Assembly: GCA_903908535.1 (NCBI GenBank)
Contig: CAIVSE010000022.1
Coordinates: 1-34,188 of the forward strand
DNA length: 34,188 bases
Source of the DNA: Candidatus Doudnabacteria bacterium
GTDB lineage: Bacteria > Patescibacteriota > Doudnabacteria > UBA920
Reading direction: 5' to 3'
The notes under the pieces are model-generated. The model worked only from the letters and a program-made list of their open reading frames with translations. It ran no database searches and had not been told where the DNA came from. The translations under genes and the position numbers were made by a program. How positions within the stretch are numbered: position 1 is the stretch's first letter; each line of letters begins with the position of its first letter. This document shows positions 1 to 34,188 of this stretch, piece after piece.

Positions 1-2637
1 GTTTCCGCCACTTCCAATTCTTCTTCGTATTGTGTTTATAGCAACGGCCAACAGGCTAACGATACCCCCAGCTGGACCGTAACCGGCAGTACCAACTTAG
101 CCGGTGATGATATTGTCTGGTCTTCCACTAAGAATGGCGTTAGCACCGGTGAAAGCAATTCTTATTATGGTCAAAACTTAAATTCCAGCGGTTTTTGGAG
201 CGATCAAAACAGCAGCCCCTGGACTGTGAGTGAAATTGGCAGCTGGACTAAAACCGCTTCCATTTTTGCCAATGGCCAAATCTTGGCCACCGCGGCTCCC
301 ATCAATTTTACTATTAGGGATTGTTCTACAGTTACTCCTCCGCCCACTTATACCCCCGTCATTTGTTCCCCTCATACCCAGAGCGACCAGACTGGCCAGA
401 CGGTTTATTTTACCGCTTCCCAGGGCAACGGCCGTTATAGCTGGTTTGGGAATGGCTTAACACAAATTACAGGCAATACCAATTCGGCGATTTATTACAA
501 TGCCGGTACCTATAGTGTTTCTGTTACCGATGGCCAGAGTTCCGATACCTGTAACGTGACAGTTACTGCCGCTCCGCCGGTGAACCAGCCGGTGCAGTGC
601 ACTCCGCCCAGCCAAACTATAAATGCCGGCTCTTCTGCCAGTTTTTCCGCCACCGGCGGCAATGGCCAGTACTCCTGGACTTCCACTTCCGGAGCCATCG
701 GCAACGGCAGCGCTTTTAACGCGGCCTTTAACCAAAGCGGCACAGCTACCGTAACCAGCAACGGCCAAAGCGCCACTTGCGCGGTGACTGTAAATCAGCC
801 AATCCAGCAGGTTAGTACTTATACAGCTACGGCTTCGGCCACGGCCAGCGCCAGCGCCAATGCCTCGTGCTCTAATGGCACTTCGGCTTCGGCCACGGCC
901 AGCGCCAGCGCTTCTGCCACGGCTACCAGCAGCATCAGCCAGCAGGACGCCCAAAATAAGGCCCAGACCCAGGCCCAGCAACAGGCCCAGGCCCAGGCGC
1001 AAGCTAACGCCACAGCCCAGGCTAATGTCAGCTGCCCGGCCTCTACACCTACCGCGGAAAATTTTGTGGTCAACGTCACCAACTTCTGCGTCGGCAGCGC
1101 AGCGAACTATCAGTTTACTGGTACTGCCAATTTAGCCGGGCAGAACATTTCCGGTACCACGGTATTTACTCCCATTAACGGCAGCGCGCAAAATATTAAT
1201 AATGGCGTAGTTGGCGCTATGTCTTTAAATGGCAGCCTTTCCGGCGCCACTTTAACCGGCCATGTCTGGCAAACTTCCGATATCGGTTCTTATTCCCGCA
1301 CCTTTAGTATTGGCACCGCGCCCAACCAGACCGCGACCTTCCAGGTTATTAACTGTAACCCGGTGACTCCGCCGGCCCAGTTAATGTGCAACCCCAACAC
1401 CACCCAAACCGCCAATGTCCAACAGAATGTTAATTTTAATGCTACCGGCGGCAGCGGCAATTATACCTGGTCCGCGCCGAGCTCCAACATTAGCAGCGGC
1501 AATGGCGCCAGCTTTAACACTTCTTATTATGCCAGCGGCACTTACACGGTTACCGTCAATGACGGTACCAATACCGCTTCCTGCAATGTTGCTATAAACA
1601 CGCCCGTGCAACCGCAAACCCTCCAGTGTACTCCGCCCAGCCAAACCGCCAATGTTAACCAAACGGTTTACTTCGCGGCCATTGGCGGTAACGGCCAATA
1701 TACCTGGTCAGCTCCGGGTTCCAGCGGCCAGCAGTACGGCAGCGGCAGCAATTTTACCACCACCTATTATAATTCCGGCTATCAAACCGTAACCGTACAA
1801 AGCAACGGCCAAACCGCCAACTGTAATGTACAGATTATCAACACCGTGCCCCAGCAATTAATTTGCAGCCCGCCGAACCAAACGGCCTACGCCGGCCAAA
1901 CGGTCTGGTTTAGCGTCTATGGCGGCAATGGCCAATATAACTGGTCGGCTCCCACGGCCAGCGGCCAGCAATATGGCAGCGGCAGCAGCTTTACCACGAC
2001 CTTTAATAACATAGGCAACCAGCAGGTAACCGTTACGGGTAATAACGGCCAAACCGCCATTTGTTACGCGCAGATTAACCAGCAATACACCCCGCCCTAT
2101 GTGCCGCCGTATACACCCCCGTATGTTCTGCCGAGCAATGCCAGTATTACTTTAAGCAAGAGCGCCATTAACAACACCAAGGGCGGCGATGCCACCCAGG
2201 TGGTGGCTTCTCCGGGCGACACTATAACCTACACCTTAAACGCTTCCAATAGCGGTAACGCCGCGGCCACTAACTTTGTGGTCACCGACGACTTGTCCCA
2301 GGTTTTGCCTTACGCCTCTGTAATTAATTATGGCGGAGGCACTATGAGCGGCAACGTCATTACCTTCCCGTCCCAGACTGTTCCGGCCGGCGGCAACATC
2401 AGCGTCAGCTTTCAGGTGCGCGTGAACAATACTTTGGCCAATAACCTAACTTATACCATGACCAACACTTATGGCAACACGGTAACCATCCGCATTAACA
2501 CGCCCCAGGTTTTGGGAGCCTTTACGGCCCCGACTACCGGTGCCAATACCGATGCTTTCGTCTTTGGCGGCTTGTTAATGGCCGGCTTTGGCATCTACAA
2601 AAAGCGTTCGTTCCTGACAAAGTTGATCCTCAACTAG
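1..2637 (+). CDS. Secreted/surface protein with about five Ig/PKD-like ~70 aa repeats, an Ala/Ser/Gln low-complexity segment, a DUF11-like domain and a C-terminal TM anchor (5' truncated by window edge)
   Basis: Frame 1 is open from base 1 with no stop before 2637. Repeated motif [VL]xCxPxxQTxxxxQxVxFxAxGGNGQYxWSAP...CNVxI at about 358, 592, 1381, 1621 and 1858. 'GDTITYTLNASNSGNAAATNFVVTDDL' is DUF11-like. C-terminus 'APTTGANTDAFVFGGLLMAGFGIYKKR' is a hydrophobic stretch plus basic tail. Confidence 0.85.
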   Translation, partial: VSATSNSSSYCVYSNGQQANDTPSWTVTGSTNLAGDDIVWSSTKNGVSTGESNSYYGQNLNSSGFWSDQNSSPWTVSEIGSWTKTASIFANGQILATAAPINFTIRDCSTVTPPPTYTPVICSPHTQSDQTGQTVYFTASQGNGRYSWFGNGLTQITGNTNSAIYYNAGTYSVSVTDGQSSDTCNVTVTAAPPVNQPVQCTPPSQTINAGSSASFSATGGNGQYSWTSTSGAIGNGSAFNAAFNQSGTATVTSNGQSATCAVTVNQPIQQVSTYTATASATASASANASCSNGTSASATASASASATATSSISQQDAQNKAQTQAQQQAQAQAQANATAQANVSCPASTPTAENFVVNVTNFCVGSAANYQFTGTANLAGQNISGTTVFTPINGSAQNINNGVVGAMSLNGSLSGATLTGHVWQTSDIGSYSRTFSIGTAPNQTATFQVINCNPVTPPAQLMCNPNTTQTANVQQNVNFNATGGSGNYTWSAPSSNISSGNGASFNTSYYASGTYTVTVNDGTNTASCNVAINTPVQPQTLQCTPPSQTANVNQTVYFAAIGGNGQYTWSAPGSSGQQYGSGSNFTTTYYNSGYQTVTVQSNGQTANCNVQIINTVPQQLICSPPNQTAYAGQTVWFSVYGGNGQYNWSAPTASGQQYGSGSSFTTTFNNIGNQQVTVTGNNGQTAICYAQINQQYTPPYVPPYTPPYVLPSNASITLSKSAINNTKGGDATQVVASPGDTITYTLNASNSGNAAATNFVVTDDLSQVLPYASVINYGGGTMSGNVITFPSQTVPAGGNISVSFQVRVNNTLANNLTYTMTNTYGNTVTIRINTPQVLGAFTAPTTGANTDAFVFGGLLMAGFGIYKKRSFLTKLILN
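358..2076 (+). repeat. Intragenic Ig/PKD-like protein repeats, about 5 copies of ~70 codons (358-570, 592-795, 1381-1597, 1621-1839, 1858-2076)
   Basis: Direct comparison of translated repeats; copies 4 and 5 are the most similar (GGNGQY.WSAP..SGQQYGSGS.FTTT). Confidence 0.8.
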
Positions 2638-2640
2638 TGA

Positions 2641-2660
2641 ACAATGGGTCCCATTGTGCA
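2641..2660. repeat. Perfect palindrome ACAATGGG-T-CCCATTGT followed by GCA; a second copy lies at 25844-25863 in opposite orientation
   Basis: 20-nt exact match: ACAATGGGTCCCATTGTGCA here; TGCACAATGGGACCCATTGT at 25844-25863. Confidence 0.9.
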
Positions 2661-2663
2661 AAA

Positions 2664-2696
2664 ATCCTCTTTCTTAACGGAAGGAGGGTTTTTTGT
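2664..2696 (+). terminator. Probable Rho-independent terminator of the surface-protein gene
   Basis: TCCTCTTTCttaacGGAAGGAGGG followed by TTTTTTG. Confidence 0.55.
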
Positions 2697-2782
2697 TTGC
2701 CATTTTTTGTAAAGATGTTATGATAACAAAAACAGAACTTTCTGCAAAAACCAAAAGCCACTTATCATTAAATGCCTAATTT

Positions 2783-3928
2783 ATGGATAAAGCTTATTTG
2801 CAGGAACTTATTAAAGAAGCCGAGCGCCGCGGCGGGGGATTGGTTATTAATCAAAATGATAAGCCCGCGGTAGTAATCATGACAGTAGATAAATATAATC
2901 AAATCCTTGCCGATAAAACCATGCCTCAAACCCAAACCGAAGATTTCCACAGCAATAACAACAAAACCATTTTAGTTACCGGCGGTGCCGGCTATATTGG
3001 CTCCCACACCTGCCGCGAACTTATCAAGGCCGGCTATAGTGTAGTGGTTTTAGATAACCTGTCCACCGGCAAAAAACAAAATATTCCGCCGGAAGCTAAA
3101 TTTATAGAAGGCGACACGGCCGACAAAAATTTACTTTTAAAGATTTTTACGGATGAACACATATACGCAGTTTTGCACTTCGCGGCCAGTATAGAGGTGG
3201 AAGAATCCGTGCGTGAGCCGCAAAAATATTTGCAAAATAATGCCCTTAACACGGCCAATGTCCTGGCGGCCATGGCCGAAAGCAAGGTCAAGAATTTTAT
3301 TTTTTCTTCCACGGCCGCGGTTTATGGCGACCAGAGCCTGATGCCCATTCCGGAAACAGCCAGAGCCAAACCAAACAACCCCTACGGTTATGCCAAATTT
3401 GTGGCCGAGAAAATTATCAAATACCACGCCCAGTTTATGGGGCTAAAGGCCGTTATCTTCCGTTATTTTAACGCCTGTGGCTGCGACTTCGACGGCACTA
3501 TTGTACCAACCCACCATTCCCACTTAATTCCCATTGTTATGCAGGCCGCGGCAGGGGATATACAGGCCTTAAAAGTTTATGGGAACGATTACAACACGCC
3601 CGACCACACCTGCGTGCGCGATTACGTGCACGTTTTGGATATTGCCCGCGCCCACGTGGTGGCCCTGGAAAAACTGGACGGCATAGAAACCTTTGAGGTT
3701 TTTAACATCGGCACCGGCACGGGCGAGAGCGTTCTGGACGTAGTTAATGCCGCAAAAGAGATCTTAAAAAAAGACATCCCGCTGGAATTTTTGGCCCGCC
3801 GGCCCGGCGACTCGGTTATCACCGTAGCCGACAACCGTAAAATCAGCCAAGCTTGGGGTTTTAAGCCCGAATTCAGCGATTTGGAAACCATAATAAAAAC
3901 CACCTGGAGGCAAATGTACCATGAATAA
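2783..3928 (+). CDS. galE: UDP-glucose 4-epimerase with Phd/YefM-like N-terminal extension
   Basis: VTGGAGYIGSHTCRELIKAG (NAD-binding), SSTAAVYGD, YGYAK (YxxxK), FRYFNACGCD. N-terminal ~40 aa 'LQELIKEAERRGGGLVINQNDKPAVVIMTVDKYNQIL' resembles Phd/YefM antitoxins. Confidence 0.9.
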   Translation: MDKAYLQELIKEAERRGGGLVINQNDKPAVVIMTVDKYNQILADKTMPQTQTEDFHSNNNKTILVTGGAGYIGSHTCRELIKAGYSVVVLDNLSTGKKQNIPPEAKFIEGDTADKNLLLKIFTDEHIYAVLHFAASIEVEESVREPQKYLQNNALNTANVLAAMAESKVKNFIFSSTAAVYGDQSLMPIPETARAKPNNPYGYAKFVAEKIIKYHAQFMGLKAVIFRYFNACGCDFDGTIVPTHHSHLIPIVMQAAAGDIQALKVYGNDYNTPDHTCVRDYVHVLDIARAHVVALEKLDGIETFEVFNIGTGTGESVLDVVNAAKEILKKDIPLEFLARRPGDSVITVADNRKISQAWGFKPEFSDLETIIKTTWRQMYHE

Positions 3929-4712
3929 AGGTATTGAACCTGTATTAACTCCTCGGCTCGCTTATCCTTTGCAGACAAAGGATAGACTCGCCTACGTCGT
4001 TAATAAACTTTCCGTAGTCATCCCGGCCTATAACGAAGAGCAAAGGATTGCCAAAACTTTGGAAGATGTGGGGCAATTTTTATCGCGCCAAGCTTATGAC
4101 TATGAAATTTTAGTTATAGATGACGGCTCTAAAGATAAAACCGCGGAAGTAGTGCGGCAATTGGGCATAAAAAATTTAATTTTGGTTGATAATAGAGAAA
4201 ATCACGGCAAAGGCTGGGTGGTAGGGCAGGGAATGCTTCAGGCCACGGGGGACGTTAGGGTTTTTATGGATGCGGATAATTCCACTAAAATAGATGAGAT
4301 TGCCAAGTTTCTGCCGGTGTTCGCCCAGGGTTTTGATATTGTTGTTGGTTCGCGTCGCATTAAAGGTTCTCATGTGCCCCAGGACCAGGGAGGCTTACGG
4401 GAATTTTTAGGTTGGGCTTTTAGGACTATTGTCCATATTATTGTGCCTGTCGGCGTTACCGATACCCAGTGCGGCTTTAAAGCCATGACCGCCAAGGCAG
4501 CCCAGCAAATTTTTCCCAAACAGACTATTTTCCGATGGGCCTTTGACGTGGAAATTTTGGCCCTGGCCCGCCGCAGCCATCTAAAAATTGCCGAAGTCCC
4601 CATTACCTGGGTTAACGACGCGGCCAGCCACGTAAAATTGGGCGGTATGTTAAACATGCTGCTGGAAGTTTTAACGGTCAGGTGGCACTTAATGACGGGA
4701 AAATACAAGTAA
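3921..4712 (+). CDS. Family 2 glycosyltransferase (dolichyl-phosphate glucosyl/mannosyltransferase-like)
   Basis: KLSVVIPAYNEEQRIAKTLEDV, EILVIDDGSKDKTAEV, FMDADNSTK, DTQCGFKAMTAKAA. Confidence 0.9.
   Translation: MNKGIEPVLTPRLAYPLQTKDRLAYVVNKLSVVIPAYNEEQRIAKTLEDVGQFLSRQAYDYEILVIDDGSKDKTAEVVRQLGIKNLILVDNRENHGKGWVVGQGMLQATGDVRVFMDADNSTKIDEIAKFLPVFAQGFDIVVGSRRIKGSHVPQDQGGLREFLGWAFRTIVHIIVPVGVTDTQCGFKAMTAKAAQQIFPKQTIFRWAFDVEILALARRSHLKIAEVPITWVNDAASHVKLGGMLNMLLEVLTVRWHLMTGKYK
3930..4001 (+). repeat. Palindromic stem-loop element inserted in frame in the glycosyltransferase N-terminus, flanked by direct repeat AATAAA (3924-3929 and 4002-4007)
   Basis: Perfect 9-bp stem TATCCTTTG-CAGA-CAAAGGATA (3963-3984); AATAAA flanks are 78 nt apart (26 codons); CTCGGCTCGCTTATCC recurs at about 22096-22111. 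Confidence 0.7.
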
Positions 4713-6349
4713 TGCAAAAATACACTGTAAAAATAATTTTTTTTATTTCCCTGGCCGCGCTGGCTTTTCCGTTTTCCGCGCTGGCACTGCGCGCCCCGGT
4801 CTATCAGTACCAAATTGATACTGTAATTGTCAACGACCCCGGCTTTACCGTGAATGCCCAGGATATAGACAAAGAGTGGGGCCTTATTAAGGCCGGTTTT
4901 CCCAATGCCTGGAGCCAGACCACGGGCAGCGCTTCTACCACCGTGGCCGTGATAGATACGGGCGTGGATGCCACGCACCAGGATTTGCAGGCTATGAATT
5001 TGGTGGATGGCTATGATTTTATTAATAATAAACCTTTAAGCGGCCGAATTGACAGTGATGATAACGGCCACGGCACTTTGGTAACCGGGGTGCTGGCCGC
5101 CACAGCCAATAACGGCGTGGGTATTGTGGGTACCAATTGGCATATTTCCATTATGCCCATTAAGGCTTTAGACAGCACGGGCAAGGGCGATTCCAACACC
5201 ATCTCCCAGGCCATTATGTGGGCCACGGACCACGGCGCCAAAATTATCAATTTGAGCTTTGGCGGTATTGGCCTGGACCACGATACCACGCTTTCCGCAG
5301 CCATCTCCTATGCTTTTAACAAAGGGGTATTAATTGTAGCCGCGGCCGGCAATGACGTAGCCAAAACCGGCGGCAATTTGGACCAAAACCCGGTATTCCC
5401 GGTCTGCGACGATAACGGCAGTAATATGGTGCTTGGTGTGGCCGCTACTGACCAGAACGATGTTAAAGCCGATTTTTCCAATTATGGCAAAGGGTGTATA
5501 GATATCGATGCCCCTGGCGTGCGCATCCTTTCTACCATTAATTTTGATCCCGTTACCCACCAGCCGGCGCCAAATTCCTATGCTTATGGCAGCGGCACCA
5601 GTTTGGCCGCGCCGTTTGTGTCCGGCGAAGCCGCCTTAATTTGGGCGCTCCATCCCAACCTGACTAATGCCCAGGTCCGCGATATTATTATTTCTTCTGC
5701 CACTAACATTGACGGCCTAAATTTGTCCCAGTGTAATGGTTCCTGTGCCGGACTTTTGGGCAGCGGCCGCATTAACGCGGAGCAGGCTTTGGGTATTGCC
5801 ACAACTTCACCGGCTATTGCGGACGGTGAATTAGTGGAAGGGCCGGGCAGTACGCAGGTTTACGAAATTTTAGGCGGCCAAAAGCGGCCGGTTTCGCCAT
5901 TCGTGCAAAACCAGCGTTTTCCCGGCATCTTACCCCAAGCTGTCAGCCAACAGCAATTGGCCGGTTTTCCCACCGGACCTTATGCCGTGCCCACGGACGG
6001 CACCTTGGTGAAAGATAATGGCGACAATACTGTATTTATTATTAGTCAGGGACAAAAGCTGCCTATTAGCGCCCAGGTTTTCAATCAGCGTAAAATGTCT
6101 TTCAGCAGTATTAACACTGTCAGCTATACCGAATTAAATTCCTGGGTCACCGGCAGTTTTTTGCCGCCGTTGGACGGCACGGTGCTGAAAGCGGCCAAAA
6201 ATCGGACCGTCTTTTGGGTGGTGGGGCAGGCTCTGCACCCCGTGAATTACAATTTTTACCTTTACGACGGTTTAAATAAGTTTCCTCTTATGGTCGTGCC
6301 GGACGCGGATTTTTCCAGCTATCCGCAGGGCAGCGCGTACATAAGATAA
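4712..6349 (+). CDS. Secreted subtilisin-like serine protease (S8) with C-terminal cell-surface repeats
   Basis: Asp motif VAVIDTGVDATHQDL, His motif DDNGHGTLVTGVLAA, Ser motif GSGTSLAAPFVSGEAALIW; N-terminal signal-like MQKYTVKIIFFISLAALAFPFSALA. Start placed at the internal ATG at 4712. Confidence 0.9.
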   Translation: MQKYTVKIIFFISLAALAFPFSALALRAPVYQYQIDTVIVNDPGFTVNAQDIDKEWGLIKAGFPNAWSQTTGSASTTVAVIDTGVDATHQDLQAMNLVDGYDFINNKPLSGRIDSDDNGHGTLVTGVLAATANNGVGIVGTNWHISIMPIKALDSTGKGDSNTISQAIMWATDHGAKIINLSFGGIGLDHDTTLSAAISYAFNKGVLIVAAAGNDVAKTGGNLDQNPVFPVCDDNGSNMVLGVAATDQNDVKADFSNYGKGCIDIDAPGVRILSTINFDPVTHQPAPNSYAYGSGTSLAAPFVSGEAALIWALHPNLTNAQVRDIIISSATNIDGLNLSQCNGSCAGLLGSGRINAEQALGIATTSPAIADGELVEGPGSTQVYEILGGQKRPVSPFVQNQRFPGILPQAVSQQQLAGFPTGPYAVPTDGTLVKDNGDNTVFIISQGQKLPISAQVFNQRKMSFSSINTVSYTELNSWVTGSFLPPLDGTVLKAAKNRTVFWVVGQALHPVNYNFYLYDGLNKFPLMVVPDADFSSYPQGSAYIR

Positions 6350-6364
6350 AAGTTGAAAGTAAAA

Positions 6365-8239
6365 ATGACTCACAAAAGTTTTAAAATTATCGCCGCTGTT
6401 TTTATCTTTTTATTTCTGGCCCCGCCGGCTTTTGCCCAAATTCCCGGCGGCTTTGTGGACCCCGCGTTTAACCCAAATTTACTTATTCCGGACAGCGCTT
6501 TTAGCGATACCCAAACTTTTGGGGGAGCGGCTGGCATCCAAACCTTTTTGCAAACCAAAGGTTCTGTTTTGGCCAATACCACCCCGGCGTTTTTGGATAT
6601 GCTGAAAGAGCCGGACGTAATCCTGCTTAAGCAGGGCCTGGACGACCCGGAGCCAAATTTAAGCCAAAAGCGCACGGCCGCGCAGTTAATTTGGGACGCC
6701 TCGCAGTCCAGCGGCTTAAACCCCCAGGTGATTTTAGTGACCCTAAATAAGGAGCAGGGGTTGATTACCTCATCGCAGTCGCTTTCCGGCGGCGCTCTGC
6801 AGACCGCGCTGGACCACGCCATGGGTTTTGATTGTCCGGACGGCACCGGTTGCGGCAATTTGTTCCCGGGTTTTTACTATCAGCTGTTCGGCAATTTTGA
6901 CTCCAGCGGCAACCGCTATTTGGGCGCGGCTAAAAGTTTAATGAAGTCTTTTACCACGCCGGGCGGCCGCGGGCCGGACGTTAACGGCAGCCCCAGCCAA
7001 GTGGGGCAAATGATTACCCTGCAAAATACCATGGGCGGCTATACCGGTATTTTGCCGGTGCAAAGCGTACAATTAAGCAATTTAGCCACAGCCGCGCTGT
7101 ACCGTTTTACGCCGCACATTTTTAACGGCAATTATAATTTTTGGCTGTATTTTACTTCCTGGTTCAAATATCCCAATGGGACCCTTCTCAAATTAGCCAA
7201 CGCTACCGACACCTACATTATTCAAAACGGCTTAAAGCAGCTGGTGCCGCCGTTTGTGGCCCAGGCGCGTGACCTGAATTTAGCCAGCGCCATTACGATA
7301 TCCCCTACGGAATTTACTAATTACCAGACAGATGTCGTTTTGGGTCCCACCGACAATACCGTGGTCCAGGTGCCGGGACAAACCATCGAATATGTGTTTA
7401 TCAATAACGTGGCCCACCAGGCTTCGGACCTGGTTATTAAACAGCGCGGCCTGGCCACGTCCACGATTTTATCGGTCGCGCCAACAGACTTGAGCCTGTT
7501 TACCATCGGTTCGGTTTTGCCGCCTAATGACGGCACTATCATCCGCAGTACCACTAATCCGGCCGTGTATTTAGTCCAAAACGGGCAGATTAAACTGTTC
7601 TCGGCTTATACTTTTGCCCAGCACAAAGTTACCGGCAAGCAGATTGTCACTGTGCCGGACGCGGAAATTGCCAGTTATACCCAAAACGGCTTTGTGCCGC
7701 CGCTGGACGGCAGCTTGGTCAAAGCATCAAACGACCCGACTATCTATTTAGTTTCCGCCGGGCTGAAACAGCCGGTATTGGGTGACATCTTTAAAAACCA
7801 GGGCTACAGCTACCGGAATGTCGGCGTTATTTCCGCCGATGAAATAAACGCCCTGCCCACAGGCTCTTACGCGCCGCCTAAGGATGTAACCTTCTTTGCC
7901 GTAGACAGCAAAACCGGCCAGCTTTATGACTATAAAGAGGGGACTATCCATGCTATTTCCGCCTTTGTGGCCAAGCAGCGGGGGATTACGCCGGACTATG
8001 TCTTTAGCAATAACGTGGTTTCCCAGTGGTATGTTGGCATCCCGGTGCCGCCCCGCGACGGTACTATTGTGGAAGGCGACAGTCCATCCGACAAAACTAT
8101 TTATTTAGTGGAAAACGGCCAGCTAGACCCGCTGACTTACCAGGCTTTTGTTAACCGCCGCATCCGCCAGAGCCAAATTAACACTTTGCCGGAATTGGAA
8201 GTTTTGGCCTACGCCAAGGGGAATGCGATAGCAAAATAA
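6365..8239 (+). CDS. Secreted lysozyme/transglycosylase-like domain plus ~70-aa cell-surface repeats
   Basis: Signal peptide MTHKSFKIIAAVFIFLFLAPPAFAQ; 'GLNPQVILVTLNKEQGLIT' resembles the lysozyme-like catalytic Glu region; repeats 'PPxDGTxV...YLVxNGQ...F..R......I' shared with the upstream subtilase. ORF track uses a TTG at 6353. Confidence 0.7.
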   Translation: MTHKSFKIIAAVFIFLFLAPPAFAQIPGGFVDPAFNPNLLIPDSAFSDTQTFGGAAGIQTFLQTKGSVLANTTPAFLDMLKEPDVILLKQGLDDPEPNLSQKRTAAQLIWDASQSSGLNPQVILVTLNKEQGLITSSQSLSGGALQTALDHAMGFDCPDGTGCGNLFPGFYYQLFGNFDSSGNRYLGAAKSLMKSFTTPGGRGPDVNGSPSQVGQMITLQNTMGGYTGILPVQSVQLSNLATAALYRFTPHIFNGNYNFWLYFTSWFKYPNGTLLKLANATDTYIIQNGLKQLVPPFVAQARDLNLASAITISPTEFTNYQTDVVLGPTDNTVVQVPGQTIEYVFINNVAHQASDLVIKQRGLATSTILSVAPTDLSLFTIGSVLPPNDGTIIRSTTNPAVYLVQNGQIKLFSAYTFAQHKVTGKQIVTVPDAEIASYTQNGFVPPLDGSLVKASNDPTIYLVSAGLKQPVLGDIFKNQGYSYRNVGVISADEINALPTGSYAPPKDVTFFAVDSKTGQLYDYKEGTIHAISAFVAKQRGITPDYVFSNNVVSQWYVGIPVPPRDGTIVEGDSPSDKTIYLVENGQLDPLTYQAFVNRRIRQSQINTLPELEVLAYAKGNAIAK

Positions 8240-8257
8240 AATAATTGTGGTGTTTTG

Positions 8258-8338
8258 ATGATGGATTTAAGAACCAGGGTGGAAAAAGTGAAAACAAACG
8301 TAGCAGGACTTAAATTGCACAAAAAGGCGTTGGCCTAA
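8258..8338 (+). CDS. Possible 26-aa small ORF (MMDLRTRVEKVKTNVAGLKLHKKALA)
   Basis: ATG...TAA open frame upstream of the terminator; no strong RBS; speculative. Confidence 0.2.
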   Translation: MMDLRTRVEKVKTNVAGLKLHKKALA

Positions 8339-8360
8339 AAAAAATTGATAATAAAAAATA

Positions 8361-8388
8361 GGCGTCCTGACTGTGAAGTCAGGACGCC
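8361..8388. terminator. Bidirectional intrinsic terminator between convergent genes
   Basis: Perfect 12-bp stem GGCGTCCTGACT-GTGA-AGTCAGGACGCC with an A-rich 5' flank (minus-strand T-rich tract). Confidence 0.8.
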
Positions 8389-8400
8389 TTCGTTATAGCT

Positions 8401-10005
8401 CTAGCTCGTGGCCGGCAAGTTTGCCTTCCACAAAGCCATAAACCTCCTCTCAAAAATATTTCCAAAACTATTGCCGGTTGTGGGGTCCTCGCCCACAACC
8501 ACCAACTCCTTGAGGATCAACATGAACAGGTATTCGGAGACCTTGTTCTGACCCACCAGCTCGGACCGAACGAAGTCGAGGTGGCCGGAGTTGATTTCGA
8601 TAATGCCCGCGGGGCTGATGCGGGAGTGCCAGCTCTGCTCTTCCTCACTCTTGGGATAAACAAAGTCGACTTGCAGGCCGGGGCGCGGCTTGCTGGCCAT
8701 AACCTGATCTTTGTCGCGCTTGCCTACGGGGATGCCGGAAGCCTTGTTTTTCTTGTGTGTGGCCGCCTGGTCAACCAAAGCGGTCTTGGACAGCTTGCGT
8801 TTGCGTCCGCCCGGCGTGGAAACCTTTGAGGTCTCTTCCTCTTCCGTAACGCTGCCGACGGAGGCTTTAGACATGGCCCGAAGCCGCGGCGGAATGAGGT
8901 GTGGATTCTCCTTAAACAGCAGTTGGATCTTTTTCAAGACCCCCAAAGCTATCCGGTTGAGTTTGTCAGAGCGTTCGCTCTGGTCGAAATTGTCGATTAT
9001 GGGTTTGAGTACTCCCATGACAAAATCCTTTACAACAGAGGCGAAGACCTGACACTGGTCGTCCAGTTGGAAGGAATCCTTGCCGGGATTAACGGTACAG
9101 AATCCCAGCCGGATTTCTCCGTCAAAGAAGCCGCGGTTGATGACGTTTTTGACGTCATCGTCAAGCAGGCTCCTCATAAAAAAGTTGTGCAGCGGCATGG
9201 TATTAACGCCCTGGTGCAGGACGTAAACACGCTGATGCTCTTTGTGAGGTTCGGCCGAATAGTAGAATGCAAATTCGACCTCGCCGAGCGGAGTTTGCTC
9301 CTTTACTGACTGGAGTAAATCGCCGCGGTACAGCACGGGTTTTACCAGGTACTCTTGGGCAGTGGAGCGGGCATCTTTTTTGTAGACGATGCGAACATCC
9401 ACTCCGCGGGTCCGGAGAATCGGATTATAAGCGTCGAGAATTGACCGCTCAATGAGCTTAATGTTGCTCAGCCTCGCCATGGCGATGTCGCTTACTCCCC
9501 GCAGCCACAACATCACGTTGGGTTTAAAGTGGAGCTTGTTGGTGATTTCCTTGCCCTGAAAGGGCTCGGAATGGAGGCTAATGCCGTCACGTTTTGCTAG
9601 CTCGCTTTTTTCCAACCGATGGACCCAAATGCTGGCGGGCTTAGAGGTGAAATCTTTGGCGATCATTTGCCATATTTCGGCAATGGTCATACCGGCCAAA
9701 TTACCGATGCCTTTTTCGCCGATAGCGGAAGCGTCGGCGAGTTTGTTGCTCTGGGCGATGTTTCGGAACTTCGCCGTGACTTCTTCGCAGCTGGCGCTTT
9801 GACCGTCATCAAAAATCTTGATGTAACGTTCAGGGACGTTTATTTCGATCAGGGCGTGCTTAGCGTGTTTGTCGATGGAGTTCTGTAAAGCTTCCAAGAT
9901 GGCCTTGAACGCGTCCCCATAATGCTGGGACAGGTACAAGATAGTGTTGCCTTGGTGGAAGCCAAGCGGGGTTGTGATAAAACCTTCGTTTTTTTCGGGC
10001 ATCAT
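8401..10005 (-). CDS. GHKL-fold (Hsp90/MutL/MORC-like) ATPase
   Basis: N-box ILEALQNSIDKH, G1-like IKIFDDGQSAS, G2-like GEKGIGNLAGM; long C-terminal region with Lys-rich linker (GGRKRKLSK). Confidence 0.8.
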   Translation of the reverse strand: MMPEKNEGFITTPLGFHQGNTILYLSQHYGDAFKAILEALQNSIDKHAKHALIEINVPERYIKIFDDGQSASCEEVTAKFRNIAQSNKLADASAIGEKGIGNLAGMTIAEIWQMIAKDFTSKPASIWVHRLEKSELAKRDGISLHSEPFQGKEITNKLHFKPNVMLWLRGVSDIAMARLSNIKLIERSILDAYNPILRTRGVDVRIVYKKDARSTAQEYLVKPVLYRGDLLQSVKEQTPLGEVEFAFYYSAEPHKEHQRVYVLHQGVNTMPLHNFFMRSLLDDDVKNVINRGFFDGEIRLGFCTVNPGKDSFQLDDQCQVFASVVKDFVMGVLKPIIDNFDQSERSDKLNRIALGVLKKIQLLFKENPHLIPPRLRAMSKASVGSVTEEEETSKVSTPGGRKRKLSKTALVDQAATHKKNKASGIPVGKRDKDQVMASKPRPGLQVDFVYPKSEEEQSWHSRISPAGIIEINSGHLDFVRSELVGQNKVSEYLFMLILKELVVVGEDPTTGNSFGNIFERRFMALWKANLPATS

Positions 10006-10015
10006 TTTCTAGTAC

Positions 10016-10576
10016 CTATCCTTTCGGTTTTTTTTCAGAGTTCAGTTCACCTTCGCGGGTCACAACCTCCAGGGCCTTTTCATTTCGCATGGCCCGGATT
10101 AAGGAGGAGAACCATTCAAAGTCGGGACCGAGAGAGGTGCGAAAACTTTCGCGTTCTCTTGGCCCGGCGGCCAAAAACCATTCCAGGTAGTCTCGCAGGC
10201 TGCGGATCAGTTCTCGGCTGCGAAAAATCCGCAGTTTCAAATCCATCTCGTCAGTCTGCTTCCCGGTATCATTTGCTGGTTTACTACTTGGCCTAACCAG
10301 ACGTTTGATCTGGCTTACAATTGGGCCGGCAGAAATATCTTCGGCTTTGGGAATTATCGGGTCGGTGTTGGTGCGACCAGCTTCCAAGGGCGGGATTTTG
10401 TCGCCAAATCTGGCAGTCAGTTTAGTGTGAGTGCTCAATCTGGCTTTCTTATTGTTTCCGCTCAGCAAAGAACTCATTGTCTTTCGGGGAATTCCGACTT
10501 CTTGCGCTAAACGGGTGATGTTCAGACCCTCTTGGGCCATGATTTCTTTTAACGCTTCGTCCAGTTTCATGCTCAC
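10016..10576 (-). CDS. XRE-family HTH transcriptional regulator with extra C-terminal domain
   Basis: LDEALKEIMAQEGLNITRLAQEVGIPRKTMSSLLSGNNKKARLSTHTKLTARFG; overlaps the upstream gene by 4 nt (ATGA). Confidence 0.75.
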   Translation of the reverse strand: MSMKLDEALKEIMAQEGLNITRLAQEVGIPRKTMSSLLSGNNKKARLSTHTKLTARFGDKIPPLEAGRTNTDPIIPKAEDISAGPIVSQIKRLVRPSSKPANDTGKQTDEMDLKLRIFRSRELIRSLRDYLEWFLAAGPRERESFRTSLGPDFEWFSSLIRAMRNEKALEVVTREGELNSEKKPKG

Positions 10577-11376
10577 TCCTCGCCTTTCTGGGAAGCATAG
10601 GCTTCTATGCTGGTGCGAAATCTTTTTTTCTCATCGATATCCGCGTTGATTTTTTTGACCGTTTGTTCAAGCTCCTGTTCCAGAGCCAGAATTTCTCCGT
10701 CGATCCTTTTCAGAATCTTACTCACAGAAATTTTACCCAAATCGTGCTTGGCTTTTTCGTCTTTGTGAGCAAACGGCGTGGTTTGGGGCTCGAAACTAAT
10801 AGTCATTCCCTTTCCGGCGCCGAGTCTGTGGATTGAGCACAGTCCTTTCTTCTCAAACTGTCTCAAAGCATCCCAGGGAAAACTTTTTATTACGTGCAGT
10901 CGCTCCTGAACCTCGCGAGCCGAATCCGCATTAAAGAGGATTGAAGGCCCGACTTTTTGCTCCATAAGAAGAGCCCAAAACTCCGCACGCTTTCCGGTGA
11001 GCGATTCCCAGCCGGTCTTGATGTTGGTTTTGGGCGGGGACGAGGGGAGTCCAAAAAGTTCAAAGGACTTGTGGGTGAATTCCCAAACCCCTGGCTCTGA
11101 CGCTTTTTGTACCAGCTTGAATCTTGCCAAGTGCCAGAGATTGGCATCGTTTATACCAATTCCTTTGAGCCGTTTCCCGATGCTGTGAGCTTGGGGAAAA
11201 GTGCCTTGTTCAATACTAAACCGCAGCATCTCCTGAAAAGCCCGGAGATATTTGGGAGTTAAACCCCAATTTTCTCCCGTGACTTCGCCGTTTTTAACCC
11301 GCTCGTAAAATTCTGTGAGCGGGTCGTTTTTTGGTGCCGTCTCTACTATAGGCGTTTCCGCCGTATTTGTCTGCAT
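10573..11376 (-). CDS. Hypothetical protein; possible winged-helix region plus C-terminal coiled coil
   Basis: 'ANLWHLARFKLVQKASEPGVWEFTHKSFELFG' looks winged-helix-like; C-terminus ISVSKILKRIDGEILALEQELEQTVKKINADIDEKKRF is heptad-like. Strong SD AAGGAGG before the ATG. Confidence 0.65.
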   Translation of the reverse strand: MQTNTAETPIVETAPKNDPLTEFYERVKNGEVTGENWGLTPKYLRAFQEMLRFSIEQGTFPQAHSIGKRLKGIGINDANLWHLARFKLVQKASEPGVWEFTHKSFELFGLPSSPPKTNIKTGWESLTGKRAEFWALLMEQKVGPSILFNADSAREVQERLHVIKSFPWDALRQFEKKGLCSIHRLGAGKGMTISFEPQTTPFAHKDEKAKHDLGKISVSKILKRIDGEILALEQELEQTVKKINADIDEKKRFRTSIEAYASQKGEE

Positions 11377-11399
11377 AGTGCCTCCTTGAAATTCATATT

Positions 11400-11435
11400 A
11401 ACATATCACAAATGGCTAATTGTGTCAATATTGAC
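11400..11435 (-). promoter_or_regulatory. Sigma70-type promoter with palindromic operator for the three-gene operon
   Basis: Minus strand: TTGACA (11428-11423), 17-nt spacer, TATGTT (11405-11400). Perfect palindrome GTCAATATTGAC (11424-11435) overlaps the -35; CACAA(N8)TTGTG spans 11407-11424. Confidence 0.7.
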
Positions 11436-11454
11436 TATTTAGGCGTATTATCTT

Positions 11455-11496
11455 ATAAAAAAAAGCCGTCCACACAAATTTTATACGTGTGGACGG
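11455..11496 (-). terminator. Intrinsic terminator for the 435-aa gene
   Basis: Minus strand: CCGTCCACAC...GTGTGGACGG 10-bp stem followed by CTTTTTTTT. Confidence 0.8.
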
Positions 11497-11518
11497 GCAA
11501 AAAGAAAGTTCGGTGAAG

Positions 11519-12826
11519 TTAGTTGTTTTTGCGGCGTGCGACCGCAATGTGGGCGGCGGCAGATTTGCGAATCTTTTCATTTTCGCTAAGGCTTTTTGGC
11601 AGGAGCGCCAAAATTTCCTTAACCGTGTAATCACGGTGTTGCTTGGCAAGAAGTTTGATTTTACCGATTCCTTCTTGCGTGAGTTCATTCTCATGGATGT
11701 AACGAGTCGTCTTTATGGCCATCTGCATCTCCTTGTTTTGGGTAACTTCTTTGTGTCTGAACCTTAAGTACAATCCAGCATCGTCCCAAAGGATAATATT
11801 CCTGTCCTTCGGGATAATGGTTACAGTTTCATCTATTTTGTGTTCAGCGCCCTCCTCTGTGATATAACTAAATGGAGCGGACAGCATTAAAGCGCAGGAT
11901 TTTTCTAGCCACCACTTGGCGCTAATCGGTGTTTGTCTGACTGTAAAACGCGCAAAGTGGCAGAGCTGTGATAGCGATGTTTCGTTTTTATAAACAAGTC
12001 GTTGCAGGGAGCTTATATCCAGCAATTGCTGCACCCAGTGATTTGCCAAATTTTGGACTAGTTTCAGATTTGCGGATCTAAACTCTTCGACAAAACCTAG
12101 TAAGTCCTCTAAACGTAAGGGTGCCTGACACTTTATTGATATAAAATCCCATAGTTTGGTTACGGCGGCATTCCAGTGCTGGAAGCCATAGGGAGAGGAC
12201 TGCTCGGCAGTTGCTGAAATTACGAAGCCGTTCTCCATTATACTGTAGAGCCAAAAAATGTCGCGTAATGCCAGGTGAAAAGGTTCGGTGTAGCCAGCAC
12301 GTTCGTAACGTCTTGACAGCGAATAAAAAACCGGCAAAATATCCTCGGGCGAAATCAGCACAAATATCGCTAATGCCCGTATGCCTTCCCAAATCATTTC
12401 TGTATCGCGTCCCACGCTGGAATATGTCGCCACGACAGTTCCGGAGTTTTTCAGGCAGGAGCAGAGCACCTCACCCATAACTGAATGGGTTTGGCTTAAG
12501 TAGCTGCCCATAACATCCAGGTTGAATAAGCAAAAGGTTTTTTCCGGCTTTATGATTTTTGGCAATTCGTCGTAGAGAAAGCCGTGGTGAATCTTAACCC
12601 CCCATCCCTGAGTTTTTTGCCATTCAGTTATAGATTGGTCAGACTCTAACGAATTAACGTGCCCCCTTGTAAAACCAGCTTCATCCATTAAATATAGCTC
12701 GCTGGGGCTTTTGCCTAGCAGGCCGATGACGTGGTTGGTGCGGATTTGCTCTGTAGAGAGCCAAGAGGGGATAATGCGACGGTAAAAATAATTTCGGGCA
12801 AACCGCTTACCGGCCGAATCTCTCAT
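11519..12826 (-). CDS. Uncharacterised protein with possible Rossmann/SAM-methyltransferase-like N-terminal fold
   Basis: Alternating hydrophobic strands (VIGLLGKSPSELYLMDEAG..., TFCLFNLDVMGSY..., GTVVATYSS); C-terminal ENEKIRKSAAAHIAVARRKN. Strong SD (GGAGG) upstream. Fold call is inference. Confidence 0.5.
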   Translation of the reverse strand: MRDSAGKRFARNYFYRRIIPSWLSTEQIRTNHVIGLLGKSPSELYLMDEAGFTRGHVNSLESDQSITEWQKTQGWGVKIHHGFLYDELPKIIKPEKTFCLFNLDVMGSYLSQTHSVMGEVLCSCLKNSGTVVATYSSVGRDTEMIWEGIRALAIFVLISPEDILPVFYSLSRRYERAGYTEPFHLALRDIFWLYSIMENGFVISATAEQSSPYGFQHWNAAVTKLWDFISIKCQAPLRLEDLLGFVEEFRSANLKLVQNLANHWVQQLLDISSLQRLVYKNETSLSQLCHFARFTVRQTPISAKWWLEKSCALMLSAPFSYITEEGAEHKIDETVTIIPKDRNIILWDDAGLYLRFRHKEVTQNKEMQMAIKTTRYIHENELTQEGIGKIKLLAKQHRDYTVKEILALLPKSLSENEKIRKSAAAHIAVARRKNN

Positions 12827-12924
12827 CGAACAAATCCTCCTTCCTTAATTTTAAAGTTCAATACTTCAGTTTACCTAAACTCGCAAGTTTGTCAAGAAGA
12901 CATTTTATTAGCTATAATAAGTAC

Positions 12925-14109
12925 ATGTTTCCTCTTATCAAACCTTCCAAAAAACCTATCTATCTCGATAACGCCGCGACTACGCCGGTGGACCCTTTAG
13001 TCATAAAAGCCATGGCGCCTTTTTGGCGCGAAAAGTTTGGCAATCCTTCTTCTCTTTATAAGCAGGGGATAGAGGCCAAGCGGGCCGTGGAGGGCAACAG
13101 AAAAACCATCGCGGACTTGCTTGGCGCTCGGCCGAGCGAAATTATCTTTCCGGCCGGCGGCACCGAGAGTATTAATTTGGCAATCTTAGGGGTGAAGGGT
13201 AAACATATTGTTACCACAAAAATAGAACACCACGCCGTGCTAAAATCCTGTGAAGCTTTGGCAGAGCAGGGGAATACAGTTAGCTATGTTGTCGTGGATA
13301 GGGAAGGCTTTGTAAATTTAGAGGAGCTAAAAAAATCAATTAAACCGCAAACAGTTTTGGTTAGCGTTATGTATGCCAATAACGAAGTTGGCACAATTGA
13401 GCCTATAGCGGAAATTGGAAAAATACTTCGGAAGATAAATGTTGGCCGCGCTGCAAAAAAACTCCCGCCAATTTTATTTCATACCGACGCCTGCCAGGCA
13501 GCAGGCGCGCTGGATTTAAATGTTAACCGTTTGGGCCTGGATTTAATGACGCTTAACGGCAGCAAAATTTATGGCCCCAAGCAAACCGGCTTGTTATATG
13601 TCCGCGCCGGTATTCAATTACGGCCGCTAATTTATGGCGGGGGACAGGAACAAGGTTTAAGGTCTGGCACAGAAAACGTCCCTGGCATTGTTGGTTTAGC
13701 TACAGCGCTGGACTTGGCAGAGCGCGGTAAGGCTAAAGAAAATTTGAGACTGACCAAGTTGAGAGATTACTTTATCCAAAAGTTGTTAAAGTTGCCGGGG
13801 GTAAGTTTAAATGGGCCGCAAAGGCAGGGGAGACTGGCTAATAACATAAATATTTGCCTAGAGGGCGTGGAAGGCGAGGCCTTAATGCTCTACCTGGACG
13901 GTTACAACATTGCCGTATCTACGGGTAGTGCCTGCGCCACCTCGCTAACCGACCCTTCTCACGTAATAATGGCTTTGGGTAAATCCGCGGTAGAAGCCCA
14001 AAGCAGCATCCGCATGACACTTGGCAAATTTACCACTAAACAGGAGTTGGATTATGTGCTCAAAGTTTTGCCCGGCGTAGTGGCGGAATTAAGGCGTGTT
14101 AAGAAATAA
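12925..14109 (+). CDS. Cysteine desulfurase (IscS/NifS family)
   Basis: IYLDNAATTPVDP, IFPAGGTESINLAI, HTDACQAAGALDLNV, LMTLNGSKIYGPKQTGLLYVR (PLP Lys), STGSACATS. Start placed at ATG 12925 rather than 12889. Confidence 0.92.
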   Translation: MFPLIKPSKKPIYLDNAATTPVDPLVIKAMAPFWREKFGNPSSLYKQGIEAKRAVEGNRKTIADLLGARPSEIIFPAGGTESINLAILGVKGKHIVTTKIEHHAVLKSCEALAEQGNTVSYVVVDREGFVNLEELKKSIKPQTVLVSVMYANNEVGTIEPIAEIGKILRKINVGRAAKKLPPILFHTDACQAAGALDLNVNRLGLDLMTLNGSKIYGPKQTGLLYVRAGIQLRPLIYGGGQEQGLRSGTENVPGIVGLATALDLAERGKAKENLRLTKLRDYFIQKLLKLPGVSLNGPQRQGRLANNINICLEGVEGEALMLYLDGYNIAVSTGSACATSLTDPSHVIMALGKSAVEAQSSIRMTLGKFTTKQELDYVLKVLPGVVAELRRVKK

Positions 14110-14453
14110 TTTGGCCCAGTCCACCAGGCCGTCAATGTTTTGGCCGCTGTGGTAATTATCAAAAGTAAAAGCCGGGGACAGCACGTTTGCTCCCAGGCTT
14201 TTTAATTTAGCTTCTATAATAGGCAGGGCCGCGCAAAAGATCAGGAATTGGGAATCGCCCAGGCCAAACAAAGCAAAGCGCTGGCCGTTTAATTCTACAC
14301 GTTTTGGCAGTTTAGGAGTTTATCGGGATCCATATCCCGCGCATTCATCAATTTAAAGCTTTCTTGGGTAAAGCCCGCGGTTAAGTTTTTATATAAAAGT
14401 TCGGCAGCTTTCTTGGTATAACCGGTATATGTGGCATATAAAATTAAGATCAT
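14089..14453 (-). pseudogene. Frameshifted flavodoxin-like gene
   Basis: From 14453: MILILYATYTGYTKKAAELLYKNLTAGFTQESFKLMNARDMDPDKLLNCQNV*. Another frame continues as RVELNGQRFALFGLGDSQFLIFCAALPIIEAKLKSLGANVLSPAFTFDNYHSGQNIDGLVDWAKLFLNTP. Confidence 0.75.
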
Positions 14454-14498
14454 ATAGGTATTATAACAGCCTTAGGGGATTGTGATTTGTCTTTATAT

Positions 14499-14535
14499 AC
14501 AACGTCGTATAATGTAGCTTAATAGACGACATATA
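14499..14535. other. Possible dif-like/Xer recombination site upstream of xer
   Basis: CGTCGTATAA-TGTAGC-TTAATAGACGAC: imperfect inverted arms around a 6-nt core, containing ATAATGTA as in the E. coli dif core region. Confidence 0.3.
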
Positions 14536-14562
14536 TGTAATATGCTATAATATATACACTAT

Positions 14563-15552
14563 ATGATGAATGAATCCCCTAGGCCCATAATCAGTCATTT
14601 CACTAATTTTTTCGATTATTGCGATGTTGTAAAAGGTTTATCTTCCAAGTCGGTTGAAAACTATGGACGGTTTTTAATTCCGTTTAAAAATTGGTTAATT
14701 AAAGAAAAACTGGAAAATCTTAAACCTCACGAGTTAACCAGTGAACACATCTACCAGTACAGGCTATACCTCTCCAGGCAGCTAAGCGCTAAGGACGGCA
14801 AAAACTTAAAAAAGAGCACCCAGAATTATTATCTTATTGCCTTAAGGTCGCTGCTAATTTATTTTACTAAAAATGATATCTTAAGTTTGCCGGCGGACAA
14901 GATTAGCTTAGCCAAAGACGAAAAGGTTAAGAAGGTTAAATTTTTGAATTTGGACCAGTTGGAAAAATTGCTTCTCTCCCCTGCTACGGATACAATGAGC
15001 GGCCTGCGGGACCGCGCCATTTTGGAAGTTTTATTTAGCACGGGTCTGCGCGTGGGAGAATTAGCTTCGCTGAACCGCGACCAGATTAACTTGCCGTATA
15101 TTAAAAAGAACGCTATTAAAGAATTGGAATTACCCATAACCGGTAAGGGCGGCTACATCCGTACTGTTTATTTTTCCCAGCGGGCAATTTCGGCGTTAGA
15201 CAAATATATAACCAACCGCGCGGATTTAGACAAAGCTTTGTTTGTAAATTTTAAAAAAGATAATGGCCAGGATACCAAAAGGTTAACTATCCGTTCCATC
15301 GAACGGATTATTAAAAAATATGTGTGGTTGGCAGGGTTGCCGGTGGACACCACGCCCCACACTCTGCGCCATTCTTTTGCCACAGATTTGCTGGAGCAAG
15401 GCGTGGATTTAAGGACTATCCAGGAATTTTTGGGTCACAGGAATATTGTTACGACGCAAATTTATACCCACGTGACTAACAAGCACCTCAAAGACGTACA
15501 TATGTCGTTCCATAGCGGTAAAAAATTAAAAAGTAAAAATAATGAAAAATAA
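14563..15552 (+). CDS. Tyrosine recombinase (XerC/XerD family)
   Basis: LEVLFSTGLRVGELASL (catalytic R), TPHTLRHSFATDLLEQGVDLRTIQEFLGHRNIVTTQIYTHV (HxxR...H...Y). Confidence 0.93.
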   Translation: MMNESPRPIISHFTNFFDYCDVVKGLSSKSVENYGRFLIPFKNWLIKEKLENLKPHELTSEHIYQYRLYLSRQLSAKDGKNLKKSTQNYYLIALRSLLIYFTKNDILSLPADKISLAKDEKVKKVKFLNLDQLEKLLLSPATDTMSGLRDRAILEVLFSTGLRVGELASLNRDQINLPYIKKNAIKELELPITGKGGYIRTVYFSQRAISALDKYITNRADLDKALFVNFKKDNGQDTKRLTIRSIERIIKKYVWLAGLPVDTTPHTLRHSFATDLLEQGVDLRTIQEFLGHRNIVTTQIYTHVTNKHLKDVHMSFHSGKKLKSKNNEK

Positions 15553-15679
15553 TTTTTGTTTACCTTGGGATGAGGTGGAGAGTGCAATAAAAAAGGAAAC
15601 TCAATGGTTGAAAAACACCATACCTGTTCGACGTGATCAATCAATGTTTGCAGAATTGGAACGGACAAAGTATTCTTGA
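15542..15679 (+). CDS. Possible 45-aa small ORF overlapping the xer stop
   Basis: ATG inside the xer 3' end: MKNNFCLPWDEVESAIKKETQWLKNTIPVRRDQSMFAELERTKYS*; no recognised family. Confidence 0.25.
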   Translation: MKNNFCLPWDEVESAIKKETQWLKNTIPVRRDQSMFAELERTKYS

Positions 15680-16134
15680 GAATTTCGGAACTGGTTAATC
15701 TTAAGATAAACCAAATTAATAAAGACGGCCAGATATTTTTGCTGGGCAAGGGCAAAAAGGAGCGTTTTGTTTATTTAACGCCGCGGGCTAAAAAGTTTTT
15801 GCAGGTCTACCTGAATAACAGAACTGACAGTTCGCCTTATGTCTTTGTACCGTTTAAAGGCAGGAATGCCCACGATAAGGACAAAAAAATTTCGCCGAAT
15901 TATATCCAGTTTAAATTAAAAAAATACCGGGAACTTTTGGGGATTGTCATCCCAACCTCACCGCACTCTTTACGCCACGGTTTTGCCACCTACCTGGCCG
16001 AAGCCGGCGCCAGTGCGGCCGCCATCCAAATTTTACTTGGCCACGAATCTTTGGATACCACCACCAGGTACGTTAATACCTCCCAAAGGTACGCAAAAAA
16101 AGTTCAGGAAGAATTCCATCCGCTGAAAGATTAA
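15676..16134 (+). pseudogene. Truncated second tyrosine recombinase (catalytic domain only)
   Basis: LRISELVNLK (Arg I), GKGKKERFVYL, SPHSLRHGFATYLAEAGASAAAIQILLGHESLDTTTRYV. No N-terminal core-binding domain; in-frame stop at 15634. Confidence 0.7.
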
Positions 16135-16138
16135 AATA

Positions 16139-17131
16139 TTATGGCGCTACGTGAATGTTGGCTCCGTCGGTTGTTGCGTAAGTTTGAAAGGTTGGACAAG
16201 CCGTAGCTCCCACACTAGCTTCATTTAAAATTGTACTAAATCCTGCGGCGCGGGCTGCTGTACACACCGCAGACCAACTGGCATTGGTTGCCGGGCTGAC
16301 CACCAAATCCGCGCAGGCGCCGGTGTTGTGGCAGTCGCTGGCCGTAGGCCGATAATCGTAACCGGAGCTTACCGACCAGCTAATACCGGAAAGTGTGGCT
16401 TGTTGGCTCATAGTCTGTAGTTTAGTTGCCACAGTTTGCGAAACGGAAATGTTGGTCCCATTGAGAGTTGGTACTGAAACAGTGCTTAAGCTGACGCAGT
16501 TATTACAGGAGCCTTGAGGCGTGGTGCCACCAGCTGTTGTTGACGCGCCGGTTGTCGGATTGGTTACGCTTGTTGACGGCGGTGCTACCGTTGTAGGCGT
16601 CACGCTGGGCGGCTGGATGTTTTGGAACTGGATTAAGTCGGGGTTTAAGAAGCGGAGTATAATATAACCGGCAAACAAAATCGCCAGGGCGGTAATAGCC
16701 GTGGTCACGTAGCTTTTGGCCTTATCCACCATTTCCTGATTGCCCTCGGCCGACATATACAAATAGCCGGCGATGACAATATATAACACGGCGCCCACGG
16801 ACGCTAAAATAATGGCAAAGCGGTAAATTTTGTTGATGCAGGTATACAAATCTCCTGCCGCCGGGTTGGTGGCTCCGGCCGGAGCGGCCGCTGTCCAGGA
16901 AGAGCTGATGCTGCTGCCGCTGGTGGTTGTCACCGGACCTGTGTAGGGAGTGCATAAATAGGCTTCTATTGTGGCTTGCGGACCGGAAGTCGGGTAATTC
17001 CCATATTGGTCCGCTATGCTTTGGACTTGCCCTGTTGTGCCCTGCGTAGTTTGCGCCAAAGCTGCCTGGGCGGTAAAAAATTCCACCAGAATTATAACTA
17101 ATAAAAATAATTTTATTTTGTTTCGGTTCAT
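16139..17131 (-). CDS. VirB2/TrbC-like two-TM pilin-type protein fused to a C-terminal M15/Hedgehog-fold-like peptidase domain
   Basis: Signal peptide; IYRFAIILASVGAVLYIVIAGYLYMSAEGNQEMVDKAKSYVTTAITALAILFAGYIILRFL; Thr/Pro linker; SGYDYRP...CHNTGACADLVV (HxxGxAxD)...GANIHVAP. Confidence 0.65.
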   Translation of the reverse strand: MNRNKIKLFLLVIILVEFFTAQAALAQTTQGTTGQVQSIADQYGNYPTSGPQATIEAYLCTPYTGPVTTTSGSSISSSWTAAAPAGATNPAAGDLYTCINKIYRFAIILASVGAVLYIVIAGYLYMSAEGNQEMVDKAKSYVTTAITALAILFAGYIILRFLNPDLIQFQNIQPPSVTPTTVAPPSTSVTNPTTGASTTAGGTTPQGSCNNCVSLSTVSVPTLNGTNISVSQTVATKLQTMSQQATLSGISWSVSSGYDYRPTASDCHNTGACADLVVSPATNASWSAVCTAARAAGFSTILNEASVGATACPTFQTYATTDGANIHVAP

Positions 17132-17154
17132 CGTTCTTTGATTATATTTTAACC

Positions 17155-18462
17155 CTATTTTCCTAAAAAGTCCAATGGATTATAAGTATAACCGTACGGG
17201 ACTTTATATGGCCCATAAATTTTAGTATAAGCGCCTTCGGCCACGCCAAAACCATCCGCGTCATAAACCCCAAAATGCACGTGGTATCCCCTTTCCGGCC
17301 CGTATAATTTGGCCGTAGTATTGCCAGTGTTGCCTTCGTATCCAATTAAATCTCCCTGCTTAACGCTTTGTCCAGGAGTGACAATAAAACTGCGCAAATG
17401 CCCATATAAAGTTATTATATTAACCGGGCCGTTCGTGCCGGTTAAAGAGTGTTTAATGGCCACCCAGTTGCCAAATTCCGCGTCCGACTGGTCGGTATCA
17501 AAAATTACGCCGTCAGCCGCGGCATAAACCGGCGCGCCGGCCGGGCCGGCTACATCTATGCCGTTATGAAAAGTGTAACCCAATGCCGTAAATCCGGTGT
17601 TGCCATACCCTTGCGTGACCACGCCGTCCACCGGCCAGGCCAAAATGCCCTGCGAGGGCGGCAAAGTTTTGTTGCCCAATTCCGCCCGGATTTTGTTGTC
17701 CAAATCGTTAACTTCCTTTTGTAAATCTGCGGCGCTGGCCTGGCTGGATGCCAGCAGTTTTTGGTAATTGCTTTCTATGCCGCGGGTTTGCTCCAGCAGG
17801 GTCTGTTTTTGTCCGGCCTGTTCAGTTAAGGAGTCCTGGGTTATTTGCAGTTCGTTTTGCAGGGTTTGTAAATTAGCCAACTGGACCTGCAAATTAGTTT
17901 GCTGGGTTTCGAGCTGTACCTTTAAAGTTTTAATCTTGTCCACCAGCTGGTTAATTTTGTCGCTGTAGCTGCTGGCATACTGGATTTGGTCCAAAAAATC
18001 GGAAAGGTTGCTGCTGCCCAGCGTGGTCTGCAGGGCGTATTCATTGTCGTAATTGTTAAGTTCCACAATCAGCTGGCCCAGCACCTGCTGGTTTGCGGTA
18101 ATGTCCAGTTGTTTTTGCGCAATCAGCATCCGAACTTCCGTTATCTGCAAATTGGTGTCTTCAATTTGCGTTTGTTTGGCCTGCAGCGCCAGCTGGGTGG
18201 AAGCGGCTTCATCATCCAAAATGGTAATCTCGTTTTTTAATGTATTGGCTTTGCCCTGGACCTGGGAAATTTGCGACTGGTAAGTTTTTATCTGGTTATT
18301 GATGCCGCCCAGCTGGTTTTGCAGGGCGGTTTCCTGGTTGGTCAAATCCGTGGCAGAGGTCGTGGCGGATGAGTCGGCCAGCGCAACCGAAAAACCCAGG
18401 CTTAAACAAAAAGATAGCCCTAATGCGATTGTGGTTTTGGTTTTAAAGTTTTTCCACGGCAA
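17155..18462 (-). CDS. Secreted coiled-coil M23-family metallopeptidase (EnvC-like)
   Basis: Long Gln-rich coiled coil; FHNGIDVAGPAGAPVYAAADGVI, ITLYGHLRSFIVTPGQSVKQGDLIGYEGNTGNT, YHVHFGVY. Confidence 0.9.
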   Translation of the reverse strand: MPWKNFKTKTTIALGLSFCLSLGFSVALADSSATTSATDLTNQETALQNQLGGINNQIKTYQSQISQVQGKANTLKNEITILDDEAASTQLALQAKQTQIEDTNLQITEVRMLIAQKQLDITANQQVLGQLIVELNNYDNEYALQTTLGSSNLSDFLDQIQYASSYSDKINQLVDKIKTLKVQLETQQTNLQVQLANLQTLQNELQITQDSLTEQAGQKQTLLEQTRGIESNYQKLLASSQASAADLQKEVNDLDNKIRAELGNKTLPPSQGILAWPVDGVVTQGYGNTGFTALGYTFHNGIDVAGPAGAPVYAAADGVIFDTDQSDAEFGNWVAIKHSLTGTNGPVNIITLYGHLRSFIVTPGQSVKQGDLIGYEGNTGNTTAKLYGPERGYHVHFGVYDADGFGVAEGAYTKIYGPYKVPYGYTYNPLDFLGK

Positions 18463-19990
18463 TTTTTAGCCTTTTGATAATTTCTGTTTTTCCTAAGCCA
18501 ATAGCCAAAGTGGATGCCACTTCAAACGGACCCGGACTTTTTTCCAGGCCGGTTAGAGCCACGCGCAGCGGCCACAGCACGCTACCGTTGTCAAAGTGAT
18601 GTTCGTCTATAAAGTTTTTGATAATTTCTTCCAAATCTTCTTTAGTCAGGCGCGTTTCGTTGAGAGTTTCAAAAAGCCCGGCCAGCATGGTTAATTTAGT
18701 TTTGGCGTCTGCAGCGTCGGATCCACCTTCGCCAGAGGCTTCGGCGGACTTACGTTTTTTCCAAACCAATAAAGCCGCTTCATATTCCGGCCGCGCAAAA
18801 AAATAATGGGTCCTGTCCCCTATCTCGCTAAGTTTTTTTAACCGCTCGCGTTCCAGTAAAGCAATTGACTCTAAATATTTTTCTGTGTATTTTTCTGTGT
18901 CCACTCCGGCCTGCCGCCAGTAAGGAATTAAGTCTTTTACCAGCTCCCCTACTTCCATGTTGCGGATGTATAAACCGTTAATCCAATCTAGTTTGTTAAT
19001 GTCAAAAATCGCGCCGGATTTATGGACATTTATTAAGTCAAATTCCTTAATCAACTCATCCATAGTAAAAATTTCCTGCTCAGTTTTGGGGTTCCACCCT
19101 AGGAATGCCACAAAGTTAATCAAAGCCTGGGGTAGGTACCCCTTTTTTAAAAAGTCTTCGGTCGCAACATCGCCTTGACGTTTGGAAAGTTTAGATTTAT
19201 CCGGGTTCAGTAATAGCGGCATGTGGGCAAATTTTGGAGCTTCCCAGCCAAAAGCTTTATAAAGCAAAATGTGTTTTGGTGTGGAAGGAATCCATTCTTC
19301 TGTTCTCGTTACATGTGAAATCTCCATATAATGGTCGTCCACCACTACTGCTAAATGATAGGTCGGGAATCCGTCAGACTTTAGTAAAACCTGATCGTCC
19401 AACAGACTGTTGTCGTAACTAATGTCGCCATAAATTAAATCGTTGATGACGGTTTGCCCTTGTTCGGGTATAGCCTGGCGCACTACCGGATTACGGCCTT
19501 CGGAGCGGCATTTCTCCATTTCCAGTTGCACTTGTTCCTTGGTCAGATTCCGGCAATGGCGGTCGTACATGGGCGGCTTCTTTAAGGCCGTTTGTTCTTT
19601 GCGAAGTTCGTCCAGTCTTTGTTCACTGCAAAAACAATAATAAGCCCTGCCTTTTTCAATAAGCTCCAGGACATGTTTTTGGTATAATTGCAGGCGTTCC
19701 GATTGTAAATATGGTCCCAGCTCCCCTCTTTCTTTAACCTGATCATTTTTGTCTAAGTAAAAACCTTCATCCGGCACAATTCCCAGCGTTTTCATAACGC
19801 GTAAAAGATTATCGACAGCACCTTCAACCAACCTGGCACGATCGGTGTCTTCAATGCGTAAAATAAAAGTTCCGTTATTATGTTTTGCAAATAAATAACC
19901 AAACAAGGCGGTGCGGATATTACCAATATGAACATACCCCGTGGGACTGGGCGCAAAACGCGTGCGGATTTTTTTAGTGGTTTGGTTCAT
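18443..19990 (-). CDS. gltX: Glutamyl-tRNA synthetase
   Basis: RFAPSPTGYVHIGNIRTALFGYLFA, LRIEDTDRAR, KLSKRQGDV. Confidence 0.95.
   Translation of the reverse strand: MNQTTKKIRTRFAPSPTGYVHIGNIRTALFGYLFAKHNNGTFILRIEDTDRARLVEGAVDNLLRVMKTLGIVPDEGFYLDKNDQVKERGELGPYLQSERLQLYQKHVLELIEKGRAYYCFCSEQRLDELRKEQTALKKPPMYDRHCRNLTKEQVQLEMEKCRSEGRNPVVRQAIPEQGQTVINDLIYGDISYDNSLLDDQVLLKSDGFPTYHLAVVVDDHYMEISHVTRTEEWIPSTPKHILLYKAFGWEAPKFAHMPLLLNPDKSKLSKRQGDVATEDFLKKGYLPQALINFVAFLGWNPKTEQEIFTMDELIKEFDLINVHKSGAIFDINKLDWINGLYIRNMEVGELVKDLIPYWRQAGVDTEKYTEKYLESIALLERERLKKLSEIGDRTHYFFARPEYEAALLVWKKRKSAEASGEGGSDAADAKTKLTMLAGLFETLNETRLTKEDLEEIIKNFIDEHHFDNGSVLWPLRVALTGLEKSPGPFEVASTLAIGLGKTEIIKRLKIAVEKL
18717..18755. repeat. 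Palindromic repeat element inside gltX (encodes RKSAEASGEGGSD)
   Basis: GGATCCACCTTCGCCAGAGGCTTCGGCGGA, matching ATCCACCTTCGTCCTAATGGACTTCGGCGGA at 34030-34060. Confidence 0.65.
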
Positions 19991-20301
19991 GGTAATATTT
20001 TAGCATTTTTCCAGATTGATTTTAAGGGGCCGTTTTGTCGCTCCCATTGTTTAATAATATTAGCGAGCCAGCGTTCTGTTTGTGCGACAGTATGGGGATT
20101 TAGCCGGTAGGTGTGGTGGTTGCCTCGTCTGCTGTGGTAAACAAAACCGTGTTGTTTTAAAACTTTTAAATGTTGGGAAATAGCCGCGCCGCTGATTTTA
20201 AAATGGGCTTTTAATTGATGCGGCGCCAAGGATTTATTAAGGGATAGAAGACGGATAATTTCGCGGCGAGTTTCGTCGGATAATGCGTTGATGGGGTCCA
20301 T
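19987..20301 (-). CDS. ArsR-family HTH transcriptional regulator
   Basis: MDPINALSDETRREIIRLLSLNKSLAPHQLKAHFKISGAAISQHLKVLKQHGFVYHSRRGNHHTYRL; 4-nt overlap with gltX. Confidence 0.9.
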   Translation of the reverse strand: MDPINALSDETRREIIRLLSLNKSLAPHQLKAHFKISGAAISQHLKVLKQHGFVYHSRRGNHHTYRLNPHTVAQTERWLANIIKQWERQNGPLKSIWKNAKILP

Positions 20302-20381
20302 GGAGGTATTTTAGCTATGTAGGCGAATTAAGTCAAAGCTTAAATCACCTACATGTACAAAAACCCTCCCCCGTCCGGACG

Positions 20382-21689
20382 CTAGGTCACTTTTGCCAAA
20401 TCCTTCAAATCTTCCTGGACAATAGCAGCCACCTTAAGACGGTTTTCCGTGACAGTTGCGGCCAGCTCACTGATCGGCGTCCAGCGAAAATCAACCAGCT
20501 CCCAATTATCAAGCTTAATCTCGTCATTATTACCTGTAAATTTAAAATAAACTATGTGCTGTAACTGACCTTTATATTGGTAGCGACGGCTTGTAAAAAA
20601 AGGTGGAAATTTTTTCCAAATATATTCGTGGCGTTTATCGGAAATTTTGAAAAGTTCGATATCTTTTATACCAGTTTCTTCTTGGACTTCTCTGGCGGCT
20701 GCCTTTACTAATTCTTCTCCGTCAGTTCCACCCTGCGGAAAAGTCCAGTAGTTTTCCGGAAAGCGCCCGAAAGTTTTGGCTGCGGGATGACTATCGGTAG
20801 GGTTAATTTTAACCAGCAAGGCTTCATTGTTTTTATTAATAACAATCCCGATGACGTTTGGTCTGTATGGTAAGGACATAAAGACTTTATATTTTATTAA
20901 AGCAATTACCAGCCCAAAAGTAGCCTGCCAGATCCTTTTTCCCCTTTTGGGCTGGGTAACCAGGCGAAATAGCCATTCCAGGCCCATAGTACGCATAAAA
21001 CGCGGCGGACTGGGCTGTTTTTGGGCAATATAGTCAAAGCTGCCGCCCAGGCCAATATAGAGCTTACAGGGCAATTCCCCCATATTTTCTACAATCCACT
21101 GTTCCTGGCGGATAGGGCCAAAAGCCACGAACAAAAAATCGGCTCCCGACCCCTTTATATCATTTATAATAGATTGGTCATCGGGATTTTTGGAAGAGTG
21201 CTCCACCTGCGCGCCCAAACTTTTAAATTTATCAGCCACAATTTTTGGCGTGTCCCCAAACCCGCCCAGCAAATAAATTTTTTTCTTTTCGCGCGCGGCC
21301 AGTTTAGCTAAGTCCCAAATTAATTCCGAGCCGGAAATTTTTTCCTTAAACGCCGAGCGGATAAATTTTGGATAAAATAAAATGGCCCACAAAGTGTATT
21401 TGGCCTGCCACCAGGCCTGCAGAATTTTACCGTAATAACTTTTGGCGGTTAGTGGGATGGATAAAAACTTAGCCGCCCAAAAAATGCCGATGCCGTCAGG
21501 CACAGCAAAATCAGCCTGGTTTAAAGTTTCTAAAAGCCTGGGGTCGCGCAAACAGCGGTACAAAAATTCCGAGTATGGGGTGGTGATGAAAGTCTTGCCG
21601 CCCAATTTTAATCTGGCGGTAAGTTGGTCCAATAATTCTTGCTTGGACAGGTTGTCTATTTTTAGCCCCGCCGCATCTATTTTATTCAT
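20382..21689 (-). CDS. WecG/TagA/CpsF glycosyltransferase fused to a C-terminal Nudix hydrolase
   Basis: PDGIGIFWAAKFL, KIYLLGGFGDTPKIV, FVAFGPIRQEQWI, LGGSFDYIAQKQPSPPRFMRTMGLEWLFRL; Nudix box GGTDGEELVKAAAREVQEETGI. Confidence 0.9.
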   Translation of the reverse strand: MNKIDAAGLKIDNLSKQELLDQLTARLKLGGKTFITTPYSEFLYRCLRDPRLLETLNQADFAVPDGIGIFWAAKFLSIPLTAKSYYGKILQAWWQAKYTLWAILFYPKFIRSAFKEKISGSELIWDLAKLAAREKKKIYLLGGFGDTPKIVADKFKSLGAQVEHSSKNPDDQSIINDIKGSGADFLFVAFGPIRQEQWIVENMGELPCKLYIGLGGSFDYIAQKQPSPPRFMRTMGLEWLFRLVTQPKRGKRIWQATFGLVIALIKYKVFMSLPYRPNVIGIVINKNNEALLVKINPTDSHPAAKTFGRFPENYWTFPQGGTDGEELVKAAAREVQEETGIKDIELFKISDKRHEYIWKKFPPFFTSRRYQYKGQLQHIVYFKFTGNNDEIKLDNWELVDFRWTPISELAATVTENRLKVAAIVQEDLKDLAKVT

Positions 21690-21758
21690 GCCCTTAGTAT
21701 AGCGGTTTTTTCTTGACTTTTCAAGAGTTTTATTTTAAAATGCTGGCGAGGAGGAAAT

Positions 21759-21995
21759 ATGATCTGCGGTGTAGTGGCGACTGTAGTTGAAGATATCGTC
21801 AGTGAATTCCGGGGGTTTTTATCAACCCTAATGCTTGTTGTTGGCCTGGTAATGGTAACGTCTGCCGCGCTAGCGTTTTGGTTCGGCGTCTTGCCCATCC
21901 TGGCATTGATAGTTGGGCTAATGGGAACCAATTTTTTTATTAGCGGCGTCGCCCGTCTGCACTTAATCCGCCGTTTTCCGGAACTGCTGAATTAA
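21759..21995 (+). CDS. Small two-TM membrane protein
   Basis: Two hydrophobic segments; SD GAGGAGGAAAT before the ATG. Confidence 0.65.
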   Translation: MICGVVATVVEDIVSEFRGFLSTLMLVVGLVMVTSAALAFWFGVLPILALIVGLMGTNFFISGVARLHLIRRFPELLN

Positions 21996-22016
21996 TGCAC
22001 AAAGGGTCGCCCAGCG

Positions 22017-22047
22017 GCCGGCAACTTAAGACTTGCCGGCTGTTTTT
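22017..22047 (+). terminator. Intrinsic terminator
   Basis: GCCGGCAA-CTTAAGAC-TTGCCGGC followed by TGTTTTTTT. Confidence 0.85.
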
Positions 22048-22119
22048 TTATCCTAAAATCCTATATAATGTATACTGAAGTATAGATTCTTAACTTCTCG
22101 GCTCGCTTATCCGCCTCAG

Positions 22120-22416
22120 ATGGAATCCATTTCAAAAATCGTTAAAGTCAGCGGCAAATCCAAGGCGGAAAAGGTTAGAGTTAACCAGCACCTCCACTCT
22201 CCCGCCCATTTGCTGGCCGACGAACTGTGCCAAAAATTCAACGACAAAAAACATTTTGGCTTTTATTTAAAAATGGCCACGCTTTATGACCATGGCATGC
22301 TGCGCGCATTGGCCGGCCAGGTTTTGGAAGGCAAAAATGTGCAAACCCCCGGCAGACTATTTGCCTATTTAATTAAAAAGAATAACGCCTCCGCCAAGGA
22401 AGCGGAAAATTTATGA
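22120..22416 (+). CDS. Conserved-looking hypothetical protein upstream of def
   Basis: Stop overlaps the def start by 4 nt (ATGA); 98 aa, no recognised motif. Confidence 0.65.
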   Translation: MESISKIVKVSGKSKAEKVRVNQHLHSPAHLLADELCQKFNDKKHFGFYLKMATLYDHGMLRALAGQVLEGKNVQTPGRLFAYLIKKNNASAKEAENL

Positions 22417-22913
22417 TCCTCCCCATATTAACTTATCCTAATCAGGTTTTGCGCAAAAAGACCGAGCCGGTGGTTTTTCCGCTGTCCAAGGAAATTAAAA
22501 AGCTGACGCGCGACATGCTGGAAACCGTGCATAAGGCCGACGGCATCGGCCTGGCCGCGCCCCAGGTGGGCAAATCGGTAAAAGTCATTGTCGTCAATTT
22601 GGAAAAAAATGAGCTTCCCCCGTTTCCTCTCTATAACGCAAAAGTCGTCAAAAAAGGTTTTAAAAAAATAGAAGTAGAAGAAGGCTGCCTGTCCCTGCCC
22701 GGCGTGTTCGGCAACGTCAAGCGCCCCAAGCAGGTGACTATAGAAGCCCAGAACCAGGACGGTAAAATTATCCGCATTACCGACGACGGCTGGGTCTCGC
22801 GCGTGGTCCAGCACGAAATAGACCACACCAACGGGGTGCTGATTATAGACCTCATTAAGAAATATACCGGAGGAGAGGAAATAGCCAAGCAGTGGAAAAA
22901 AATCAAACTATGA
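22413..22913 (+). CDS. def: Peptide deformylase
   Basis: GIGLAAPQVG, EGCLSLPG, QHEIDH. Confidence 0.95.
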   Translation: MILPILTYPNQVLRKKTEPVVFPLSKEIKKLTRDMLETVHKADGIGLAAPQVGKSVKVIVVNLEKNELPPFPLYNAKVVKKGFKKIEVEEGCLSLPGVFGNVKRPKQVTIEAQNQDGKIIRITDDGWVSRVVQHEIDHTNGVLIIDLIKKYTGGEEIAKQWKKIKL

Positions 22914-23446
22914 AGTTCATTAAAGATTTATTATTTTTTGAAATCCAAACCACGGGCCTTGAGCCGGACAAAGATTACATTATCCAGCTGTCGGCGCTTC
23001 TTTTAGATAAAGATAACCTGCTGGAAAAAGGCAATTACAACTGCCATGTGCGGGTAAGTTTTTTGGATGGCGTCATCCGCGACCATTCCCAAAAATTACA
23101 TATTGAATTCGACCAGCTGAAAAAGAGCCCAAAAATTTATGATGCCGTCAAGCAGTTCCGCCAAAAGTTTGAGCCGGACTTGTTACTCTGCACCCATAAT
23201 ATTAACAACCTGTTATTTTTGCGTGCGGCCTTTAAGCGTTCATCCATAAAGTTTGATTACGATCCGCACGTGCTGGAGCTGTGGACTTTGGGCTACATTT
23301 ACACTTTAAATTATGGCCTGCGCAAAATGCCGACATTCAGCACTTTTTTGGACCACTTCCGTTTGGCGCAGCAGCGGCCCTGGGACAGTATGGAAAAGGT
23401 GCGTTTGGAGGCTGAAGTTTTTAGAAAAATTATTAAGGAAGCATAA
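22910..23446 (+). CDS. DnaQ-like (DEDD) exonuclease-fold protein with degenerate catalytic motifs
   Basis: LLFFEIQTTGLEPDKDYIIQLSALLLDKDN aligns with DEDD ExoI but has ExQ in place of DxE; C-terminal WDSMEKVRLEAEVF in place of HDAxxDxxxEAEV. Confidence 0.7.
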   Translation: MKFIKDLLFFEIQTTGLEPDKDYIIQLSALLLDKDNLLEKGNYNCHVRVSFLDGVIRDHSQKLHIEFDQLKKSPKIYDAVKQFRQKFEPDLLLCTHNINNLLFLRAAFKRSSIKFDYDPHVLELWTLGYIYTLNYGLRKMPTFSTFLDHFRLAQQRPWDSMEKVRLEAEVFRKIIKEA

Positions 23447-23447
23447 C

Positions 23448-24017
23448 ATGAATTTTAAAAAAGACATTTTATTGGTAGATACCGAATTCGGCGGTTTTGA
23501 TATAAATAAGCATGAGCTGTTCCAGCTGGCCGGCGTACTGCTGGACCGGAAAACGTTAAAAGAGAAAAAGTTTTTTAGCAGCTACATTCAGCCCACTCCC
23601 GGCCGCTGGAAAAACCGGCAGGCTGATGCCATGGCTGTCAATAAGATTACTCTGGACCAGCTTAAGGGAGCGCTGACTTTAAAACAGGTTATTTCTAAAT
23701 TTGATAAAACTTTTGGGCACGACGTAATACTTTCCGCTTACGTGGGCTATAACGACAAAAGGTTTTTAATAGAATCTTACCGTCGCGCTGGTGTAAAATG
23801 GAAGTTTGATTATCATTATTTTGATGTCTGGGCTTTATTTTACGCTTATCTGGCATCAAAAAATAAATTAAAGTCCGCTAAGGATTTCGCCGGTTTTGGC
23901 ATGGAATATATGCTTAAAGATTTTAATATGGAAATTCCCAAGACTTTGCACGACGCCTTAACCGATGCGCGGGTGGAGGCCGAGGTCCTGCGGCGCGTCA
24001 TGAATGAACTGAAATGA
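23448..24017 (+). CDS. DnaQ-like (DEDDh) 3'-5' exonuclease, motifs intact
   Basis: LLVDTEFGGFDINKHELFQLAGVLLD (DxE), SAYVGYNDKRFL, LHDALTDARVEAEVL (HxxxxxD). Start placed at ATG 23448 rather than 23313. Confidence 0.85.
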   Translation: MNFKKDILLVDTEFGGFDINKHELFQLAGVLLDRKTLKEKKFFSSYIQPTPGRWKNRQADAMAVNKITLDQLKGALTLKQVISKFDKTFGHDVILSAYVGYNDKRFLIESYRRAGVKWKFDYHYFDVWALFYAYLASKNKLKSAKDFAGFGMEYMLKDFNMEIPKTLHDALTDARVEAEVLRRVMNELK

Positions 24018-24961
24018 AGATAGTTTTTTTTGGCAGTGGAAGTTTTGCCATTCCGATTTTAGAACAGCTTAATGGGTTCCATCAGGTTTTGGCCGTGGTA
24101 ACCACGCCGGATTTGCCGGCCGGACGCGGCCAGGAATTAAAAGAAAATCCGGTGTCGGTTTTAGCCAAGCAATTAGGGTTGCCGGTTTTGAAGCCCTTAT
24201 CCGTTAAAAACAATCCGGAGTTTGCGGCACAACAAAAAAATCTGGGTTCGGATATTTTTATTGTTTCCGCTTACGGCCTGATTTTGCCGGAAGATATTAT
24301 TCATTTACCAAAATTAAAAACTTTAAACACCCATCCCTCCCTGCTGCCAAAATACCGCGGCCCATCGCCTATCCAAAACGCGCTTAAGGATGGTTTAAGC
24401 CAAACCGGGACAAGTCTTATGGTTTTGGATTCTAATATGGATACCGGGCCAATTTTGGCCCAGGAATCCTGCGTTATTGAGCCGTCTGACAATTACATTA
24501 GTCTGTCTGAAAAGTTGGCGCTGATTTCAGCCAATCTTCTTATTAAGACTTTGCCGGATTACGCGTCCGGGACGCTGTCTCCTGTCCCCCAAAAAGACGC
24601 CGACGCTACATATACTAAGATTATTTCCCGGGACGACGGCCGCGTGGATTGGCAAAAATCGGCGACAGAAATTTACAATATGTATAGAGCCTTTATTCCC
24701 TGGCCCGGCATTTGGACGACTTGGGATGGGAAAAAGTTGAAAATAATTGACGCAGGCGTTTATAATCCGGATTTACGGATGCTATCCGGATTTACGGATA
24801 TCTACGGATATGGAACGGTTATAAAAGACGGGGTTATAGCTTGCGGTCAAAACAGTTTTTTACAGATAAATAAACTCCAACTGGAAGGAAAAAAAGAAAC
24901 CGACATCGCCAGTTTCTTAAATGGCTACAAAAATTTTATCGGAACAGTTTTACTGCCCTAA
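24014..24961 (+). CDS. fmt: Methionyl-tRNA formyltransferase
   Basis: MKIVFFGSGSFAIPILEQL, TTPDLPAGRGQELKENPV, NTHPSLLPKYRGPSPIQNALKDGLSQTGTSLMVLDSNMDTGPIL. Confidence 0.95.
   Translation: MKIVFFGSGSFAIPILEQLNGFHQVLAVVTTPDLPAGRGQELKENPVSVLAKQLGLPVLKPLSVKNNPEFAAQQKNLGSDIFIVSAYGLILPEDIIHLPKLKTLNTHPSLLPKYRGPSPIQNALKDGLSQTGTSLMVLDSNMDTGPILAQESCVIEPSDNYISLSEKLALISANLLIKTLPDYASGTLSPVPQKDADATYTKIISRDDGRVDWQKSATEIYNMYRAFIPWPGIWTTWDGKKLKIIDAGVYNPDLRMLSGFTDIYGYGTVIKDGVIACGQNSFLQINKLQLEGKKETDIASFLNGYKNFIGTVLLP
24765..24799 (+). repeat. Short tandem duplication inside fmt (16-bp unit ATCCGGATTTACGGAT, 19-bp period)
   Basis: Exact copies at 24765-24780 and 24784-24799, then degenerate ATCTACGGATATGG. 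Confidence 0.85.
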
Positions 24962-25801
24962 ATATTTTTGCTGGTTATCCAGTTGTTCCTGGAATGTTGT
25001 GGCAAATATAGCTTTGCCGGTGGCGGGATCGGTAAGAAAATACAAATAATTTGTCTGCGTGGGGTAAATAGCGGCCATGAGCGAAGACAAAGAGGGGTTG
25101 CAAATGGGCCCGGGCGGCAGGCCTTTGTATAAATAGGTATTGTATGGCGAATCGATTTTAGTGTCCGCAATGCTCACGGACGGGCTGGTGCCTCCGGTAA
25201 CAAAATTGACCGTAGCGTCGCTTTGCAGGGGCATACCCGCGTTGAGGCGGTTGTAAAATAACCCGGCCACCACTCCCCGCTCGGTATCCAGACCGCTGGT
25301 TTCTTTTTCTATAATGGAAGCCATGGTGACAATTTGGAATACGGTCATCCCCTGCTTTTGGGCATCTGCCTGCATTTGCGGCGTAAATTTAACGCTAAAG
25401 TTATCCAAAGCTTTGGTAATTAAAATGGCGCTTTCGTCCGTGTTCGTTGCAGGTTCCGGTAAAAAGTAGGTATCCGGAAATAAAAAACCTTCCAAATCGG
25501 CGGAGGCCGGTTTGGATGCCAATAACGTATAAGCTGAAACATCAAAGTTTTTTTGTTCCGCGAGAAAATTAGTAGAGGTGGCCAGGTGCGGCGCGTCCGC
25601 GCGGTTGGCGTTATAATCTAAATCCGACGCAATTTGGTTATTGTTCCAGCCTTCTATAATTGTGACCCTGGTCTGCGGTGCTTCTGCAGGAACTTGGGCT
25701 GCCGGCGCCGGAGACCTAAATATATGCCGCGTGGCAATCAAAATAATAACTATTAAAACAATAATCCCGCCGGTAATAATGGAAAGAAAGAATTTTTTCA
25801 T
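24950..25801 (-). CDS. mltG: Endolytic murein transglycosylase (YceG/MltG family)
   Basis: MKKFFLSIITGGIIVLIVIILIATRHIF TM; VTIIEGWNNNQIASDL; MASIIEKETSGLDTERGVVAGLFYNRLNAGMPLQSDATVNFVTGG; SPYNTYLYKGLPPGPICNPSLSSLMAAI. Start moved to ATG 25801. Confidence 0.92.
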   Translation of the reverse strand: MKKFFLSIITGGIIVLIVIILIATRHIFRSPAPAAQVPAEAPQTRVTIIEGWNNNQIASDLDYNANRADAPHLATSTNFLAEQKNFDVSAYTLLASKPASADLEGFLFPDTYFLPEPATNTDESAILITKALDNFSVKFTPQMQADAQKQGMTVFQIVTMASIIEKETSGLDTERGVVAGLFYNRLNAGMPLQSDATVNFVTGGTSPSVSIADTKIDSPYNTYLYKGLPPGPICNPSLSSLMAAIYPTQTNYLYFLTDPATGKAIFATTFQEQLDNQQKYLGQ

Positions 25802-25843
25802 AAAACTAAAACGCCCTAGTATTATATACCAAGGCGTCTTAAC

Positions 25844-25863
25844 TGCACAATGGGACCCATTGT
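25844..25863. repeat. Second copy of the 20-bp palindromic motif
   Basis: TGCACAATGGGACCCATTGT; reverse complement of 2641-2660. Confidence 0.9.
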
Positions 25864-25865
25864 GA

Positions 25866-26549
25866 CTACTGTTTATGTGTAAAGCTGTTTTCCACTTCGT
25901 CCAAAACCCTTTTAGCATGGTCCCTGCCGCCCAAGCCAAAGGCCAAACCTCCGGCAATAGCCAGCATGGCCACTACGGCGCGGAACAGGTCCTGCAGGAA
26001 TTCCGTGGCAATCTGCAGTTGCGACAAAGCGGCGATCATGGTAAAAATGATGATAGCCCATTTGGTAATAGTGGCCAGAGCGTGGGCCGAGGCGTGCATA
26101 CCGCTGGCTTTAACCGTGGATTTTACCAAATCGCCAAAAAAGTTGGCGGCGAGAATGCCCAGGAACAAAATGGCTACCGCGATAATGACGTTGCCGGCAT
26201 AAGTCAGAACCTGGTTGTTAAAGAAGTCAGTAACCTCGGTGAGGCCTAAGATGTTGGCTGCGGCCATAATGCTGCCCAAAAAGAAGAACCACTTTACCAG
26301 CCAACCGCCCAAAGCGGAAAGGCTTAACGGCCGGCCGGTGCGTTCGGCTAATTGGCGCATACCCAGCTGGTTGGCCAAATGGTCCAGCTTAATGGCATCT
26401 AAAATCTTTTTTACCAGCTTGCTTAAGAACACTCCAATGACCCAGCCCAGAATTAACACAATAATAGCCGCGATGAGATTGGGCAGCCAGGCCGCGACTT
26501 TATCGTACAGGGTCTGCAGGGCGCTTACGATGGTAAGAGAATAGTTCAT
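25866..26549 (-). CDS. Membrane protein, mechanosensitive-channel-related 'conserved TM helix' family
   Basis: AAWLPNLIAAIIVLILGWVIGVFLSKLVKKIL; AGGLAFGLGGRDHAKRVLDEV (MscS-like Gly-rich TM end). Confidence 0.8.
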   Translation of the reverse strand: MNYSLTIVSALQTLYDKVAAWLPNLIAAIIVLILGWVIGVFLSKLVKKILDAIKLDHLANQLGMRQLAERTGRPLSLSALGGWLVKWFFFLGSIMAAANILGLTEVTDFFNNQVLTYAGNVIIAVAILFLGILAANFFGDLVKSTVKASGMHASAHALATITKWAIIIFTMIAALSQLQIATEFLQDLFRAVVAMLAIAGGLAFGLGGRDHAKRVLDEVENSFTHKQ

Positions 26550-26610
26550 GGTTTTTTGTTTTGTTAACTTTTTTTTAAAACTCCGCCAAATTAAAGCGGA
26601 GTTTCAGTTA

Positions 26611-26883
26611 CTATAGAATTGAATCCTTAGCCTGCTTGGCCACGCGGAATTTAATCACGGTTTTGGCCGGAATTTGGATGGTCGCGCCGGTGGCGGGGTT
26701 CCTGCCCTGGCGCGCGTCGCGGTGCTTTTTTTGTAATTTGCCGAGTCCCGGAATGGTAAACTCGCCTTCCTTCTTAGTCACGGCGTAAGCCATTTCAACA
26801 ATGGCGTCCATGATCTCACTCATTTCTTTCCTGGTTTTGCCCAGCTTGTCGGCAAGCTGCTGCAAAAGTTCTGACTTGGTCAT
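26611..26883 (-). CDS. hup: HU/IHF-family DNA-binding protein
   Basis: MTKSELLQQLADKLGKTRKEMSEIMDAIVEMAYAVTKKEGEFTIPGLGKLQKKHRDARQGRNPATGATIQIPAKTVIKFRVAKQAKD. Confidence 0.95.
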   Translation of the reverse strand: MTKSELLQQLADKLGKTRKEMSEIMDAIVEMAYAVTKKEGEFTIPGLGKLQKKHRDARQGRNPATGATIQIPAKTVIKFRVAKQAKDSIL

Positions 26884-26901
26884 ACTTTTTGTCTCCCTTT
26901 G

Positions 26902-26922
26902 AGCTTTCTTAAAAAGAAAGCT
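26902..26922 (-). promoter_or_regulatory. 5'UTR hairpin directly upstream of the HU Shine-Dalgarno
   Basis: Minus strand AGCTTTCTT-TTT-AAGAAAGCT (9-bp perfect stem) then CAAAGGGAG...ATG. Confidence 0.55.
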
Positions 26923-27081
26923 TAAGTTATTAAGTTCAATAGTATCTTAACAAAATCCCCAATAAAATCAAGTAATTTTTACAAGGGCGCCCCTTGTTTT
27001 GAGGTTTGTAAAGTGTTTTTCTCTTAAATAAGGGTAAATTAACTCACAGGGGCGCCCTATGAATTAAGGTTTATCCACAGG

Positions 27082-28113
27082 CTAAAGTATTAACATACCG
27101 TCGCCAAAGGAAAATAAGCGGAAATTTTTAGCCATGGCTTTTTGGTAAAGCTCCAGCAGTTTTTTCCGTCCGGCCAGGGCCGAGACCAGCATAAGCAGGC
27201 TGGATTTGGGCACGTGGAAGTTGGTGACCATGCCGCCGATCATGTGAAATTTGTAATTTTCGCAAATAAACAGGTTGGTTCGGCCGCGAAGTTTTTTTAA
27301 CTGTCCGTTTTCCGCCGCGGATTCCAGAGTGCGGACAACGGTCGTGCCCACGGCGATAATCGGCCTGCCCTGCTGTTTAGCCAAATTTAGTTTGGCTGCT
27401 GTCTGCTTATCAATGTTATAATCTTCAATGTGGAGGGCCCGGTTTTTAATATTTTTTTCCCGGAGCGGGGCAAAAGTGCCTAAGTTAACATTGAGCGTGA
27501 CAAACTCCGTCCCTATCCCCTGCTTCCTAAGCTTCGCAATCAGCCTTTTGGAAAAATGCAGGGATGCGGTCGGCGCGGCCACGGACAGGCCCGTTTTGGC
27601 GAATACGGATTGATACTCTGTTCTTAACCTATTTTCTTTTAGCACAGGATGTTTAATGTACGGCGGCAAAGGGGTTTTGCCGAATTTGTTTAATATCGCG
27701 CTGATTTTATTGATTGGAAATAATGGTTTAAGAAGATAAAACTGTTCCTGTCTGGACAGAACCCGAAAATAGGGTTTGGATTTTATGCTTAAGGCGTCCC
27801 CGGTATTTAATTTTCTGTCCGCTAAAATTTTCACCGATTTTTTATTGTGCCCGATATACAAAACTTCTGCCTTGCCGCCGGTTTCCTTAGTGACCAGCAG
27901 GCGCGCCGGTACGACTTTGGTTTGGTTAAAGACCAAAATGGCATTTTTGGGCAGGTATTTGCCCAAATTGGCAAAGGTATCAAAAAGCACCTGTTTGCCT
28001 TTGAGGCGATAAATTAACAGCCTGGCGGTGTCGCGCGGATGCGCCGGAGCCTGGGCGATTAGCTGTTTGGGGAAACTGTAACCGTATTGGGAGAGAAGCT
28101 TATTAAAATTCAT
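27082..28113 (-). CDS. queA: S-adenosylmethionine:tRNA ribosyltransferase-isomerase
   Basis: LIAQAPAHPRDTARLLIY, NAILVFNQTKVVPARLL, VAAPTASLHFSKRLI, TNFHVPKSSLLMLVSALAGR. Start moved to ATG 28113. Confidence 0.93.
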   Translation of the reverse strand: MNFNKLLSQYGYSFPKQLIAQAPAHPRDTARLLIYRLKGKQVLFDTFANLGKYLPKNAILVFNQTKVVPARLLVTKETGGKAEVLYIGHNKKSVKILADRKLNTGDALSIKSKPYFRVLSRQEQFYLLKPLFPINKISAILNKFGKTPLPPYIKHPVLKENRLRTEYQSVFAKTGLSVAAPTASLHFSKRLIAKLRKQGIGTEFVTLNVNLGTFAPLREKNIKNRALHIEDYNIDKQTAAKLNLAKQQGRPIIAVGTTVVRTLESAAENGQLKKLRGRTNLFICENYKFHMIGGMVTNFHVPKSSLLMLVSALAGRKKLLELYQKAMAKNFRLFSFGDGMLIL

Positions 28114-28181
28114 AATGATATTCCGCCAGACTGTTAATTTTTCCTTTAGCACCTCACCAAGTCCTTTTTCCAGACACGTTC

Positions 28182-28343
28182 GGTTTTCTCCAGCGGAAAA
28201 CCTCTCTCATAACTTTGTCCAAAAACTTTATTTTACAGCTTCAAAATAAAGACCAAGCTTTTTGGCCAAAGTTAAGGTCTGGCTTCATTTTCCCTGTTAC
28301 AGCAGGAGCCGAATTCATTTTTAAGAACGTGTTCTGAAAAATG
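28182..28343 (-). ncRNA. Structured intergenic region upstream of queA (three hairpins); possible leader RNA
   Basis: GGTTTTC(N7)GAAAACC (28182-28202); long imperfect palindrome AACTTTGTCCAAAA...CTTTATTTT...AAAATAAAG...TTTTGGCCAAAGTT (28211-28273); CATTTTTAAGAAC..GTTCTGAAAAATG (28316-28343). Confidence 0.4.
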
Positions 28344-28375
28344 AGACGGCGACAAATTAGAGAAAAATGAGGGCG

Positions 28376-29056
28376 CTATTTAAAGGTCGTTGATTCTGCC
28401 ATGCTTTCAAAATCGTTTATGGACTCAAAGTCCTTGGCCTCAAATGTCCCGTACCAAACAAAGCTGTGGCCGGATTTAACAAAACTGTAGACTATAATCT
28501 GCGAAGACTGGTATTGCGTCTCCTGGCTGGACAAAATTTCCTTGGACATTTTCAGCCCGTTGACTGTGGCTGTGGAAGACGCCGTCACCGTAGTGCTGGC
28601 CACGCTGAAATCCGGGTCATCCATCAGAAGTAAAAAATACGAATTGTTTTGCCCCTGCATGATAATTTGGAAGGTATCCCGCGAGCCTTTGTAGGCCTGG
28701 GAAGGCGGCAGCTGGTAGCCCAGACTTTCCGTGTTATCCAAAATTTTATCAGCGGGCGGAAAAATAAAACTAAAACCGTATTCCTGGCTGGTGTAGAGGT
28801 CCCAGCCGGAAGCCGCGTCAGCGCCGATGACCGGCTTTTGGACAATCCGGTATTTAATGTCCCCGCCCGAAGGCGTGTATGAGGCCACCCGCTGGGCGGC
28901 TGTACTCAATTGCGGCAGTGGCCGGCCCTGCAGAGCCGGTTGTGCTCCTGCGGCTGAAGGGCCATGGATTTGGGCGCGGAACCTGGACCCTAAATAGATG
29001 AGGCCGGCGGCAACAACGGCTAAAATAATTATGACTATAATTTTATTTTTGTTCAT
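28376..29056 (-). CDS. Membrane-anchored hypothetical protein
   Basis: N-terminal TM MNKNKIIVIIILAVVAAGLIYLGSRF; PsbP-like wording 'GWDLYTSQEYGFSFIFPP'. Start moved to ATG 29056. Confidence 0.7.
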   Translation of the reverse strand: MNKNKIIVIIILAVVAAGLIYLGSRFRAQIHGPSAAGAQPALQGRPLPQLSTAAQRVASYTPSGGDIKYRIVQKPVIGADAASGWDLYTSQEYGFSFIFPPADKILDNTESLGYQLPPSQAYKGSRDTFQIIMQGQNNSYFLLLMDDPDFSVASTTVTASSTATVNGLKMSKEILSSQETQYQSSQIIVYSFVKSGHSFVWYGTFEAKDFESINDFESMAESTTFK

Positions 29057-29126
29057 AATGGGCTTTTTTGTCCGTACAAATAGTGTGTCAAGGGCAAAAA
29101 TTTGCTCCAGCTGTGGATAACTTGTT

Positions 29127-29513
29127 TTAAAATAATACCCCCAACGTTTCCTTAACTTTTTTAACCACGTCATCCAGTCCCCAGTTGCTTTTTATCAGAT
29201 AACCCAGGCGTTTGTCCGTGGCCAGAAGGCTTTCATTCTCTTCGGAATCGCTCAAATTGCTCAAAATTAAAACAGGGACGTTTTGGCCCCATTTGTTTTC
29301 GCGCAGCTTTTTGAGCATCTGCAGGCCGTCCATGGAAGGCATAATAATGTCCAGCACGATAATGTCTGGTTTATGTTTTAGGGCGGCTTTCAGGCCTTCG
29401 CTCCCGTCGGCCGCGGTCAGCGCCAAGAAACCCTCGCGCGTGAATTTATCGGCCAATACCTGAAGCAGAGCCCTTTCATCTTCCACAATAAGTATGCTCA
29501 AGCCTTTTTTCAT
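29127..29513 (-). CDS. Response regulator receiver protein (CheY-like)
   Basis: LSILIVEDERALLQVL, PDIIVLDIIMPSMDGLQMLKKLR, VLILSNLSD. Confidence 0.92.
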   Translation of the reverse strand: MKKGLSILIVEDERALLQVLADKFTREGFLALTAADGSEGLKAALKHKPDIIVLDIIMPSMDGLQMLKKLRENKWGQNVPVLILSNLSDSEENESLLATDKRLGYLIKSNWGLDDVVKKVKETLGVLF

Positions 29514-29525
29514 GGTCTGGTAGTA

Positions 29526-31148
29526 TTATACACTATGTTTGATTGGGAGAGTAACGGTAAAAGTCGTCCCCTCATCTTCTTTTGACGTAAAGGAAATTTT
29601 GCCCTGGCAGAGGTCTACAAACGATTTGACCAGGTAGAGGCCCAGGCCGCTGCCTCCGGCATCCAGTTTGGCCACGTTGTCGGCGCGGAACAGCTTGGAA
29701 AAAATTTTGGGTTGCTGTTGTTTGGGGATGCCGTGGCCGTTGTCCTTGACTATCAGCCGCAACAGGCCGGGTTTTTGTATATCCATGCTTAGTTCAATTT
29801 TACCGCCTGGCGGCGTGTATTTGATGGCATTGGTTATCAGGTTCTGTAAAATTACGCGCAATATTTTTTGGTCGGCTTCCAAACAGCCAAGGCCTTTGCC
29901 ATAAGCTTCCTTCAAGGCCTGTTTTTTCTCCCGCAGCAGCGGCTGGATTTCCCGTACGACTTCTTTACCCAGTTCCATGGCATCAATGCTCGAGAGTTTT
30001 ATGGTCATGGTCCCCAGCTCAATGCGGGAAACGTTCAAAAAGTCGTAAATCATATGGATCATTTTTCGATTGGTGTCCCTAATTTGATGAAGATATTTTT
30101 TTTGGGCCCGGTTCAGGCTGCCCATTTCTTCCTTGACCAGCGCCTCGGTATACCAGTTGATGGTCGAGAGCGGCGTGCGCAGCTGATGCGAGGCAAGGGA
30201 GATAAGCTCGGTCTTGGCGCGGTCAACTTCCCGTTCCTGGCTGATGTCGCGGAAGACCTGGATGGAGCCGATAATCCTGTCGTTTAAAATAATGGGCGTG
30301 GCCGTGATGGAACACGGAATTTGCCTGCGGCTGTTTGTGATAAAGGAATAAGCACTGGTGGTTATACGGCGGCCTCCCTTCAGCGACAGATAAGTCGGGC
30401 GGTGTTCCATCGGGACCGGCTGGTTTTTGTGGTCGACCAGTTTTTGAGAATCATAAAGCGACTTGCCCAGAATTTCATTTTTGTCCCGGTCGAGAAGTGC
30501 CACTGCCGCGGGGTTGGCCAGCACAACCACACCGGCCCTGTCCGTGGCAATTAGACCTTCGCCAATACTGGTTAAAATGGCTTTGTTGCTGGCCTTGTCG
30601 CGCTTGAGTTTTTTATTAATACTTTTGAGCTGACTGGTTTTTTTGTCCACCAGGTTTTCCATATTTGTATAAAGGCGGTTAATGGTAATGGCCTGGGCCG
30701 CGCCCGTGCCCAAAGCCGCGCATAGGCTTTTTTCTTCTTCAGAAAATTGGTGCGGTCCGCGGTAACACAAAATAATGTTGCCATAACTGCGGTTTTTATA
30801 AATCATTGGCACAGCCGCCACTCCGCGCATATTGGTAAGAGCGTCTTTTTTTATATAAGGGGCGGTTTTCACGTCCATGACAAAAATTGGCCGGCCCTTT
30901 ATCTGGACGCGGGCGTTTATGCCTCCGGTTTTCCGGGGTGGCCTGGGCACATAGGGCGTCTTGGGGCTGGTGTAAGCCAAATTAAAATCATTTTTGCCCT
31001 GGCTTTTGTACCAGCCAAAACCATAAGCCGCGCCAATAATTTTTATGCCTGCTTTAGCAAATTTTTTTATAATTTCAGCTTCATTTTTGGCATTTAAAGA
31101 TTCCAACGAAGCGTCATTTAAAATCTTAATTTTTCCTGCGATAGTCAT
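29526..31148 (-). CDS. Sensor histidine kinase (GAF-like, PAS, HisKA, HATPase_c)
   Basis: LISLASHQLRTPLSTINWYTE (H-box), LITNAIKYTPPGG (N-box), VKDNGHGIPK, GGSGLGLYLVKSFVDL. Start moved to ATG 31148. Confidence 0.93.
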   Translation of the reverse strand: MTIAGKIKILNDASLESLNAKNEAEIIKKFAKAGIKIIGAAYGFGWYKSQGKNDFNLAYTSPKTPYVPRPPRKTGGINARVQIKGRPIFVMDVKTAPYIKKDALTNMRGVAAVPMIYKNRSYGNIILCYRGPHQFSEEEKSLCAALGTGAAQAITINRLYTNMENLVDKKTSQLKSINKKLKRDKASNKAILTSIGEGLIATDRAGVVVLANPAAVALLDRDKNEILGKSLYDSQKLVDHKNQPVPMEHRPTYLSLKGGRRITTSAYSFITNSRRQIPCSITATPIILNDRIIGSIQVFRDISQEREVDRAKTELISLASHQLRTPLSTINWYTEALVKEEMGSLNRAQKKYLHQIRDTNRKMIHMIYDFLNVSRIELGTMTIKLSSIDAMELGKEVVREIQPLLREKKQALKEAYGKGLGCLEADQKILRVILQNLITNAIKYTPPGGKIELSMDIQKPGLLRLIVKDNGHGIPKQQQPKIFSKLFRADNVAKLDAGGSGLGLYLVKSFVDLCQGKISFTSKEDEGTTFTVTLPIKHSV

Positions 31149-31176
31149 AAGCGATGTGAGTGAAAAAAGTTTATTT

Positions 31177-31210
31177 AAAAAAATGGGGCGGAGACAGTAT
31201 GCCCCCGCCC
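31177..31210 (-). terminator. Probable intrinsic terminator after the methyltransferase-like gene
   Basis: Minus strand GGGCGG...CCGCCC then CATTTTTTT. Confidence 0.6.
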
Positions 31211-31212
31211 GG

Positions 31213-32025
31213 TCAGTCCGGTTGGCCAATGGCCAGCCAGGTTAGGTTCTGACAGTCAAAATATCGCCACAGTGTATCCTTATCAAAGGTTTTGGCGTTC
31301 AGTATCCGGGCTCCCGGCGCCACTTCCTGGATGGGCTCCATAATATCCAACAACGTGTAAGGGAAGCTGGTCTTATACTGGTAGCCGTAATTGAGATCCG
31401 GGACGTGGTGGATGAGGATAATTAACCGGCCCGATTCCGTGATCAGCGTGGCCATATTCCTTAAAATTTTATCCAGCCGCTTTTTGCCGTAGTGGTAGAG
31501 TAACCGCCCGACTTTGCACCCGGAATAGAGCCTGGGATTGAAGCTTCCGGAAGCCACAATTTCTTCCAGATCGCCGAATTCAACAAAGTGCCGGGGATCC
31601 CTTAATTCAAGGCCACACAGGTCCTTGCGGCGATAGGTATTTTTGATGCGCCTAATAGTTTTGTCCCGCGCCGGTTTGACAATATCCCTGATTTCCAAGT
31701 CAAAGCCTAGCTTGAGCGCGTCCGCCACATAGCCGCTGTCATCGCCGTGGCCGCAACCAGCATGAAGAAAGGTCTTATCCCTGACTGTATCGCCCTGATG
31801 CTGTTTCATAAAGTGCAGGTATGGCAACATGAATTTGCGGTCATGCATGAAGTAGCGCGTGCCCTCCCTCTGGTATTCAAGCGGGGTTATCCCCTGTTGC
31901 CTTCTGGTGGTCGGAGCCATGGCAAATGGCTCGGTTACATAAGGCGTCCAATACTCTATGGCCTTCTGTAGATCCGCAGAAATCTCCATTGTCTGTTCAA
32001 CAGTCTGTATTAATTGAGCCTTCAT
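31213..32025 (-). CDS. SAM-dependent methyltransferase-like protein
   Basis: TFLHAGCGHGDDSGYVADAL (motif I), DLEIRDIV, ESGRLIILIHHV. SD GGAGG-AACAA before ATG 32025. Confidence 0.6.
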   Translation of the reverse strand: MKAQLIQTVEQTMEISADLQKAIEYWTPYVTEPFAMAPTTRRQQGITPLEYQREGTRYFMHDRKFMLPYLHFMKQHQGDTVRDKTFLHAGCGHGDDSGYVADALKLGFDLEIRDIVKPARDKTIRRIKNTYRRKDLCGLELRDPRHFVEFGDLEEIVASGSFNPRLYSGCKVGRLLYHYGKKRLDKILRNMATLITESGRLIILIHHVPDLNYGYQYKTSFPYTLLDIMEPIQEVAPGARILNAKTFDKDTLWRYFDCQNLTWLAIGQPD

Positions 32026-32153
32026 TTGTTCCTCCATTTTCGCGCTTTCCGCGCGCGATATCGTATTTATAGTGACATATTCCGCTTTCGCAGTCAATGA
32101 GTATGGACATGAGCAAAAAATCGTCTTATAATTATATTTCTCAAGGAGGTTAA

Positions 32154-33155
32154 ATGTATACAAAGATTCACCGTCTCCCAATTAGTTTTCGCACTCTTCG
32201 GCGTAACGATTTTTCCAAAGATGCCCTCTATGTTCTTAAAACGGCAATTGATGCCGCTTATTTGGCCATATGGGCGCGCAAAAGATGGATGGGCAAGAAC
32301 CTTAATTTCATTAGAATCAAAGCCGACAAAACTTACGCCACCTGGGGCGATGTCCTGGTCGCGCACCATGTTGTAGGCAGGCTCAAAAGGCGTTTTAATG
32401 TCTTTGCTATTACCGAGGAGTTTCCCGGCCGAAAATTCAAAAGCATTTGTGCCACGGAAATTAACTATGATCGCCTCTTTTCGGCCCAGGTCGGTGGGGT
32501 ACTGGACGGCATTGACGGTACGCTGTTTTATATCCTCAACAGTGGCAGGCCGTTTAACTTCAGTATTTGGTTTGGTTTGGCCCGTCGCGGCCAGCCGTGG
32601 TGCAGCGTCTTTGTGGAAGTTGGTTCGGGCATGACGGGGATTTTGGAAATAGCCATAGCCGAGTCCAGCCGCGGGGCCTGGCTTTATAAACCCGATTGCC
32701 TATGGAAAAGGCTGCGGGCCGCCCCATGGGATGGCCGCCAAACCGTTAATATTACCCATGGCTTGCCTTTTCGCGATAAGAGGTTTGACCGATTTGCCGA
32801 TTTCCTCTCCGGACCGGCTTTTCGTGGTCAGCCGCCCAAAGTCAGGGAAATTATTCCCATTGGCCGGGCGGTCATTGATGTCATCACCGGCAAGGACCAA
32901 TTGTTTTCACACGCCCTGTTGCCTCCATGGGATTGGTATCCGGCCTGCTTGTTCCTTAAAGAAGCCGGTTACTCACAGCATTGGTACCGGATTGACCGTT
33001 TAGGCGTCCCCTATTCTTTAGAGGGACATCCCAGACAGTCTGACTACGCCCCGGCCAGCAGGCTGTGCATGAATATTGGTGTTAAGGCATTTGTAAAGAT
33101 TGTCAGGAATTTTTTGTCGAAGGAGGCGGGGAAACCATTTTTTGCTTCGGAGTAA
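32154..33155 (+). CDS. Inositol monophosphatase / CysQ-like phosphatase family protein
   Basis: FNVFAITEEF, VLDGIDGTLFYI (DxxDGT), WDWYPACLFLKEAG (WDxxA..E.G); SD AAGGAGG. Confidence 0.75.
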   Translation: MYTKIHRLPISFRTLRRNDFSKDALYVLKTAIDAAYLAIWARKRWMGKNLNFIRIKADKTYATWGDVLVAHHVVGRLKRRFNVFAITEEFPGRKFKSICATEINYDRLFSAQVGGVLDGIDGTLFYILNSGRPFNFSIWFGLARRGQPWCSVFVEVGSGMTGILEIAIAESSRGAWLYKPDCLWKRLRAAPWDGRQTVNITHGLPFRDKRFDRFADFLSGPAFRGQPPKVREIIPIGRAVIDVITGKDQLFSHALLPPWDWYPACLFLKEAGYSQHWYRIDRLGVPYSLEGHPRQSDYAPASRLCMNIGVKAFVKIVRNFLSKEAGKPFFASE

Positions 33156-33170
33156 TTTTTTCCGGGGTTG

Positions 33171-33199
33171 CCAGGCTGCTTTTGCAGCCTGGTTTTTTT
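33171..33199 (+). terminator. Intrinsic terminator
   Basis: CCAGGCTGC-TTTT-GCAGCCTGG followed by TTTTTTT. Confidence 0.88.
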
Positions 33200-33599
33200 A
33201 CGCTTGTAACAGCTCGTAAACTTTTAAAGTTTGGTTAATCTTATCCACTAATTCGGCCATGGACCAATGGCTTTTTACAATATGTTCTATGACGCCTTTT
33301 TTGGCCTGTAAAATGTGGGTAATTTTTTCCACTTCGCTCAGGTTGGAGATGATAATAACCGGGATGTTTTCCGTCTGCCTGTTGCCGCGGAGTTTTTTCA
33401 GCATGCTCACGCCGTCCATGTCCGGCATAATAATGTCCAGTAAAATTAAATCCGGCATATGCCGGTTAACGGCCTGCAGGCCTTCCAGGCCGTTTTTGGC
33501 CTGCCATACCAAAAAGCCTTCCCGGGTTAATTTCTCGGCCAACACGCCGAGCAGGGCGGCTTCATCTTCTACAATCAAAATATGTTTTTTTCTCTCCAT
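33198..33599 (-). CDS. Response regulator receiver protein (CheY-like)
   Basis: KHILIVEDEAALLGVLAEKLTREGF, PDLILLDIIMPDMDGVSMLKKLR, VIIISNLSE. Confidence 0.92.
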   Translation of the reverse strand: MERKKHILIVEDEAALLGVLAEKLTREGFLVWQAKNGLEGLQAVNRHMPDLILLDIIMPDMDGVSMLKKLRGNRQTENIPVIIISNLSEVEKITHILQAKKGVIEHIVKSHWSMAELVDKINQTLKVYELLQA

Positions 33600-33699
33600 G
33601 GGTTAATATATTTAAATTCAAGTATATGTTATATGGGACGCTGGGGTTTTGGGAAACTGTCGGTTCTATAACATAAATCCCGACCAAAGTCGGGACTTA

Positions 33700-33773
33700 T
33701 GGCGGGGGCGGAAGGAGTCGGACCCTCGCACTTGGTTTTGGAGACCAATGTACTACCGTTATACGACGCCCCC
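33700..33773 (-). tRNA. tRNA-Trp (anticodon CCA), CCA tail encoded
   Basis: Reverse complement folds as GGGGGCG...TTGGT-CTCCAAA-ACCAA...CGCCCCC-G-CCA. Confidence 0.92.
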
Positions 33774-33794
33774 AGAAAGTAACTGCTAAGGCCT

Positions 33795-33950
33795 TTATTT
33801 GGTTTCTTTGTGCAAGGTCTGTTTTTTGCAGAACTTACAGAATTTTTTAAGCTCCAAACGTTTTTGGGTGTTTTTTTTGTTCTTTTTGGTCTGGTAATTT
33901 AAATTGTGGCAGACCGTGCATTCCAGGTTGATGAGATTGTCTTGGGACAT
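33795..33950 (-). CDS. rpmG: 50S ribosomal protein L33 (absent from supplied ORF track)
   Basis: [51 protein letters not shown], with CxxC pairs. Confidence 0.92.
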
Positions 33951-33969
33951 AGGGATAAATTAATTATGT

Positions 33970-33991
33970 GTGGAGCCGGCTGTCGGACTCG
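33970..33991 (-). other. Possible tRNA 3'-end remnant (partial duplicate of the adjacent tRNA-Thr 3' end)
   Basis: GTGGAGCCGGCTGTCGGACTCG compared with GTGGAGCCGATGGTCGGGCTTG at 34087-34108 (17/22 identical by eye). Confidence 0.4.
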
Positions 33992-34029
33992 CCTGTCCTC
34001 CGAAGGGGGAAATCGACCACCTACGGTTT

Positions 34030-34060
34030 ATCCACCTTCGTCCTAATGGACTTCGGCGGA
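34030..34060. repeat. Palindromic repeat element between rpmG and tRNA-Thr
   Basis: ATCCACC-TTC-GTCC-TAAT-GGAC-TTC-GGCGGA; same layout as the element in gltX. Confidence 0.65.
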
Positions 34061-34087
34061 TCTTCGACAAAACCGTTGCCGATTTAG

Positions 34088-34163
34088 TGGAGCCGATGGT
34101 CGGGCTTGAACCGACGACCTGCTGTTTACAAAACAGCTGCTCTACCAGCTGAGCTACATCGGC
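34088..34163 (-). tRNA. tRNA-Thr (anticodon UGU), CCA tail encoded
   Basis: Reverse complement GCCGATG TA GCTC AGCTGGTA GAGC A GCTGT TTTGTAA ACAGC AGGTC GTCGG TTCAAGC CCGAC CATCGGC T CCA. Confidence 0.93.
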
Positions 34164-34188
34164 ACTTACCGAACTTGGCTTATTTTAA

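Follow-up and report, generated by a model that had tools for sequence, protein, structure and literature searches.

Why does a glycosyltransferase gene in a Doudnabacteria genome open with 26 codons that its relatives lack, and what kind of DNA supplied them? The question arises in a 34,188-nucleotide stretch of Candidatus Doudnabacteria DNA (the window). Here, an open reading frame (ORF) at 3921-4712, on the plus strand, was assigned to the GT2 glycosyltransferases from the ORF table, its domain match (PF00535) and its orthologues. Direct reading of the window places its start ATG at 3921-3923, followed by AATAAA at 3924-3929 and again at 4002-4007. A first-pass annotation had taken this segment for a stem-loop inserted in frame, similar to the Rickettsia palindromic elements (RPEs). 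The features on which it relied are confirmed by the direct reading: the AATAAA copies are exactly 78 nt apart, a perfect 9-bp stem lies at 3963-3984, and the unit makes up 26 codons which keep the frame, with zero stops in the ORF table. The inserted residues read GIEPVLTPRLAYPLQTKDRLAYVVNK and are placed behind the first three GT2 codons.

The ORF upstream (2783-3928, plus strand; ORF table and domain match) encodes an NAD-dependent epimerase. Its stop codon, TAA at 3926-3928, falls inside the left ATAA tetranucleotide at 3925-3928. The epimerase stop thus overlaps the GT2 start, and it is the overlap sequence, ATGAATAAA, that supplies this ATAA. The upstream ORF is itself a fusion, in which a Phd/YefM antitoxin-like domain (residues 4-48) is joined to the UDP-sugar epimerase domain.

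In the relatives, GT2 orthologues with identities of up to 75% align with the window protein only from about residue 27. They carry no such insert and start with M[NK]KLSVVIPAYNEE, M(N/K/Q/T)KLS or an equivalent, for example ATGAACAAATTATCC in one relative (G009) and ATGAAAAAATTATCC in several others. Their DNA opens with ATG AA(A/C) AAA TTA TCC or similar. The first-pass annotation had proposed that removal of the 78-nt unit restores the canonical start, and this was borne out: the window DNA then reads ATGAATAAACTTTCC, which matches the orthologous start. The GT2 frame is broken if the unit is excised without one ATAA being left behind. Since the orthologues are without the insert and begin directly with M[NK]KLSVVIPAYNEE, the GT2 case is, by sequence comparison, a genuine in-frame insertion. 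From the insert to the catalytic N-terminus there is no alternative ATG, GTG or TTG, and GGAGG lies about 10 nt upstream of the ATG at 3921; the 26 residues would therefore very probably be translated if the gene is expressed. As their position is outside the GT-A fold, we infer that the insertion was near-neutral. The GT2 copy is a tolerated insertion and not evidence of protein innovation.

The inserted sequence is also found elsewhere in its own genome. Dispersed copies were detected by blastn, with E-values down to 1e-24. Twenty-four own-genome copies served to build a covariance model, which recovers 31 strong matches (E<1e-5) across the 1.04 Mb; matches C35 and C88 each lie at a contig end and may represent a single copy that the assembly has split. 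Both results, orthologues without an equivalent N-terminus and a sequence that is not unique in its genome, agree with the insertion that the first-pass annotation had read here.

The copies share a common layout: a left domain and TTARC, followed by CTCCTCGGCTCG, which is invariant, a hairpin whose sequence is free, then CTCGC(N)CTACGTCG and GYNA, with ATAA at the end. The left domain starts directly after an ATAA, has the form AGGTTC...GAACCT and encloses 0, 1 or 2 inner hairpins; the units fall into length classes of 70-85, 90-116 and 139-174 nt. The window copy is a short form of 78 nt at 3929-4006 (plus strand, like all its parts), delimited by the blastn and covariance-model copies and by its absence from the GT2 orthologues, with the right ATAA (4003-4006) as its end. 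Its left domain is minimal, consisting of hairpin P1 (AGGT-ATTGA-ACCT, 3929-3941), and is much longer in the long copies. Next come the 5' arm of stem P2, TTAAC at 3945-3949, whose covarying partner GTTAA lies at 3999-4003, and the largely unpaired left core CTCCTCGGCTCG at 3949-3960. These are followed by hairpin 2 (3963-3984), with the arms TATCCTTTG and CAAAGGATA at 3963-3971 and 3976-3984 around a 4-nt loop, and by the right core CTCGCCTACGTCG at 3987-3999. In the alignment of copies both cores are conserved, and the stem sequence of hairpin 2 varies. Folded as RNA, the window unit gives z = -3.2, and 0 of 200 shuffles fold as well. The window holds a second, truncated copy on the plus strand at about 22064-22112 (blastn and covariance model), which retains TATAAT (a -10 box), the left hairpin GTATACTGAAGTATAG and the left core and misses the right half. 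It directly precedes an ORF at 22120-22416.

It was further observed that the stems are maintained by compensating changes. The P2 pair occurs as TTAAC/GTTAA, TTAGC/GCTAA (the commonest), TTGGC/GCCAA, TTTGC/GCAAA and TAAAC/GTTTA. In the outer stem, 346 of 430 cells are Watson-Crick pairs against 298 +/- 5 after reshuffling of the arms, and its fourth pair (A-T/G-C) is formed in 70 copies where 41 are expected. Hairpin 2 is distinct in 80 of 86 sequences, and 62 of the 86 still fold better than all 50 of their shuffles. Most right cores contain CTAC, so that, read on the minus strand, GTAG stands at the 5' foot of an imperfect hairpin 2. Isolated stem mismatches comprise 16 A-C and 10 G-T, without an excess of G-U, and both strands fold equally well; constraint at the DNA level is therefore at least as likely as constraint at the RNA level. 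The ends of the element, AGGTTC... and ...GCTA/GCGA, are not complementary, so that there are no terminal inverted repeats.

The element is present in 11 of the 22 genomes of the same Doudnabacteria family, at 2-31 copies each, and further genomes from the same genera have none; owing to this patchy spread, it is not simply inherited. One species from another family of the order gives a weak match. A scan of 85,462 species genomes for the exact core returned named matches almost all from Candidatus Doudnabacteria, the rest being unnamed Patescibacteria, and only two outliers. The first, a contig labelled Legionella sp. (L124, JARLJR010000064), carries a strong copy by the covariance model and is probably a mis-binned contig of Doudnabacteria origin, since its ABC-F protein resembles, as judged by eye, one beside an own-genome copy. 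The other (L129, labelled Microbacteriaceae, 72% GC) looks like a chance match and was set aside, as the covariance model does not recover it. Viral contigs gave no exact-core match.

Evidence of movement comes from one relative, G018, where several copies at different loci are nearly identical. This genome also has no fewer than five copies, at five loci (L259-L263) and each with ATAA ends, in which the core of the element is interrupted by the same two foreign palindromes, TTCCGCC...GGCGGAA and CTGCCTGGCGGCAGGCAG. As the same nested palindrome is carried by copies at five loci, the composite copies have been amplified and the family is mobile. In one of the five, the hairpin modules that surround the same nested insert are different, which suggests exchange between copies. 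A separate observation concerns another relative, G020, whose GT2 orthologue (L086) has a different palindromic insert, TCCGCCGGAGGCGGATCCGCCTTTGGCGGA, in frame and near the same N-terminus; read as its reverse complement, this insert is the palindrome that lies nested within the element in G018.

Where, then, does the element insert? ATAA stands before and at the end of the unit in 51 of 51 copies in which both ends were parsed; the parser demanded ATAA and so passed over 21 of 72 copies, those with decayed ends. Outside these flanks, the parsed copies share no constant sequence except a preference for A, and insertion is strand-specific relative to ATAA. The AATAAA pair had initially been taken for a target-site duplication, and this view is not upheld: the flank is the constant ATAA (3925-3928 and 4003-4006 in the window), a sequence-specific target and not an ordinary duplication. 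The constant ends fit a 4-bp site-specific duplication and a rule of target plus element end alike. The GT2 insert is likely one member of a mobile family of Doudnabacteria that is non-autonomous and forms hairpins, and it would have entered ATAA in a strand-specific manner, so that ATAA ended up on both sides. The target would be the ATAA that arises where the epimerase stop overlaps the GT2 start, with the epimerase stop retained, and 78 nt devoid of an in-frame stop would add 26 residues after the third GT2 codon.

As for the agent of movement, IS200/IS605-type HUH transposases act on elements that have no terminal inverted repeats, insert in a site- and strand-specific manner and carry subterminal hairpins. 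Non-autonomous derivatives of this group, such as the PATE-like elements, share these traits and insert next to a short motif. The present element is similar in its sequence-specific and strand-specific site and its subterminal hairpins. The leading proposal, which is tentative and falls somewhat short of an even chance, is that it moved in trans as a folded single strand, its insertion into ATAA being driven by an IS200/IS605-type (HUH, Y1) transposase. The lack of terminal inverted repeats, the asymmetric ends, the subterminal hairpins and the minus-strand GTAG support such a step. Y1 genes (PF01797) occur in 12 of 12 element-positive and 18 of 49 element-negative genomes (p 5e-5, shared ancestry ignored), and within the family alone in 11 of 11 positive against 4 of 11 negative genomes (p 0.004, shared ancestry again ignored). 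Among the Y1 gene neighbourhoods examined, none was flanked by element ends, the loose regex matches being noise, and no single Y1 subfamily is obviously common to all positive genomes. The likeness to IS200/IS605 derivatives also stops short in that no autonomous insertion sequence with the ends of the element was found, nor TnpB in the element-positive genomes. IS110 was rejected as the mobiliser, as it is present in only two positive genomes and not in the own genome.

The minus-strand GTAG also recalls the repetitive extragenic palindromes (REPs) mobilised by REP-associated tyrosine transposases (RAYTs). GTAG REPs have this motif at the 5' foot of an imperfect hairpin (PMC8266576, PMC3733652), and the TAG in their ends can supply the stop codons of neighbouring genes (PMC3733652), much as the ends of the present element supply TAA. 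RAYT-like Y1 genes are found in many of the positive genomes. However, that the element is itself a REP moved by a RAYT appears unlikely: the unit of 70-174 nt is 2-5 times longer than the 20-40 nt of REPs, has two domains and fixed ATAA ends, and does not adjoin a RAYT gene, the RAYT genes here being flanked by other palindromes. Seven such genes (L200, L201, L203, L206, L207, L208 and L210) have palindromes of their own, e.g., GTGTCAAGGGTCGCCCTTGACAC.

Returning to the site-specific mobile element, its left ATAA often serves a neighbouring gene, either in the stop codon of an upstream gene or as part of a -10-like box, TATAAT. At one locus (L038), it is the stop of a sense ORF upstream of atpC, and seven or more of the own-genome copies have it within a TATAAT box of the downstream gene or region. 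Such TATAAT or stop-codon sites are strongly enriched (10 of 17 sites, compared with 45 of 487 ATAAs in the background; p about 5e-7), an enrichment that selection against other sites could produce. The own polA, galU and tyrS genes each show TATAAT, the element, (G)AATAAT and then the ATG. In relatives, the same genes have TATAAT close to the start codon and no element, with a distance of 6-7 nt in most polA genes; at tyrS, the stretch to the left of the element (AAAATGGTATAAT) has near-identical counterparts in two relatives (G005 and G016). A TATAAT 6-7 nt before the ATG, as seen in several Doudnabacteria housekeeping genes (polA, galU, tyrS; loci L213-L254), is the layout of leaderless transcripts.

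These positions raise the question of whether the element is primarily a cis-regulatory RNA of the 5'-UTR, a riboregulator between -10 box and start codon, with the GT2 copy an accidental by-product. The TATAAT left flank of seven parsed copies, a start codon at most 40 nt downstream in 8 of the 17 parsed own copies, the strongly conserved core and the covarying stems would all suit such a role. Against it, there are copies at 3' ends and in the spaces between genes, the host genes are unrelated to each other, and the polA, galU and tyrS orthologues do without the element. Further, the balance of mismatches and the equal folding of both strands are unlike an RNA-level constraint, and no Rfam match was obtained at gathering or permissive thresholds. 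A riboregulator as the primary identity of the element is therefore quite improbable.

Retrotransposition of a structured element, or its movement by an Xer/integron-like recombinase, is more doubtful still. Reverse-transcriptase genes are present in 9 of the 12 positive genomes, but RVT_1 was not found in the other three, and reverse transcriptase was rejected as the mobiliser for this only partial co-occurrence. The window does contain tyrosine recombinases; however, integron attC sites have an invariant AAC/GTT in their core sites, whereas TTAGC/GCTAA dominates here, and the stems show no preference for G-U. At 14563-16134 of the window, a full tyrosine recombinase ORF lies ahead of a further ORF whose match is limited to the C-terminal catalytic half. 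Finally, that the GT2 N-terminus is ancestral or unrelated and similar by chance has next to no probability, being contradicted by the dispersed homologues and by orthologues without the segment, and no support for it was found.

The mobile family can also be compared with other short repeats. Miniature inverted-repeat elements (MITEs) such as BOX and ERIC are short, non-autonomous, dispersed, modular and sometimes situated in coding sequence, and so is the present element. It differs in having no terminal inverted repeats, in length classes that arise from left-hand hairpin modules, and in its flank, which is the constant ATAA in the 51 parsed copies and not a target-site duplication of variable sequence.

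The resemblance to RPEs claimed by the first-pass annotation stands only in part. Both are dispersed palindromic elements, and at the GT2 copy alone a short palindromic repeat enters an ORF in frame and adds tens of residues. For N-terminal RPE-1 insertions in R. conorii, expression in vivo has been described (PMC3733652, citing Abergel 2006). Nearly half of the R. conorii RPEs are intragenic (PMC10969869), whereas the Doudnabacteria family does not mainly colonise ORFs: among about 31 own-genome copies, GT2 is the one clear in-frame coding insertion, the others being situated between genes, in 5' leaders or at stop codons. The lineage differs as well, as the scan of species genomes for the exact core gave no match in Rickettsia. 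Moreover, the Doudnabacteria element has constant ATAA flanks, and its stems, hence the encoded peptide, vary between copies. The element works like an RPE at the GT2 locus but, by lineage and by intragenic bias, is not an RPE. The literature searched, with subscription papers and preprints outside it, gave no description of such an element in Patescibacteria or Doudnabacteria; the small mobile hairpin repeat family is real and apparently undescribed.

Because the target ATAA occurs in stop codons and -10 boxes, neighbouring genes are spared and insertions are tolerated. In front of polA, galU and tyrS, the copies seem to have replaced short or missing 5' leaders by long structured ones. A bolder reading, for which the chance is low, is that this is a mobile leader element: it would target ATAA in the -10 boxes of genes with a leaderless layout (TATAAT-N6-ATG), keep the promoter, extend the mRNA by some 75 nt of structured 5' leader and so rewire, in a minimal genome, how the translation of polA, tyrS, galU and other housekeeping genes is controlled, moved by a single-strand mechanism not yet known. 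The most interesting lead comes from the copies that lie in -10 boxes. Reduced genomes of the candidate phyla radiation carry active-looking small mobile repeats that are able to decorate proteins, much as RPEs do in Rickettsia.
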